DNA from: Prodigiosinella confusarubida
Lineage (GTDB): Bacteria > Pseudomonadota > Gammaproteobacteria > Enterobacterales > Enterobacteriaceae
Assembly: GCF_002847015.1 (NCBI RefSeq)
Contig: NZ_CP025085.1
Location: 3,906,001 to 3,970,000 of the forward strand
Direction of reading: 5' to 3'
Length of the DNA: 64,000 nucleotides
In this document: piece after piece, positions 1-64,000 of the stretch
Position numbering within the stretch: position 1 is the first letter of the stretch
How the letters are laid out: each line of letters starts with the position of its first letter
The notes under the pieces: generated by a model
Databases searched by the model: none
What the model saw: the letters and a program-made list of their open reading frames with translations, nothing else
What the model was told of the DNA's origin: nothing
Made by a program: the position numbers and the translations under genes

Positions 1-42
1 ATTACGTGTCCACACCAATTAAATGCGCAAGCAGTTATCATC

Positions 43-146
43 TGATGACGACTCCCCAATTGATTGATGCATGGTAATGCCCTTTGGAGTCGGTTCCGAT
101 GGCAAGCATTGATGCCATTTATCCTTCTGTGGTGCAATAACCGCCA
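43..146 (+). mobile_element. IS1-family left-end remnant (copy 1)
   Basis: The stretch resembles the first ~100 bp of IS1: a degenerate left end, then an ATG at 99 opening a reading frame that begins MASIDAIYPS and stops after 13 codons. The canonical InsA protein begins in a similar way (MASVSIS...). The same arrangement occurs, better preserved, at 10557-10742 in the same orientation; the two share the spacing before the ATG and the ATGGCAAG-ATTGAT start. No insB and no right end were seen. It is a dead fragment; the family call relies on remembered IS1 sequence and on the similarity to copy 2. Confidence 0.55.
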
Positions 147-611
147 AGGCGGATTGGGCGCCACTCTATGGAGACTTAATGGAATAATGTGTAAATAATA
201 ACGCCTTGACATGCTGATACCGGCCCAGGTAAGTGTAATACGTTGGTCAGAATTCACAGCAATGTAAACCCTCCTAAAAAATTAATATTTTCCCTCGTGA
301 TATTGACATTTACCTATGCAGAGAATGGCTTAGAGTACAAATGTGATTATCGGTTGCCCCACTATTTTGTAAGCCCTGGTTTTACATTTGCTAACAGATA
401 ACTTACCAAATACACCAAACCTCCACAGAAATACGACAAAATCTCCATAATCAGCGTTTAACATAGCGAAAAGCACAACAGATTTAAGTCATGCAAGGAT
501 GAATTAAACGAGTCTGATTAGAAAATACTCCATGTATATAAAGAATGAAATAATCATGGCATTACTGCCCAAGCATTCAACATCGGCAAGATTTATAAAG
601 GTGAAGGTGGC
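147..611. other. AT-rich non-coding stretch
   Basis: No coding region or RNA gene is recognised here. The stretch is AT-rich. A TTGACA hexamer lies at 303-308 but has no good -10 partner at normal spacing, so no promoter is called. The last bases before 612 (GAAGGTGG) can serve as a ribosome binding site for the following gene. Confidence 0.4.
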
Positions 612-1721
612 ATGTTTAAGATTTTAATTACAGGAAGCACCGGTTTCATTGGGGGTAGTTTCATGGCCTATGCCTTGGAAAAATACGGAGCTGAAAATAT
701 CCTTACGATTGCCCGCGAAACCCAGGATAAAAGTGCACTGATACGTGTTAGGGAAAATCTAAAAAATTTTCATGTTAGTGATGAACTACTAGAAAAGTTA
801 TCTGATGATAATATCATCAATGGCGATCTATTGAATCCGGAACATTTTCTTAACGATGAACGCTTAAACGTTGTGACTCATGTTGTGAATTGTGCTGCTG
901 TGGCTTCATTTGGCAATAATCCACGCATCTGGGCAGTAAATGTTGAGGGTACGTTTAAGTTAGCCCAAAAAATGGCTGAAGTTGAAGCTCTCCAGAAGTT
1001 TGTTCATGTTGGCACGGCAATGGCGTGCCTGCCGGAAAAAGGGGCGTTTGTCACTGAAAGATTATCCTCTTCCAGCCATGGTCAGCATATCGTGCCTTAT
1101 ACTCGTTCCAAAGCCGAAATCGAAGAACGAATAATAAAATATCTTCCTGGATTACCTTTAATTATCGCACGTCCATCCATTGTGGTAGGGCATTCTAAAT
1201 ATGGCTGCGAACCGTCGAGTAGCATTTTTTGGGTGTTCAGCATGGTGATTAAACTGAGCAAATATATGTGCTCGCTTCAGGATAAAATAGATATCATTCC
1301 GGTGGATTACTGTGCGGAAGGATTGGATCTACTCATGAATTGTGGCGATATCAATGATCCGATTTATCATATCTCTGCGGGAGAAAAGGGAGCGGTTACT
1401 TTTTCTGAAATTGACGCCTCATTCGCCGAAGCGCAGGGGACAGTCTCGATCTCAAAAAATTATGAACAGGTTGAATTTGACTATTTTTTAAAAAATAAAA
1501 GTAATTTCCGGATCATCTTTGGGGATTGCAATGAAAAATTGATGTTAAAGTCGATTTATTTATATGGTGAATTCTCAAAGCTTAACGTTATTTTTAGTAA
1601 TGAGAAAATTGTTGCTCTAAGTTTAAAAGAACCAGCCCGGTTCACAACATATATCGACAAGTGTGTTAAAACCACTCAAGGAAAAAATATTATGGAAATG
1701 ATGATGTGTGATTTTAAATAA
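612..1721 (+). CDS. extended SDR / thioester-reductase-like NAD(P)-binding protein
   Basis: The 369-residue protein is a short-chain dehydrogenase of the extended type. A Rossmann nucleotide-binding motif GSTGFIG lies at residues 8-14, and the catalytic YxxxK motif is YTRSK at 163-167, with a preceding GT pair (VHVGTAM) near 135 as a candidate catalytic Thr. The layout and the N-terminal half resemble the NAD_binding_4 family (fatty acyl-CoA reductases and the terminal reductase domains of NRPS/PKS enzymes) more than sugar epimerases; substrate unknown. The C-terminal ~100 residues are divergent. The gene is AT-rich compared with the core genes and stands alone, with an IS1 scar upstream and an IS256 scar downstream, which suggests acquired DNA. 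A strong start is at 612 with GAAGGTGG just upstream. Confidence 0.7.
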   Translation: MFKILITGSTGFIGGSFMAYALEKYGAENILTIARETQDKSALIRVRENLKNFHVSDELLEKLSDDNIINGDLLNPEHFLNDERLNVVTHVVNCAAVASFGNNPRIWAVNVEGTFKLAQKMAEVEALQKFVHVGTAMACLPEKGAFVTERLSSSSHGQHIVPYTRSKAEIEERIIKYLPGLPLIIARPSIVVGHSKYGCEPSSSIFWVFSMVIKLSKYMCSLQDKIDIIPVDYCAEGLDLLMNCGDINDPIYHISAGEKGAVTFSEIDASFAEAQGTVSISKNYEQVEFDYFLKNKSNFRIIFGDCNEKLMLKSIYLYGEFSKLNVIFSNEKIVALSLKEPARFTTYIDKCVKTTQGKNIMEMMMCDFK

Positions 1722-1772
1722 ACTTACAAGTCTTCGTGAATCTGTAAGTAATTATATGTAACTGCCACTATA

Positions 1773-1928
1773 TTAATGGTGATCGCTCATGCGGTCACCA
1801 ACCTCGAATAATAAAGCAGTTTATCACCAGCGCCAATTTTGGGTGGCCATACTCCATTTTTTCGATACTGCCTGTATTGCCAGATAAATGACCTTACATA
1901 CTGAGTCATCTATCAGAACCTGGTACAC
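1773..1928 (-). pseudogene. IS256-family transposase C-terminal remnant
   Basis: Read on the minus strand, the frame gives VVYQVLIDDSVCKVIYLAIQ followed by AVSKKWSMATQNWRW, two in-frame stops, then TALLFEVGDRMSDHH and a final stop. This matches the conserved tail of IS256/mutator-type transposases (…KALYLAI..ASKKWTMPI.NW…FAI.F.DRL). Only the last ~50 codons survive, with stops inside, so the element is inactive. The 170 bp between this remnant and the histidine kinase gene show nothing else I can identify. Confidence 0.7.
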
Positions 1929-2098
1929 CACCTTTAATCCTCCAACCACATGCCCAACAGCATTTTCTGGTCGTTGGTGTTGTAGCAGGCTTTAATTACA
2001 AAATAATAAAATAAAACAACTGGATACAGTAAATACAGCAAACAGTTTTGCCATTCGGTAATAAATTATAGTCTCATCGCTGTGGATTATTCCTCAAT

Positions 2099-3178
2099 TT
2101 ATAGTGAGCTATTTTTAGTCTCGGTTTTGTTAGGCCAGCGTACCTCGAAGAGGGTCCCACCAGTTAATGAGGGGCGGCAGGTCGCTTGCCCGCCATGTGC
2201 CAGCGCGATAGCCCGCACGACAGCCAATCCCAGTCCGCTACCGGCACCTTCGCGCGTGCGTGCGGAATCCCCACGCTGAAAGGCATCGAACACGTGGGCC
2301 GCAAGTGTTTCGGCAATTCCTGGGCCATCGTCTTCGACGCTCAGGTAGGATGAGTCATGCTCCACTCGCATCTGAACACGAACACCGCCGGGTACAGCGT
2401 GGCGTCGTGCATTTTCCAGCAGCGCCTGGAGAATTCTGGCTGGGTCACACCGAACAGGCTTGTCTTCCAAATCGAGTACCGGTGACAAACCGGCCGCGTG
2501 CAGGCTGGGTTCAAATAACTGCATGGCGGCCTTGATTTCACCAGAGAGGTCAGCGTCGCACAGCTGAATTTGCAGGTGACCACTGTCGGCAAGTCCTACC
2601 ACCCTCAAATCCTCGATCAAGCGAGTCAACCCCTCAACCTGAGCGAGTAGGCTACGAAACTGCGCGGCGTCAGGTTCAAAAACGCCTTCGGCAAGCCCTT
2701 GAAGTCTACCCCGGAGGATGGTCACCGGCGTACGCAACTCGTGAGCAATCGCCGCGTTCCAGAAGGTTTGCTCTTGCGCCATACGCTGTAGGCGTTCAGC
2801 CATAGTGTTAAAGTCATGGACCAACAAAGCAGCTTCGCTCAACGAACTGTCGTTTGTGACTGCCCGGGCATCAAGATCGCCTTGCGCAATCTGACGGAGG
2901 CTCTCGGCAACTGACGTTAGCGGTAAAAGGATGCGGCGCGAGAGCTTAATGGCGACAGTGAGCGCGAGGGTCAGTGCGACAGCGGTGGTCGATAGTATCC
3001 AGCCCCATTCAAGCCCCGATGGTGCCCAATCGTCATTTGGAGGAAAGCTGTCCGGCCAAAACATCAGCAGGGCCGCATAAAAAGCATAGGATCCCAAGAT
3101 GATCAGTAGAATGACCCCCAAAACCACTGCCATCATGGTCAGAGCAATCTGGCGGCTGAGTCCGGTCAATATTTTCAT
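2099..3178 (-). CDS. sensor histidine kinase, BaeS/SmeS-like
   Basis: The inner-membrane sensor kinase (359 residues from this start) has a first membrane segment at ~12-40, a short periplasmic loop, a second membrane segment at ~58-78, a HAMP region, then the HisKA motif AHELRTP with phospho-acceptor His146. The ATP-binding N, G1 and G2 boxes follow (LLENARRHA, DDGPGI, GSGLGL). The start is chosen as the ATG at 3178 because it overlaps the stop of the upstream regulator gene (ATGA), showing translational coupling; a longer frame to 3229 lies inside that gene. The protein is related to the kinase at 16656-17843. Adjacent efflux genes suggest control of drug export. The stimulus is unknown. 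Confidence 0.85.
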   Translation of the reverse strand: MKILTGLSRQIALTMMAVVLGVILLIILGSYAFYAALLMFWPDSFPPNDDWAPSGLEWGWILSTTAVALTLALTVAIKLSRRILLPLTSVAESLRQIAQGDLDARAVTNDSSLSEAALLVHDFNTMAERLQRMAQEQTFWNAAIAHELRTPVTILRGRLQGLAEGVFEPDAAQFRSLLAQVEGLTRLIEDLRVVGLADSGHLQIQLCDADLSGEIKAAMQLFEPSLHAAGLSPVLDLEDKPVRCDPARILQALLENARRHAVPGGVRVQMRVEHDSSYLSVEDDGPGIAETLAAHVFDAFQRGDSARTREGAGSGLGLAVVRAIALAHGGQATCRPSLTGGTLFEVRWPNKTETKNSSL

Positions 3179-3924
3179 GAGGTACTGCCAAACTTGTAAC
3201 CTACGCCGCGCACACTGGTGGGCACACATCTCACCCCAAGATCCTCCAGTTTCTTGCGCAGTTTGCTAATATGACTGTCCACCGTACGCTCCAGCGTGTC
3301 ACCCTCTGGCAGGCAAACAGTCAGTAGTTCGCTGCGGCTGAATACCTGTCGGGGTGCTTTCGCCAGGTGCGCCAGCAGCTTGAACTCAGTAAGAGTCAGA
3401 ATAAGAAGATGCTTGCGATGACCAAGGTCCACCGTGACCTCATGCTGGTCCAGGTCGATCTCGAAGATATCCACCCGCATGACTTTTGGCTCTGAACTCA
3501 TGCCCCGGGCTGACGTTCGTCGCAACACAGCCTGTACGCGCGCGACGACTTCGGCAGGGTTGAAGGGTTTGACTACGTAATCATCTGCGCCGATACGCAA
3601 TCCCATTAGCTTGTCGATATCCTGATCCAGCGCGGTAAGCATGATCACTGCCGTATCGCCACGATGGCGGATCTCGGATAGTACCTGCCAACCATCCATA
3701 CGTGGCATCTGCACATCCAACAGCACAAGGTCGGGTTTAAGTGTCAGGTGTAGCTCCAGCGCCTGTAACCCATCAATGGCGTGGACGGTGCGTAAGCCAC
3801 TACGCGTAAGATAAGCTGTCAGGATTTCAGCAATCTCAGACTCATCTTCGGCGATGAGTATCAGAGTAGATCCCTTACCATCATCCACTAGCTCAGTGGA
3901 TAAATTATGTGGAAAGCCTGCCAT
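3175..3924 (-). CDS. OmpR-family response regulator, BaeR/SmeR-like
   Basis: The 249-residue protein has a receiver domain (acidic pair ED at 26-27, phospho-acceptor Asp70 in LVLLDVQMP, conserved Lys in VVKPFNP) and a C-terminal winged-helix DNA-binding domain ending in SVRGVGYKF. The N-terminal ~18 residues before the receiver are an extension relative to typical family members, so a start inside this stretch is possible. The gene overlaps the kinase gene by four bases. The partner regulator at 15963-16652 is clearly paralogous (shared GADDYVVKP.NP.EVVARV block). It probably activates the efflux operon at 4404-10399, which lies upstream on the same strand; this is inferred from position only. 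Confidence 0.85.
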   Translation of the reverse strand: MAGFPHNLSTELVDDGKGSTLILIAEDESEIAEILTAYLTRSGLRTVHAIDGLQALELHLTLKPDLVLLDVQMPRMDGWQVLSEIRHRGDTAVIMLTALDQDIDKLMGLRIGADDYVVKPFNPAEVVARVQAVLRRTSARGMSSEPKVMRVDIFEIDLDQHEVTVDLGHRKHLLILTLTEFKLLAHLAKAPRQVFSRSELLTVCLPEGDTLERTVDSHISKLRKKLEDLGVRCVPTSVRGVGYKFGSTS

Positions 3925-4065
3925 GTTTATCTTTCTCGTTTGCGAGCATTAAATTTACCAATTTCATCATAATTCCACATATGTTCAACTCAAACTACAT
4001 TCTTTTTTTGTAAAATCTCCACCTTTTCTGGAAGTACAACGGCAATTATAGTTCGTTGAATAGAT

Positions 4066-4234
4066 TGATCCTGACCCAGCCAAAACCAGAATTCCGGTAT
4101 GATAAATACGCCCCTGAATGGAGGTTGTGGCGATGAAAAAGTCACGATTTACCGGAGAACTGACGCTCCTCGCTATTAAGCAGACCGAACGGTGTAGTGC
4201 AGGATCGAGGACTCTCTGGGGGGCGTCGAATTGA
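4066..4234 (+). pseudogene. IS3-family OrfA start, decayed
   Basis: An ATG at 4133 opens MKKSRFTGELTLLAIKQTE, then drifts and stops at 4234. MKKSRFxEEQI..ALKQAE is the hallmark start of OrfA transposase proteins of IS3-family elements (IS407/IS51 groups). The ~65 bp before it (TGATCCTGACCCAGCCAAAA near 4066) may be the left terminal repeat. Nothing further of the element was seen. The rest of the 3925-4403 gap holds no recognisable gene. Confidence 0.6.
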
Positions 4235-4403
4235 ACTCTGGGTTAAAATAACATCGGTTACTTCTGATCATTGTGTTACCTGTTTTTGACTATGAGGCGA
4301 TGATATCACCGCTATCCAGGTGACCAAATTCAGAATTCCACTTCAATAAAGTCTATCTTCTCAAGAGTCATAATCAGCCATAATGAAAGTATACTGATTG
4401 ATT

Positions 4404-5672
4404 TTAAAGCATTTTCTCCAATTTAAGTAATTTAGGAGAAAGAAAACCGGTCAGACACACCAGGCCGCCAAGCACGCCCATCAGCACAAATAACCACCGA
4501 ATGCCGATCAGTTCACCCAACGGGGTAGAGATCGCCAACCCAATCGGTGCCGCCAATCCCATCACGGTATTCAACAGCGATAACACACGCCCCTGCAAAT
4601 GGTTAGGTATGGTGCTCTGTAACAATGCGGTGAGCGGCGCATCACCGAGAATAAAGGTGAAACCGCTCACCACCCACCAAGCAATCGCCACCCCAAAAAG
4701 CGTGGGCGGTACCAGAGCGGTCAACGCCAGAGAAAAACACGATGCAGTAAAGCCCCAAAGAATCCAGGGCATTTTCCTCCGTGGCGCACTTGCCGCCACC
4801 ACCAAGCCACCGAGCACCATGCCTATGCCCTCCAGCCCTTCCATGAGGGCTACCTGAGGTGCGCCACCAGCGAAATATTCTTTCACCAGCAGCGGCACCA
4901 GCATAAACGACGGCATAGTAACCAGCACGACAATCCCTAGTAAACCATAGAGCCTACGCAGGCCGGGGTCTGACCATACCAACTGCAGCCCTTCGCGGAA
5001 CTCGCGCCATATGCTGCTGGAGGCATTCATACCGGCGCATGCCTGAGGAATGCTGAATATCAGCAAAGGCACGATGCCAAGCAGCGCGGTGGAGACATCA
5101 ATGCTTAGCGCCCAGCCCAGCGGCATCACGCTGATGGCAAGCGCCCCAAGGGGAGCGGCCGCCACCAGCGTCAAGGCTTGCAGAGTCTGATTGAGTCCCG
5201 CTGCGCGCGACAAGAAGCTATGCGGCACCAGCATAGACATGCTAGCTGCCGCCGCCGGGGCCTGAAAAGCTTGCATCGCGCTGCGGATAAACATCATGGT
5301 GTAAAGGTGCCACAGCTCGATACGCTGGGTCAGAAACAACACGATCAATACCAGCATGCACAACGCGCTGATCACATCAGCGCCGATCATCAGCAGACGC
5401 CGACTATAGCGATCGGCGAACGTACCGCCCAAGGGACTCAGTAAGGCCTGGGGTAGCAGTGCCGCCATGCCGGCAGTAGCCAGGGCGGACACACTGCCGG
5501 TGGTATCCGTTATCCACCACAACAGCACAAACTGCGTCAGGGCGGAGCCCAGCAGAGACAGCGCTTGCCCACTGAAAATAGCCCAAAACCGTATCCGCCA
5601 ATACGGACCGGGGTCAATATTACCTTCCGGTTTGGGCTGGTCCATAGGAACCTGTTTTGATTCAAGACTCAT
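4404..5672 (-). CDS. MFS efflux transporter (DHA3/Mef-like)
   Basis: This is a 422-residue 12-helix major facilitator. It begins with a ~27-residue cytoplasmic tail and FWAIFSGQALSLLGSALTQF as helix 1; the loop 2-3 motif is GTFADRYSRRLLM, the usual MFS motif A position. The pattern matches the DHA3 group, which includes macrolide and enterobactin exporters. The start at 5672 is preferred over 5678 because its ATG overlaps the stop of the preceding small gene (TGATG), implying coupled translation. It is the last gene of the operon that starts at 10399. Pairing an inner-membrane MFS pump with an RND pump in one operon is unusual; its substrate may be handed over in the periplasm. That idea is inference. 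Confidence 0.8.
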   Translation of the reverse strand: MSLESKQVPMDQPKPEGNIDPGPYWRIRFWAIFSGQALSLLGSALTQFVLLWWITDTTGSVSALATAGMAALLPQALLSPLGGTFADRYSRRLLMIGADVISALCMLVLIVLFLTQRIELWHLYTMMFIRSAMQAFQAPAAAASMSMLVPHSFLSRAAGLNQTLQALTLVAAAPLGALAISVMPLGWALSIDVSTALLGIVPLLIFSIPQACAGMNASSSIWREFREGLQLVWSDPGLRRLYGLLGIVVLVTMPSFMLVPLLVKEYFAGGAPQVALMEGLEGIGMVLGGLVVAASAPRRKMPWILWGFTASCFSLALTALVPPTLFGVAIAWWVVSGFTFILGDAPLTALLQSTIPNHLQGRVLSLLNTVMGLAAPIGLAISTPLGELIGIRWLFVLMGVLGGLVCLTGFLSPKLLKLEKML

Positions 5673-6067
5673 CAGCATAAAGAATCCATACTATTTTGGG
5701 CATTTGCCGCATCGATGGTTACGACGGATGAGTCATTAACTAAACCACTCGCCAAGGCTTTATACAGTGTAACCGCATTACTAATTTCATTTCGGCGCAG
5801 ATCCAGCAACGTCTGGCATATGGCATACAACTGTCGCCCGGCATCAAGCAGATCCCGGTTGTTGACCAACGAAAATACCGTCAACCGCGGCAATCGCAGA
5901 TCGCCGAACATCCTATGCCAGCCTGAGTCAGCGGTTTGGTCGGTTATACTGGCCAAACCGCTCGGTACGGGAAACATTACCAGTACCGAAGTGACAGGCT
6001 TAACCAGTTTGGACGTCAGGAAACATACAATAAGTGTCAGAATGAAAGGAAAAACAAGAAACGGCAT
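5672..6067 (-). CDS. small membrane-anchored protein of the efflux operon, unknown family
   Basis: I do not recognise this 131-residue protein. Residues ~3-33 are hydrophobic (FLVFPFILTLIVCFL), giving one membrane anchor or an uncleaved signal. The rest is soluble and probably mostly helical, with a Leu-rich stretch at ~77-108. Its reality is supported by context: its ATG follows the RND stop codon after three bases, and its own stop overlaps the MFS start. This is the spacing of genes translated together, and no other reading frame explains the gap between pump and MFS gene. By position it may be an accessory subunit of either transporter, comparable in concept to AcrZ, but it shows no AcrZ similarity. 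Confidence 0.65.
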   Translation of the reverse strand: MPFLVFPFILTLIVCFLTSKLVKPVTSVLVMFPVPSGLASITDQTADSGWHRMFGDLRLPRLTVFSLVNNRDLLDAGRQLYAICQTLLDLRRNEISNAVTLYKALASGLVNDSSVVTIDAANAQNSMDSLC

Positions 6068-6070
6068 TAT

Positions 6071-9000
6071 TTAATCCTTTCTAAACTGAGAATGGGCGTT
6101 CTTCCTAGCCCGACGATCGATGCGCCATGCCTCGAAACGCGCCTGTAGCCCCATGACAAATACAAAGAATATCGGAACAAAAAATACCGCCAGCAACGTC
6201 GCACTGACCATGCCGCCGAATACGCCCGTGCCGATAGCGTGCTGGGTTTCGGCGCTGGCGCCCATGGCAACCATCAGCGGCACCACGCCCAGCCCAAACG
6301 CCAGCGATGTCATCAAGATCGGCCGCAAGCGCAGTCGAGCCGCCAATACTGCGGATTCCACCAGCCCCTTACCTTGCTCGCGCAGTTGCTTGGCAAATTC
6401 CACAATCAGAATGGCATTTTTGGCCGACAGGCCAATAACCGTGATAAGGCCGATCTTAAAGAACACATCGTCCGGCAGGCCACGCAACAATACGGCTGCA
6501 ACCGCACCGATCAGGCCCAGCGGCACCACCAGCATCACCGACAAAGGAATTGACCAGCTTTCATATAGGGCTGCCAGCACCAGAAATACCACTAGCATGG
6601 ACAGCACCATCAGCATCGGTGCCTGCGTCGCCGACTGCCGTTCCTGCAAAGACTGCCCGGTCCATTCGACCGTAAAGCCCGGCGGCAACTGTGCGGCCAA
6701 ACGCTCCATCTCGATCATTGCTTCTCCGCTGGACGTCCCCGGCGCGGCGCTACCCGATATCCTGGCTGTGGGGTAGCCCTGGTATCGCACCAGTTGCAAC
6801 GGCATTTCGCCCCACACCGGCGTGACTACCTCGCGCAACGGCACCATACCACCCGCCGCGTTACGCACATAAAGCTTGAGCACATCGTCCAACTGCATGC
6901 GTGCCGGTGCGTCCGCCTGGATGATGACCTGCTGCATGCGTCCGGCATTGGGGAAATCGTTAACATAAAGCGATCCAATAGCCGCAGACAGGATTTCGCT
7001 GATATTGGTGAACGATACCCCTAACGCCTGGGCTTTAGTGCGGTCGATATCCAGGCGGATGCTGGTGCCAGCTGGCAGGCCATCAGGATACACACCAGTG
7101 ACCTTTTTGCTCTGCTCGGCCAGTTGGATTAACTGACTTTGAGCGGCCAGCAGCGCGGCATTTCCCTGGTTGGCGCGGTCTTGCAGCCGCAATGCGAATC
7201 CCGATGCCGTACCCAGGCCGTCAATAGCCGGAGGCATCAGACTCATCACGGTGCCATCCGCTGTCTGCGACATAGCCTGCTGGGCTAGCCAGACTTCCTC
7301 CTGCGCCGTCGCGCCGTGGCGGTCACCCCAGTCTTTCAACGTGGTAAATGCCAGCGCAGTATTCGGACCTGAACCGGAGAATCCAAAGCCCAGGATGGAA
7401 AGATTCGCTTCCACACCGGGACGCTTAGCCACATACCGCTCAAAAACCTTGACCACATCAAGTGTGCGCTCCATCGTCGCGTCCGCTGGCAACTGGAACG
7501 AGGTCATGAAATTGCCCTGATCCTCTTCAGGTAGGAAGGCGGATGGCAATTGACGGAACGCCAGCACCAATACCACCACGATGGCGCCAAAGACCATCAT
7601 AACCCGGCCAGTACGCACCATCAGCGCGGATACGCCCATTTCATAACCTTGTGTCAAACGGTCGAACCGCCGGTTAAATCCGCCAAAGAAGCCGCGCTTT
7701 TGTTGATGCGCCGACACCACCGGCTTAAGCAGAGTGGCACATAGGGCTGGCGTCAGGCTCAGCGCCAAGAAGGCTGAAAACAGGATAGGAACCGCCATTG
7801 ATAACGCAAACTGTTTATAGATCACGCCCACCGAGCCACTGGCAAACACCATCGGGATAAACACCGCGGTCAGCACCAGAGTAATGCCGATCACCGCCCC
7901 GGTGATTTCACGCATCGCTTTTATAGTCGCCTCTTTTGGCGATAGGTTTTCGGTGGCCATCAGCCGCTCAACGTTTTCCACGACTACGATGGCATCGTCC
8001 ACAATGATACCGATAGCCAGCACCATGCCAAACATGGTCAATACATTAATCGAGAATCCGGCAGCCAGCATCACCGCGAAAGTGCCCAGCAAGGCGATAG
8101 GTGCCACAATGGCCGGGATCAAGGTATAGCGGATATTTTGCAAAAACAGATACATCACCAGAAACACCAGTACCATAGCTTCCAGTAGCGTGTAGATAAC
8201 CTTCTCGATGGAGACTTTTACAAACGGCGCGGTGTCAAACGGTATCGAGTAATGCATGCCACGCGGCATTGACCTACTCAGCTCCGCCAGCCTGGTACGC
8301 ACCGCGTCAGAGGTTCTCACTGCGTTGGCGCCTGGTGAAAGCTGCACCGCGGCACCCGTGGACAGCTGACCGTTCAGGCGCGTACTAAAACCATAAGATT
8401 GCGCACCCAGAGCAACCCTGGCCACGTCGCCCATCACCACTTTAGAGCCGTCCGCATTGGCGCGTAGCACAATGGCTGCAAATTGCGCCGGTGTCTCCAA
8501 CTGCCCTTGTACCGTCAGCGGAATGGTCACCCACTGCCCAGGCAACGCGGGTGCATCACCCACCCGGCCCGGCGCAATCTGGGCATTCTGCTGACTGATC
8601 GCAGTGGACAAATCGTTCATGGACAGGTTAAACGAGGTCAGTTTGGCCGGATCGACCCAAATACGCATTGCTCGTTCGGCGCCAAACAACTGGACACGAC
8701 CCACGCCATCGATGCGCCTAAGCTCTTCGATAATGTTGCGCGACATGTAATCGCTCAACGCAATCTCGTCCAGGTGTCCGTCTGTGGAGGTCAAAGTAAC
8801 AATCAGTAAAAAATCCGAGCTGGACGACTCGACGTCGACGCCATTTTGCCGCACCACCTGCGGCAAACGTGGTTCGATCGCCTTGAGGCGATTCTGTACG
8901 TCCACCTGAGCCAGATCGGGGTTGGTACCCGGCCTAAAAGTTACCGTAATTTGCGCAAAACCGGAAGTATCGGTGGACGACTCGAAATACAGCATATTTT

Positions 9001-9217
9001 TGACGCTGGACAGTTCCCGCTCAATTAAGCTCACCACCGAGTCATTCAAGGTTTGCGGCGTGGCCCCGGGATAGGACGCAGTAATGTTGACGGTTGGAGG
9101 CGCCACTGAGGGATAGCGTTCGATCGGCAATCTGGGAATGGCGATCAGGCCAAACAATACGATGAAGGCCGCAACTGTCCAGGCAAACACCGGGCGGTTA
9201 ATAAAAAATTGTGGCAT
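6071..9217 (-). CDS. RND multidrug efflux pump, inner-membrane subunit (AcrB/MexB type)
   Basis: The 1048-residue protein is a full-length HAE1-family pump that exports drugs or toxic organics using proton influx, working with a fusion protein and an outer-membrane channel. It starts MPQFFINRPVFAW as in AcrB. The proton-relay pair lies in GIIVDDAIVVVENV (AcrB D407/D408) and the relay lysine in GLSAKNAILIVEF (AcrB K940). Two large periplasmic loops are present, as expected. The ATG at 9217 follows the fusion-protein stop by 12 bases; a GTG one codon upstream is less likely. There is no TolC-like gene nearby, so the channel is presumably encoded elsewhere. Substrate range cannot be read from sequence. 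Confidence 0.92.
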   Translation of the reverse strand: MPQFFINRPVFAWTVAAFIVLFGLIAIPRLPIERYPSVAPPTVNITASYPGATPQTLNDSVVSLIERELSSVKNMLYFESSTDTSGFAQITVTFRPGTNPDLAQVDVQNRLKAIEPRLPQVVRQNGVDVESSSSDFLLIVTLTSTDGHLDEIALSDYMSRNIIEELRRIDGVGRVQLFGAERAMRIWVDPAKLTSFNLSMNDLSTAISQQNAQIAPGRVGDAPALPGQWVTIPLTVQGQLETPAQFAAIVLRANADGSKVVMGDVARVALGAQSYGFSTRLNGQLSTGAAVQLSPGANAVRTSDAVRTRLAELSRSMPRGMHYSIPFDTAPFVKVSIEKVIYTLLEAMVLVFLVMYLFLQNIRYTLIPAIVAPIALLGTFAVMLAAGFSINVLTMFGMVLAIGIIVDDAIVVVENVERLMATENLSPKEATIKAMREITGAVIGITLVLTAVFIPMVFASGSVGVIYKQFALSMAVPILFSAFLALSLTPALCATLLKPVVSAHQQKRGFFGGFNRRFDRLTQGYEMGVSALMVRTGRVMMVFGAIVVVLVLAFRQLPSAFLPEEDQGNFMTSFQLPADATMERTLDVVKVFERYVAKRPGVEANLSILGFGFSGSGPNTALAFTTLKDWGDRHGATAQEEVWLAQQAMSQTADGTVMSLMPPAIDGLGTASGFALRLQDRANQGNAALLAAQSQLIQLAEQSKKVTGVYPDGLPAGTSIRLDIDRTKAQALGVSFTNISEILSAAIGSLYVNDFPNAGRMQQVIIQADAPARMQLDDVLKLYVRNAAGGMVPLREVVTPVWGEMPLQLVRYQGYPTARISGSAAPGTSSGEAMIEMERLAAQLPPGFTVEWTGQSLQERQSATQAPMLMVLSMLVVFLVLAALYESWSIPLSVMLVVPLGLIGAVAAVLLRGLPDDVFFKIGLITVIGLSAKNAILIVEFAKQLREQGKGLVESAVLAARLRLRPILMTSLAFGLGVVPLMVAMGASAETQHAIGTGVFGGMVSATLLAVFFVPIFFVFVMGLQARFEAWRIDRRARKNAHSQFRKD

Positions 9218-9229
9218 CACGAAATTTCT

Positions 9230-10399
9230 CTATGGTTTAACAGATTGCGGCGTGGGCGCGGAGGCATGGGTCAGCCATGGAGAAGACGCCACTTCGGCCC
9301 CCTCTGCCAACCGCTCCATCCCTTCAACCACAATGTTCTGACCAGCATGCAAACCTGTAAGGATAAGGTATTGGCGACCCACCAGCTCGCCGAGCCGTAC
9401 TAATACCAAATGTGCCCGACGCTTCTCGTCTACGACCCAAATACAGGCATCCTCCCCATTACGCACCACCGCCTGCTGCGGCACCAATAGCGCCTCGGCA
9501 TAGCTCCCGTGCGGCACACGGGCCCGCACGAACATGCCGGGCAATAGCAATCTTTGCGGGTTATCCACCAGAATGCGTAGCAGTACGTCGCCAGTGCTGG
9601 CATCCACATTAATGCCCGAGAACAGGATGCGGCCGTTAACCGGATAAGCATCACCATTATTGCGAAGAATGGCCACCGGCAGGCCGTGACTGTCAGCCGT
9701 ATTTGCTGCGGCGAACACGCCACGCAAAGATTCCAACGTAGACGCCGGTTGCCTCACATCAACATAAACTTGATCGATTTGCTGAATGCGGGCCATGGGA
9801 TTGGTGTCGGACGCCCCCACCAGCGCGCCCTCAGTGACCAGCGCCTGATCGATACGCCCTGAAATGGGTGCATCCACCGTAGCGAATGTCAAATCCAGAC
9901 GTTTGCGCTCCAGAGTGGCCCGGGCCTCTGCCACCTCGGCGGCAGCCTGATCGCGTTGCGCGACCGCATCGTCATATACCTGATGGCTGACGGCGTTGGT
10001 GGCTACCAAAGGATGCAGACGCCCAGCATGCACTTTTGCGCGTACATACGCGGCTTCGACACGTTGCAAAGCAGCCGACGCTATGTCCACATCAGCTTTA
10101 AAGGGGGCCGGGTTAATCTGGAACAGCGGTTGGCCAGCTTTGATTTCAGCACCCTGTTCGAACAGGCGGTGCTGGACGATCCCGCCCACCTGAGCGCGGA
10201 TTTCCGCCGTACGCACCGCAGCCACACGACCAGGCAATTCATTGGTTAAATCCACCTTGGTCGCCACCAGTGCCATGACTGAGACCTGTCTGGGCGTATC
10301 TATGCGTTTCTGCTCAGGCTCGTCGCATCCAACTAATATCAATGCCGCCAGACAAACCACTCCAATATTGCATCGCCACCAGTACATTTTCATATCCAT
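9230..10399 (-). CDS. RND efflux membrane-fusion lipoprotein (AcrA/MexA type)
   Basis: This 389-residue periplasmic adaptor bridges the RND pump and the outer-membrane channel. It has a lipoprotein signal with lipobox LVGC near residue 25, a first lipoyl half (VRTAEIRAQVGGIVQ), a helical hairpin at ~100-165, a second lipoyl half (ATVDAPISGRID) and a β-barrel domain. It is the first gene of the operon adaptor-RND-131 aa-MFS. ATG codons at 10399 and 10393 are both possible. The upstream 150 bp must hold the operon promoter, and an IS1 scar lies just beyond it. Confidence 0.9.
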   Translation of the reverse strand: MDMKMYWWRCNIGVVCLAALILVGCDEPEQKRIDTPRQVSVMALVATKVDLTNELPGRVAAVRTAEIRAQVGGIVQHRLFEQGAEIKAGQPLFQINPAPFKADVDIASAALQRVEAAYVRAKVHAGRLHPLVATNAVSHQVYDDAVAQRDQAAAEVAEARATLERKRLDLTFATVDAPISGRIDQALVTEGALVGASDTNPMARIQQIDQVYVDVRQPASTLESLRGVFAAANTADSHGLPVAILRNNGDAYPVNGRILFSGINVDASTGDVLLRILVDNPQRLLLPGMFVRARVPHGSYAEALLVPQQAVVRNGEDACIWVVDEKRRAHLVLVRLGELVGRQYLILTGLHAGQNIVVEGMERLAEGAEVASSPWLTHASAPTPQSVKP

Positions 10400-10556
10400 T
10401 CAACATCGGTTTTTCTGGAAAGAGCCGCATTATGCAAAATGAAAATGGAGTTTAAGTTGGATATATGTGGAGGCATGATGGAGAGAGCAAATTAAATGAC
10501 AAAATGGTATATCTGGCCGACAGTTAACGTAAATATCGCCCCACCTGAATAGCAGA

Positions 10557-10742
10557 GATGATGCCAACATATTGATTGCTGTCCAGTCATACCTTTTGGA
10601 GCCAGTTTCGATGGCAAGTATTGATATCATCTGTCTTTCCTGTAGCGCAGCAGATGGCGTGTTTCGCAATGGTAAAAATACCGCTGGTCATCAGCGCTAT
10701 CGCTGTTTCCCTGCATATTGCAAGCTGCTGGGTATACATTAA
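10557..10742 (+). mobile_element. IS1-family left-end remnant (copy 2) with InsA start
   Basis: An ATG at 10611 opens a 43-codon frame whose first ~32 residues match InsA of IS1: [20 protein letters not shown] then [12 protein letters not shown], including the CxxC of its zinc finger. After RYRC the frame departs from InsA and stops at 10742. The preceding ~50 bp resemble the IS1 left end. insB and the right end are missing. Copy 1 at 43-146 has the same orientation, so the pair brackets the SDR gene and efflux locus 1. The remainder of the 10400-10773 gap shows no gene. Confidence 0.75.
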
Positions 10743-10773
10743 TGAGCCAAATGGCCAATACCAGCCAATAACG

Positions 10774-13700
10774 TCATTTTTTCCCTTCCCATTGCATCAG
10801 TAAACTCAGCGCCGCCGGTAATACCGTCAGCGTAAAGATCGTGGCCACCAGCAATCCACCAATAATGGCATACGCCATCGGCCCCCAAAACACCTGATGC
10901 GCAATAGGGATCATACCGAGAATTGCCGCACAGGCGGTGAGCAGAATAGGTCGTGACCGGTGACGAGCAGCCTCAATAATGGCCGTCTGCGCCGCCGCAC
11001 CACGGCAGATATTGCGGTCTACTTCACTGATCAGAATAACTGCGTTACGGATAATCATCCCCGCCAGCGCAATCACCCCCAACAGAGCAACGAATCCCAT
11101 TGGCGTACCGGTCGGAAACATCGCGGCCACCACGCCAATCAGCCCGAAGGGCGCCGTCAGAAACGCCAGGATCATCCGGGAAAAACGCTGTAGCTGAATC
11201 ATCAGTAATATCAGCATAACCAGCACCGTCACCGGCAGAACGGCATATACCGAGCCATTGCCTTTGTCAGACTCGATAACCACCCCGCCTTCCTCAATGC
11301 GATATCCCGTCGGCAATGTGGCCCGGTAGTGCTCAATTGCCGCTGCCAGACCGGCAGAAACCGTTTGAGCACGCAGACCCGGAGCCACATCCAGTTGCAC
11401 ACTAATAAAGGGCTCACGCTGACGACGCCAGATAATCGGGTCATCGACACCATAAGTCACCGAGGCTATCTGACGGAGCGGCACAACATGCCCATCCGCA
11501 GTGGGGATTTGCAGATTGGCCACTGTCGCCACATCCTGCCGCTCATCCTGTCTCCCCCGGATGACAACATCAACCAACCGGTTACCGTCACGTACGGTAG
11601 TCAGCGTTGTGCCGGAGAAAATAGCGGCTAACTCACTGGCAACCTCCTGAGAACTCAAACCGACTGCACGCGCTTCGGTTTGGTTAAGCCCCACGTTTAC
11701 CGTGCGTTCCGGCTCACCCGCCGTCAGATTGATATCCCGGGTGCCAGGATGCTTACTAATCAGGCTGGCAAGCTTTAAAGCAATATCGCGTACCCGCTCG
11801 ACATCTGGTCCGCTGACCCGATATTTGAGCGGCCAGCCGACCGGCGGCCCCAGCTCCAGCGGAGACACCCGTGTTACCAGATTACTGAAATCACTTTCCA
11901 TCACTCGATCTAGCCGTGTTTGTAACACATCACGCGCTTTCAGACTCTTGGCCACCACCACCAACTGAGCAATATTTTCACGGCTCAGCAACACATCCAT
12001 CGGCAGATAAAAACGCACTGCGCCCGAGCCGATGTAGGTTGAGAAGTGATCCACATCTGGATCATTACTGAGTATTTTCTCCAGTCGCAACGCCTGCCGT
12101 GCGGTTGCAGATTGAGACGCGTTTGTCGGCAGTGTCAGACTGACCAATAATTCCGGACGATCCGACGCCGGGAAAAACTCGCCTTCGAGCTGGGTTGCGC
12201 CGAACACGGCAATAAGAAGCATAACCATGGCAATCAGTATGGTTTGAGCCCGGTGATTCAGGACATAACGCAGTAGGCTTTCATACCCGTTGGTCAAACG
12301 ACCACGGCCAGCCTGGTGAATTACCGATTTGGCGGGCAGTAGCCAGACACCCAACAAGGGTGAAAACAGAATCGCCACAATCCAGGAGCTGAGCAATGCC
12401 AACAGCACGACCACGAACAGCGAAAAACAGTATTCTCCGGCACTGGACGCCGCAAACCCCACCGGAATAAAACCGGCAATCATCACCAGCGTTCCGGTTA
12501 ACATCGGAAACGCCGTGCTTTCATAGGCCGAGGCTGCTGCCCGTTGCAGACTCCATCCCTCTTCCAAACGGGATACCATGGCTTCAACAGTAATCATGGC
12601 ATCATCGACCAACAGCCCCAGAGCGATAATCAACGCGCCAAGCGAAATACGCTGTAACCCAATACCAGCGATTTCCATACCGGTAAACGTCATCGCCAAT
12701 ACAACAGGTATCGATGCGGCCACCACTAATCCTGCCCGGCTGCCAAGCGAGACGAAAGACACCGCCAGGACAATACCGATAGCTTCCATCAACACCCGGA
12801 TAAATCCGTTCACCGCGTTTTTCACCACCACCGACTGATCCGCCACCTTGACGGCCTCAATCCCGTGCGGTAACCGGGCAACAATGGTTTTCATGCGATC
12901 CCGGATCGCCTGACCGAAATTGAGCATATTGCCAGTCGGTGCCATGGAAATGGCCAACCCGATGGCTTTTTCACCATTGACACGGAACGTTGGCACTGGG
13001 GGTTCTGCTGGTTCACGGGTGATTGTTGCAATATCGGTCAACGGAATAAAACGCCCCCCGACGTGCAATGTCACCTGACGCAAGCTCTGTTCAGAAACAA
13101 ATGCCCCGCTGACATGCAGTGCAACCTTGTCACTACCGGTGCGGATGACGCCTGCCGGGGTCACGACATTCTGCGCCTTGAGTGTGTCAATCACCTGTTG
13201 GAGACTCAATCCCAGCCCTGCCAGCTGGCGCGGTGAAAACGCGATGACGATTTGCTCTTCCTCGACACCCAGCATCTCAATTTTGCCGATATCCGGAAGG
13301 GTCAGCAGTTCAGTACGGATATCGTCGACCTTATCGCGTAATTCACGCGATGAATAACCGTCAGCGGTAAAGCCATAAATCGTGCCAAACGTATCACCAA
13401 ACTCGTCATTGACAGCGGGTGTGCTTACACCTTCAGGCAGTGACGCGGCAACATCCGTCATTTTTTTTCGGATGGTGTACCAGATATCAGGTACCGAAGC
13501 TGGCGGCACATCATCACGCAGATTAACGAAAACCACCGTCTCTCCGGCACGGGTGTAGCTCTCAAGATAATCAAGATAAGGTGTTTCCTGTAACTTCTTC
13601 TCCAGCGTATCCGTGACAAAATTAAGCGTGTCTTTCACCGTGGCACCCGGCCAGTTTGCCGACACCACGGCAGTTTTGATCGTAAAGGCCGGGTCTTCAT

Positions 13701-13839
13701 TACGCGGCAGACGTTCATAACTCATCACGCCGGCGACCATCACCACCAGCATCAAAAACGCCACCAGTTGTTGATGGGCCAGTGCCCAGGCTGAAAGATT
13801 AAACCGACCTTTCATCGGCGAATGCGGACCGGAAGACAT
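10774..13839 (-). CDS. second RND efflux pump, inner-membrane subunit
   Basis: This is a 1021-residue RND transporter of a different subgroup from the first pump, closer to the TriC/VexK-like branch than to AcrB. It opens FNLSAWALAHQQLVAFLMLV and carries YERLPRNEDPAF after helix 1, a signature of that branch. The acidic pair is present (GLLVDDAMITVEAM). In helix 10 the position of the AcrB relay lysine aligns with Arg in GMIIRNAVILI. Its ATG overlaps the stop of the fusion-protein gene (TGATG). Drug or toxicant export is inferred; the precise substrate is unknown. No outer-membrane channel gene is adjacent. Confidence 0.88.
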   Translation of the reverse strand: MSSGPHSPMKGRFNLSAWALAHQQLVAFLMLVVMVAGVMSYERLPRNEDPAFTIKTAVVSANWPGATVKDTLNFVTDTLEKKLQETPYLDYLESYTRAGETVVFVNLRDDVPPASVPDIWYTIRKKMTDVAASLPEGVSTPAVNDEFGDTFGTIYGFTADGYSSRELRDKVDDIRTELLTLPDIGKIEMLGVEEEQIVIAFSPRQLAGLGLSLQQVIDTLKAQNVVTPAGVIRTGSDKVALHVSGAFVSEQSLRQVTLHVGGRFIPLTDIATITREPAEPPVPTFRVNGEKAIGLAISMAPTGNMLNFGQAIRDRMKTIVARLPHGIEAVKVADQSVVVKNAVNGFIRVLMEAIGIVLAVSFVSLGSRAGLVVAASIPVVLAMTFTGMEIAGIGLQRISLGALIIALGLLVDDAMITVEAMVSRLEEGWSLQRAAASAYESTAFPMLTGTLVMIAGFIPVGFAASSAGEYCFSLFVVVLLALLSSWIVAILFSPLLGVWLLPAKSVIHQAGRGRLTNGYESLLRYVLNHRAQTILIAMVMLLIAVFGATQLEGEFFPASDRPELLVSLTLPTNASQSATARQALRLEKILSNDPDVDHFSTYIGSGAVRFYLPMDVLLSRENIAQLVVVAKSLKARDVLQTRLDRVMESDFSNLVTRVSPLELGPPVGWPLKYRVSGPDVERVRDIALKLASLISKHPGTRDINLTAGEPERTVNVGLNQTEARAVGLSSQEVASELAAIFSGTTLTTVRDGNRLVDVVIRGRQDERQDVATVANLQIPTADGHVVPLRQIASVTYGVDDPIIWRRQREPFISVQLDVAPGLRAQTVSAGLAAAIEHYRATLPTGYRIEEGGVVIESDKGNGSVYAVLPVTVLVMLILLMIQLQRFSRMILAFLTAPFGLIGVVAAMFPTGTPMGFVALLGVIALAGMIIRNAVILISEVDRNICRGAAAQTAIIEAARHRSRPILLTACAAILGMIPIAHQVFWGPMAYAIIGGLLVATIFTLTVLPAALSLLMQWEGKK

Positions 13840-14963
13840 CAGTGTGATTCCTCATCCAGCAATACTTTTTCATCTGGACGCAGTTTGCTTACGCCGGCGG
13901 TAACCACCCGATCGCCGACCATCAGACCTGTAGAGACAAAAATCTGTGTTTTGCTATAACGGGCAACGCTAATCGGCTGCAGACGCAACAATTGAGTTGC
14001 CGGGTTGACCACATAAACGGCGGGCTGATCCCCTTGGCGGCTCAATGCAGAGGCCGGAAGCGGAAAGCTCGCGGTACCGGGCAGTTGAACCGAACCGAGG
14101 ACGGTAGCACCGAACACCAGCGCCGCCGGTGGATTGTCCAGCGCGATGCGCACCCGGTAAGTTCGGGTAACCGGATCAGCCTGTGGGCTGACATCACGAA
14201 CATGTCCCGTCCCCTTGACCGAGGGATCGGAGATCAGCGATACCGTAACAACCGGATTGGTAAGACCACTGTTAATCAGCTGTTCAGACACATCAAACAC
14301 CGCATCACGCCCTGAAAGAGCCGCCAGTTTGATCACTTCCTGACCGGCGCTAACCACCTGACCGGGATTGCCGCTGACGGAAGTCACGACTCCCGCCTGC
14401 GGTGCAACCAGCTGCGTAAAGCTACGCCGTTCCTTCGCCCCTTTAAGGGTGGACTGTGCACTCTCACAGCGAGCGACAGCGGTTTCCCAGGTAGACTGGG
14501 CCTCATCAAGCTGTACCCGTGCTATCGCGCCACTCGGTGCCAATTTTTTCATCCGCTTTAAGTTGATCCCGGCCAGACGCTCTGCCGATATCGCGCTTTG
14601 CAGGCTAGCTTGTGCGCTTTGAAGCTGATTTTCGCTGTCACGTGGATCGAGTGTCGCCATCAGGTCACCGGCTTTTACGACCGCGCCTACATCAACCAGG
14701 CGTGTGAGAATACGGCCATCCAGTCGAAACCCCAGTGTAGTTTCCATATGTGGACGAATTTCACCGGTCAGAGTGACAAGCTCACCGCCATCAAGCGGTT
14801 CAGCGATAACCGTTTTCACCGCTCTCGGAACGGGAGTAGCAGAAGGATTTTCGGCACCATGACAGCCGGCAAGAAGCACACCGGACACGAGCAGAAGCGT
14901 ACGGATAACCGGTTGCACGATGCGTGTCAGACAGACAAGTAAGTCACGATATATCATTGTCAT
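13839..14963 (-). CDS. membrane-fusion lipoprotein of second RND pump
   Basis: The 374-residue periplasmic adaptor has a lipobox LLAGC at residues ~30-34, an N-terminal lipoyl/barrel half (TLTGEIRPHMETTLGFRLDG), a coiled hairpin at ~95-160 and the second lipoyl half (QLVAPQAGVVTSV). It overlaps the RND gene and follows the MipA-like gene by 24 bases, so the three probably form one transcript. The family assembles as a hexamer around the pump and docks a TolC-type channel. Two ATGs two codons apart (14963, 14957) are both usable as starts. Confidence 0.88.
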   Translation of the reverse strand: MTMIYRDLLVCLTRIVQPVIRTLLLVSGVLLAGCHGAENPSATPVPRAVKTVIAEPLDGGELVTLTGEIRPHMETTLGFRLDGRILTRLVDVGAVVKAGDLMATLDPRDSENQLQSAQASLQSAISAERLAGINLKRMKKLAPSGAIARVQLDEAQSTWETAVARCESAQSTLKGAKERRSFTQLVAPQAGVVTSVSGNPGQVVSAGQEVIKLAALSGRDAVFDVSEQLINSGLTNPVVTVSLISDPSVKGTGHVRDVSPQADPVTRTYRVRIALDNPPAALVFGATVLGSVQLPGTASFPLPASALSRQGDQPAVYVVNPATQLLRLQPISVARYSKTQIFVSTGLMVGDRVVTAGVSKLRPDEKVLLDEESH

Positions 14964-14987
14964 AGCGGTCTATTCCACTTGTCTGCA

Positions 14988-15800
14988 TTAAAAGCTATAC
15001 AGAACAGCCACGTTTGCCTCGGTATTACTCCGCTTTTCCACCACTGGACTTTTAGCCACGTTATTGTTCAGCCAGAGAGACGACAGCGACACGTTGGTCG
15101 CCCAATGGGCTGTGAACTGATGCCCCCAGTTAATTCCCAACGCATAGCCATAAACACCGCGGCCCGTATGATAAGCAGACAACCCCGATCGGGCATGTTG
15201 TTGTTCCGTGACGCCGTAATAGATGTTGGTGAAACGGGAATCACCAAAGAGTGCATCAGCGCTCAGCGAAACCGTGTCATCGGTGGATACAGACTGCCAG
15301 ACAGTACTCTTCAGCCCGGCGCGATATTGATTCCCCCTCTCGCGTTCACTCAGAGCGAATTCACCGCTTACTTCCGCGGCGAGCCACGGAGCGAACTGAT
15401 ATCCTGCAATCAATGTCGTGGTGACGGCCCCGTTGATGCTTCCCATGCCTCGTAATCGGTTCGCGCCGGGTCGCCAGTTATTATTTTTGTCGGCCCGTCC
15501 CGGGTCATACCCGATGGAATGATCAAGATAAAATCCCGCAGGAGACTGCCACTGCCAGCCAATGCCACGTGTTGAATCAACGTACAACGCGCCTCGCTGT
15601 ATCTGCACTATTGGCAATACACTGTTCTGACGCTGACTTGAACCGGTATAACGTGGCGAGTTCCTGGCGGCAATGCCGACGGTCACTGCGGTATGATCTC
15701 CCCAGAAGGCTGACGACGCATCTGCGGCACAGGCAGAGGATAGTGGTAACAGGCAGATAACCGGCAGCATCATCGCCGGAATAATTTTTTTGATTTTCAC
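14988..15800 (-). CDS. MipA/OmpV-family outer-membrane protein
   Basis: This 270-residue β-barrel protein has a signal peptide ending near ACA-ADASS, followed by alternating amphipathic strands and a C-terminal aromatic residue (AVLYSF), as in outer-membrane barrels. MipA in E. coli binds the murein hydrolase MltA, and OmpV-like relatives occur with envelope-stress systems. The start is taken as the GTG at 15800 because AAGGA stands six bases upstream; the ATGs further upstream would add residues ahead of the signal peptide. It is first in the operon with the second RND pump and is divergent from the two-component system at 15963, which probably controls it. It is not a TolC homologue. Confidence 0.8.
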   Translation of the reverse strand: MKIKKIIPAMMLPVICLLPLSSACAADASSAFWGDHTAVTVGIAARNSPRYTGSSQRQNSVLPIVQIQRGALYVDSTRGIGWQWQSPAGFYLDHSIGYDPGRADKNNNWRPGANRLRGMGSINGAVTTTLIAGYQFAPWLAAEVSGEFALSERERGNQYRAGLKSTVWQSVSTDDTVSLSADALFGDSRFTNIYYGVTEQQHARSGLSAYHTGRGVYGYALGINWGHQFTAHWATNVSLSSLWLNNNVAKSPVVEKRSNTEANVAVLYSF

Positions 15801-15962
15801 ACCATGTCCTTGTCTTGAGCGATAATCTCGCATCATGAAAAATTTGACGTATCAGGATCCGCATTGCTTTTTACGTCAATAACCCTGTGTCGGCAGCGAT
15901 TATGCGGGTATTAAGTCAAGAAACGTTTTGTGGTTCTTTAAGATTTCATCAAGAGGTGAAAC

Positions 15963-16652
15963 ATGACGGAAAAGCGCGTTCTGATTATTGAAGATGACAG
16001 GGATTCAGCCAGCATACTTGAGGCTTATCTGAGACGTGACGGCTATCAGGTTTCTATTGCCACTGACGGGCAGAGTGGTCTTGACATGGCGTTAAGCGGG
16101 AAACCCGATCTGGTCTTGCTTGATATCATGCTCCCCAAAATGAATGGTTCAGAGGTGCTGTCCGCATTACGCAAGCACGGTAATATTCCCGTCATTATGG
16201 TAACCGCCATCGGTGATGAACCGGAAAGAATAGGCGCACTGCGCTACGGGGCCGATGATTACGTGGTCAAACCCTACAATCCACAAGAAGTGGTTGCCCG
16301 AGTGCATGCGGTACTGCGGCGCGTAAACTATAGCGCGCCAAAAGACGATGTACTGACTTTCGAAAATTTGTCGGTCGATCTTGACTCAGTAACCGCCCGA
16401 ATTACGCCACCGTCGTCGGAAACAATAACGCTGGATCTTACTCCGACCGAATTCAATATTCTTGCCACACTATTGAGAGCACCCAACCGGGCATTTACCC
16501 GCAGTGAATTACTCGGAGCCTGCCTGCCGGAAAGTGACGCACTCGAACGGGTTGTCGATACCCATGTCCATAATCTCAGAAAAAAACTGAATGCCCACAG
16601 TATGGTAAACGTTCTGGTCACTGTTAGAGCCGTGGGCTATCGGTTTCGGTGA
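15963..16652 (+). CDS. OmpR-family response regulator, BaeR/AdeR-like
   Basis: The 229-residue regulator has receiver-domain acidic residues EDD at 10-12, phospho-acceptor Asp54 (LVLLDIMLP), the conserved Lys in VVKPYNP, and a winged-helix output domain ending VRAVGYRFR. It is preceded by AGAGGTGAA, a good ribosome site, and followed after three bases by its kinase gene. It is transcribed away from the MipA-adaptor-RND operon; the 160-bp divergent gap is where it would be expected to bind. It is paralogous to the regulator at 3175-3924. Confidence 0.88.
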   Translation: MTEKRVLIIEDDRDSASILEAYLRRDGYQVSIATDGQSGLDMALSGKPDLVLLDIMLPKMNGSEVLSALRKHGNIPVIMVTAIGDEPERIGALRYGADDYVVKPYNPQEVVARVHAVLRRVNYSAPKDDVLTFENLSVDLDSVTARITPPSSETITLDLTPTEFNILATLLRAPNRAFTRSELLGACLPESDALERVVDTHVHNLRKKLNAHSMVNVLVTVRAVGYRFR

Positions 16653-16655
16653 GAA

Positions 16656-17843
16656 ATGATGAAAAAACTCGCTTGCTTGTCAGAAAAAACATCATTATGG
16701 CGATGGTTGTGCTTGCGTATTCTCTCGCTCGCCATCGGCGCAATCATCGTGATAGCGGCCTGCATGTGGCTGCGTTTTGCCTTGTGGAACGCCTATGTTA
16801 CGCAGCACATGCCAGAAACGGTCAGGGCGGAGTTCAAGGCACTAATCGCACGCCAGGATTACACTAATCCCCGTTATCACCAGATAACCGATCAGTATTA
16901 TGGCAAGGCGTTTTCTTCCCCTAACATCACCGGCAGTGACTGGCGAGCATTGGCTATTCTGGTGCTTATCGCGCTACCAATCATTGTAATACTGGGTTTA
17001 TGGCGGGCTCGGCCTTTATCCCAGCAATTTTCGTATATTGCCCGTTCAGCGCGGGAGGTGACACAGGGTAAATTTGATACCCGAACACAAATCGTTGAGC
17101 AAGCCCCTCTGGAACTCACCCTGCTGGCTAATGATTTTAATCAAATGACCACACAACTGGAGCGTTATGAACGTGAATTGCGTGAGTCCAGTGCCGCCCT
17201 GGCGCATGAACTCCGCACACCGCTCAATGCGGCCATGGGGAGAATACAAGGCATGATCGATGGTGTTTTCCCACTGCAAAACGCCCAGCTAACCATGGTA
17301 ATTAAACAGCTTGAGCAGCTCAACCATGTGATTCAGGATCTTCACTTTCTTTCCCTTGCCAGAGCGGGACAACTCATACTGGTTAAAACACCTTTCTATC
17401 TGGAGGAGGTGATTTCAGAAAGACTTTCCTGGTATCGACCACAACTGGAAGCCGCCGGTTTCTGCATCCAGCAACATATTGAGCAAACTGAATTTTGCGT
17501 AGCCGATCTTGAGCGATTGGGGCAGGTGTTTTCCATCCTGATAGAAAACGTACTGAACTATGCAAGTGAGGGGAAATATCTGGGCATCCACGTCATCGAA
17601 CAGGAACATCAGTGGGTAATCAGTCTCTCCGACCACGGTCAGGGCATTGATCGCGACTCGCTGCCAATGCTATTCGATCGCTTCTGGCGCGCGGAGCATT
17701 CACGGGGACGGCATTCCGGTGGCAGTGGGTTAGGATTATCCATTGCGTCAGCCATCATTACGGCTCACTCTGGAACCATTCATGCCGTTTCTGCACAAGG
17801 AAAGGGGCTCACCATTGTAATTACATTACCCCGTGAAACCTGA
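16656..17843 (+). CDS. sensor histidine kinase, BaeS/AdeS-like
   Basis: The 395-residue inner-membrane kinase has membrane helices at ~20-45 and ~97-116 flanking a ~50-residue periplasmic sensor, a HAMP region, then the HisKA motif AHELRTP (His184). The ATP-binding boxes are IENVLNYA, DHGQGI and GSGLGL. It is co-transcribed with the regulator just upstream. The cognate target is most likely the neighbouring divergent MipA/RND operon. The kinase at 2099-3178 is its paralogue but has a different periplasmic loop, so the two probably sense different signals. Confidence 0.87.
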   Translation: MMKKLACLSEKTSLWRWLCLRILSLAIGAIIVIAACMWLRFALWNAYVTQHMPETVRAEFKALIARQDYTNPRYHQITDQYYGKAFSSPNITGSDWRALAILVLIALPIIVILGLWRARPLSQQFSYIARSAREVTQGKFDTRTQIVEQAPLELTLLANDFNQMTTQLERYERELRESSAALAHELRTPLNAAMGRIQGMIDGVFPLQNAQLTMVIKQLEQLNHVIQDLHFLSLARAGQLILVKTPFYLEEVISERLSWYRPQLEAAGFCIQQHIEQTEFCVADLERLGQVFSILIENVLNYASEGKYLGIHVIEQEHQWVISLSDHGQGIDRDSLPMLFDRFWRAEHSRGRHSGGSGLGLSIASAIITAHSGTIHAVSAQGKGLTIVITLPRET

Positions 17844-17940
17844 AATCGCTCACTTTTGATCATCAGCAGGACAGAGCACAGAGACGCGTAACTGGCGTTC
17901 GACAGGCGACACTGAATGCGTTTAACGCAATTTAATTTTG

Positions 17941-17960
17941 AATGTCATATTGGTGACATT
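17941..17960. promoter_or_regulatory. inverted repeat upstream of cdh
   Basis: Seven-base arms AATGTCA and TGACATT are separated by six bases, 85 bp before the cdh start. The symmetry suggests a dimeric repressor or activator site, but I cannot assign a protein. Confidence 0.25.
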
Positions 17961-18044
17961 GGTTATTCACCATAATCTCCTAAAAATACAATTTCTCGTC
18001 TATCTTCCTTTTAGCTACATTCCATTCTGCCAGGAGAGATCAGG

Positions 18045-18806
18045 ATGAAGTATAAAAAATTATTATGGGCCATCGCCATAGTGATTATTTCTTTATTGTT
18101 TGTCCTATGGTTTATTTTAGGACGGGGAAACAGTAATGCACTCTGGGAAATAGTGAGTCAGAAATGTGTTCCTAATCAGCAGAGTAATGGTAATCCTGCG
18201 CCTTGCTTAAACGTCGATCTGAAAGATGGATACGCCTTACTTAAAGACCTTCGGGGGCCTTACCATGATTTGCTGATACCTTCCACCAAAATTACCGGTA
18301 TTGAAAGCCCGGTGCTCTTACAAAATAATACGCCTTCCTTCTTCGCGGCCGCATGGAATTACCGTGGGTATATTGTCAAAGAAATCGGTAAACCGGTAAA
18401 AAATGAATATTTGTCACTGAGCATTAATTCTCAATATGGTCGTTCTCAAAATCAGCTACATATTCATATATCATGTCTGCGACCTGAGGTTTACCATACG
18501 CTACATGAACAATCGACAGCAATTTCAACCCACTGGCAACCACTGGGCGTTGAACTACAAGGGCATAAATATCTGGCGATAAAACTATCTACAACCGATT
18601 TAACGCAATCAGATCCCTTTAAGACGTTATATCAATATGTTCATAGACAGGATGACAGCATGGGCAATTATGGTCTGGCTGTTGTCTTCACCTCCAGCGG
18701 AGACCCCATCCTGCTCGCCAATCGTCTTGATATTCTGGATGCTAATCGTGGATCGGCAGAAGAAATTCAGGATATTACCTGTGCACTGGTTAAAGAAAAC
18801 AATTAA
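18045..18806 (+). CDS. cdh: CDP-diacylglycerol pyrophosphatase
   Basis: Cdh hydrolyses CDP-diacylglycerol to phosphatidate and CMP. The 253-residue protein is close to the E. coli length (251). An N-terminal membrane anchor covers ~6-25, and the HIT-like active-site motif is NQLHIHISC, with the paired histidines used in catalysis. The E. coli enzyme is anchored in the inner membrane. The gene is monocistronic, preceded by AGGAGAGATCAGG. No operon partner is visible. Confidence 0.9.
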   Translation: MKYKKLLWAIAIVIISLLFVLWFILGRGNSNALWEIVSQKCVPNQQSNGNPAPCLNVDLKDGYALLKDLRGPYHDLLIPSTKITGIESPVLLQNNTPSFFAAAWNYRGYIVKEIGKPVKNEYLSLSINSQYGRSQNQLHIHISCLRPEVYHTLHEQSTAISTHWQPLGVELQGHKYLAIKLSTTDLTQSDPFKTLYQYVHRQDDSMGNYGLAVVFTSSGDPILLANRLDILDANRGSAEEIQDITCALVKENN

Positions 18807-19098
18807 CACGATGCGGCGTATACCTTAGATAGAATAACGCCCCGATAGCGTATTAAGAAACGGGGATACACGGGGCGGCCGCCACGTTCGGCCTCTTTCC
18901 GAGCCCCCCACATCTGAGCCAGGTGAACGACACCGGTGTTAAGCCAACAAGGCGTAAGGTCAGGTGAAGCCACCGGTTTTCCCGGCGACAACACTTACCC
19001 ACGCCGTTGTTAATGATCAAGCAATACACCAGACTTTTGGGGTGCCGTCGAGAAGATAACGTAGTTTGCTATCAGGGGATTTAACTATGACCAGGAAA
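18807..19098. other. GC-rich intergenic block, unassigned
   Basis: No supported gene. The part at ~18840-18990 is distinctly GC-rich compared with its surroundings, with several CCGG-containing short palindromes and an open minus-strand frame (LTPCWLNTGVVHLAQMWGAR) that has no ribosome site. It may be a fragment of an interspersed repeat or decayed mobile DNA; I cannot assign it. Confidence 0.3.
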
Positions 19099-19245
19099 CT
19101 AGCCATTAGACGGTTGAAAATGAAAACCACCAGGTCCTCCGCCAGGCCCCCCACCATGTCCACCACCACCCGGAGGAGGGAAAATACACCCATTCAGGGC
19201 GACCGTCAGAATAAGTAAACCCATCAGTTTTAATAAACGCTTCAT
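19099..19245 (-). CDS. small glycine-rich lipoprotein, uncharacterised
   Basis: The 48-residue reading frame starts MKRLLKLMGLLILTVALNGC, a textbook lipoprotein signal with lipobox LNGC at residues 17-20. The mature peptide would be only ~29 residues: IFPPPGGGGH, then glycine/proline repeats GGGPGGGPGG and FHFQPSNG. A ribosome site GAGGT stands five bases before the ATG. The residue after Cys is Ile, which suggests sorting to the outer membrane. No homologue comes to mind with certainty. It is monocistronic. Confidence 0.6.
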   Translation of the reverse strand: MKRLLKLMGLLILTVALNGCIFPPPGGGGHGGGPGGGPGGFHFQPSNG

Positions 19246-19420
19246 GTTTTACCTCGTTATACACGTTATTCGGCCGCATCATAGAAAGGGGGCACCTGTT
19301 AAACAAGCATCTTATTCCTAAAAAAAAATGTATTAACAATAAGTTATGTTATTTACATATCTCAATGGGAAAATGACCGTTTCCTTTACGATAATCTGAT
19401 TGTCGCCAGAAAACAGGCGA
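19246..19420. other. AT-rich non-coding stretch
   Basis: No gene is supported. The side next to the lipoprotein gene (19246-19380) is AT-rich and must contain its promoter; I cannot single out a clear -35/-10 pair. Confidence 0.3.
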
Positions 19421-19448
19421 AAAAAAACTGACGCCAATCAAGTCAGTA
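19421..19448 (-). terminator. second intrinsic terminator downstream of gnd
   Basis: On the minus strand ACTGAC pairs with GTCAGT around a nine-base loop, followed by eight T residues. It lies ~150 bp beyond the stronger gnd terminator and would act as a back-up. Confidence 0.55.
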
Positions 19449-19575
19449 ACGACCAGACGTGCATCAGTTTTTGCTCAAAAAACCTGATAACGTTCCCAAC
19501 GGTGAGTTATCACCACTCTGACTGACGAACACAACACCAGCACAGGCAGCAATAGTGATATTCTCTCGACGGATA

Positions 19576-19613
19576 GAAAAAAGCGCGGTTTGAACAGACG
19601 TTCAAACCGCGCT
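19576..19613 (-). terminator. gnd intrinsic terminator
   Basis: There is a perfect 14-bp stem (AGCGCGGTTTGAAC at 19582-19595 pairing with 19600-19613) with a four-base loop, followed on the minus strand by six T residues at 19581-19576. It lies 34 bp past the gnd stop codon and ends the polysaccharide-precursor transcript. Confidence 0.85.
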
Positions 19614-19646
19614 GACACTAATAATTAATCAAAACTGACGTCATGT

Positions 19647-21053
19647 TTATTCCAACCATTCGGTATGGAATACCCCATCTTTATCAGTACGCTTATATGT
19701 ATGAGCACCAAAGTAATCACGCTGCGCCTGAATCAGGTTAGCCGGCAGAACCGCTGCGCGGTAACTGTCATAATAGGCGATAGCCGCAGAGAAGGTCGGG
19801 GTCGGAATGCCCTGCTGAACAGCGTAAGCCACAACATCACGTAACGCCTGTTGATAGTCATCAGCAATCTGCTTGAAGTAAGGGGCCAGCAGCAGGTTGG
19901 CAATATTGGCATTCTGGGTGTAGGCATCGGTGATTTTTTGCAGGAATTGAGCACGGATAATACAACCGGCGCGGAAAATCTTGGCGATTTCTCCGTAATT
20001 CAAAGACCAACTGTTTTCATCAGATGCTGCTTTCAGCTGAGAGAAACCTTGTGCATAAGAAACGATCTTTCCCAGATACAACGCACGACGTACTTTCTCC
20101 ACAAATTCCGTTTTATCACCAGCGAATGGCTGGATTGTCGGGCCGGTTAGCACTTTTGATGCTGCAACCCGCTGAGATTTCAGGAAAGACAGATAACGCG
20201 CGAACACGGACTCGGTAATCAGTGACAACGGTTCTCCCAGATCCAGTGAGCTCTGACTGGTCCATTTCCCGGTTCCCTTGTTTGCCGCTTCATCCAGAAT
20301 CACATCCACCAGATAGTTACCATCCTCATCTTTTTTGGTAAAGATATCAGCAGTAATTTCAATCAAATAACTGCTTAATTCACCTTTGTTCCACTCCGAG
20401 AATGTTTTAGCCAGATCGTCATTATTCAGGTTCAATGCCTGTTTTAACAGCGAGTAGGCTTCAGCGATCAACTGCATGTCACCATATTCAATACCGTTGT
20501 GTACCATCTTGACATAATGACCGGCACCATCAGCACCAATGTAGGTGACACAGGCTTCACCATCAGCACGAGCGGCGATTTTCTCCAAAATCGGCGCCAC
20601 CAGTTCATATGCGTGTTTCTGTCCGCCAGGCATAATGGATGGCCCTTTTAGCGCGCCTTCTTCGCCGCCGGAAACCCCGGTACCAATGAAGTTGAACCCT
20701 TCGGCAGACAGTTCACGATTACGACGAATAGTATCTTTATAGAAGGTATTGCCACCATCGATCAGGATGTCACCTTTCTCCAAGTGCGGTTTCAGTGAAT
20801 CGATGGTTTTATCTGTTGCTTCACCAGCCTTAACCATTAACAGGATGCGACGCGGTTTTTCCAGGGATTCAACAAACTCCTCAACGGTGTAGTAAGGCAC
20901 CAGTTTCTTACCCGGATTTTCTGCTACAACCTCATCAGTTTTATCTGCAGAACGGTTAAAGATGGAAACGGTATAACCACGGCTTTCAATGTTAAGCGCC
21001 AGATTGCGCCCCATCACCGCCATACCGACAACGCCAATTTGCTGTTTGGACAT
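19647..21053 (-). CDS. gnd: 6-phosphogluconate dehydrogenase (decarboxylating)
   Basis: Gnd converts 6-phosphogluconate to ribulose 5-phosphate, CO2 and NADPH in the pentose phosphate pathway. The 468-residue protein has the usual length. The NADP-binding motif is [15 protein letters not shown] at the N-terminus, the active-site loop is [11 protein letters not shown], and Lys/Asn catalytic residues lie in [12 protein letters not shown]. It is the last gene of the galF-side cluster and ends at a strong terminator. In E. coli gnd borders the O-antigen cluster; here it follows galF directly. Confidence 0.97.
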
Positions 21054-21208
21054 TAAAGCAACTCCTGTCTGAAGGATAATCTACCTGTTGCGAATATATG
21101 CGACACAGGCAATTCAAAAGCAGACAGACATGGTAACTCAGCTAACGCTGGGTGGGTAGTAATTGGTTTGATAGGAAGAGGTGTTCTATAACACGGGGAT
21201 AACACCCT

Positions 21209-21234
21209 GCCTGAGCATCCGCTCAGACAGGATT
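21209..21234 (-). other. stem-loop after galF
   Basis: An 11-bp hairpin (CCTGTCTGAGC with GCTCAGGCAGG, one G-T pair) begins just after the galF stop. It lacks a T-run, so it may stabilise the upstream message or attenuate rather than terminate; gnd lies only ~150 bp downstream. Confidence 0.4.
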
Positions 21235-21239
21235 GGTCA

Positions 21240-22145
21240 CTAGGCAGAATGTCTGGCGAGCAGTGTCTTGATGTTCTCTTTAAACGCAGCACCCAGTTCT
21301 GGATTATGTAATCCATAAGAGACGAAAGCCTGCGCATAACCCAGTTTACGTCCGCAGTTGAAATTATGGCCTGTCATCTGCACCGCATCAACCGGTTGAT
21401 GTTTGATCAACTCGGCAATGGCGTCAGTCAACTGAATACGTCCCCAGGCACCCGGCAGAATCTGCGACAAAATCGGCCATGCATCCGCCGTCAGCACATA
21501 GCGTCCGACAGCAGAAAGGTCAGAACCTTCAGTAGGCGTTAGCTTCGGTTTTTCAACCATGGAAGTAATGACCGCTGAATCACCCGCGTTGATTAACGGC
21601 TGTGCGCATTCCACCACGGAGTATTCCGGCAATACTTCATAAGGACGGTGTTTTACCAGCACCTGACTGTGCCCGGTAGCTTCAAAACGAGAGATCAATT
21701 GTGCCAGGTTATCTTTGGATTGATCCGCCGAACTTTCATCCATGACCACATCCGGCAAAACAACAACAAAAGGTGCATCGCCCACAATGGGATGCGCACA
21801 GGAGACCGCATGTCCAAGTCCCAGCGTTTGCCCCTGGCGAACATTCATAATAGTTACACCAGCGGGACAAATAGCCTGAACTTCTGCCAATAACTGGCGT
21901 TTGGCGCGCTCTTCCAACAAGGATTCCAGCTCAAATGAGGTATCAAAATGGTTTTCGATCGCATTTTTGGAAGCATGTGTTACCAATACAATGTCCTTGA
22001 TACCCGCATTGGCGCACTCATTAACAATCTTCTCAATCACCGGACGATCGACCAACGGTAGCATCTCTTTCGGGATAGCCTTGGTAACCGGTAATAAATT
22101 CATTCCCAAACCAGCAACCGGGATAATCGCTTTTAATGTTGTCAT
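21240..22145 (-). CDS. galF: UTP-glucose-1-phosphate uridylyltransferase paralogue, GalF type
   Basis: The 301-residue protein is of the GalU/GalF nucleotidyltransferase family. The GalF assignment rests on [18 protein letters not shown], where GalU has GLGTRMLP: the Thr-Arg pair of the active enzyme is replaced, as in E. coli GalF, which has little activity and is thought to modulate GalU. Further GalF-like blocks are [16 protein letters not shown] and VTIMNVRQG. The start at 22145 ([12 protein letters not shown]) fits family members; a TTG five codons upstream is unlikely. It lies between ugd and gnd on the same strand. If no separate galU exists elsewhere, this gene would have to supply UDP-glucose. 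Confidence 0.85.
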
Positions 22146-22215
22146 TCGTTGCTCTCTCAAAAAGAACCCGCAGTCTCACCTGCATTCAGAACACACTCTA
22201 TCACTAGCTTTATAC

Positions 22216-23382
22216 CTAATCGGAACCGAAGAGATCACGTGTATAGACTTTTGCTGCAACATCAGATAATTCCGATGCCATCCGATTAGACAGTATCACG
22301 TCCGAAATCTGTTTAAACTCCTCCAGATCATTGATAACCCGCGATCGGAAAAACTCGGTCTCTTTCAGCTCCGGCTCATACACTACCATTTCGATGCCTT
22401 TTGCCTTGATACGCTTCATTACCCCTTGAATAGCGGATGCACGGAAGTTATCAGAACCGGTTTTCATCACCAGGCGGTAAACCCCTACAACTTTAGGGTT
22501 TCGCTTAATCACCGAGTCGGAAATAAAATCCTTACGCGTCGTATTGGCATCCACGATGGCACGAATCAGATTATTGGGGACAGCCTCGTAATTTGCCAGC
22601 AGTTGCTTGGTATCTTTCGGCAAACAGTAGCCGCCATAGCCAAAAGAGGGATTGTTATAGTGCTGACCAATTCGCGGATCCAGTCCAACCCCTTCAATGA
22701 TTTGTTTGCTGTCCAAACCCAACGTCTGTGCGTAAGTATCCAGTTCATTGAAATAGGCAACACGCATTGCCAGATAGGTATTGGCAAACAGCTTAATGGC
22801 TTCTGCTTCCGTGGAGCCGGTAAACAATACCGTGATATCGGTTTTTCTGGCACCCTGCACCAAAAGTTGAGCAAATTGTTCCGCACGTGGTGATTGTTCA
22901 CCCACCACAATCCGCGATGGATACAGATTATCGTACAGTGCGCGACCTTCCCGCAGAAATTCTGGTGAAAAAATGATATTTCCCGTACCAAACTGCTCGC
23001 GTACCTGCTGGGTATATCCCACCGGAATAGTCGATTTGATGATCATCAGCGCGTGTGGGTTGACGGCAGTGACCTCACGGATCACCGACTCAACCGACCG
23101 GGTATTGAAGTAGTTAGTTTTGGGGTCATAATCGGTAGGTGTGGCGATAATCACGAAATCCGCCCCCTGATAGGCAGACTTGCCATCCAACGTTGCACGG
23201 AAATTGAGCGACGGATTACACAGAAACTCTTCAATTTCTTTATCTACAATCGGTGAAATGCCTTTATTCAACATTTCGACCTTTTCGGCGAGAATATCTA
23301 CCGCCACTACTTCATTATGCTGCGCCAGCAGCATTGCATTGGACAGGCCAACATAGCCAGTGCCCGCAATTGCTATTCTCAT
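22216..23382 (-). CDS. ugd: UDP-glucose 6-dehydrogenase
   Basis: Ugd oxidises UDP-glucose to UDP-glucuronate with two NAD+. The 388-residue protein matches the E. coli length. The NAD-binding motif [10 protein letters not shown] lies at residues 7-16, the catalytic loop carries the active-site Cys in [12 protein letters not shown], and SPEFLREG binds substrate. UDP-glucuronate is the direct substrate of the epimerase encoded upstream, so the two genes form a UDP-galacturonate supply route for surface polysaccharide. In enterobacteria the product also feeds aminoarabinose modification of lipid A. Confidence 0.96.
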
Positions 23383-23496
23383 TTTTCAGTCACATTAATC
23401 AATATATTGTACGCAATGTACAAATTAAAAAAGAAATAGCAATGTAGCAGAAGACAACGTCTGCATATATATTGCTGTGCATCGATAACCAATTAT

Positions 23497-24504
23497 TCAG
23501 ACTTGATAAAAATCGCGGTACCAGTCGACAAAGGCCTGAACACCTTCGACCACGCCTACTTTAGGGCGATAGCCGGTCATCGCCAACAGGTCTTCAGTAT
23601 CGGCGTAAGTTTGGTACACATCGCCTGCCTGCATTGGCATAAAGTGCTTTTTCGCTTCAATGCCGAGTGCATTTTCCAATGCAGTAACAAAATCCATCAG
23701 TTTCACCGGACTGCCGTAACCGATATTGTACACTCGATACGGTGCCGAACTGGTTGCCGGAGATCCATTTTCCACCGTCCAGGTGCTGTCTGCGACAGGA
23801 ACCTTATTCACAATACTCACAACACCATCAACAATGTCAGTGATATAAGTAAAATCACGACGCATATCGCCATGGTTATAAATATCAATGGGATTGCCGG
23901 CCAGTATGCTCTTGGTGAATTTGAACAATGCCATGTCCGGCCGCCCCCACGGACCATATACCGTAAAAAAGCGTAACCCCGTCGTGGGAATGCCATATAA
24001 ATGCGAATAGGAGTGCGCCATCAGCTCATTGGCTTTTTTGGTGGCGGCATATAGTGAGACAGGATGATCCGTCGAATCACAGGTAGAGAAAGGTGTTTTA
24101 CCATTCAGACCATACACTGAACTGGAAGAGGCATACAGCAGATGCTCAACATCATGATGACGACAGCACTCCAGAATATTCAGATGCCCGATAAGGTTGC
24201 TATCAGCATATGCCATCGGATTTTCCAGCGAATAACGCACACCGGCCTGTGCCGCCAGATGAATAACCCGGTCAAATTTTTCTGCGGCAAAAAGCGCATT
24301 CAGCCCTTTGCCATCATAGATGTCCAGTTTTTCAAAACGGAAACGACTCACTGTCTGAAGTTTTTGCAAACGCGCTTCTTTGAGAGAGACATCATAGTAA
24401 TTATTAAGGTTATCAATGCCGATAACATCATGTCCGTCAGCGCACAGTGACTGACTTACATAAAAACCGATAAACCCGGCCGCACCGGTAACAAGAAATT
24501 TCAT
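23497..24504 (-). CDS. UDP-glucuronate 4-epimerase
   Basis: This 335-residue extended SDR interconverts UDP-glucuronate and UDP-galacturonate. Rossmann motif GAAGFIG at 7-13, catalytic Ser-Ser-Ser before VYG, and YAATK as YxxxK. IDNLNNYYD near residue 35 and RPDMALFKF are characteristic of the bacterial UDP-glucuronate epimerases rather than of GalE. It precedes ugd by 115 bp in the same direction. Genes of this type are variously called uge, gla, lspL or wbnF, so no symbol is given. It probably provides galacturonate for LPS core or capsule. Confidence 0.85.
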   Translation of the reverse strand: MKFLVTGAAGFIGFYVSQSLCADGHDVIGIDNLNNYYDVSLKEARLQKLQTVSRFRFEKLDIYDGKGLNALFAAEKFDRVIHLAAQAGVRYSLENPMAYADSNLIGHLNILECCRHHDVEHLLYASSSSVYGLNGKTPFSTCDSTDHPVSLYAATKKANELMAHSYSHLYGIPTTGLRFFTVYGPWGRPDMALFKFTKSILAGNPIDIYNHGDMRRDFTYITDIVDGVVSIVNKVPVADSTWTVENGSPATSSAPYRVYNIGYGSPVKLMDFVTALENALGIEAKKHFMPMQAGDVYQTYADTEDLLAMTGYRPKVGVVEGVQAFVDWYRDFYQV

Positions 24505-24641
24505 TACAACCCCTTATATAACTTCACATATGATGCTGCAGCAGCATTGATATCATATCGTTTATTTAGACTATTATTAATACTACTTGTTTTTTAACTG
24601 AAACCATCAATTTTCTAAGCTGACAATATTATTGCGCTTAT

Positions 24642-24765
24642 ATACCAAAATAATTCGAGTTGCAGGAAGGCGGCAAGAGAGTGAATCCCGATGAGCTTAC
24701 TCAGATAAGTGATTCGGGTGAATGAGCGCAGCCAACACACCTGCAACTGGAAGTATGACGGGTAT
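24642..24765. repeat. ~124-bp imperfect palindromic intergenic repeat (copy A)
   Basis: The ends are inverted copies (ATACC…AGTTGCAGG at left, CCTGCAACT…GGGTAT at right) and the centre contains GATGAGCTTACTCAGATAAG. A degenerate copy is at 30789-30936. It is non-coding and lies in the 520-bp gap between the glycosyltransferase and epimerase genes, where its transcript would fold into a long hairpin. I recall this repeat as very common in Dickeya, Pectobacterium and Yersinia genomes. The remainder of 24505-25025 is AT-rich without a gene. Confidence 0.7.
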
Positions 24766-25025
24766 AAATATATATTACATGTTGATGTCATAGATATAAT
24801 CTAACATAAGATTAACCATCAGAAATAAGGCAACTTTAAAAAACATAGGTATTTAATAAAATTCGAATACATTCATTAACCCACATTTACATATTAAAAA
24901 TAGAATTTGAATATCCACTCAAACTCTATAAAGCATAAAACTTCCATACGTATGATGAAGAACAATGAATTATAATTCAAAAACCAAGAATGAACAGTCC
25001 TGTCCTAAAGAATGGAATCATCACA

Positions 25026-25817
25026 TCATTTAATTATCATTTTCTTAATTGTAAAAATCAAGATACTCTTTATATGCCAAAAAAAATGCCTGGAAAATAT
25101 TTTTCGATTATTATACTGAGCATAGTGCACCGCCTTTACCATAGGTAAATATAGTGGCTTTATGTTCTTCTTCGTTGAGCGATAACAGATATCTATATCC
25201 TCACAGTACATAAAATATCGTTCATCAAATCCTTTTAAATTAGCATAATGGCTCACTTCAAAAATCATAAAAGAACCGGCCAACCAATCCACATAAGCGA
25301 TATCATTGACCTCTTTTCTATTTATTACAGTATCATTCTTACCTAAAAAGAATGATTTAAAAAAATCAGACAAAACCGGGTAATGCCTAATGCCCTTATC
25401 ATGAATTGTGAAATTTTCATCTGTGAATAGATTTATACCCGCTAATTTAAAATGATACTGGTCATGAAGAGAAATAATTTTTTCAATTTCTTCGCATGTA
25501 ATAAGCACATCTGGATTTAATACAATAAACAGATCATTGTCTTTAGGATTAAACTTATCTTGTATATATTTAAATATCAAATTATTATTTTCGCCAAACC
25601 CTAGATTTTTTTTATCATCAATATAATCAATATTATTTTCCAAACAAAAAACATCAAACCCAGAGCGATAACGTTCTGAATTCTCTTTTACAACAACTTT
25701 ATATTTTTTTGCAAGGTCAGGAAGGCAATGAATGTTTTTTATCATGCATTGATGACCATGTGAAACGACTGAAATATATACATTCATATTAAAAATATTC
25801 CGAGCATAAAATTTCAT
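25026..25817 (-). CDS. WbbL-like family-2 glycosyltransferase (probable rhamnosyltransferase)
   Basis: The 263-residue GT-A glycosyltransferase resembles E. coli WbbL, which adds rhamnose in O16 antigen synthesis. Shared features are an N-terminal YISVVSHGH strand, GFGENNN, FIVLNPDV as the DxD-like nucleotide-sugar region, VDWLAGSFMIF, GFDERYFMYCEDIDICYR and a C-terminal HYAQYNNRKIF with basic amphipathic helix. An internal ATG at 25787 (MNVYISVV) aligns better with WbbL and may be the true start. The gene is very AT-rich, unlike its neighbours, as is typical of exchanged O-antigen genes. It is the first gene after the ops element at 26150 and the only glycosyltransferase in the locus. Donor sugar not proven. 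Confidence 0.8.
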   Translation of the reverse strand: MKFYARNIFNMNVYISVVSHGHQCMIKNIHCLPDLAKKYKVVVKENSERYRSGFDVFCLENNIDYIDDKKNLGFGENNNLIFKYIQDKFNPKDNDLFIVLNPDVLITCEEIEKIISLHDQYHFKLAGINLFTDENFTIHDKGIRHYPVLSDFFKSFFLGKNDTVINRKEVNDIAYVDWLAGSFMIFEVSHYANLKGFDERYFMYCEDIDICYRSTKKNIKPLYLPMVKAVHYAQYNNRKIFSRHFFWHIKSILIFTIKKMIIK

Positions 25818-26149
25818 GCTCTCTAAGTATTCTTTATTAACAAGACAGATGCTATACCAATCGACCGTTTAATATTTGTATTCTATCACTCTCAAGTATG
25901 TTCACAAAATTCTGCTAATCAACATGATGCAAAGCAGAACAATATCTTCACATTCAGTTAATACACACCATTAATCTGAAAAAATCCACAAACCAGCGAA
26001 CAGAAAAACGCCAGATCAGATGCCTATCAGAAATGCAGGGATTTTTCATACAAAAGAAAAAATCAAGCGGTTAGATTTAAGATTTAATCATAAAAAACAA
26101 TAACAGGCAGGAAAAAGCAGTTTACACTATGAACTAAATAACGCACATG

Positions 26150-26161
26150 CACGCTACCGCC
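26150..26161 (-). promoter_or_regulatory. ops element within JUMPstart (RfaH recruitment site)
   Basis: The minus strand reads GGCGGTAGCGTG, the exact ops consensus, preceded by GCCAA as in JUMPstart sequences. RfaH binds RNA polymerase paused at ops and suppresses early termination in long O-antigen, capsule and LPS-core operons. It points toward the glycosyltransferase gene 333 bp away, so RfaH control of the glycosyltransferase-epimerase-ugd-galF-gnd direction is likely. A weak promoter candidate (TATAGT) lies ~60 bp upstream. The rest of 25818-26593 has no recognisable gene. Confidence 0.88.
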
Positions 26162-26593
26162 TTGGCTTTCTGGCTACCAATGCGCGACCAACCACAAATC
26201 CGAACTTGTGTCCATCACTATATCAATCTAAAGTGGCACCTAAAGATCAGAACACCCTTTGCTGAAACGAAGTAAAACAGCTGCCGCTACATTATTAACT
26301 GCATATAACATAATACAAGTGAAATATCCCGAATGAGGGAAATTTTACCAAGCTATAACTATCTTTTACATTTGAATTTCCGGGCATTTCTGTCTTCTGC
26401 ACTTTTCGATCTCCATTCCGAATTTATATATGCTTTATCACCGAAGAAATTTTACAATAAAATGCTGTAGGGAGTAGTATTCGATGGGTTATTAATTCTT
26501 TCTCTCTCCCTAAGAAATCGCCTAACATAGACAACAAACGAACAAATCAAATAAAATTTAGAATATTATTCCAAAAAAAGGTAAAAATTCAGT

Positions 26594-28180
26594 ATGGAAT
26601 GGATAGTTGATCCAACAGTGTGGGCAGGATTGGCAACGCTGGTGGTGCTTGAGCTGGTATTAGGCATCGACAACCTGGTCTTCATTGCGATTCTTGCTGA
26701 AAAGCTGCCGGAAAAACTGCGGGACAAGGCTCGTGTTGTCGGTTTATTACTGGCACTGCTGATGCGGTTCATCCTGCTCTCCTCTATATCTTGGCTGGTT
26801 TCCCTTACTAATCCGCTGGTTACAGCGCTGGATCACGCTTTCAGCGCCCGCGATATTATCATGCTGGTCGGGGGATTGTTCCTGTTGTTCAAAGCTACGA
26901 TGGAGCTTAACGAAAGGCTGGAAGGCAAGGATCAGGGACAACAGACTCAACACAAGGGCGCACGTTTCTGGCCGGTTGTCGCACAAATTGTCATTCTGGA
27001 CGCTATTTTCTCTCTGGATTCAGTTATCACCGCCGTAGGGATGACAGAGCATCTACTGGTTATGATGGCAGCCGTCACCATTGCTATCGGCTTAATGTTA
27101 CTGGCCAGCAAACCACTGACTCGTTTTGTCAATGCGCATCCGACCATCGTCATTTTATGCTTGAGTTTCCTACTGATGATTGGTTTTAGTCTGGTGGCCG
27201 ACGCCTTTGGTTATCATATTCCTAAAGGCTATCTCTATGCGGCCATCGGCTTCTCCGTGATGATTGAAATGCTCAATCAGATTGCGCAGTTTAACCATAA
27301 ACGTTTTCTCTCTTTGTCTCTGCCGTTACGTCAACGAACAGCGGAAGCGGTATTACGAATGCTACGGGGCGAACATAAAGATGCCGAACTGGATAACCAG
27401 ACATCAGCCATGATTGCGGACAACACCGGCGACGCCGGTCAATCAGTTTTCAACCGACAGGAACAACGGATGATTGAGCGGGTGTTGGGCATGGCTCAAC
27501 GTTCAGTGAGTAGCATTATGACCTCGCGGCACGATATAGAAAATGTAGATATCGACACCGAAACTGAACATTTCCCTGCTTTGATGGAAAAAAATCAGCA
27601 TACCCGGCTGGTAGTGACAGACAAAAATGTATCAAATGAACCACTCGGTGTCGTGCACATTATCGATTTGTTACGCCAGCAGCTTAATTGCCAGCCTCTG
27701 GATCTGCGCAAGCTGATCCGTCAGCCACTAATTTTTCCAGAACAGCTATCGTTGTTATCAGCACTCGAACAGTTTCGTGAGGCCCATACACACTTTGCTT
27801 TCGTGGTGGATGAATTCGGCTCGGTAGAAGGGATTGTTACATTAAGCGACGTCATGGAGACCATTGCCGGGAACCTTCCATTGGAAGGTGAAGAGTTGGA
27901 TGCTCGCCATGATATTCAGGAAAATGAAGATGGTACGCTGACCGCTAACGGTTATCTTCCCGTAGAAGATTTGATGATGTATGTCCCGTTACAATTGGAT
28001 GAAAAGCGTGAATATCATACTCTGGCCGGATTGCTAATGGAGTACTCACAAAAAATCCCACAAGAAGGTGATGAAATCGTCATTGATGGATATCGTTTCA
28101 ATGTGCTGACGGTCGAAAGTCACCGCATACTCAAAGTGTTAATTATTCAGGATACGCCACAGTCCGATTACGAGGTTTGA
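26594..28180 (+). CDS. yegH: TerC-family membrane protein with CBS and transporter-associated domains
   Basis: This 528-residue inner-membrane protein has an N-terminal TerC domain of about seven helices ([18 protein letters not shown], with acidic residues in helices that suggest metal ions; [15 protein letters not shown]), a linker, tandem CBS domains at ~300-430 ([20 protein letters not shown]) and a C-terminal CorC/HlyC domain. It corresponds to E. coli YegH by architecture, length and position beside asmA-dcd-udk. TerC relatives take part in manganese or tellurite handling; the exact role of YegH is not established. Confidence 0.9.
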
Positions 28181-28229
28181 AATACAGCGGTTTAAATACA
28201 CGATGGTGGCAAGTTAAACGGTCAAAATG

Positions 28230-28260
28230 ACTCTGCAGGCGTATATATCGCCTGCAGAGT
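28230..28260. terminator. bidirectional stem-loop between yegH and asmA
   Basis: A perfect 12-bp stem (ACTCTGCAGGCG with CGCCTGCAGAGT) encloses a seven-base AT loop between the convergent gene ends. T-tracts are weak on both sides (ATTTTG on the minus side), so termination may be partial. Confidence 0.6.
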
Positions 28261-28263
28261 TAA

Positions 28264-30096
28264 TCACAACCCCTGCATCAGTTGCTTGATATCTTTATTC
28301 TTCTGGTACTGCTTATTTTTGCCTATCCATTCATTTAGTCGTTTCTTCATTTCATCTTGCAGACGATTGCGTAGAATTTGATCAACCTGAAGTTGGTAAT
28401 TAAGGTTATGCCAAGAACCATACAAACGGAACGGTATCACGATATCCTGAAGCATCTGTACAACGTTTTTGTCACCTTGCCATCCTTGAGTGACCTTCAC
28501 ACCCAGGTTGACATCACAGCGCTGTGCTGGGAGGTCAAATGTACCCTCACCGGTCAGTGACAATATGTCGGAACGACCATCCAACGCCTGTAGCTGTAAT
28601 TTACCCGCGCTAAGACGAGCTTTAGCGGTCATCTGCCGCACTTCGGTATAACGTTCATAATTGCCTTGGCTGTGGACGCTGCTGTTATTACGCTCAACCG
28701 CCTGCTGAATCATCTGTTGAATATTCAGGCCATTCAGCCGCAGACCCGTCGCCTGCAACGTGGCATTGCCATGCCACTGTGACATAACTGCGGCGGCAGA
28801 AAGTGAATTGCCACTCATATCCCCTTGCAGACTAAGCTTGCCACTTAGGGTTTCCGGCAAACCAAAAGCGTGTAGCAGTGGTGATAACGCTATATTTCGA
28901 AGATCCGGTTGTACGGTAATAGAGGGAGACGCATCTATATTCATCGATCCTGGCAACGAAAAACGCCCATCGCCTAAGGTACCCACTAAGGTGGGCACCG
29001 ATAGTTCCCCACGTTGATTGGTCGCCTGTAGTGCAAACTGGGTAACATGCAAGCCGTGATAAATTAGCTCATCGGCATCAATGGCAACATGGGCGGTAAA
29101 ACCTCTCAACACTTCATTATCTTTTTGACCTGTCACATCTTTAGAAATCACTGGCTTGGCTGCAATGGCTTTATCTGCCGGCGCATCGCTATCCTGGAAC
29201 TGTGCCAGTCCCAGTAATTCGTCCAGATCCAGTCGCGTAGATTTCAGACTCAGTATGTAGTCAGGAACACTACCCAGTACTGCCGTCGCAGAGCCTGTCA
29301 ACTGACTGTTATTAGCGCTCAAGGCAAATTGACTGATGGTCATTTTTTCTGGTTGCTGTTGGTAACTGGCTTTCAGACTGCCTTTACCACTGATACCGGT
29401 CACCGGAATCCCTGCGCCCTGCAGCTGATAATCAAACTTTTCAACACTGGCGCTGACTTGTTGTGGGAAATGCTGCATGTCCATGTTGGCTGCCAACGTA
29501 AACGATAAGTCACGCTGATCACGGTTAATACGGCTGGACAGCTCCAGCTGTAGCTGATTGGCGCTGTTACGCACAACTTTCAGATTAATGTCACGGACAT
29601 TAATCAAATCGTTATCAGTACGCTGGAAGACTAACAGGCTGTCGGTCACTTCTATACGGTTAATATCAAAGCGCCAGCCCGTTTCTTCTCCTGGTTCTGA
29701 AGGCCCAGGAGGAGCAATAGGTGCTCGACTCATCCGTTTAGCGGCACTTTCCGGTGTAAAGCGAATTACCGCACCTTTGAGCATCACCTGTTTTACTTCC
29801 AGCCGGTGGGAGAGCAGAGGCCATAACTTGACATCCAGGCGCATGTTTTCTGCGCTGACCAGTGGTATCTCTGCTCCTGGAGCACTCAACGACATACTGC
29901 CGGAAAGAATGCTCAACTCCGGCCATACATGCCAGCGCAATTCGCCATCAAGCTTCAGCTTGTAACCACTGTGCGCTGCCACCTGACGCACCATATAATC
30001 ACGGAAGTCGTTAGGATTGATCAGTACAATCAGCGAGGTCATTCCCACGACCAGCACCACCAGCAGAATAACCAGCGCTGTTAGAAATCTTCTCAT
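28264..30096 (-). CDS. asmA: AsmA outer-membrane assembly-related protein
   Basis: The 610-residue AsmA has one N-terminal membrane anchor (RRFLTALVILLVVLVVG) and a large periplasmic part with the AsmA repeats, including NPNDFRDYMV, LDGELRWHVWP and the C-terminal MIQQAVERN and LTGEGTFDLP blocks. In E. coli it influences outer-membrane protein assembly and LPS level; the family has β-groove proteins proposed to carry phospholipids. The ATG at 30096 is preferred, with GAGGA before it and agreement with the E. coli start. It follows dcd by 42 bp on the same strand and is probably co-transcribed. Confidence 0.93.
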   Translation of the reverse strand: MRRFLTALVILLVVLVVGMTSLIVLINPNDFRDYMVRQVAAHSGYKLKLDGELRWHVWPELSILSGSMSLSAPGAEIPLVSAENMRLDVKLWPLLSHRLEVKQVMLKGAVIRFTPESAAKRMSRAPIAPPGPSEPGEETGWRFDINRIEVTDSLLVFQRTDNDLINVRDINLKVVRNSANQLQLELSSRINRDQRDLSFTLAANMDMQHFPQQVSASVEKFDYQLQGAGIPVTGISGKGSLKASYQQQPEKMTISQFALSANNSQLTGSATAVLGSVPDYILSLKSTRLDLDELLGLAQFQDSDAPADKAIAAKPVISKDVTGQKDNEVLRGFTAHVAIDADELIYHGLHVTQFALQATNQRGELSVPTLVGTLGDGRFSLPGSMNIDASPSITVQPDLRNIALSPLLHAFGLPETLSGKLSLQGDMSGNSLSAAAVMSQWHGNATLQATGLRLNGLNIQQMIQQAVERNNSSVHSQGNYERYTEVRQMTAKARLSAGKLQLQALDGRSDILSLTGEGTFDLPAQRCDVNLGVKVTQGWQGDKNVVQMLQDIVIPFRLYGSWHNLNYQLQVDQILRNRLQDEMKKRLNEWIGKNKQYQKNKDIKQLMQGL

Positions 30097-30138
30097 GCCA
30101 TCCTCATTACAATAGGCATACAGCAAACTGTCGGGAAG

Positions 30139-30720
30139 CTAGTCTTCATCAATCCGGCTTGCGACAGCACCTTTCTGATCTTTATATTTAGCGTCCTGAC
30201 GACGATTATAAGGCCTTGCTGCCGGACCGGATAATGGTTCAAAACTCAGGGCACCAATCATCATGCCGGGGCGTAATGCCAACGGCAACTTACCTGAATT
30301 ATAGAACTCCAGCACGATGAGTCCCTGCCAACCAGGATCAATACGGTGTGCCGTGACATGAACCATCAACCCTAAACGCGCCAGTGAGGAGCGGCCATCC
30401 AGCCATCCAACCAGATTATCTGGCAGTGTTACCGACTCCAGCGTCACAGCTAACGCCAATTCTCCCGGATGTAGGAAAAAAGCTTCTTTTTCGGTCAGAT
30501 TGATTTCGTCACTCATCACGCGATCCAACGCAGCACTGACTTCGTCTTTCGGACCACTTAAATCAATGAAAGGCGCCGTATGTCCACAAAATACGCGAAA
30601 TTGATGGCCTAATCGGACATCCACTGTGGCACCATTAATTCGCTCTTGAGGGGGGCGAGGCGTAATCACCAATCGGCCATCATCCAGCCACCTTTCAATA
30701 TCACGATCACACAGTCTCAT
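30139..30720 (-). CDS. dcd: dCTP deaminase
   Basis: Dcd deaminates dCTP to dUTP, feeding thymidylate synthesis. The protein is 193 residues, the exact family length for E. coli-type enzymes. Conserved motifs include the substrate loop [10 protein letters not shown], the catalytic Glu in VLEFYNSG and the C-terminal lid. The ATG at 30720 ([12 protein letters not shown]) is chosen over one four codons upstream because GGAGA precedes it and family members start there. It stands between udk and asmA as in E. coli. Confidence 0.95.
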
Positions 30721-30788
30721 TATTTTCTCCACTCAAGCAAGGTACCCACTAAAACGGCCACAGCCAGCCAGAAATCACCATGCCGACA

Positions 30789-30936
30789 ATATATCCGTCA
30801 TCTTTCAGGTGCAGGTGTGTTGGCATCATTCAAATCTGCCCCGACAGACTCATCACTCGAACCATCTACTGATGCAGGCTCATCGGGATTTATTCTTTCA
30901 CCGTCGTTCTGCATCTTGAAATCTATTGGGTCTACA
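30789..30936. repeat. palindromic intergenic repeat (copy B, degenerate)
   Basis: In the dcd-udk gap, GCAGGTGTGTTGGCATCATTCA and CTCATCGGGATTTATTCTTT correspond to parts of the reverse complement of the repeat at 24642-24765, ending in a GGGTCT where copy A has GGTAT. It has diverged and gained ~24 bp of centre. A 38-codon frame can be read through it but it is not a gene. Confidence 0.55.
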
Positions 30937-30956
30937 TACAATAATAAAAAAACAAA

Positions 30957-31598
30957 TTATTCAAAGAATTGACTAATTTTTGCTTTCAAGATATCAATCG
31001 CAATCCGATTTTTTCCGCCTCGCGGGACAATAATATCGGCATACTGCTTGGATGGTTCGATAAATTGCAAAAACATCGGACGAACGGTTTTCTGGTACTG
31101 CTCCATTACCGAATCCATCGAACGCCCGCGCTCATTAACATCACGGCGCATACGACGCAGCAAGCAGATATCCAACGGTGTATCGACAAAAATGGAAAAA
31201 TTCAGCTCTTCCCGTAACCGGGCATCCGTTAATAACAGAATACCTTCCAGAATAATCACTTTCTTTGGTTCAAGTTGTACCGTTTCCTTTAACCGGGTAT
31301 GTTCCACATAGCTATACCGGGGCAATTCAATTGGTTGCCCTACCTTCAGCATTTTCAGATGCTGTAGCAGCAAACCATGATCCATCGCGCCAGGATGGTC
31401 ATAATTAGTTTTAACCCGAGTTTCCATGGTCAGATGAGTCTGGTCCTTGTAATAACTGTCTTCCGACACGACACCAATATGTTCATCGCCAACCTGATCA
31501 CGTAACTCACGGTAAAGCGTACTGGATATAAGACTTTTGCCAGATGCAGATGCTCCGGCAATCCCGATGATGACACACTGATGAGATTTATCAGTCAT
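30957..31598 (-). CDS. udk: uridine kinase
   Basis: Udk phosphorylates uridine and cytidine in pyrimidine salvage. The 213-residue protein is nearly identical in layout to E. coli Udk: P-loop [11 protein letters not shown] at ~12-22, [15 protein letters not shown], and [17 protein letters not shown] in the lid. The start at 31598 ([12 protein letters not shown]) matches the family; the longer frame to 31682 adds 28 residues with no counterpart. It lies upstream of dcd, same direction, separated by the repeat-bearing spacer. Confidence 0.95.
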
Positions 31599-31770
31599 GG
31601 TAATAAAGACCTGATTCACAAAATAAAGGAGGGGATGCATCGCCAGGATGCCCTGGCGCAGGCAATTATAGGGAGTTAGCACGGTTCATGCCAGCGTTTC
31701 GCGGAAACATGGCATTCAGATGGTGGGTTTCCGCGCCCTCTGCCGATGACGCGGAATGATGCGATGCCAA

Positions 31771-32880
31771 TTACAATGAGCGAACGGCTATCTCGGTGGG
31801 AATAACTTCACCCTGCCAGTACAGTTGAGCGGCCACACGACCGGCCAACTCACGGTAGAGTGATGTAAACTCACTATCCGGGTGGCTGACCACCGTCGGC
31901 TCACCACGATCCAGATCCTCGCGCAAGGAAATGTGCAGCGGCAACTGTCCCAGCAGAACACAGTGATATTTTTCTACCAGTTTCTGCGCACCACCGGTGC
32001 CAAAAATAGGCTCAAGATGGCCACAGTTGCTGCAAATATGCACACTCATGTTTTCTACAACCCCCAATACCGGCACGTTAACCTTCTCAAACATGACGAT
32101 ACCTTTCATTGCATCCACCAAGGCAATATCCTGCGGCGTGGTGACCACGACAGCCCCCGTGACGGGCACGCTCTGTGCCAGTGTGAGCTGAATGTCTCCG
32201 GTTCCCGGCGGCATATCCAGCACCAGATAATCCAGATCCGGCCACAGCGTATCCTGTAGCAGTTGCAGCAAGGCTTTACTGGCCATCGGTCCGCGCCACA
32301 CCATAGCATTATCATCAGTAACCAGATAGCCAATTGAATTGGTTGCCAGCCCATGCGCCATGATCGGTGCCATATGCTGACCGTCAGGTGACGTAGGACG
32401 TTCGTTGACCGCGCCCAGCATCGTAGGTATCGAAGGACCGTAGATATCAGCATCCAAAATACCGACGCTGGCACCTTCCGCCGCCAGTGCCAACGCCATA
32501 TTCACCGCTGTGCTGGACTTCCCTACTCCACCCTTGCCGGAACTGACGGCAATAATATTTTTAACGCCTTTGATTCCAGGCTGGTCGTTCACCCGGCGCA
32601 ACGTCGCGATATTATGTGATAATCGCCATTCCACTACTGTGGCGCCACTCAAACGCAGCAATTCGGCGCTAACCGTTTCCTTTAATACTTCCAGGCCACT
32701 CAACCAGACAAACGGCATGGTCAGTTCAATATGTAATACGCCATCCAGCAACGCACAATGATGCAGTGCATTAAGTGTCGTCAGGTTATTTTTGAGTGTT
32801 GGATGCTTAAAAGTAGACAGCACTCCGGTAACCATGGCACGCAACGCATCAGGGCTCTGCTCGGAGAGTTTATCGTTCAT
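31771..32880 (-). CDS. apbC: iron-sulfur cluster carrier protein ApbC/Mrp
   Basis: The 369-residue P-loop ATPase binds and transfers [4Fe-4S] clusters. It has the deviant Walker A motif SSGKGGVGKSST, Walker B LVLDMPPGTGD and the cluster-binding CSNC in VHICSNCGHLEP. An N-terminal DUF59-like domain covers ~1-90. It is divergent from metG, as in other enterobacteria. Length equals E. coli Mrp. Confidence 0.95.
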   Translation of the reverse strand: MNDKLSEQSPDALRAMVTGVLSTFKHPTLKNNLTTLNALHHCALLDGVLHIELTMPFVWLSGLEVLKETVSAELLRLSGATVVEWRLSHNIATLRRVNDQPGIKGVKNIIAVSSGKGGVGKSSTAVNMALALAAEGASVGILDADIYGPSIPTMLGAVNERPTSPDGQHMAPIMAHGLATNSIGYLVTDDNAMVWRGPMASKALLQLLQDTLWPDLDYLVLDMPPGTGDIQLTLAQSVPVTGAVVVTTPQDIALVDAMKGIVMFEKVNVPVLGVVENMSVHICSNCGHLEPIFGTGGAQKLVEKYHCVLLGQLPLHISLREDLDRGEPTVVSHPDSEFTSLYRELAGRVAAQLYWQGEVIPTEIAVRSL

Positions 32881-33137
32881 CCCGGCTCCTTGAAATTTGG
32901 TTATTTACCGATAAAAAACCGCTATAGCATATCAGAACGCCACGCTCCTGATGTACTGAAGGTCAAAAAACCGGGAGATAAACGAAAACGTGTTCCGGGC
33001 ACGGTGGCCACCACGGGGAGGCGTATTCTCTTTGCCCCAATCTTCGTTTACACACACCAGCGGTTTACGTGCCAAGGCGCTATCGGTTAACATCAACACT
33101 TCGTCTCAATCACCATACAAAAAGCAAGTTCCCCACT

Positions 33138-35168
33138 ATGACTCAAGTCGCAAAGAAAATATTGGTAACGTGCGCGCTACCTTACGCTAACGGTTCTATT
33201 CACCTCGGCCATATGCTTGAACACATTCAGGCAGATATCTGGGTTCGTTACCAGCGAATGCGCGGCAATCAAGTCAATTTCATCTGTGCAGATGATGCCC
33301 ACGGCACACCGATCATGCTGAAAGCACAACAACTGGGCATTACGCCCGAGCAGATGATTGCGGAGATGAGTCAGGAACATCAGCAGGATTTTGCTGGCTT
33401 TAATATCAGCTACGACAACTATCACTCGACACACAGCGAGGAGAACCGTGAGATTTCCAGCCTGATCTACCATCGGCTGAAAGAGAACGGTTTTATCAAA
33501 ACCCGGACTATTTCCCAATTGTACGATCCAGAAAAAGGCATGTTTTTGCCGGATCGTTTTGTAAAAGGTACCTGTCCAAAATGCAAGTCACCGGATCAAT
33601 ATGGCGACAATTGCGAAGTCTGCGGTGCCACTTATAGCCCGACTGAACTTATCAACCCAAAATCAGCGGTTTCCGGCGCCACACCGGTGATGCGTGAATC
33701 TGAGCACTTCTTCTTCGACCTGCCGGCTTTCAGTGACATGTTACAGAGCTGGACCCGTTCCGGTGCGTTGCAAGAACAAGTCGCCAACAAAATGCAGGAG
33801 TGGTTTGATGCGGGGCTGCAACAGTGGGATATCACTCGCGACGCGCCTTACTTTGGCTTTGAAGTGCCTGATGTTCCGGGAAAATACTTTTACGTTTGGC
33901 TGGATGCGCCTATCGGCTACATGGGTTCCTTTAAAAACCTGTGTGATAAACGCGATGATCTAAATTTCGATGAATACTGGCGCAAAGACGCCACTACCGA
34001 TCTCTATCACTTCATCGGTAAGGATATTGTGTATTTCCACAGTCTGTTCTGGCCGGCGATGCTGGAAGGCAGTAACTTCCGTAAACCAACCAATCTGTTT
34101 GTTCATGGTTATGTGACGGTCAACGGCGCGAAAATGTCCAAATCGCGCGGCACGTTCATCAAGGCAAGTACCTACCTGAAACACCTGGACGCCGATTGTC
34201 TGCGTTACTACTACGCAGCCAAACTCTCCTCCCGTATTGATGACATCGACCTCAATCTGGAAGACTTCATACAGCGCGTAAATGCCGATATTGTTAATAA
34301 AGTAGTCAATCTGGCCTCACGTAACGCGGGCTTCATCAATAAGCGTTTTGGTGGCCAGTTGGCTGATCAATTGGCTGATCCGGCGCTGTATAAAACCTTT
34401 ACCGATGCGGCACAAAACATTGCCGATGCCTATAACAACCGGGAATCCGGGAAAGCAATCCGCGAAATAATGGCACTGGCGGATATGGCCAACCGTTACG
34501 TGGACGAGCAGGCTCCGTGGGTGGTGGCAAAACAGGAAGGGCGTGACGCGGACCTGCAAGCGATCTGCTCAATGGGCATTAATCTGTTCCGTGTGCTGAT
34601 GACCTACCTGAAACCAGTATTGCCCATGCTGACCGAACGTGCAGAAGCTTTCCTGAACACGGAGTTGACCTGGGATGCGATCGCCCAACCGCTGACCCAC
34701 CACTCAATCAAGGCGTTTAAAGCACTGTTTAATCGTATTGAACTGCCACAAGTACAATCGATGATTGACGCGTCTAAAGAAGATATTGCAGCAGCGTCTA
34801 ACGCCGTAACGGGTCCCCTGGCGGATAACCCGATTCAAGACGTTATCGGGTTTGACGACTTTGACAAAGTGGATATGCGCGTGGCGCTGATCACGGCAGC
34901 CGAACTGGTTGATGGTTCAGACAAATTGCTGCGTCTGACCCTGGACATCGGCGGTGAAACCCGTCAGGTATTCTCCGGTATCCGGGCCGCCTACCCAGAC
35001 CCGGCCAAACTGGAAGGCCGACTGACGGTAATGGTGGCTAATCTGGCGCCTCGCAAAATGCGCTTTGGCGTTTCCGAAGGGATGGTCATGGCAGCCGGCC
35101 CGGGCGGGAAAGATATTTTCCTGTTAAGCCCAGATAGCGGTGCCCAGCCAGGTATGCAGATAAAATAG
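33138..35168 (+). CDS. metG: methionyl-tRNA synthetase
   Basis: MetG charges tRNA-Met. The 676-residue protein has the class I signature HLGH in [16 protein letters not shown], the zinc-binding cysteines CPKC and CEVC, the KMSKS loop and the C-terminal tRNA-binding domain typical of the dimeric enterobacterial enzyme ([19 protein letters not shown]). The ATG at 33138 ([12 protein letters not shown]) matches E. coli; the frame opens 23 codons earlier without support. A terminator follows at once. Confidence 0.97.
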
Positions 35169-35176
35169 TACTGACT

Positions 35177-35206
35177 CGGGCCGGGAAATATTCCGGCCCG
35201 CACTTT
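35177..35206 (+). terminator. metG intrinsic terminator
   Basis: An eight-base GC stem (CGGGCCGG with CCGGCCCG) around GAAATATT is followed by CACTTTT, nine bases past the metG stop. A good rho-independent terminator with a short T-run. Confidence 0.75.
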
Positions 35207-35317
35207 TCATCGGTCACTAGATTGGAATGGCGGCAATTGTTTTTTCCCCGACACACTCCCCACGACGGCGCTGCCTTTGCCTATCTTGCCCTGGTATAGC
35301 AGATTCTCACTTCACTA

Positions 35318-36316
35318 TTAGTCCAGTTGCAGAATGGAAACCCACATCGGGCCCTGACCAACCGCATAGCGCGCCAACGGATGCAACTCACCGGTTTGCT
35401 GATTGATGCGGTAAACCGCAATGTGATGAGATTTCTGACCGGAAGAAATCAGGAAATTCCCGCTATGGTCAATATTGAAACCTCTTGGCTGGGCTTCTGT
35501 CGGCTGGTGGCCGGCTAACGTTAATACACTACCCTCTTGCGAGACCTGGAAAAGACTCAACAGATTGGCAGTACGATCAGAAGTATAGAGATAACGGCCA
35601 TCCGGCGTCATATGGATATCCGCCGCCCAACGGGTATCGGTAAAATCGGCAGGCATGGCATCCAGTGTCTGTACCCGGCGGATCTGTCCATTGACAGTAT
35701 GGCGCTGAAATACATCCACCGTGCTATTCAGTTCATTAACACAGTAGGCAAATTCACGGTTCGGATGGTAGGACATATGACGGGGACCTGCACCGGTGAC
35801 AGCCATCAACGCCGGTGGGTTATGCTCACTTAGCTTTCCGTCATCACCCAAATCATATAGCCGGATGCGATCTTCCTTCAGGCAGGGTGCCCACAGTACC
35901 TGATTGTCCGGGTCAATATTGGTAGAATGGCAACCTTCCAAACCGTCAAGTTGCTGAATCGGCGCTTCCACCACACCACTGGCACCAATCGGGCTGACGC
36001 TGACACAGGCATTACTGTAAGACGCACTGAACAGAAAACGTCCGCACCGATCGGTAGAAAGATGTGTCGGACTACCCGGTAATGGCGCAGAACCGGCTTC
36101 AGACAGCAATCCTTGTGCATCAATACGATAGCTGATCACCCTGAACTCAGGACGAACGCCAACATATAGATGACGCTTATCCGGCGCAATTACCATCGGC
36201 TGTACTTGCCCAGGAACATCCACTACTTGCAAGAGCGTTAGCGCACCTTCAATACCCAACTGCCAGACATGGATCTGCTGACTTTCCGGACTAGCGATAT
36301 AGACAACTTGCTGCAT
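35318..36316 (-). CDS. pgl: 6-phosphogluconolactonase
   Basis: Pgl hydrolyses 6-phosphogluconolactone in the pentose phosphate pathway. The 332-residue protein is a seven-bladed β-propeller of the YbhE type, matching E. coli Pgl through [43 protein letters not shown] and AVGQGPMWV. The ATG at 36316 has AGGAG six bases upstream; the ATG at 36337 does not. It is divergent from ybhA as in E. coli. Confidence 0.95.
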
Positions 36317-36496
36317 GAGATTCTCCTTGTTACGCAAATTATGCGGCTAGACACCGACTCCAATGGAGTGAGTGGGGTGTGCTCTGTTTGGCCGCAGCTC
36401 CGACTTGAAATGGCAAATAAAACAACCCTATTGGGATAGGTGAACTTACAGTGTACCATCTGCTGAAAGACGACTTTATAACCTGATGAGATAATT

Positions 36497-37318
36497 ATGA
36501 CCTATCGTGTAATCGCGCTTGATCTAGATGGTACTTTACTGAACCAACAGAAAAAGATCTTGCCGGAATCACTGGCAGCACTGGCATTAGCCCGACAAGC
36601 CGGAATAACCGTACTGATTGTGACAGGTCGCCATCACTCGGCTATCCATCCCTTTTATCAGGCGCTACAGTTGGATACACCCGCAATCTGCTGCAATGGC
36701 ACGTATCTGTATAATTATCAGACCAAACAAACGTCGGAAACCAACCCACTGACTGCCACACAAGCTAAAAACGTGCTACATCTGCTTGATCAGTTTGATG
36801 TTCACGGCCTGATGTATGCTGACGACGCCATGTTATATCAACATTCTACCGGCCACGTCACCCGATCACTGGCTTGGGCGGAAACACTGCCCGAACTGCA
36901 ACGCCCTACATTTACCTATGTCAAAAACCTGTTCACCGCCGCGGATGATGCGTGCGCTATCTGGAAATTTGCCACATCACATGCGGACAGTACCGCACTG
37001 AATAAGCTTGCCGAATTGATAGAAAAAGAGCTGGGATTAACCTGCGAGTGGTCATGGCAGGATCAGGTCGATATCGCTCAGGCGGGCAACAGCAAAGGAA
37101 AGCTATTACAGAAGTGGGTGGAATCACAGGACATCGACATGAAAGAGGTGATTGCCTTTGGTGATAATTTTAATGATATCAGTATGCTGTCAGTCGCTGG
37201 GCTGGGTATTGCCATGGGGAACAGTGCCGATGAAGTGAAAGCGCACGCCGACCTGGTAATTGGTCATAATGAGCAGCCGGTGATCGCGGAAACGATCATG
37301 AAACGGGTGTTGGCATAG
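36497..37318 (+). CDS. ybhA: HAD-family sugar/pyridoxal phosphatase
   Basis: This is a 273-residue Cof-type HAD phosphatase. Motif I is DLDGTLL with the nucleophile Asp near residue 10, motif II lies in IVTGRHH, the conserved Lys in NSKGKLL and motif IV in FGDNFNDISML. The E. coli orthologue YbhA dephosphorylates pyridoxal phosphate and several sugar phosphates in vitro. The gene lies convergent with modC and beside pgl, the same neighbours as in E. coli. Confidence 0.93.
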   Translation: MTYRVIALDLDGTLLNQQKKILPESLAALALARQAGITVLIVTGRHHSAIHPFYQALQLDTPAICCNGTYLYNYQTKQTSETNPLTATQAKNVLHLLDQFDVHGLMYADDAMLYQHSTGHVTRSLAWAETLPELQRPTFTYVKNLFTAADDACAIWKFATSHADSTALNKLAELIEKELGLTCEWSWQDQVDIAQAGNSKGKLLQKWVESQDIDMKEVIAFGDNFNDISMLSVAGLGIAMGNSADEVKAHADLVIGHNEQPVIAETIMKRVLA

Positions 37319-37327
37319 AAAGGTTGA

Positions 37328-37353
37328 TTCCTGCCTGAACACGCAGGCAGGAA
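37328..37353. terminator. stem-loop between ybhA and modC
   Basis: A ten-base perfect stem (TTCCTGCCTG with CAGGCAGGAA) has a six-base loop, located between the convergent ends of ybhA and modC. There is no strong T-run on either strand, so function as a terminator is probable but not certain. Confidence 0.5.
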
Positions 37354-37368
37354 AGGAAATCACCAGGA

Positions 37369-38427
37369 CTACGGTGTTATCGATACGCTTTTTATCTGTG
37401 CATACAGCCATTGATAAGGATGTAGTGCCAATTCATCCCGTGCCCAAGGGGTGATACGGGCCCACAGCACTTGATCACCGATCGACAGCTTAACCTCCAC
37501 CTGCTCACCAACATCAATGCATTCCAGCACTTTGGCCGCCAATACGTTACGAATACTGCTGACCTTTGGTCGTTCCGTCACCAGTGATACATCGGCAGCA
37601 TTGATACGGATACGCTGCTTCACATTCAGTGGCGCATCAATTTTACCCACCCACAGATGCTGTTCACCCAGTGACAATGCGGTCATTGCATAGCGAGGAT
37701 GATGTTCCAGAACGGTGACATTCATAATGCTGCTTTGCTCCTCGCGCGGCAACCACGGACGCAACGCGTTACTAGCCCAGACAGCTTCCAGTTCACCTTG
37801 TGCCTTCACCTTCCCTTTATCCAGCACCAAGACGCGATCAGCTAACCGTAAAATCTCTTCCATGCTATGGCTGACGTACAGGATCGGCGTATTGACTTCT
37901 TTTGACAACCGTTCCAGATAAGGCATCAGCTCGCGCTTGCGGGGTAAATCCAGCGAGGCCAATGGCTCATCCATCAGTAACAGGTCTGGTGCCGTCAGCA
38001 GAGCCCGGCCGATGGCTACTCGCTGCTTCTCCCCGCCAGAGAGTGTCATCGGGTAGCGCTTGAGCAACGGTTCAATACCCAGTAACTGGACGATATCATC
38101 AAACTGACGACGCATGGATGCTGCCATGCCATAGCGCAGATTTCCTTGCACACGGTAATGTGGGAACAAGCGCGCATCCTGAAAAACATAACCAACTTTG
38201 CGCTGTTCCGGTGGCAGGAAAACACGTCGCCGGGTATCCACCAGCACCCGCTCATTAAGCTGAATATACCCTTCATCAAGGTGTGTTAACCCGACGATAG
38301 CATTAATCAATGAGGTTTTCCCGGCACCAGAAACACCAAAGATAGCTGTGATACCATTGGCTGGCAGGTTCGCTTTCACCCTGAGCGTTAAATCACCCAA
38401 TTGCTGGTTAATATCGAGTTGTAGCAT
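37369..38427 (-). CDS. modC: molybdate ABC transporter, ATP-binding protein
   Basis: ModC powers high-affinity molybdate uptake. The 352-residue protein has Walker [10 protein letters not shown], signature [15 protein letters not shown], Walker B LLLMDEP and a C-terminal MOP domain that binds oxyanion ([15 protein letters not shown]). The ATG at 38427 overlaps the modB stop (TAATG), so translation is coupled; the longer frame to 38514 lies inside modB. It is the last gene of modABC, under the ModE operator before modA. Confidence 0.95.
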
Positions 38428-39116
38428 TATCCCCCCAACCGCCGTCGGCTCCAATGTGTCAGCCACTCCGACAGCAACAGCGATATCAACGAAAGGACAA
38501 TCGCAATAACACATAGCCGCCCGGCCTGCATTTCTGCCCCAGGTGTTTCAATCAATGTGTACATAGCCAGTGGAATAGTGCGCGTTTCATCGGGAATATT
38601 GGACACGAAAGTGATGGTGGCGCCAAACTCACCTAACGAGCGAGCGAAAGCCAACACAGTGCCAACAATAACACCGGGTAACATCAGAGGAAGTGTAATC
38701 GTAAAAAATACCCGCCAGGGATTGGCGCCTAGTGTGCGAGCTGCCAGCTCCAGCCGGGTATCGACGGCTTCCAGCGCCAGGCGAATAGCTCTGACCATCA
38801 AAGGAAAAGCCACCACGGCAGAGGCCAAGGCTGCCCCGCGCCAACTAAAACTGAAGCTGAAGCCAAACCAGTCATAGAGCCATGACCCGATAACACCACG
38901 CCGTCCCATCGCAACCAGTAAAAGATAACCAATCACCACTGGGGGCAACACCAGTGGTAAATGAATAACACTATCCAATAGCGATTTTCCCGGAAAGCGA
39001 CAGCGGACCAAAATCCATGCTACCAGTATTCCCAACGGCAAGCTGCACACGACCGCCACAACCGAAACTTTAAGACTCAGCTCGACGGCCTGCCATTCAT
39101 AATCACTTAGCAACAT
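38427..39116 (-). CDS. modB: molybdate ABC transporter, permease
   Basis: This 229-residue inner-membrane permease has about five to six helices and the EAA loop [16 protein letters not shown] that contacts ModC. The start at 39116 ([11 protein letters not shown]) corresponds to E. coli ModB and overlaps the end of modA by 14 bases; an ATG nine codons upstream is possible. It forms the channel of the ModABC importer. Confidence 0.94.
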
Positions 39117-39888
39117 TAACGGGTGTAAATCCATAACGAACAAACACGCTTAAAGCCTGTGGCGTTTTCAGGTAATCATAAAATGCTTTCACCGCCGGAG
39201 TATTATGACCTTTCACGATGGCCATAGGATACTCCACCGGTTTGTGGGTATTTGCCGGGAATATACCAACCACTTTGACTTTATTGCTGGCTATCGCATC
39301 TGAACCATAGACAATACCCAATGGTGCTTCTTCCCGTTCTACCAGCATCATGGCCGCGCGCACATCATTGGCTCTGGCCATCAACGGTGAGAGGGTGTCC
39401 CAGGCTTTCAGTTTTTGCAGTGCTTCCTTGGCATAAATCCCCGCTGGCACATGATCAGGATCGCCTACCGCCAGACGACCACCTTTCAACAGACTTTTCC
39501 AGTCAGTATTTTCATCAATTTTGACCCCTTTTATCGTGGCCGATTTAGGCGCGATAACCACCAGATCATTGCTCAGCAACGTATAACGGCTGTTATTATC
39601 CATCAGTTGTTTATTCTGTACATAATTCATCCATTGCTGATTCGCAGAGATAAACATATCGGCAGGCGCCCCTTGCTCAATTTGCCGGGCAAGCGTAGAT
39701 GATGAAGCGAAAGAAGTGACGATAGAAACCGATTTCCCCTGTTGATACTGCGTTGCAATGTCCTGTAACGCATTGGTTAACGATGCAGCTGCAAAAACAG
39801 TTATTTTCTCTTCTGCCGCAGATGCGGTTGCAGTAATACTGAAACTCAACGTCAAGGCTGCCAACCATTTAGTCCATTGTTGCTGCAT
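39103..39888 (-). CDS. modA: molybdate-binding periplasmic protein
   Basis: The 261-residue substrate-binding protein has a signal peptide ending near ASA-AEEK. Conserved ligand-contact regions include FAAASLTNAL, SFASSSTLARQI and GAPADMFISA. It captures molybdate or tungstate in the periplasm and delivers it to ModB. First gene of modABC; a ModE operator lies 20-48 bp before the start. Confidence 0.95.
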   Translation of the reverse strand: MQQQWTKWLAALTLSFSITATASAAEEKITVFAAASLTNALQDIATQYQQGKSVSIVTSFASSSTLARQIEQGAPADMFISANQQWMNYVQNKQLMDNNSRYTLLSNDLVVIAPKSATIKGVKIDENTDWKSLLKGGRLAVGDPDHVPAGIYAKEALQKLKAWDTLSPLMARANDVRAAMMLVEREEAPLGIVYGSDAIASNKVKVVGIFPANTHKPVEYPMAIVKGHNTPAVKAFYDYLKTPQALSVFVRYGFTPVNVAK

Positions 39889-39908
39889 TGCTTTCTCCCA
39901 AAATATTT

Positions 39909-39936
39909 ATCGTTGTGTAAGGGCTAATATAACGAT
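39909..39936. promoter_or_regulatory. ModE operator upstream of modA
   Basis: The arms ATCGTT (39909-39914) and AACGAT (39931-39936) are inverted, with AT-rich sequence including TATA between them, fitting the ModE palindrome that starts ATCG and ends CGAT. Position over the modA promoter fits molybdate-dependent repression by the ModE protein encoded at 40384-41175. Confidence 0.8.
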
Positions 39937-40032
39937 AAAAAATAAAACTTCATCTGTTTTATACAAATGATCCTCCAAAAAAAAGTCCGGCAATATGCCA
40001 GACGTTTTGGAAACAGAAAGGAATCCTACAGA

Positions 40033-40182
40033 TTATTTATGGATAGTATTTTCTTTGTCATGCCCAATACCGGAGAACACATTAAAGGCCTCTCCCAGCC
40101 CATAAATGGCTCCCAGAATCAGCGCCATCATCAATGGCACCATCGCAATCGCGAACAACAGGCTTTCTAATAACTCCAACAT
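40033..40182 (-). CDS. acrZ: AcrZ, small AcrB-associated membrane protein
   Basis: The 49-residue protein starts [20 protein letters not shown] and continues [17 protein letters not shown], matching E. coli AcrZ (YbhT) residue for residue over much of its length. AcrZ is a bent transmembrane helix that binds in a groove of AcrB and alters export of some drugs. GAGGTAG lies just before the ATG at 40182; a longer upstream frame has no support. It sits between modA and modE as in E. coli. Whether it also binds the two RND pumps in this window is unknown. Confidence 0.92.
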
Positions 40183-40383
40183 ATCTACCTCACTTATTGC
40201 AACGGCTGTATATTGAACACAGCTCAATACTCAAGATTATATAGTAAACTTTCTCACTACCATCATAGTGGCATAGTTTACCTGAACGAACAAAAATAAT
40301 ACGGCCATTAGTGCGATTTGCTCCCTCGGGGGAAAATAGCGACAATACAAGCTGTTAACCGCTTCTTTCACGGACATTCCGCC

Positions 40384-41175
40384 ATGCAAGCAGAAATTCT
40401 TCTCACTCTCAGACTTCAGCAACGCCTGTTTGCTGATCCCCGGCGCATCGCCTTACTCAAGCGGATTAAACAAACCGGATCGATCAGCCAAGGGGCAAAA
40501 CTGGCGGGTATCAGCTATAAAAGCGCCTGGGATGCCATTAATGAAATGAACCAATTGGCCGAACAGACACTGGTCGAGCGCATGACCGGTGGGAAAGGCG
40601 GCGGCGGTGCCCAGGTAACTCGCTATGGTGAACGTTTACTCCAGCTCTATGATTTGCTGGAACAGATTCAGCAAAAAGCCTTTGACGTACTTCAGCAGGA
40701 TAATCTGCCGCTGGATAGCCTTTTGGCGGCCATTGCCCGCTTTTCACTGCAAACCAGCGCCCGCAACCAGTTTTTCGGCACCGTACTGGCACGCAGCCAG
40801 CAACAGGTACAGCAGCATCTGGAAATATTATTGGCTGATGGGCAGACGCGCATTCAGGCGGCTGTTACCCAGCAGAGTGCGGACCGTCTGCAACTAACCA
40901 GTGGTAAGGAAGTTCTGGTGCTGATTAAAGCCCCCTGGGTAAATATCACCGCCCTTTCTGCCCCGGTTCCAACAGCAGACAATGTGTTATCAGGACGCAT
41001 TACCCACTTACAACCTGGGGAAGATCATAGTGAAGTATTACTTGCTCTCAACGGGGGAGAAACCTTGTGTGCCACCGTTGCCAACACAGTTATTGAACAG
41101 TTGGGTTTACAGACGAATCAGCTGGTCAACGCCTGTTTTAATGCTGATCAGGTGATTATCGCCACGCTATGCTGA
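40384..41175 (+). CDS. modE: molybdate-responsive transcriptional regulator
   Basis: The 263-residue regulator has an N-terminal winged-helix domain (SISQGAKLAGISYKSAWDAINEMN) and two C-terminal MOP domains for molybdate (TSARNQFFGTV, LIKAPWVNIT). Molybdate-bound ModE represses modABC. The ATG at 40384 (MQAEILLTL) matches E. coli; the frame opens 22 codons earlier. It is followed by modF after 86 bp in the same direction. Confidence 0.95.
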   Translation: MQAEILLTLRLQQRLFADPRRIALLKRIKQTGSISQGAKLAGISYKSAWDAINEMNQLAEQTLVERMTGGKGGGGAQVTRYGERLLQLYDLLEQIQQKAFDVLQQDNLPLDSLLAAIARFSLQTSARNQFFGTVLARSQQQVQQHLEILLADGQTRIQAAVTQQSADRLQLTSGKEVLVLIKAPWVNITALSAPVPTADNVLSGRITHLQPGEDHSEVLLALNGGETLCATVANTVIEQLGLQTNQLVNACFNADQVIIATLC

Positions 41176-41261
41176 CGCCCCCTCACACGTTCACACATTG
41201 ACAAGCAAAGAAGATATCGTAATTCGTCTAAAGAGCGGATTACCTCTAAAACGGAGTAGAC

Positions 41262-42743
41262 ATGTCATTACTGCACATCCACCAGGCATTGTTTCGCTTA
41301 AGTGATACCCGCATGTTACGTCTTGATGAACTGACGATTCAGCATGATCAATGCTGGGCCTTTGTCGGTGCCAACGGCAGCGGTAAATCCGCGCTGGCCC
41401 GCGCCTTGTCCGGCGACCTTACGACACTGGATGGTCAGCGTCAGTGCAATTTCCAGCGCGTAGCCAGACTCTCCTTTGAACAGCTTCAACAACTGGTGTC
41501 GCAGGAATGGCAACGTAATAACACCGATATGCTCAGCGTGGGTGAAGACGATACCGGCCGCACAACGGCTGAAGTCATTCAGGACAACATACTGGATCCG
41601 GACCGTTGTGTGCGGTTGGCTACCCAATTTGGTATTTCTCATTTACTGGAACAGCGCTTTAAATATCTGTCTACCGGCGAAACCCGCAAAACCATGCTGT
41701 GCCAGGCATTGATGTTACAACCGGATCTGCTGATTCTGGACGAGCCCTTCGATGGTCTTGACGTCACTTCCCGAATCCAGTTAACGGCGCTACTTACCGA
41801 CTTGGTCACGCAAGACTACACGCTGGTGCTAATTATCAACCGGTTTGAGGATATTCCAGATTTTGTGAATCAGGTCGGCATTCTGGCTGACTGTACTCTC
41901 ACCCGACAGGGTGAACGTGAACAAATCATGTCCGATGTTCTGGTGGCGCAGTTGGCCCATAGCGAAAAGGATGTGGCCACAACCCTGCCGGAACCGGAAG
42001 ACCCCCGACAGCAACCGATGTTACCGGCAGACCAGGCACGAATCATCTTGCGTAATGGTGTTGTTCAATATAACGACCGTCTGATTCTGAACGATCTGAG
42101 CTGGGAAGTGCTACCTGGTCAACACTGGCAGATTGTGGGTCCAAATGGTGCCGGTAAATCAACATTGCTGAGTCTGATAACCGGCGATCACCCGCAGGGT
42201 TACAGTAACGATTTAACGCTGTTTGGCCGTCGACGCGGCAGCGGGGAAACTATCTGGGAAATCAAACGTCATATCGGTTACGTCAGCAGCAGTCTGCACC
42301 TGGATTACCGGGTCAGTATTAGTGTGCGCAACGTAATTCTTTCCGGCTTTTTCGATTCTATCGGTATCTATCAGGCTGTATCTGATCGCCAGCGTCACCT
42401 CACTACGCAATGGCTAGCGTTGCTGGGATTTTCTGACGCGGTGGCCGATGCGCCATTTCAGTCACTGTCCTGGGGCCAGCAGCGGTTGGTACTCATTGTT
42501 CGTGCGTTGGTTAAACATCCTGCGCTATTGATTCTGGATGAGCCGTTACAGGGGTTGGATCCCCTTAATCGCCAGCTCATACGCCGCTGGCTGGATATTT
42601 TGATCGGTGAAGGTGAAACACAGTTGTTGTTTGTGTCGCACCACGCTGAAGATGCGCCACAGTGCATCACTCATCGACTGACATTTATCCCACACCATAA
42701 CGGACATTATGATTATCAATTTGAAGACTTGAATTTAGTCTAA
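41262..42743 (+). CDS. modF: ModF, tandem ABC ATPase of the molybdate region
   Basis: The 493-residue soluble protein has two ABC domains: Walker A GANGSGKSALA and GPNGAGKSTLLS, signatures LSTGETRK and LSWGQQRLVL, and two LILDEP Walker B motifs. The E. coli orthologue lies in the same place but its function in molybdate use remains unclear. No membrane partner is encoded nearby. It is probably transcribed with modE. Confidence 0.92.
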   Translation: MSLLHIHQALFRLSDTRMLRLDELTIQHDQCWAFVGANGSGKSALARALSGDLTTLDGQRQCNFQRVARLSFEQLQQLVSQEWQRNNTDMLSVGEDDTGRTTAEVIQDNILDPDRCVRLATQFGISHLLEQRFKYLSTGETRKTMLCQALMLQPDLLILDEPFDGLDVTSRIQLTALLTDLVTQDYTLVLIINRFEDIPDFVNQVGILADCTLTRQGEREQIMSDVLVAQLAHSEKDVATTLPEPEDPRQQPMLPADQARIILRNGVVQYNDRLILNDLSWEVLPGQHWQIVGPNGAGKSTLLSLITGDHPQGYSNDLTLFGRRRGSGETIWEIKRHIGYVSSSLHLDYRVSISVRNVILSGFFDSIGIYQAVSDRQRHLTTQWLALLGFSDAVADAPFQSLSWGQQRLVLIVRALVKHPALLILDEPLQGLDPLNRQLIRRWLDILIGEGETQLLFVSHHAEDAPQCITHRLTFIPHHNGHYDYQFEDLNLV

Positions 42744-42782
42744 CCATCATCTCAGATCCATGAACTCTGTTCGTGAGTCTCA

Positions 42783-42802
42783 AAATGGTAACGTTACCAT
42801 TT
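42783..42802. promoter_or_regulatory. LacI/GalR-family operator before gal operon
   Basis: A perfect 20-bp palindrome, AAATGGTAACGTTACCATTT, has the central CG typical of LacI-family operators. It lies 155 bp before galE, matching the role of GalR/GalS sites in E. coli. A second site was not found with confidence. The rest of the modF-galE gap must hold the gal promoter, with AGGAG just before the galE ATG. Confidence 0.7.
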
Positions 42803-42957
42803 ATTTTTCTTCTCTAACGGGTAGAATAGAAAACAAGCAATCATCAGGCTAATAATATGATGCTGTGCCAGAAAATGCGCATTACTATTGCACTGATCAC
42901 CGTTTTAAATGTTTATGCATGCTACTTTTCAATTAATTCACCACAACAGGAGTCATT

Positions 42958-43974
42958 ATGAAGGTATTGGTTACTGGTGGAAGCGGTTACATAGGGAGTC
43001 ATACCTGCGTACAATTAATCGCAGCGGGCCATCAGCCGATTATTTTAGATAATCTGTGTAACAGTAAAACCGGTGTGGTTGATACCATCGCACGACTGAG
43101 TGGTCAGAAACCGGTTTTTTATCAGGGTGATGTTCGAGACCGTCACTTACTGGATGATATTTTTTCGCAGCATGCCATTGATGCCGTCATCCATTTTGCC
43201 GGGTTGAAAGCAGTAGGCGAGTCAGTGCGTGAACCCATCAACTACTACGACAATAATGTCTACGGTACACTGACGCTGGTGGAAGCGATGAAAAAAGCGG
43301 AGGTCAACACGTTGATCTTCAGTTCATCCGCCACGGTTTATGGTGATCAGCCGCAAATTCCTTATCACGAAAGTTTTCCTACCGGCACGCCCTCCAGCCC
43401 TTATGGTCGCAGCAAGCTGATGGTGGAGCAAATTCTGCAGGACCTGCAACGGGCAGAGCCAGATTGGAGCATTGTCCTGCTGCGCTATTTCAACCCGGTC
43501 GGCGCCCATCCATCCGGTGACATGGGAGAAGACCCGCAAGGTGTCCCCAATAACCTGATGCCGTATATCGCGCAAGTCGCTGTAGGCCGCCGCGAATCAT
43601 TAACAATATTTGGTAACGACTACCCCACCGCCGATGGCACTGGCGTCCGTGATTACATTCACGTGGTTGATCTGGCTGATGGCCACGTAGCCGCCATGAA
43701 TATTTTGCATAAACGACCTGGCGTACATATTTACAATTTGGGGGCAGGTGTCGGCTATAGCGTACTACAAGTGGTTGAAGCTTTTGGAAAAGCTTGTGGC
43801 AAACCGATTCCTTACCATTTTGCACCGCGCCGTGACGGTGATCTGCCCGCTTACTGGGCTGATGCGGAAAAAGCCAACCGAGACCTTCACTGGCGTGTGA
43901 GCCGTTCACTGGATGAGATGGTAGCCGACGCCTGGCGTTGGCAGTCGAACCATCCCAATGGTTTTATTGGTTGA
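42958..43974 (+). CDS. galE: UDP-glucose 4-epimerase
   Basis: GalE interconverts UDP-galactose and UDP-glucose in the Leloir pathway. The 338-residue protein has GGSGYIG at 7-13, SSSATVYG and YGRSK as catalytic Ser/Tyr/Lys, and the standard length. First gene of galETKM; galT follows after 18 bases. Besides galactose catabolism it supplies UDP-galactose for LPS. Confidence 0.97.
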   Translation: MKVLVTGGSGYIGSHTCVQLIAAGHQPIILDNLCNSKTGVVDTIARLSGQKPVFYQGDVRDRHLLDDIFSQHAIDAVIHFAGLKAVGESVREPINYYDNNVYGTLTLVEAMKKAEVNTLIFSSSATVYGDQPQIPYHESFPTGTPSSPYGRSKLMVEQILQDLQRAEPDWSIVLLRYFNPVGAHPSGDMGEDPQGVPNNLMPYIAQVAVGRRESLTIFGNDYPTADGTGVRDYIHVVDLADGHVAAMNILHKRPGVHIYNLGAGVGYSVLQVVEAFGKACGKPIPYHFAPRRDGDLPAYWADAEKANRDLHWRVSRSLDEMVADAWRWQSNHPNGFIG

Positions 43975-43992
43975 TAATAAAAAAGGTATCAC

Positions 43993-45039
43993 ATGGTACA
44001 TTTTGATCCTGTTGAACACCCACACCGTCGTTATAACCCGCTAACCGGACAATGGGTGCTGGTTTCTCCGCATCGTGCCAAACGCCCGTGGCAAGGACAG
44101 CAGGAGTCAGTATCCCCGATACAGCTTCCCCGGCATGACCCTGACTGTTTCCTTTGCCCGGGAAACACCCGTGTGACCGGAGACAAAAATCCGGACTATC
44201 AGGGTACATACGTTTTCACCAACGATTTTGCCGCCCTGATGTCGGATACGCCAGACGCTCCCAGCAACAATGATCCGTTGTTGCGTTGTCAAAGCGCACG
44301 CGGCACCAGCCGGGTAGTCTGCTTTTCCCCCGACCACAGTAAAAGTCTGCCGGAACTACCAGTACCCGCACTGGAACAGGTGATTATCACCTGGCAACAG
44401 CAAAGTGAAGAACTGGGCAAACACTACCCATGGGTACAGGTATTCGAAAACAAGGGTGCGGCCATGGGCTGCTCTAACCCGCATCCACATGGGCAAATCT
44501 GGGCCAACGATTTTCTGCCCAACGAAGCAGAGCGAGAAGATCGGATGCAGCGGGAGTACTTCCATCAGCACGGCATACCATTGCTGGTTGATTATCTGAA
44601 CCGCGAACAGCAAGAACAAGTACGCCATGTCCTGGAAACCGAACACTGGCTGGTGGTCGTGCCGTACTGGGCGTCCTGGCCATTTGAAACGTTACTACTA
44701 CCCAAGGCTCATATTCTGCGCTTGCCGGATATCAATGCGGAACAGCGTCACGACCTGGCCATTGCCCTTAAAAAACTGACCAGCCGTTATGACAACCTGT
44801 TCCATACCTCCTTTCCTTACTCAATGGGCTGGCATGGAGCCCCCTTTAACCAGGATGATCAACGTCATTGGCAGTTACACGCCCACTTTTATCCGCCGCT
44901 GCTCCGTTCCGCCACGATACGCAAATTTATGGTGGGATATGAAATGCTGGCAGAAACCCAACGCGATCTGACCGCAGAACAGGCCGCCGAGCGGCTACGA
45001 ATGGTCAGTGATGTCCATTATCGTGATTCAGGAGTCTGA
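43993..45039 (+). CDS. galT: galactose-1-phosphate uridylyltransferase
   Basis: GalT moves UMP from UDP-glucose to galactose 1-phosphate. The 348-residue protein carries the active-site HPHGQIW with the nucleophilic His in [10 protein letters not shown], zinc-site residues in CFLCPGN, and a second metal-site histidine region (HAHFYPP). It lies between galE and galK in the operon. Confidence 0.97.
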
Positions 45040-45044
45040 TAATA

Positions 45045-46196
45045 ATGACCTTATCCGAACGTACCCAGACGTTTTTCCAACAACAGTTCTCCTACACTGC
45101 GACACTCACTGTACAGGCTCCCGGTCGGGTCAATCTGATTGGCGAACATACCGACTATAACGACGGTTACGTATTGCCTTGCGCGATTAATTACTCCACA
45201 ACCATCAGTATTGCTAAACGTGATGATCGGCTGATACGGGCGATTGCCATCGATTATGACGGTCAACAGGATCAATTTTCTCTTGATGCACCCATCCAGC
45301 CGCATGCGACCTGGCAATGGGCCAATTATGTTCGCGGGGTGATAAAACATCTGTTACAGCGCAGCGATGCCTTTGGCGGCGCCGATCTGGTGATCAGCGG
45401 CGATGTTCCTCAGGGTGCGGGGTTAAGCTCGTCGGCGTCACTGGAAGTTGCTGTCGGCAAAGCGTTACAGGCCTTGTACAACCTGCCACTGGATAACGTG
45501 GCACTGGCATTGAATGGTCAGGAAGCGGAAAATCAGTTCGTTGGCTGCAACTGCGGCATTATGGATCAGTTGATTTCCGCGTCGGGCCAGCGAGGTCATG
45601 CGTTATTGATCGACTGTCGCTCCTTGATAACGCGTGCGGTACCCATGCCGAACAATGTAGCAGTAGTCATTATCAACTCTAACGTCAACCGTGGTCTGGT
45701 GGGCAGTGAATACAACACCCGGCGCGAGCAGTGTGAGGCCGCCGCCCGCTATTTCCAGGTTCCCGCATTGCGTGATGTCAGCGAAGCCACATTTATGGCA
45801 GCCGCAGCACAACTGGACCCAGTGGTTGCCAAACGGGCACGCCATGTCATTACTGAGAACACCCGCACACTGGCGGCAGCGGAAGCTCTGGCCAGTGGCA
45901 ATCTACAACAGATGGGGGTGTTGATGGCCGCCTCCCATGCGTCCATGCGGGATGATTTTGAAATTACCGTGCCCCCGATTGATATCCTGGTTGATATTGT
46001 CAAATCGGTGATCGGTGATGAAGGAGGTGTCCGCATGACCGGTGGTGGATTCGGTGGCTGTATTGTGGCACTGATCCCACAACGTCAGGTTGAAGCGGTA
46101 CAAAATGCGGTGATGCGGGAGTACCCGCTAAAAACAGGGCTACAACCTACCTGTTATATTTGTCAGGCATCATCAGGAGCAGGTTATGTTGAATGA
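45045..46196 (+). CDS. galK: galactokinase
   Basis: GalK phosphorylates galactose at C1. This 383-residue GHMP kinase has the galactose signature [18 protein letters not shown]-binding [17 protein letters not shown] and the C-terminal [11 protein letters not shown]. It starts five bases after galT and overlaps galM by 11 bases, indicating coupled translation. Confidence 0.97.
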
Positions 46197-47226
46197 AGCA
46201 GAATCAGCAATGGCACCCGATGGTCAGCCGTTTCAACTGACCGTATTGCAAAACCGTGCCGGTATGCGTGTGTGTGTGATGGATTGGGGAGCCACCTGGC
46301 TCTCATGCCTGTTACCGCTAGCCAGCGGTGAAATCCGCGACGTATTGCTGGGATGTGCGCCAGAACAATATCCACAACAGAATGCTTACCTTGGTGCCTC
46401 TGTGGGTCGGTATGCCAACCGTATTGCCAATGCCACTATCGGCCAGGGAAGCGATATTATTCCACTGGTTGCCAATCAGGGAAGCCATCAGCTTCATGGA
46501 GGACCAGAAGGGTTTCACACTCGGCGCTGGCAAACCCTTCATAAAGACAATAATCAGGTCTCTTATCAGTTGAATTCACCGGATGGCGATCAGGGTTTTC
46601 CCGGCAATCTCAATGTACAGGTTTCCTACCACCTGACCGAAAAGAATGCTCTGGAAATCGAGTACCGTGCCGTAGTGGAAAAACACTGTCCGGTATGCAT
46701 GACCAACCATGCGTATTTTAACCTTGATGACCATAATATGGATGTACGTGACCATAAACTCCAGTTATTTGCCGACTACTTCCTGCCAGTGAACAGCGAG
46801 GGTATCCCTGGCAATGAATTGCGTCAGGTAAATGGCAGTAGCATGGATTTCCGCCAGCCCAAGACGTTGTTTAAAGACTTTTTATCCGACGAAGATCAAA
46901 AAGCCGTGGGCGGTTATGACCATGCGTTCCTTCTTCACCGCACTTGTGGCTCAACAGAAAGCCCGGCAGCTAACCTATGGTCATCTGACGGACAGATACA
47001 AATGTGCGTCTACACCAGCGCGCCAGCGTTACAGGTCTACAGCGGAAACTTCCTTGGCGGCACGCCCAACCGCGAAGGCGGCCGCTATGAAAATTACGGT
47101 GGTATTGCGCTGGAAAGCGAATTTCTGCCGGACAGCCCCAATCACTTTGACTGGCCGCAGCCTGACTGCTGGTTAAAACCGGGCAAACTCTACCGTTCCC
47201 TGACAGTCTATGAATTCCTTTATTGA
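46186..47226 (+). CDS. galM: aldose 1-epimerase (galactose mutarotase)
   Basis: GalM interconverts the anomers of galactose so that GalK receives the α form. The 346-residue protein has [10 protein letters not shown], the catalytic His region TNHAYFNL, and the catalytic Glu near the C-terminus in [12 protein letters not shown]. Last gene of the galETKM operon. No strong terminator follows; the next ~530 bp hold only a CusA-like relic and the gpmA leader. Confidence 0.96.
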
Positions 47227-47379
47227 CTGACTCGCTCTTCGGGTCAGAAGCACGATGGCTGGCCCTTTACAAATTGGTGCAATTTTCTGCTTGCCAGGCA
47301 TGCAGCAACAAGTTTAAAGATTCACTGCTAATGCACCAAAAAAGCGGTGAACACTCCACCGACACCAGTTGTCAGATTG

Positions 47380-47540
47380 ACATTCGAGAAGACAATATAG
47401 TGCGTGTTCACCCTAAAATGATAACCGTAGCCATCACTATGACTGGTGTTTTGCCTACGATTATATGGGGAGCTGGTTGCGGCTCAAAAATTGTGTAATG
47501 TATCGCCGCCCCATGATAGGTGGCATGATGGAGGTCGTCA
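47380..47540 (+). pseudogene. CusA/SilA-type heavy-metal RND pump, C-terminal relic
   Basis: The plus strand encodes IREDNIVRVHPKMITVAITM then TGVLPTIIWGAGCGSKIV, a stop, CIAAP, and after a one-base shift MIGGMM. This follows the end of CusA-family copper/silver exporters (…VRPKxMTVAxIxxGLLPIxWGxGxGSEVMxRIAAPMIGGM…). The stop and the frameshift leave no functional protein, and no cusB or cusCF remnant was seen. A 91-residue frame covering part of this (47223-47498) is therefore not called as a gene. Confidence 0.65.
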
Positions 47541-47756
47541 TTACTGTTCATGCGGGTTATCCCTCCGTGTTTTACTGCTGTACCGCCTTGTGACAGAAAA
47601 CCCACAAGCTGAATCGTTCAAGCTTGTCTGTTTTCGCGCCATCACTGCTGGCAATAAATCAGGTAGAGCAACGACTAGCGATTGCCGATAACCGCCCTCC
47701 CGCCATATAATGCGAACAGTAATCATAGAAATCTTAGGATCTGAAGGAGTTAAGCT

Positions 47757-48509
47757 ATGGCTGTAACTAAGCTGGTATTGGTGAGACACGGCGAAAGCCA
47801 GTGGAACAACGAAAACCGCTTCACCGGCTGGATGGATGTTGATCTATCTGACAAAGGCCGCACCGAAGCCAAACAGGCCGGTAAATTGCTGAAAGACGAA
47901 GGTTATGCCTTCGATTTCGCCTATACCTCCGTGCTGAAACGTGCCATTCATACCTTATGGAGCGTTCTGGATGAGCTGGACCAAGCCTGGTTGCCAGTAG
48001 AAAAATGCTGGAAATTAAATGAGCGTCACTACGGTGCTCTGCAAGGTCTGAACAAAGCCGAAACCGCAGAAAAATATGGTGATGAACAAGTTAAGCAATG
48101 GCGTCGTGGTTTTGCCGTTACACCACCGGAACTGACCCGTAATGACGAACGTTTCCCGGGACATGACCCACGTTATGCTTCCCTGAGCGACAAAGAACTG
48201 CCGTTGACAGAAAGCCTGGCACTGACGATTGAGCGAGTGGTTCCTTACTGGAACGAAACCATTCTGCCTCGCATCAAGACCGGTGAGCGCGTTATTATTG
48301 CTGCTCACGGCAACTCGCTTCGCGCGCTGGTCAAATACCTGGATAACATGGGCGAAGATGAAATTCTTGAACTGAACATCCCGACCGGTGTACCGCTGGT
48401 TTATGAGTTTGACGAAAACTTCAAACCAATCAAACATTACTATCTGGGTAACGCTGACGAAATTGCGGCCAAAGCCGCAGCAGTAGCCAATCAGGGTAAA
48501 GCGAAGTAA
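47757..48509 (+). CDS. gpmA: 2,3-bisphosphoglycerate-dependent phosphoglycerate mutase
   Basis: GpmA interconverts 3- and 2-phosphoglycerate in glycolysis. The 250-residue protein has the phospho-histidine motif [10 protein letters not shown] near residue 11, [12 protein letters not shown] and the second catalytic His in [19 protein letters not shown] precedes the ATG. It is monocistronic and ends at a terminator shared with the convergent aroG. Confidence 0.97.
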
Positions 48510-48520
48510 TTCTACCAACT

Positions 48521-48555
48521 AAAAGACCACCTCCAGAGGAGGTGGTCTTTTTACT
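48521..48555. terminator. bidirectional terminator between gpmA and aroG
   Basis: There is a perfect 14-bp stem (AAAAGACCACCTCC with GGAGGTGGTCTTTT) and a three-base loop, with T-run on the plus side and the matching A-run at the left arm serving the minus strand. It lies 12 bp after gpmA and 10 bp after the end of aroG. Confidence 0.9.
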
Positions 48556-48564
48556 TTCCTTACA

Positions 48565-49617
48565 TCAGCCACGGCGCTGGCGTACTGCCGCCGCTAATTG
48601 CCGTAGCAAGTTTTCCGTATCATCCCAGCCAATACAGGCATCGGTAACGCTTTTGCCATAGACTAACGGCTCACCGCTTTCCGGATTCTGGTTACCTTCC
48701 ACCAGATGGCTTTCCACCATCACACCCACAATGGCTTTTTCACCACTGCTGACCTGGTGACTAACATCATCACAAACATCCATCTGTTTTTTATACTGTT
48801 TGCTGCTGTTAGCATGACTGAAATCGATCATTATCTGTGGAGGCAGGCCCGCTTTTTCCAGGCCGACTTTGACTGCCTGAACATGATCCGCACTGTAATT
48901 CGGCTCTTTACCGCCACGCAGGATAATATGACAATCATGGTTACCGCTGGTACTGACAATGGCAGAATGGCCCCATTTGGTTACCGACAGGAAGCAATGT
49001 GGCGCTCTGGCAGCATTAATGGCATCAATAGCGATCTTAATCGTGCCATCAGTACCATTTTTGAATCCAACCGGGCAGGACAAGCCAGAAGCCAGCTCTC
49101 GGTGCACCTGAGACTCGGTGGTGCGTGCGCCGATCGCTCCCCAGCTCATCAGATCAGCCAGATATTGCGGCGTGATCATATCCAGAAACTCACCGGCGGC
49201 AGGCAGACCGGAATCATTAATCTCCAGTAACAACTGACGGGCGATACGCAAACCGTCATTAATCTGGAAACTGTGATTCATGTGCGGGTCATTAATCAGC
49301 CCTTTCCAACCGACTGTAGTCCGTGGTTTTTCAAAATAGACACGCATCACCACTTCAAGATCATCACCCAATTCCTGCCGTAATTTGAGCAGGCGATCAG
49401 CATATTCTTTGGCCGCTTTGGTATCGTGAATGGAGCAAGGTCCAATCACCACCAGTAACCGGTCATCATTGCCATTGAGTATTTTGTGAATTGCAGTCCG
49501 TGCCTGAAAAACGGTTTCAGCGGCACGTTCTGTTGCCGGGAATTTTTCCAGCAGGGCAACTGGCGGTAGAAGTTCCTTAATCTCTTTAATTCTCACATCA
49601 TCATTTTGGTAATTCAT
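48565..49617 (-). CDS. aroG: DAHP synthase, phenylalanine-sensitive type
   Basis: AroG joins phosphoenolpyruvate and erythrose 4-phosphate in the first step of the shikimate pathway. The 350-residue protein equals E. coli AroG in length; motifs include LVVIGPCSIHD, YFEKPRTTVGWKG, SFKNGTDG-like VGFKNGTDG and DFSHANSSK. The ATG at 49617 (MNYQNDDVRIKEI) is the family start; the frame extends 31 codons further without support. Assigned to AroG by gene neighbourhood (gpmA, zitB, nadA). Confidence 0.94.
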   Translation of the reverse strand: MNYQNDDVRIKEIKELLPPVALLEKFPATERAAETVFQARTAIHKILNGNDDRLLVVIGPCSIHDTKAAKEYADRLLKLRQELGDDLEVVMRVYFEKPRTTVGWKGLINDPHMNHSFQINDGLRIARQLLLEINDSGLPAAGEFLDMITPQYLADLMSWGAIGARTTESQVHRELASGLSCPVGFKNGTDGTIKIAIDAINAARAPHCFLSVTKWGHSAIVSTSGNHDCHIILRGGKEPNYSADHVQAVKVGLEKAGLPPQIMIDFSHANSSKQYKKQMDVCDDVSHQVSSGEKAIVGVMVESHLVEGNQNPESGEPLVYGKSVTDACIGWDDTENLLRQLAAAVRQRRG

Positions 49618-49910
49618 AGTGGTTCCATCAAACTGAAACGATACGCTTAACCCATCGTCAACGCACGTCCCGAAGGGGTAAAAACGACAGTCATAAAATG
49701 CGCAGTGCATATTGCAAGCTAGCTATTATAAGTCAAGAAGACGAAACAATGACGCTAAAATCATTCGATTTTGCATAATCTCCTACGTCATAAAGCAATT
49801 CTTTGCAAATTCACTCTCTTTCCGTGTATTAAGCATGCATAGGTTTTCCTTTACATTTACAGTAAAGTGAAACGGATATACCACTGGTGATTGATAACTC
49901 AGGACGAACT

Positions 49911-50831
49911 ATGACTCATTCACATTCCGCGGGGCAAGGCAGCAGCAGACGCCTGCTGGCGGCTTTTATCGTTACAGCTCTATTCATGGTGGCTGAAGCC
50001 ATCGGCGGTTTTCTATCTGGCTCTTTGGCGCTATTGGCCGATGCTGGACACATGCTGACAGATGCCGCAGCACTATTGGTTGCTCTGCTGGCGGTACGCT
50101 TTGCCCAGCGGAATCCCACCGGTCGCCACACTTTCGGCTATCTACGTTTGACCACGCTGGCCGCTTTTGTCAATGCCATCACACTGTTAGCCATTACCTT
50201 GTTTATTTTCTGGGAAGCCATCCAACGTTTCTACCATCCACACCCTATTGCCGGTACATTGATGTTGCTGATTGCTATCAGCGGTTTGCTTGCCAATATA
50301 GTAGCGTTTTGGCTCTTGCATCACGGCAGTGATGAAAAGAATATGAATGTACGGGCGGCCGCCATACATGTACTGGGCGATCTACTCGGCTCTGTCGGGG
50401 CCATTGCCGCGGCACTCATCATCATGTTTACCGGCTGGACACCAATTGACCCTATTTTGTCAATTTTGGTATCTGGATTAGTGTTGCGCAGCGCCTGGTC
50501 GTTAATGAAAGAGAGCATTCATGAATTGCTGGAAGGGACGCCTGACAAAATTGATGTTGATGAGCTAAAAAAGAGACTACAACTGGATATCCCGGAAGTG
50601 CGTAACATTCATCATGTGCACTTGTGGCAAGTTGGCGAAAAACCATTAATGACGCTTCATGCCCAGGTGATCCCACCTTACGATCATGATGCACTGCTGC
50701 TACAGATTCAAAACTACCTGCTTGAGCATTACCAGATAGAACATGTTACGATTCAAATGGAGTATCAGCAGTGTGATGACAACCATTGCCATATCCAGCG
50801 CACAATGGAACATCATCACCACCATCATTAG
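49911..50831 (+). CDS. zitB: cation diffusion facilitator, zinc exporter ZitB
   Basis: The 306-residue CDF transporter expels Zn2+ in exchange for protons. Six helices are present; the metal-site motifs are [10 protein letters not shown] in helix 2 and HVLGDLLGS in helix 5, and a cytoplasmic ferredoxin-like domain follows with [13 protein letters not shown]. The start at 49911 (MTHSHSAG) has AGGA upstream; an in-frame start eight codons earlier is weaker. The protein ends MEHHHHHH, six genuine histidines that could bind zinc. It converges with pnuC, 16 bp away. Confidence 0.94.
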
Positions 50832-50847
50832 TCACTGTACTTTCTGG

Positions 50848-51573
50848 TCACAAGGTCCGCGCCAACGGTTGGGAGTGATTCTCCCGCGCGCTTTTAATCC
50901 ACAGCCAGGAACCGTTGAGCGCGATCAGCGTCAGAATGGCATATTGCAACGACATGGCATATACCCCTTGATAAGCGAATATCACTACGCTGATAACGTC
51001 AATCACCACCCACAACAACCAGTTTTCAACATATTTACGCGTCATTAGCACCATCGCCACGATGGAAAGAACAGTCATTGTGGAATCCCAGAATGGAAAT
51101 GCATCCGGTTGCAACTGTGGCAATTGCGCATCAATCCCTACCGACTGCATCAAAGAAACGGCGATGGATGATAATACTGCAAAAACCGGATCAATATAGG
51201 CGCTCATCAACCCAATAGCGACGACACATACTGCTCCCCATACCAGTGTTTGCGGTAACGACAACCAACGGATCTTCAGCTCTGCCTCATGACTACTGGT
51301 TTTCCGGCTCCAGGCATACCAGCCGTACAGGTTTGCACCAAAGAAAAAGATTTGCAGCAACAGACTGGCGTAGAGTTGAATCTGAAAAAAAATCAGCGCA
51401 AACAAGGTGACATTAATCAGGCCAAACAGGTAATTAATGGTTTTTTCCAGACTTGCCAGCCAAATACATAACAAACCAAAAATGGTTCCCAACGCTTCTA
51501 CCCAAGAAAGAGCGTAACCATTTGTTCCCAGAGGAATATAAACCAAAATGTTGCTGGTACTGAAAAAATCCAT
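50848..51573 (-). CDS. pnuC: nicotinamide riboside transporter
   Basis: PnuC is a 241-residue inner-membrane facilitator for nicotinamide riboside. Seven helices are predicted, with motifs FFGANLYGWYAWSRK and MTRKYVENWLLWVVIDV typical of the family (WxxWxxxD region). The start at 51573 (MDFFSTSNILV) matches E. coli; the frame runs 23 codons further. It lies downstream of nadA, as in E. coli, but 215 bp apart. Confidence 0.95.
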   Translation of the reverse strand: MDFFSTSNILVYIPLGTNGYALSWVEALGTIFGLLCIWLASLEKTINYLFGLINVTLFALIFFQIQLYASLLLQIFFFGANLYGWYAWSRKTSSHEAELKIRWLSLPQTLVWGAVCVVAIGLMSAYIDPVFAVLSSIAVSLMQSVGIDAQLPQLQPDAFPFWDSTMTVLSIVAMVLMTRKYVENWLLWVVIDVISVVIFAYQGVYAMSLQYAILTLIALNGSWLWIKSARENHSQPLARTL

Positions 51574-51788
51574 ATTTTCTTTACTCCGAATAAAAACGCT
51601 GTTTACCAGTCCCTTGTTGTTACTCAAACCAATTACCAGCAAAACACAACCGTGGCGTTCTGAGATAATGTCACGCCATAATCGGCTTCAGCCTTTTGTT
51701 TTTTCACTGAACAACATGGTGCCGGATGATGGATCTTCCCCACATTTACACAGAAATAAGTCAACGAGTTGCCAGCTATGCTTACTGC

Positions 51789-52832
51789 TTATCCCCTGAG
51801 TTTAGCAGCAAAATCGAGCATCCTGTTCAACGGAAGCAGCGCACGCTCACGCACCAGTGAATCCACATGAGTTTCATGGTTTACGCCACCGTCTTCCAAC
51901 GCAGTGGTAATCGCCTGTAGTCCATTCATCGCCATCCACGGACAGTGCGCGCAACTACGGCACGTCGCGCCCTCGCCAGCAGTTGGTGCCTCCAATAAGG
52001 TTTTATCCGGACATGCTTGTTGCATTTTGTAAAAAATACCCCGATCAGTCGCCACAATAAGCTCTTGATTGGGTAACCGTTTAGCTGCCTGAATAAGTTG
52101 GCTGGTCGACCCCACCGCATCAGCCATATCCACCACGCTTTGCGGTGACTCAGGATGCACCAGAACAGCAGCGTTCGGATAAAGCGCCTTCATGCGTTTT
52201 AGTGACTGATTCTTAAATTCATCATGAACAATACAGGCTCCCTGCCAGCACAATACATCGGCACCCGTTTGCTTCTGTACATAGCGCCCAAGGTGACGAT
52301 CGGGTGCCCAGATGATTTTTTCACCCAGACTATCGAGGTGATCGATCAGCTCCACAGCAATGCTGGATGTTACCACCCAATCAGCGCGAGCCTTTACTTC
52401 TGCCGATGTGTTGGCGTAAACCACCACAGTGCGTTCCGGATGATTATCACAAAAATCACTGAATGCCTGAGCCGGACACCCTAAATCCAGCGAACATTCG
52501 GCATCCAGTGTCGGCATCAATACCGTTTTCTCAGGATTAAGAATTTTGGCAGTTTCACCCATAAACCTTACGCCAGCCACGATCAGCGTTGAGGCCGGAT
52601 GTGTATTACCAAAACGCGCCATTTCCAGCGAGTCGGCGACACAACCTCCGGTTTCTTCCGCTAATGACTGAATTTCCGGATCGGTATAATAATGCGCTAC
52701 CAGCACGGCATTCCGTTGAATCAACAGCGCCTTTATTTGGTCGCGATAATGCACCTTTTCATCAACTGAAAGTGGTTTGGGTTTGACGGGAAAGGGATAA
52801 TCGATTTCCTGGCTATCTAAGAATAGGCTCAT
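51789..52832 (-). CDS. nadA: quinolinate synthase
   Basis: NadA condenses iminoaspartate with dihydroxyacetone phosphate to quinolinate, the second step of de novo NAD synthesis, using a [4Fe-4S] cluster. The 347-residue protein has cluster cysteines in [25 protein letters not shown] and the C-terminal [14 protein letters not shown] NadR box lies 51 bp upstream of the start. Confidence 0.96.
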
Positions 52833-52882
52833 GATAAATTCCGCACGGTTACATTAGCCCCTAACATCATCATGGGGCCACT

Positions 52883-52900
52883 TGTTTTTTATCCTAAACA
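52883..52900. promoter_or_regulatory. NadR box upstream of nadA
   Basis: TGTTTT-TTATCC-TAAACA matches the NadR operator TGTTTA-N6-TAAACA with one mismatch. Position fits NadR repression of nadA (and pnuC) when NAD is plentiful. Confidence 0.8.
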
Positions 52901-53058
52901 AATTACCGCAGAAAAGCGATAAAGTCGCTTTATTTTTCCCAGTATGGGTGAAGTTTGTTTACTGGATTAAAACGACAATCGGCAGAAAGGTACTATTGAT
53001 TGATATCATGGGGGAATAGCAAAAGCTGACCCGGAATAAAGGTCAGCGATAACAGTAA

Positions 53059-53775
53059 TTAATCGAATAACTGATGCCAATACAACGACAACGGGATGAT
53101 GAGTATCAGTGCAGGCAGGAAATTTACCACAGCAAACGTCTTTATCTGAGCAATACGCAATCCCACAGCCATCATGATAATGCCACCGCAAGCAGAAAAA
53201 TCCCCCATCGTGATAACTGTCATCACAGGCATAATCAGTTTGGCTGAAAAGAATAACAGCATCTGGACAATGAACTGAGGAATAGCAATAGACATGACTG
53301 CCATACCCAGAGTAGTAGCAAAAATGAGTGCGGTAAAAACATCCAGTACCGATTTAATTATGAGGAGTTGGTAATCTCCCGTCAGACCTTCCGTCAATGC
53401 GCCTACCACGCCTGTACCACTGGCGCAAAACAATACAATTAACGCCGTAAAGTTCTGCGAATAGACGTCCTGAGGTAATCTATGCTCGGGTGGTGGTACA
53501 AACCGACTCAACGTCCGCTCAACAAAAATACCTGCCTTCTGTACACCCAATTCTAAACGTAACAACTCGCCGATACTCACGCCGATGACAATAGACAATG
53601 CCACTGCCGGAAGTTGTTGAACCTTCACAACTAACGTTACTCCCATGGCAATAGAAACCATTGCAAATGCAGGCGGCAAACCATCTCGCATACGTTGGGG
53701 GATAAAACGACGCAATAAAACACCTAAGCCTCCGCCAATTAAAATGGCAGAACCATTAATAAATGGACCAATCAT
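53059..53775 (-). CDS. DUF554 membrane protein, YqgA-like
   Basis: The 238-residue inner-membrane protein has about six to seven helices. It matches the DUF554 family and E. coli YqgA: IGPFINGSAILIGGGLG, LFCASGTGVVGALTEGLTGD and IKTFAVVNFLPALI. Function unknown; a transport role is assumed for the family. It lies between nadA and the TetR gene, a place where E. coli carries tRNA genes, so it may have been acquired or relocated. Codon use by eye resembles the core genes more than the GC-rich cassette to its right. Confidence 0.85.
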   Translation of the reverse strand: MIGPFINGSAILIGGGLGVLLRRFIPQRMRDGLPPAFAMVSIAMGVTLVVKVQQLPAVALSIVIGVSIGELLRLELGVQKAGIFVERTLSRFVPPPEHRLPQDVYSQNFTALIVLFCASGTGVVGALTEGLTGDYQLLIIKSVLDVFTALIFATTLGMAVMSIAIPQFIVQMLLFFSAKLIMPVMTVITMGDFSACGGIIMMAVGLRIAQIKTFAVVNFLPALILIIPLSLYWHQLFD

Positions 53776-53960
53776 TAAACGACCTTACTTGTGGGCTTGT
53801 CTGACTACTACATGAGTATTTCAGATGCAGTAAAATCCCGAGAGATTAAACAGAAGGATGAAACAGTCATTATAACGCAAACAGGCAGCCGGCAAGCCAG
53901 GAAAAAGGGTAATACCTGATACTGATCAGGAATAGCATTTTGTTTTGTCGGTCTATTCGG

Positions 53961-53986
53961 CAATCGACGACTGTCGACGTCGATTG
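53961..53986. other. inverted repeat downstream of the TetR gene
   Basis: Nine-base arms CAATCGACG and CGTCGATTG face each other across eight bases, ~80 bp past the TetR stop. It lacks a T-run. It could be a weak terminator or an attachment-like scar at the left edge of the cassette. Confidence 0.25.
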
Positions 53987-54062
53987 CGTGACAAACAGCG
54001 GCCATATCAGATGATTAGCGGCATGTCCTCCATTCGACACGCTGCCACTGGGCTACCGTAGC

Positions 54063-54686
54063 TCACTTTGCCAGTGGGAGCGTTTCGTGCACCGCAAACG
54101 CTCTGAGATATACATTGGTCGCATCCTCAACCGCTGCACGGCGGATTGCTGTATCGGGGGCCTGGTCTAGCCCCCACAGCTGGCGCTCGACGAGGCCTGC
54201 CTCACAGAGTGCCTTGAAATACAGACCGGCTTGCCGAATGTCAGTACAACGCAGCTCGCCGCGATCCATCAGGAGTTCGATCGTTTCGCAGATGATGATC
54301 AGAGTCTTTCGGGGACCGTTCTCATAGAAGATGCGACTAAGTTGAGGATGTCTCCCGGCTTCTCCCATGATCAGTCGGTTGACCTCAATCACGTCCGAAC
54401 GCGTGACGAGGTTCAGATACGCCATACCGAGGCGATGAAGAATCTCCCTCACCGGCCCATACTGTTTCGCAGCTTCGAGTTCTTCCAGGCCCCCTTTGCC
54501 TGCTTCGTGCACAAACGTCTCGAACAGGGCTTCCTTGCTCGAAAAATAACTATACAGCGTAGCTTTGGAGGCACCAGCCCGCAATGCGATTGCTTCCATC
54601 GTAACAGCACCGAATCCTTGCTCGACGAATAACACTCCAGCAGCCTTAACAAAACTCAGTCGACGATCCTCAGTTTTCCTTCTCAC
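54063..54686 (-). CDS. TetR/AcrR-family transcriptional regulator
   Basis: The 207-residue regulator has an N-terminal helix-turn-helix (FGAVTMEAIALRAGASKATLYSYFSSKEALF, residues ~25-55), then a helical ligand-binding domain with a TetR_C_7/AefR-like pattern (MGEAGRHPQLSRIFYENGP). It is divergent from the exporter-dehydrogenase-oxygenase operon; two similar operator-like boxes lie in the gap, so it most likely represses the operon and itself and is released by the aromatic substrate or product. Ligand unproven. Confidence 0.85.
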   Translation of the reverse strand: MRRKTEDRRLSFVKAAGVLFVEQGFGAVTMEAIALRAGASKATLYSYFSSKEALFETFVHEAGKGGLEELEAAKQYGPVREILHRLGMAYLNLVTRSDVIEVNRLIMGEAGRHPQLSRIFYENGPRKTLIIICETIELLMDRGELRCTDIRQAGLYFKALCEAGLVERQLWGLDQAPDTAIRRAAVEDATNVYLRAFAVHETLPLAK

Positions 54687-54748
54687 TAATGATGACTCCT
54701 TTAGAAACTTTTGCTTACACAGCGGTGATTCTGCTTAACCTTTAATTG

Positions 54749-54763
54749 AACGATATCGTATAG
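54749..54763. promoter_or_regulatory. candidate TetR operator, box 1
   Basis: AACGATATCGTATAG contains the perfect palindrome ACGATATCGT. The same 15-mer with one change recurs at 54800. The 51-bp spacing is close to five helical turns, so both boxes face the same side of the DNA. Box 1 lies just upstream of the -35 of the exporter promoter. Confidence 0.65.
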
Positions 54764-54768
54764 AAAAC

Positions 54769-54796
54769 TTGACTTTTATGAAAGAATAAATAATAA
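54769..54796 (+). promoter_or_regulatory. candidate promoter of the exporter-oxygenase operon
   Basis: TTGACT (54769-54774) and TAATAA (54791-54796) are separated by 16 bp. Transcription would start near 54803, inside box 2, so a repressor bound there would block it. Confidence 0.5.
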
Positions 54797-54799
54797 CTA

Positions 54800-54814
54800 A
54801 ACGATGTCGTATAG
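54800..54814. promoter_or_regulatory. candidate TetR operator, box 2
   Basis: AACGATGTCGTATAG differs from box 1 at a single base. It overlaps the predicted transcription start of the plus-strand operon. Confidence 0.65.
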
Positions 54815-54922
54815 ATATAATTTGCCTATGGCTCACACATGACACAAACCCGGTCCGACGAAAGAGCTTTTCCATTTCACCGATCCTATCGTGAGATCGA
54901 CTGTGCTCGGAAGGTGCCCAAC

Positions 54923-56623
54923 ATGAATGTCCTCCGTTCGGAATTGCCTCCGATTTTCGCACTACGGACAACAACCGCTGCGCTTTTCGCTTTCGCGACC
55001 GCCTGGAACTTCGGCATCCACCATCCTTGGTGGGCAGCCATGACAGTGTGGCTTGTTGCACAGCCGACACGGGGGCTTCTGCTTGAGCGCAGCCTCGCAC
55101 GTCTTATCGGAACGATCGGCGGCGCGTTAGCCGGAGCATTGATCCTGGACCTGTTGGCGGAGAATCGGCTAGATGCGCTTGTCGCTGTCGCTACCTGGCT
55201 GGCGCTGTGTGCCGGGCTAGGTAGTATCTTTCGGCATTTTCGCAATTACGGCTTCGTATTGGCTGGTTACACGACGTCTATTATTGTCCTGTTCGGAATT
55301 GGCGAGGGGGTGTCCGATCCCGACCTCACGCTCGACCGGGTCATCTGTACAATGATCGGTATCATCTGCTCAGCGGTTTTCTCGTTTCGCGCATTGCCCG
55401 GCCGTAGCAAGGAACTGGCATGTCGGAGGACAGACGTAGTGGATCGCTGCCTCGCCTATGTTGAAGAATCCCTCCGCAAGGGCGCTATGAGTAGGTCTTG
55501 CGTTACTCTTTTTTCCGAAATCACAGCGCTCGATCGCTGCGTCGATGAATATGCCGCTGGTTCGCTCCATCGCCAGCGCGAAGCCCGACGCACACGATGC
55601 ATCTCAGGATTGCTTCTAGAATTGATCGCTCTGAGCGCCACGTCGCACGGGGGCAACCTGCCACCGGAGGTCAATGGCCCCACCGAAAAGCGTCTGGCAA
55701 TGCTGATCGCGGCAGCCAACGATTCCGATCAGTCGGCCACGGCGGACACACTCGACGAATTGCGGCAGCACCTGGCGAATGAGAGAACGTCGCCTGAGCC
55801 CTTGCAGCTCGATATCGATCCATCGTCCGTCTGGCGTGCGGCATCACGTCCCGTTGTTGCCTTGGCGATTGCCGCAATCATCTGGTGGGTGTCGGGCTGG
55901 GGGAGTGGTGCCATGATGGTGATGACGGCAGCGCTTTTCACATCGCTGTTCTCCAGCCACGACCAAGGCAATCACATGGTAATCCAAGTGCTGCTCGGCA
56001 CTCTGGCTGGCGCTATCACCGGAGCTCTGGCTCGACTCTTTCTGCTGCCCCATGCTGATGGCCTCGCAACGACATTGCTGTGTATCGCTCCCTTCCTGCT
56101 TGCCGGTGCCTGGTTAATGCAGCGTCCGGCGACGTCGAAGATGGCCATTGACCTTACCATGACCTTCCTGCTGATATCACAACCCTCTTCGCCGCCAGTT
56201 GGGGCTGCTCTCGTGCTCAACGAAGCAGCAGCGATAATTGTTGGCGTGATGATCGCCGTGGCAACGTTCTGGGCCATCCTTCCAGCCACGCCGTCTGTTC
56301 GTAGCATGCTATTAGCGAGGAGGATCGTCCGACTAACCTTGCAGCTTTCGAAAAAACGGAGCACCACGTCAGCCAAGGCCATGCAGCAAAATCTGCGCAG
56401 TGCTGTGGCAAGACTACTCTATTTTACCAAGCCGCAGAGCACGATTTTTCTGGCCGCTCAGGAATGCCTCGCAGCCGCCAGCCAAGTGCTGGCAACGAAG
56501 AGCGAAAATCAAACCCTATCAACCTCATCGCCAAACACACCAACGTACGACTCTGCCGCAAGGCAAGCTGCCGCCACGCTGGCTAACGCACTTATAAAAA
56601 ACCAAAAGGGAGAAACCTCATGA
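54923..56623 (+). CDS. FUSC-family aromatic acid exporter (AaeB-like)
   Basis: The 566-residue membrane protein has two blocks of ~5-6 helices separated by a ~150-residue cytoplasmic domain, the FUSC/AaeB/YccS layout. Conserved stretches are ALRTTTAALFAFATAW, HHPWWAAMTVWLVAQPTRG, RLIGTIGGALAG and the repeat RLFLLP region. E. coli AaeB exports p-hydroxybenzoate and related acids. The ATG at 54923 is preferred because GGAAGG precedes it; the frame is open from 54839. Its stop overlaps the ATG of the aldehyde dehydrogenase gene (ATGA). No AaeA-like adaptor is encoded here. Export of the aromatic acid made by the next two enzymes is inferred. Confidence 0.78.
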   Translation: MNVLRSELPPIFALRTTTAALFAFATAWNFGIHHPWWAAMTVWLVAQPTRGLLLERSLARLIGTIGGALAGALILDLLAENRLDALVAVATWLALCAGLGSIFRHFRNYGFVLAGYTTSIIVLFGIGEGVSDPDLTLDRVICTMIGIICSAVFSFRALPGRSKELACRRTDVVDRCLAYVEESLRKGAMSRSCVTLFSEITALDRCVDEYAAGSLHRQREARRTRCISGLLLELIALSATSHGGNLPPEVNGPTEKRLAMLIAAANDSDQSATADTLDELRQHLANERTSPEPLQLDIDPSSVWRAASRPVVALAIAAIIWWVSGWGSGAMMVMTAALFTSLFSSHDQGNHMVIQVLLGTLAGAITGALARLFLLPHADGLATTLLCIAPFLLAGAWLMQRPATSKMAIDLTMTFLLISQPSSPPVGAALVLNEAAAIIVGVMIAVATFWAILPATPSVRSMLLARRIVRLTLQLSKKRSTTSAKAMQQNLRSAVARLLYFTKPQSTIFLAAQECLAAASQVLATKSENQTLSTSSPNTPTYDSAARQAAATLANALIKNQKGETS

Positions 56624-58095
56624 GTGCTATCAATCAAGCCCAAAATAACTACACAGGCCAATATATCGCAGGGCAATGGCGGCCCGGTCGTGCCGGAACC
56701 ACGCTTCAGGACCATAATCCCTATAACCAGAAACTACTGACCGAGATTGCCTGTGCCTCGCGCGACGATCTCGATGACGCCTACCGCTCCGCTGCCGCAG
56801 TCCAACGCGACTGGGAACGGCTGATGCCAGGCGAACGGGCCGCCGTCATGTACCGTGCCGTCGACGTTCTTGACCGGCGTCATAGTGAGATCGTCGACTG
56901 GCTGATCGCCGAGTCCGGTAGCACCCGAATGAAAGCGGAGATGGAATGGGATGGGGTTCGCGCCTGTACGCTTGCGGCTGCCACCATGCCGGCCCGTATT
57001 GCTGGACGCATTCTGCCGATTGACGTTCCCGGCAAGGAAAGCCGCGTCTACCGCCGTCCTCTTGGCGTCATCGGCGTCATCAGCCCCTGGAACTTCCCTA
57101 TGCATCTATCCAACCGGACGATCGCACCTGCACTCGCTATCGGCAACAGCGTTGTGGTCAAGCCGGCGGATGACACGCCGATCACCGGCGGCCTGCTGCT
57201 CGCGAGCATCTACGAAGAAGCGGGCCTACCTCCCGGCCTGCTGAATGCGGTGGTTGGCGAAGTCAGCGAGATCGGTGATGCCTTTACGCTTCACCCTATC
57301 CCGAAATTCATCTCCTTCACAGGATCCACGCGCGTTGGCCGCCATATCGGCGAACTGGCAATGACGGGTCCGATGTTAAAGCGGGTTGCACTTGAACTCG
57401 GCGGCAATGCGCCCTGCGTGGTGCTGGATGATGCTAATCTCGACCGTGCGGTTAGTGGGGCGATCGTGGGTCGTTTTCTACATCAGGGCCAGATCTGCAT
57501 GAGCAGCAACCGAATTATCATTGAAAATGGTCTTTATGACCGTTTTGTCGACGCCTTCGTAGAGCGGGCACGCAAGCTCAAGGTCGGCGATCCCAATGAA
57601 GCCGATACTGTGATCGGGCCGTTGATCAATGAGAAACAGTTCAAGGCCGCACTGAAGCATATTGAAAAGGCACGCACTATCGGCACTCGCCAGCTTCTCG
57701 GGGAAGAGCCGTCGGGACTGGTGCTACCGCCGCAGGTCTTCGCCGATGTCGCCAACGACTCGGATCTCGCCCAGACCGAATTGTTTAGCCCAATCGCCCC
57801 GCTCATCCGAGCAAGGGACGAAGCTGATGCCCTGCGTATAGCCAACCAGACAGAGTTCGGACTGTCGAGCTCGGTGTTCACCGAGGATACGGCGCGGGGC
57901 CTTCGTTTCGCCCAAGGCATCGAGGCGGGCATGACCCACATCAACGACATTTCTCCCAACGACGATCCCAACACGATGTTCGGTGGAGAGAAGAACAGCG
58001 GCCTCGGCCGCTTCAACAGCGACTGGATCATCCAGGAATTGACGACCGACCACTGGATCAGCGTGCAGCATGAACCGCGCGCCTATCCCTTCTGA
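56620..58095 (+). CDS. NAD(P)-dependent aldehyde dehydrogenase (benzaldehyde/vanillin type)
   Basis: The 491-residue protein belongs to the ALDH superfamily and oxidises an aldehyde to its acid. Catalytic Glu259 lies in LELGGNAP and the nucleophile Cys293 in GQICMSSNR; the cofactor site has ISPWNFPMHLSNRTIAPALA, KPADDTP and FTGSTRVGR. The overall pattern resembles vanillin/benzaldehyde dehydrogenases. It is coupled to the exporter gene by a four-base overlap and is followed after 48 bp by the carotenoid-oxygenase-type gene, which would supply its aldehyde substrate. Genes of the cassette are GC-rich compared with nadA and the tol genes. Confidence 0.88.
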   Translation: MSAINQAQNNYTGQYIAGQWRPGRAGTTLQDHNPYNQKLLTEIACASRDDLDDAYRSAAAVQRDWERLMPGERAAVMYRAVDVLDRRHSEIVDWLIAESGSTRMKAEMEWDGVRACTLAAATMPARIAGRILPIDVPGKESRVYRRPLGVIGVISPWNFPMHLSNRTIAPALAIGNSVVVKPADDTPITGGLLLASIYEEAGLPPGLLNAVVGEVSEIGDAFTLHPIPKFISFTGSTRVGRHIGELAMTGPMLKRVALELGGNAPCVVLDDANLDRAVSGAIVGRFLHQGQICMSSNRIIIENGLYDRFVDAFVERARKLKVGDPNEADTVIGPLINEKQFKAALKHIEKARTIGTRQLLGEEPSGLVLPPQVFADVANDSDLAQTELFSPIAPLIRARDEADALRIANQTEFGLSSSVFTEDTARGLRFAQGIEAGMTHINDISPNDDPNTMFGGEKNSGLGRFNSDWIIQELTTDHWISVQHEPRAYPF

Positions 58096-58143
58096 GTACC
58101 ACCTGGTCAGCAATTCATCGCAAAAAACTGAGGAGCAATGATC

Positions 58144-59634
58144 ATGAGTCTGAAATTTCCTGAAACGCCGGAGTTCACCGGCCTGTACAAACCGAGCCGT
58201 GTCGAGACGCAGGTCTTCGATCTGGAGATCGAAGGCGAGGTTCCGCCCCAGATCAAAGGCACCTTCTTTCAGGTCTCGCCGGATTCCTACTATCCGCCGA
58301 TGCAGGGCAAGGACATCTTCTTCAACGGTGACGGGCTTGTATCAGCCTTCAAATTCGAGAACGGCCACGTCAGCCTGCGGCGCCGTTACGTTCAGACTGA
58401 CAGGCTGAAGGCACAATGGAAGGAGCGACGTTCCCTCAACGGCATCTACCGCAACATCTACACCAACGATCCGCTGGCCGCCGAGAACAACACCACGGCC
58501 AACACTACCGTGCTGTTCCATGCTGGCGTCTTGTTGGCAATGAAGGAGGACGCACTGCCTTACGCGCTCAATCCTAATACATTGGAAACGCTTGGCGTCT
58601 GGGACTTCAACGGACAGATCACATCGGCCACCTTCACCGCGCATCCCAAGATCGATCCCGACAATGGCGACCTTCTGTGCTTCGCCTATGAAGCCAAGGG
58701 CGATGGTACATCGGACATTGCCTATTTCGAGATCGATGCCAGCGGTAAGCTGAAAAAAGAAATCTGGTTCAAGGGCCCCTATGCAGCGATGATTCATGAC
58801 TTCGCCGTCACCGCCCACCACGTCGTCTTCCCACTTATCCCGCTGACCGCCGATGTCGACCGGATGAAAGCGGGCGGTCAACATTTCGAATGGCAGCCGG
58901 ACCTGCCACAACTCTTCGGTGTCCTACCGCGTGACGGCAGCAGTGAGGATGTTCTGTGGTTCCACGGACCGAAGGATGGCTTTCAGGGGCATACCCTCAA
59001 CGCTTATGAGGAGGATGGTTTACTGCGCGTCGACATGCCGGTAACGAACGGCAACGTCTTCTATTTCTTCCCACAGGCCGACGGTTCCGTTCCTCTACCG
59101 GAGACCCTGAGTTCACAGCTCATGCGATGGACGTTCAATCTCAACGGCCCGGGAGAATCAGAGGCTGGCCAACAGACTCTCCAGCCACAACCTCTCACGT
59201 CCTTCCCTTGCGAGTTCCCCCGCTGTGATGAACGTTTCACCGGCAAGCCATATGAGCACGGTTTTGTCCTTGCCTTCGACCCGGCTCTGCCCTTCGACGA
59301 GACACTGGGCGAACGGCCATTTCAGTTCTTCAACCAGCTTGCTCATGTCAACGTAAGGACCGGCGAGACTGAAACCTGGTATCCCGGTAATGCGCAGTGC
59401 TTTCAGGAACCGATTTTCGTTCCCCGTTCACCAGATGCGCCCGAGGGCGACGGCTATGTGATCGCGTTGCTAAATCATCTCCACGGCAACGATACCGAGT
59501 TGGTGGTGCTGGACTCGCTGAAGATGGCTACCGGCCCTGTCGCCCGCATCAAGGTTCCGTTCCGTCTACGCATGTCACTGCATGGCAACTGGACCCCGGC
59601 AGAGGCGTTGAAGGGTACCCAATCCGGCCGGTAA
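58144..59634 (+). CDS. carotenoid-oxygenase family enzyme, lignostilbene dioxygenase-like
   Basis: This 496-residue non-haem iron enzyme cleaves a conjugated C=C bond with O2 to give two carbonyl products. The four iron-ligand histidines are visible: His167 (FTAHPKID), His218 (MIHDFAVT), His283 (FQGHTLNA) and His480 (SLHGNW). The FNGDGLVSAFKF motif of the β-propeller is also present. Length and motifs resemble bacterial lignostilbene dioxygenases and isoeugenol monooxygenase more than carotenoid or retinal enzymes; no signal peptide. The start at 58144 (MSLKFPETP) has AGGAG eight bases upstream; the ATG at 58138 is too close to it. Third gene of the operon; the coupled ALDH implies an aromatic aldehyde product such as vanillin or p-hydroxybenzaldehyde. 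Confidence 0.87.
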   Translation: MSLKFPETPEFTGLYKPSRVETQVFDLEIEGEVPPQIKGTFFQVSPDSYYPPMQGKDIFFNGDGLVSAFKFENGHVSLRRRYVQTDRLKAQWKERRSLNGIYRNIYTNDPLAAENNTTANTTVLFHAGVLLAMKEDALPYALNPNTLETLGVWDFNGQITSATFTAHPKIDPDNGDLLCFAYEAKGDGTSDIAYFEIDASGKLKKEIWFKGPYAAMIHDFAVTAHHVVFPLIPLTADVDRMKAGGQHFEWQPDLPQLFGVLPRDGSSEDVLWFHGPKDGFQGHTLNAYEEDGLLRVDMPVTNGNVFYFFPQADGSVPLPETLSSQLMRWTFNLNGPGESEAGQQTLQPQPLTSFPCEFPRCDERFTGKPYEHGFVLAFDPALPFDETLGERPFQFFNQLAHVNVRTGETETWYPGNAQCFQEPIFVPRSPDAPEGDGYVIALLNHLHGNDTELVVLDSLKMATGPVARIKVPFRLRMSLHGNWTPAEALKGTQSGR

Positions 59635-59761
59635 CTCAGCAATTAGACACAGCCAGAGGTAGATCACGCATGGCTGGCATCGACACAGACTCTCCTTGTA
59701 AGAGGATTGTTGTGAGCGGTGCCAGTTTTACAGGACTGCAATTCGTGCGCAGTTCCACCAT

Positions 59762-59836
59762 CACGATATGTGCAACATGCCGTTTTGGTGGAATAAAGAC
59801 AATCAGCGTAATTTGAAATGGTGGGTCGTGCGGGAT
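59762..59836. repeat. 75-bp direct repeat, copy 1, with tRNA-Lys 3' end
   Basis: This copy is identical by eye to 59929-60003 at an offset of 167 bp. Its last 18 bases are the CCA end, acceptor strand and part of the T stem of tRNA-Lys on the minus strand; the first 57 are the sequence downstream of the intact tRNA. It abuts the GC-rich cassette side and looks like a duplicated integration target or a leftover of a lost tRNA copy. Confidence 0.8.
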
Positions 59837-59928
59837 GATTCGGCCTTTGGCCTCACCCTCCGGGTCAACGCTATCGCGTTGTTGTCTCGCTTTCGCTCGG
59901 CTCGAACCTGAACGCAGGTTCTCACCCA
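59837..59928. repeat. 92-bp spacer with purine-rich tRNA-adjacent element
   Basis: Between the two direct repeats lies a segment that on the minus strand reads GAGCCGAGCGAAAGCGAGAC followed by GCGATAGCGTTGACCCGGAG, with an inverted pair GAACCTG/CAGGTTC near its end. I recall similar elements after tRNA genes in Pectobacteriaceae, where they cause spurious protein predictions. Not coding. The gap 59635-59761 holds nothing recognisable. Confidence 0.4.
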
Positions 59929-60003
59929 CACGATATGTGCAACATGCCGTTTTGGTGGAATAAAGACAATCAGCGTAATTTGAAATGGTGGGTCGTGCGG
60001 GAT
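59929..60003. repeat. 75-bp direct repeat, copy 2, overlapping intact tRNA-Lys
   Basis: Second copy of the repeat; its right 18 bases are the 3' end of the intact tRNA-Lys at 59986-60061. Confidence 0.8.
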
Positions 60004-60061
60004 TCGAACCTGCGACCAATTGATTAAAAGTCAACTGCTCTACCAACTGAGCTAACGACCC
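59986..60061 (-). tRNA. tRNA-Lys (anticodon UUU), copy 1
   Basis: This is a 76-nt gene with encoded CCA. The minus strand starts GGGTCGTTAGCTCAGTTGGT, has anticodon TTT in GACTTTTAATC, T loop GGTTCGAATCC and ends CACGACCCACCA. It is identical to copy 2, 44 bp upstream; the two are probably transcribed together. In E. coli a lys/val tRNA operon occupies the same place between nadA and cpoB. Confidence 0.97.
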
Positions 60062-60105
60062 GCAACGCGGAATTCTACAAAGAAAAAATAGTATTTCTTG
60101 AAATT

Positions 60106-60181
60106 TGGTGGGTCGTGCGGGATTCGAACCTGCGACCAATTGATTAAAAGTCAACTGCTCTACCAACTGAGCTAACGACCC
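60106..60181 (-). tRNA. tRNA-Lys (anticodon UUU), copy 2
   Basis: Same 76-nt sequence and structure as the copy at 59986-60061, including the encoded CCA. It is the promoter-proximal copy of the pair. Confidence 0.97.
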
Positions 60182-60307
60182 AAATTTACAGCTGCTTTAG
60201 CGATTCAGTCTTGCCTTGGCAACGGCGGCATATATTACTAATATAATTTCTCAGTGCAACCTATTTCCCACACAAAAGGTCCGACTGCTTGTTCTTCACG
60301 CAATAAA

Positions 60308-60342
60308 GCACAAAAATCACACGGGATGAGTGATTTTTGTGC
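60308..60342 (-). terminator. cpoB intrinsic terminator
   Basis: A perfect 13-bp stem (GCACAAAAATCAC with GTGATTTTTGTGC) has a nine-base loop, followed on the minus strand by TTTATTG. It lies 14 bp past cpoB and ends the tol-pal transcript before the tRNA genes. Confidence 0.75.
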
Positions 60343-60355
60343 TTACCGAAAAGAA

Positions 60356-61150
60356 TCACAAAGCCGTCAAACGCTTCCGTGCCTGTTTGGCGCTTTCAGT
60401 GTTGGGATAGATTTTAATAACCTGCTGATATACTGCTTTTGCCTTATCAGGCTGACCTTTTTCTTGCATGATTACCCCAACCTTGAATAACGCTTCAGAT
60501 GCTTTGGGGGATTTAGGATAATTTTTGACGACATTAGCAAAATAATATGCCGCATCGTCTTTTTTACCTTTGGTGTAGTACAGTTGCCCAAGCCAATAGT
60601 TGGCATTTGGCTGGAAAGTAGAATCAGGATATTTCTTGATAAAATTTTGGAATGCAACAATGGCTTGATCATACTGCTTTTTTTCAAGCACTAAAGCTAC
60701 GGCTTCATTATAGTCGCTGTTTGCATCCCCCGAACTGGCAGGCACAGCGGCCGGAGAAGTGCTGCTGGTATTTGTTGCGCCAGCATCAGGTGTCGTTGCT
60801 GTGCTGCCTTCCGCTGCCGCAGAAGACGGCTGTCCCCCTTTGGAACTCAGTCCATCAATTTGTTGATATATTTGTTTCTGTCGCTCAACAACCTGCTGCA
60901 ACTGATACTGATTTTCCTGAATTTGGCCGCGTAAGCTATCAATCTCGTCTTGAGTCGCCGAGACTTGTTTCTGAAGTTCGGTTAAAAGCTGACCACGAGC
61001 GTTAGCGATACGCTCAAGTTCAATGACTCGATCTTCTATCGAGCCGGAGCCGGCATTACTGATTGGTGCCTGGGCAGTAGCGACCCAAGGGGTCGCTACG
61101 CCAATCAGTAACGACAGACTCAACAAATGATGTCTGAAGTTACTGTTCAT
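60356..61150 (-). CDS. cpoB: cell division coordinator CpoB (YbgF)
   Basis: This 264-residue periplasmic protein has a signal peptide ending near ATA-QAP, an N-terminal coiled coil (RVIELERIANARGQLLTELQ) that trimerises and binds TolA, a low-complexity Ser/Ala/Pro linker at ~105-145 and C-terminal TPR repeats (YWLGQLYYTKGKKDDA). It links peptidoglycan synthesis by PBP1B with outer-membrane constriction by Tol-Pal. Last gene of the tolB-pal-cpoB run, 9 bp after pal. Confidence 0.95.
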   Translation of the reverse strand: MNSNFRHHLLSLSLLIGVATPWVATAQAPISNAGSGSIEDRVIELERIANARGQLLTELQKQVSATQDEIDSLRGQIQENQYQLQQVVERQKQIYQQIDGLSSKGGQPSSAAAEGSTATTPDAGATNTSSTSPAAVPASSGDANSDYNEAVALVLEKKQYDQAIVAFQNFIKKYPDSTFQPNANYWLGQLYYTKGKKDDAAYYFANVVKNYPKSPKASEALFKVGVIMQEKGQPDKAKAVYQQVIKIYPNTESAKQARKRLTAL

Positions 61151-61159
61151 GCGATTCTC

Positions 61160-61669
61160 TTAATATACCAGGACAGCACGACGGTTTTTAGCGTAAGCCG
61201 CTTCATCATGACCCAGAACAGCGGGTTTTTCTTTACCGTAAGAAACGATAGAGATTTGGTCAGCCGAAACGCCTTTACCTTGCAAATACATCTGTACCGC
61301 GTTAGCACGACGTTCACCCAACGCGATATTGTACTCTGGAGTACCACGTTCATCCGTGTAACCTTCGATAGTCACTTTGTAAGACGGATTATTACGCAGG
61401 AAGGCAGCATGCTCGTCCAGCATCTGCGCAAAGTCAGAGCGGATATCATACTTGTCCAGATCAAAGTAAACGGTATTGTTGCGCTGCAATTTTTGTATCT
61501 GCAAGCGAGCCTGTTCAGCAGATGACATATTGCCATTGTTTTCCATTCCCATTCCCGTTCCGTCCGTAGACGATTGGTCATTGTTAGCATGTTTATTAGA
61601 GCTACATGCGGCAACGGCCAGCACCGGCAAAGCCAACATGAGGCCTTTCAGTACTTTATTGAATTGCAT
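61160..61669 (-). CDS. pal: peptidoglycan-associated lipoprotein Pal
   Basis: Pal is a 169-residue outer-membrane lipoprotein with lipobox AVAAC near residue 22 and an OmpA-like peptidoglycan-binding domain ([31 protein letters not shown]). It anchors the outer membrane to the cell wall and binds TolB. The ATG at 61669 with AGGACATAAAA before it is the proper start; the frame runs 38 codons further into the gap after tolB. Confidence 0.97.
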
Positions 61670-61709
61670 TTTTATGTCCTTTGAATAGGTTATACATATT
61701 TGTTTGCAT

Positions 61710-62999
61710 TTATAAATACGGCGACCAAGCAGGAGAGTTAACCTGTCCATCAGTAGCCGGAAGGCGCGCTTTGAAACGTCCATCAGTCGAGACTAACTGA
61801 AGCACGGATCCCAATCCTTGTTCAGAACTGTAGATCACCATGGTACCGTTAGGCGCAATACTTGGCGTTTCGTCCAGGAACGAGTCCGTTAATACTTGAA
61901 CAGCGCCCGTTACCAGATCTTGCTTGGCAATGTGTTGAGCACCATTGTTAGTGCTCACCATCACCATAAATTTACCATCATTACTGATTTCCGCCTCTTG
62001 ATTCTGAGGCCCTTCCCACGTCAGACGCTGAGACGGTCCACCGTTAACGCTAATCTTGTATATCTGGGGACGCCCGGTCTGGTCAGAAGTATAGGCCAGT
62101 GTCTGGCTATCTGGAAACCAAGTCGGCTCCGTATTATTACTGCGACTATTCGTTATCTGGCTAATCTGTCCAGAACTCAAATTCATGACATACAGATTCA
62201 GGCTTCCACTTTTGGAAAGTGCAAACGCCAATTTAGTGCCATCAGGAGAGAATGCGGGTGCGCCATTGTGACGAGGGAATGAAGCGACCTGACGGATAGC
62301 CCCGTTAGCCAGCGTTTGGATAACCAATGCCGAGCGACCACTTTCAAACGTTACATAGGCCAGTTTGCTGCCATCCGGCGACCAGGCTGGTGACATCAGC
62401 GGTTCAGGAGAGCGATGAACGACAAACTGGTTGTAACCATCATAATCAGCTACACGCAGCTCATAGGGATATTTACCGCCATTGGTTTGAACCACATAAG
62501 CAATACGGGTACGGAAAGCGCCCTTAATACCGGTCAGTTTTTCAAATATTTGATCACTGGCGGTATGTGCCGCATAACGTAACCATTGTTTCGTTACCTT
62601 AAACTGGTTTTGTGACAGGACGTTACCCGTGCTACCGGAAACATCGACAAGCTGATAGGAAATTACATACCCATCAGCACTCGGTTGAACCTGACCAATA
62701 ACCACATCATCAATACCCAGTGCAGTCCATGCTGCTGGCGTGATTTCAGCAACACTTCCTGGTTGTTGAGGCATACGACTCGGATCAATTGGATTGAATT
62801 TCCCACTGTTACGCAAGTCCGCTCCTACAATGCCACCAATGTCTGCCGGTGCAGCACCAGGGCCAACCCATTTGAACGGAACAACACCAATCGGGCGTGC
62901 AGAGTCGACACCCTGGGTTATTTCTATACGCACTTCTGCATGTAGTACAGATGCCCACAGCATTAAAAAACTCAACACAACTTTAAATGCCTGCTTCAT
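61710..62999 (-). CDS. tolB: Tol-Pal system periplasmic protein TolB
   Basis: The 429-residue periplasmic protein has a signal peptide cut near LHA-EVRIEI, an N-terminal α/β domain and a six-bladed β-propeller with repeated [27 protein letters not shown] motifs. It binds Pal and the TolA C-terminal domain. It follows tolA by 132 bp, a gap with no further gene seen. Confidence 0.97.
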
Positions 63000-63131
63000 T
63001 TTATCTCCCTTATCCAGGCTCTTAGCCTATGATAAACAGCAGAATCTCAACAAACCAATATCAACAAAACACTATAACCCAGCCCACTTACCATAGTAAT
63101 AGTCTCAAACCCATACTGGTAAGTGACATAA

Positions 63132-64000
63132 TTATTGCGGTTTAAAATCTATCGGCGCGTTTTTAAAAGCTTCGTACACTTCCCGGCTAGGTGGCTTAGG
63201 AATTCTGGCCTGCTTAGCCGCAGCAGTTGCGGCCTGACATAAAGCGGGATCGCCACCTTCAGTCTGAACATCAACCAGTAAACCGTCTGGCGCCAATTTC
63301 ACCCGTAATGTACAAGTACGCCCCTTATATGACTCCCAATTATAGAATTTACTCTGAATAGCTGCTCTGACCTGACTGCCATAGCTGTCAAGTGCAGCAC
63401 CAGAAGCACCACTTTTCTTGTTGTTGCCAACACCAGCGGGTGCATTACCGGCATTTGCCGTCGCACTACTACCACTTTTGGGGGCATTCTTCGAAGAAGC
63501 CAGACCACCTAGCAAATTATCAACAGTATTGGCTTGTTTAGCCGCTTCAGCAGCCGCTTTCTTTTTATCTTCAGCCGCTTTTTTCCTGGCGGCGGCTGCC
63601 ACTTCGGCTTTTTTGGCTGCATCTGCCGCAGCTTTTTCTTTGGCTGCTACGGCTGCTGCAGCCTTGGCTTTTGCTTCTTCTTGCGTTTTTTGTTTCGCTA
63701 ACTCTGCTGCTTTTGCCTTGGCAACATCTTCCGCTTTTTTCTTCGCTTCCGCTGCTGCCTGTTTCTTGGCTTCATCTTCCGCTTTTTTCTTCGCTGCCGC
63801 CGCGGCTTTCGCCTGCTGTTCAGCCTCAGCCTTCACCTTGGCGGCTGCCGCTTCAGCTTGTTTTTGCTGTTCTTTGGCTTGCAGTACCGCTTCTTCTGCT
63901 TGTTTACGTTGTTCAGCCTGCTGCTGAGCCTGTTTTTTAGCCTCTTCCTGAGCCTGTAGGCGTTCTTTCTCCAATTCTTTCAGACGCTGCTGCTCAGCCG
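63132..64000 (-). CDS. tolA: TolA, C-terminal part (5' end beyond the window)
   Basis: The visible ~289 codons cover the long Ala/Lys/Glu-rich helical domain II (repeats such as KKKAEDEAKKQAAAEAKKK) and the globular domain III (YGSQVRAAIQSKFYNWESYK, with Cys pair in CTLRVKLAP and DPALCQ). The frame is open to the window edge, so the N-terminal membrane anchor lies outside. TolA spans the periplasm and transmits proton-motive force to Pal/TolB. Confidence 0.96.
   Translation of the reverse strand, partial: AEQQRLKELEKERLQAQEEAKKQAQQQAEQRKQAEEAVLQAKEQQKQAEAAAAKVKAEAEQQAKAAAAAKKKAEDEAKKQAAAEAKKKAEDVAKAKAAELAKQKTQEEAKAKAAAAVAAKEKAAADAAKKAEVAAAARKKAAEDKKKAAAEAAKQANTVDNLLGGLASSKNAPKSGSSATANAGNAPAGVGNNKKSGASGAALDSYGSQVRAAIQSKFYNWESYKGRTCTLRVKLAPDGLLVDVQTEGGDPALCQAATAAAKQARIPKPPSREVYEAFKNAPIDFKPQ

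What the first reader, a model, noticed from the sequence alone, without database searches (positions are those of the whole stretch)
54063..59634. Self-contained plant-phenolic cassette: TetR regulator, FUSC exporter, aldehyde dehydrogenase, lignostilbene-dioxygenase-like enzyme
Seen: three plus-strand genes close together (a 4-bp overlap, then 48 bp) and a divergent TetR gene with two near-identical operator-like boxes. The oxygenase keeps all four iron-binding histidines and the dehydrogenase its Glu/Cys pair. Known: lignostilbene dioxygenases and isoeugenol monooxygenase give aromatic aldehydes, ALDHs oxidise these, and AaeB-type FUSC proteins export aromatic acids. Inference: the cassette detoxifies a host stilbenoid or phenylpropanoid by cleaving it, oxidising the aldehyde and pumping out the acid, rather than catabolising it, because no ring-cleavage or demethylase genes are present. 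Linking oxygenase and exporter in one operon is a combination I do not recall as described.
Basis: partly seen in the sequence, partly recalled or inferred. Interest (0 to 1): 0.78.

Follow-up and report, generated by a model that had tools for sequence, protein, structure and literature searches.

The report
Mobile stilbene-cleaving and export operon
A small set of four genes, apparently acquired from soil bacteria, probably senses a plant phenolic defence compound of the resveratrol type, cuts it in two, oxidises the pieces and pumps them out; each part is of a known kind, but I found no description of the combination or of its shared DNA switch.

Summary
54063-59634 carries a divergent TetR gene and a FUSC-ALDH-oxygenase operon with the stated overlap and gap. 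The oxygenase belongs to the lignostilbene dioxygenase (LSD) branch; its nearest solved relative, PbLSD, cleaves resveratrol. The ALDH is nearest to 4-hydroxybenzaldehyde dehydrogenase, fitting an expected product.

The unit recurs: 8 of 23 LSD loci hold all four genes in this order, in Rhizobium, Novosphingobium, Xanthomonas, Hafnia and a Rahnella plasmid. The operator boxes look real: a pair of palindrome-like boxes 49-52 bp apart lies in 16 of 19 TetR-side gaps. The cassette was acquired: its LSD nests among alphaproteobacterial ones, its GC is high, three family relatives show the site without it, and a same-species genome keeps only a deleted remnant.

In the loci seen, FUSC (10 of 23) and a ring-cleavage set (6 of 23) never occur together. 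The host has a separate AaeA-AaeB pump; the cassette FUSC is not AaeB proper.

Best reading: an inducible, mobile cleave-oxidise-export cassette for a 4-hydroxystilbene or related phenolic. Substrate and export are inferred.

The parts
54063..54686 (-). TetR/AcrR-family regulator (AefR-like C-terminal domain, TetR_C_7), GTG start
   Evidence: Pfam TetR_N 60.7 bits, TetR_C_7 86.7 bits; homologues beside LSD in 18 of 22 other LSD loci at 41-83% identity
54746..54763 (.). operator box 1 (TTGAACGATATCGTATAG; core ACGATATCGT is a perfect palindrome)
   Evidence: 3 mismatches to the 18-bp consensus; 0 of 300 random stretches of the same 18-kb piece as good
54797..54814 (.). operator box 2 (CTAAACGATGTCGTATAG), 51 bp after box 1
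   Evidence: 4 mismatches; best pair at 49-52 bp spacing in 16 of 19 gaps when 40-60 bp was allowed, 0 of 300 shuffles each
54816..54821 (+). possible -10 element (TATAAT) abutting operator box 2
   Evidence: sequence only; inference, since the promoter scan did not list it
54839..56623 (+). FUSC-family membrane protein, probable exporter, 594 aa; the start may be the in-frame ATG at 54923, since most homologues align only from residue 30-61 on
   Evidence: PF04632 309.8 bits; AaeB model 78.7 bits, cut-off 870; homologue spans
56620..58095 (+). aldehyde dehydrogenase, 491 aa, Glu259/Cys293
   Evidence: Aldedh 489 bits; nearest solved chains are 4-hydroxybenzaldehyde dehydrogenase, 659.5 bits; vanillin dehydrogenase 299.3 bits
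58138..59634 (+). lignostilbene-dioxygenase-type non-haem iron oxygenase (likely start 58144)
   Evidence: nearest solved chain 5v2d PbLSD 775 bits, LsdA 444, apocarotenoid oxygenase about 151; tree
59756..59836 (.). 81-nt repeat ending in 18 nt of a tRNA-Lys 3' end; probable relic of a tandem tRNA-Lys array at the insertion site
   Evidence: 98% copy at 59923-60003; relatives have tRNA-Lys arrays here
59986..60181 (-). two tRNA-Lys genes bounding the acquired segment
   Evidence: ARAGORN; nadA - tRNA-Lys array - ybgF order without cassette in three same-family relatives

Best explanation
A horizontally acquired, inducible cassette against a plant phenolic alkene, most likely a 4-hydroxystilbene of the resveratrol type. 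The TetR protein represses both directions from twin palindromic operators and is released by the phenolic. The oxygenase cuts the central double bond with O2 into two aromatic aldehydes, for resveratrol 4-hydroxy- and 3,5-dihydroxybenzaldehyde. The ALDH oxidises these to the less reactive acids, and the FUSC protein exports the acids. Shown by sequence: gene families, catalytic residues, operon layout, conserved operator pair, conserved four-gene linkage, horizontal origin. Inferred: substrate, inducer, TetR binding, and direction and cargo of the FUSC protein.
For: LSD-branch placement and the residues that hold a 4-hydroxyphenyl ring (role of those residues in passages of PMC8191317, and PMC6097328). 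PbLSD makes 4-hydroxy- and 3,5-dihydroxybenzaldehyde from resveratrol (PMC6097328, part 1 of 3 of the results section). ALDH nearest to 4-hydroxybenzaldehyde dehydrogenase. All four genes in order in 8 of 23 LSD loci, across Alpha- and Gammaproteobacteria; in the seven besides the window the matched stretches are open apart from one terminal stop. Operator pair in 16 of 19 gaps. FUSC in 10 of 23 loci and the ring-cleavage set in 6 of 23, never together. No pobA over cut-off and no intradiol dioxygenase in this host. PMC8191317 notes that LSDs have been proposed to protect against stilbenoid phytoalexins (passage). Acquisition.
Against: PbLSD itself groups with Pseudomonas loci that carry the ring-cleavage set, not with the FUSC clade, so carrying its substrate over is inference. 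The host already has an AaeA-AaeB pump. FUSC is missing or broken in 3 of the 12 loci of the clade: L012, L025, L024. Four of five other FUSC-cassette hosts searched have pobA. The flanks held around some FUSC loci are short (376 bp beyond LSD in L008), and looked only for homologues of the reference ring-cleavage proteins. The same-species genome keeps only a remnant, so the cassette is dispensable there.
Confidence: 0.58

Rival explanations
1. Same logic, different substrate: a phenylpropene or vinylphenol (isoeugenol, 4-vinylguaiacol, 4-vinylphenol) is cut to vanillin or 4-hydroxybenzaldehyde, oxidised and exported.
For: Such enzymes lie in the same oxygenase family (recalled), and the conserved Tyr/Lys pair binds the 4-hydroxyl group (passage). 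The ALDH is of a benzaldehyde type.
Against: The nearest characterised enzyme cleaves resveratrol. The ALDH is much nearer to 4-hydroxybenzaldehyde (659.5 bits) than to vanillin dehydrogenase (299.3 bits). No isoeugenol enzyme was placed in the tree, so this rival is not well tested.
Confidence: 0.18
2. A growth pathway rather than detoxification: cleavage and oxidation feed acids into ring-cleavage routes elsewhere in the genome, and FUSC only relieves overflow.
For: Relatives of the oxygenase sit in catabolic clusters with flavin monooxygenase, VOC dioxygenase, FAH hydrolase and IclR in 6 of 23 loci. pobA over cut-off in 4 of 5 other FUSC-cassette hosts searched. This host has a gallate dioxygenase and mhp-type genes.
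Against: None of the 10 FUSC loci carries a homologue of the ring-cleavage set within the DNA held. This host has no pobA over cut-off and no intradiol dioxygenase, so the usual route for 4-hydroxybenzoate is missing.
Confidence: 0.19
3. A carotenoid or apocarotenoid cleavage operon.
For: RPE65 family membership; weak in vivo loss of lycopene with PbLSD.
Against: LSD models 550 and 470 bits against 221 for the carotenoid model; apocarotenoid oxygenase about 151 bits; no phytoene-synthase-family (PF00494) match in the genome.
Confidence: 0.03

Closest known systems
PbLSD of Pseudomonas brassicacearum (PDB 5V2D, PMC6097328)
   Same: Closest solved oxygenase (775 bits); same ring-holding residues and six shared histidines
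   Different: Groups with Pseudomonas loci L020-L022, which carry flavin monooxygenase, VOC dioxygenase, FAH and IclR and no FUSC or adjacent TetR; the P. brassicacearum locus itself was not seen
AaeXAB hydroxybenzoate efflux pump
   Same: Cassette FUSC shares Pfam PF04632 with AaeB
   Different: Far below the AaeB cut-off, shorter, no AaeA or AaeX beside it; the host has its own AaeA-AaeB elsewhere
Lignostilbene and resveratrol catabolism (sphingomonads; an Acinetobacter growing on resveratrol)
   Same: LSD cleavage giving aromatic aldehydes (PMC8191317 and PMC12997858, passages)
   Different: Those serve growth; here an exporter-family gene stands where other LSD loci have ring-cleavage genes
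4-hydroxybenzaldehyde dehydrogenase (PDB 9jw2 series)
   Same: Nearest solved ALDH, 659.5 bits over residues 7-491
   Different: Genomic context not examined; equivalence of substrate not tested

Membership tests
Lignostilbene-alpha,beta-dioxygenase (LSD) family | RPE65/CCD domain with four iron-binding histidines | tested here: met
   PF03055 436.8 bits; six histidines align in all four compared sequences, among them His169/220/285/482; which four bind iron is recalled
Lignostilbene-alpha,beta-dioxygenase (LSD) family | Phe/Tyr/Lys set that holds the 4-hydroxyphenyl ring (LsdA Phe59, Tyr101, Lys134) | tested here: met
   Phe62, Tyr104, Lys136
Lignostilbene-alpha,beta-dioxygenase (LSD) family | Passes the curated NCBIfam equivalog cut-offs (LSD-alpha 800, NOV2 650) | tested here: not met
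   549.8 and 470.2 bits: same branch, but not the equivalog of LSD-alpha or NOV2
Lignostilbene-alpha,beta-dioxygenase (LSD) family | Cleaves a 4-hydroxystilbene with O2 | not testable with these tools
   needs enzyme assay
AaeB hydroxybenzoate efflux subunit | Passes the AaeB equivalog cut-off (870 bits) | tested here: not met
   78.7 bits; the host's other FUSC at 164635-166560 scores 1147.6
AaeB hydroxybenzoate efflux subunit | Encoded with the AaeA adaptor | tested here: not met
   no adaptor among the four cassette genes; AaeA lies beside the other FUSC gene
FUSC / aromatic acid exporter superfamily | PF04632 over curated cut-off | tested here: met
   309.8 against 30.9 bits
4-hydroxybenzaldehyde dehydrogenase type ALDH | Closest relatives among solved ALDHs are 4-hydroxybenzaldehyde dehydrogenases | tested here: met
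   647-660 bits, with one chain named only 'Aldehyde dehydrogenase' (8zcx) among them at 655; next a benzaldehyde dehydrogenase at 527 (best 60 of 155 shown)
4-hydroxybenzaldehyde dehydrogenase type ALDH | Oxidises 4-hydroxybenzaldehyde | not testable with these tools
   needs enzyme assay
TetR-family local repressor | Divergent gene with conserved palindromic operators in the shared gap | tested here: met
   16 of 19 gaps, spacing 49-52 bp, 0 of 300 shuffles each; consensus not independent of the set
TetR-family local repressor | Binds the operator and is released by ligand | not testable with these tools
   needs gel shift or reporter

The most novel reading that the evidence does not exclude
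A mobile module that disarms plant stilbene defences by sensing, cutting, oxidising and exporting rather than eating them. It arose within one LSD clade by pairing the enzyme with a FUSC exporter under a twin-operator TetR switch, and spreads, partly on plasmids, between plant- and soil-associated Alpha- and Gammaproteobacteria.
Probability: 0.38. Interest if true: 0.66.

Novelty: new variant of a known kind. Interest (0 to 1): 0.5.

Why it matters
LSDs have been given catabolic and protective roles, but the protective role in plant pathogens is called only proposed in the passage read (PMC8191317). A self-regulated unit that pairs the enzyme with an exporter-family gene and carries no ring-cleavage genes makes the protective role directly testable, in a strain much used in the laboratory. 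The operator pair gives a sequence tag for finding more such loci and could serve in a stilbenoid biosensor. The oxygenase-ALDH pair may also be of use for making or removing aromatic aldehydes.

Tried and rejected
Carotenoid substrate: rejected on scores and on the absence of a phytoene-synthase-family match. An att-site reading of the 81-nt repeat beside tRNA-Lys: set aside, because relatives carry tandem tRNA-Lys arrays there, so a truncated array copy explains it as well. AaeB identity of the FUSC: rejected. The window-based argument that the host cannot degrade aromatics: weakened by genome searches. A Rhizobiaceae-wide count was not made, because the search accepts only G handles as centre. 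The class-wide search (369 genomes) found 4 other genomes, with distant homologues (33-42% identity) at E up to 1e-50, so it did not enlarge the linkage count. Plasmid searches with TetR and FUSC added one new informative locus, the Shinella plasmid (of the listed rows only H23 was opened). The sigma-70 and terminator scans found no more than shuffles give. Rank correlation of identities among the four genes over 8 loci was positive for all six pairs, but only 3 of 6 had p below 0.05, and one ALDH value rests on a partial gene. Structure prediction and fold search were not used. PMC6097328 was read as outline, part 1 of 3 of the results section, and passages.
Full report
WHAT IS THERE. One search gives TetR 54063-54686 (-), FUSC 54839-56623 (+), ALDH 56620-58095 (+) and oxygenase 58138-59634 (+). 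FUSC and ALDH overlap by ATGA. Pfam assigns TetR_N/TetR_C_7, FUSC, Aldedh and RPE65. Six histidines are shared with PbLSD, LsdA and CAO1; the four iron ligands among them (169/220/285/482) are named from recall. Ring-holding Phe62/Tyr104/Lys136 and ALDH Glu259/Cys293 are in place.

THE ENZYMES. Among solved structures the oxygenase is nearest to PbLSD 5V2D (775 bits), then LsdA (444) and CAO1 (423); apocarotenoid oxygenase follows at about 151 (that 5V2D is PbLSD; CAO1 is listed as 'Carotenoid oxygenase 1'). NCBIfam gives LSD-alpha 549.8 and NOV2 470.2, both below their equivalog cut-offs, and a carotenoid model 220.8. PbLSD turns resveratrol into 3,5-dihydroxy- and 4-hydroxybenzaldehyde (PMC6097328, part 1 of 3 of the results section). 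The ALDH is nearest to 4-hydroxybenzaldehyde dehydrogenase (659.5 bits); vanillin dehydrogenase scores 299.3 (best 60 of 155 shown). The FUSC is a member of PF04632 but not AaeB: 78.7 bits against a cut-off of 870. The host has an AaeA-AaeB pair at equivalog level elsewhere.

LINKAGE. The locus set is the window, the 16 loci of named genomes (found by exact peptide patterns, so near relatives only) and 6 plasmid loci, the six best of 95 plasmid records with a match: 23 in all. G001 (a remnant), L033 (apparently the same genome as L018, with identical coordinates and contig length) and distant homologues are not counted. All four genes in this order: window, L009, L010, L011, L013, L014, L023, L028, which is 8 of 23; in the seven besides the window the matched stretches are open apart from a stop at the very end of L013's TetR. 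L008 has the order with a deleted ALDH middle, and L024 with a truncated FUSC. FUSC in any state: 10 of 23. TetR beside LSD: 19 of 23, window included (exceptions L020, L021, L022, L026; L022 has a distant one 7 kb away). Homologues of a ring-cleavage set (flavin monooxygenase, VOC dioxygenase, FAH hydrolase, IclR) lie near LSD in L019, L020, L021, L022, L027 and L034, which is 6 of 23; L018 has MFS, fumarase and FAH genes; L012 has an IclR hit only. FUSC and the ring-cleavage set occur together in 0 of 23. Cautions: the flanks held differ (only 376 bp beyond LSD in L008); one search looked for homologues of 11 reference proteins, not for every kind of ring cleavage; Pfam on 10 flanking ORFs of four FUSC loci found none either, though L014 has a mandelate racemase/muconate lactonizing-type enzyme nearby and 3 of the 10 ORFs had no match; related loci are not independent.

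TREE. In a 30-row tree (27 window and locus rows, 3 solved enzymes) the window's oxygenase lies in a 100/100 clade of six, the other five alphaproteobacterial, and in a 98/97 clade of twelve that holds all ten FUSC loci plus L012 and L025, which lack FUSC. The FUSC label needs 3 changes against a shuffled mean of 8.5; it counts L024, whose FUSC is broken. PbLSD groups with the Pseudomonas ring-cleavage loci at 100/100. Outgroup branches are long and their order is unsure.

OPERATORS. An 18-bp palindromic consensus, made by eye from these loci, was scored in the TetR-side gap of 19 loci. With spacings of 40-60 bp allowed, the best pair was 49-52 bp apart in 16 of 19. In these 16 the pair at 49-52 bp beat all 300 dinucleotide shuffles and every other spacing tried between 20 and 119 bp (47-54 left out). 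The exceptions L017, L027 and L034 have TetR proteins only 41-44% identical to this one. Single boxes are less telling: against random stretches of the same locus 13 of 19 gaps had 0 of 300 as good, L024, L025 and L028 had 3 to 7, and L017, L027 and L034 had 52 to 183; the 64-kb window has 8 other sites within 5 mismatches. Because the consensus came from part of the set, the conserved spacing is the more telling part. A Shinella plasmid with a 63% identical TetR but no LSD match carries a similar pair 52 bp apart (6 and 2 mismatches, no shuffle control), near gentisate and 3-hydroxybenzoate genes. In the window box 2 abuts a TATAAT at 54816-54821, as repression would need; this is inference, since the promoter scan did not list it.

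ACQUISITION. Cassette GC is 56.4% against 49.1% before and 47.3% after; GC3 is 0.57-0.69 against 0.43-0.48 in five neighbouring genes. Five relatives were fetched. In the three of the same family (G002, G003, G005) nadA, a tRNA-Lys array and ybgF follow one another without the cassette or the DUF554 gene; G528 of the same order shows the same order of genes with a more diverged ybgF; G532 had no ybgF in the stretch and is uninformative. The same-species genome G001 has the site and the flanks (97.2-97.6% identical) but only pieces matching window 54504-54550, 56227-56575, 58233-58483 and from 58891 on, so its cassette is broken by deletions. In the family search 4 of 149 genomes had any match: this one, the remnant, a 71% homologue and a 31% match with a stop. 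In the class search 5 of 369 had a match at E up to 1e-50, the window's genome among them. The cassette is thus patchy and mobile, in part plasmid-borne.

EXPORT OR CATABOLISM. The window's genome has no PobA over cut-off and no intradiol dioxygenase match. It does have three LigB-family genes: a gallate dioxygenase (775.5 bits, cut-off 412), a 4,5-DOPA dioxygenase (500, cut-off 233), and one, not scanned further, between an mhp-type hydroxylase (1030 bits, cut-off 966) and a hydrolase below its best model's cut-off. Of eleven other genomes, 7 have PobA over cut-off (L019's is just under it). Of the nine other FUSC loci five had their genomes searched: L009, L011, L013 and L014 have PobA, Hafnia L023 does not. 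Export as an alternative to degradation is therefore plausible here and in Hafnia, and less compelling elsewhere.

MECHANISM. Shown: families, residues, layout, operator pair, linkage, acquisition. Inferred: a 4-hydroxystilbene as substrate and inducer, acids as FUSC cargo. Rivals are given with their confidence.

LITERATURE. Ten searches of the held library (one search was about the host only) returned no listed title or abstract opening that describes this gene combination; 'lignostilbene' with 'fusaric acid resistance' gave 0 papers. Several listings were capped far below the number of hits (for example 20 of 238 and 5 of 8,209), and most subscription papers are not held. PMC8191317 and PMC12997858 were read as passages only; PMC11778176 was seen only as a listing.

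VERDICT. A real, conserved, horizontally moved operon of known parts in a combination for which I found no description: a new variant of a known kind.

Noticed in passing
59756-59836 and 59923-60003: 81-nt direct repeat (98%) that carries 18 nt of the tRNA-Lys 3' end, probably a relic of a tandem tRNA-Lys array; also present in the same-species genome.
   Followed up: partly
53059-53775 (-): A DUF554-like membrane protein gene (name recalled from the sequence, not searched) lies between nadA and the cassette. It is kept in the same-species genome and had no match at the site in three same-family relatives.
   Followed up: partly
L039 1042-2304 (-), host genome near 4470011: Gallate dioxygenase over the equivalog cut-off; with the mhp-type genes it shows that the host has aromatic ring cleavage.
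   Followed up: partly
L059 8851-8920 and 8998-9645: Shinella plasmid: TetR 63% identical to this one with an operator-like pair 52 bp apart, but no LSD match; near gentisate 1,2-dioxygenase and 3-hydroxybenzoate 6-monooxygenase genes.
   Followed up: partly
L024 7431-8482 against L028 6516-8482: Two Rahnella aceris plasmids carry the cassette; in one the FUSC region is about 900 bp shorter and the FUSC frame is broken while TetR, ALDH and LSD stay open, so FUSC can be lost first.
   Followed up: partly
L008 7249-7968: Azospirillaceae MAG copy with ALDH residues of about 60-306 missing; could be a deletion or an assembly fault.
   Followed up: no
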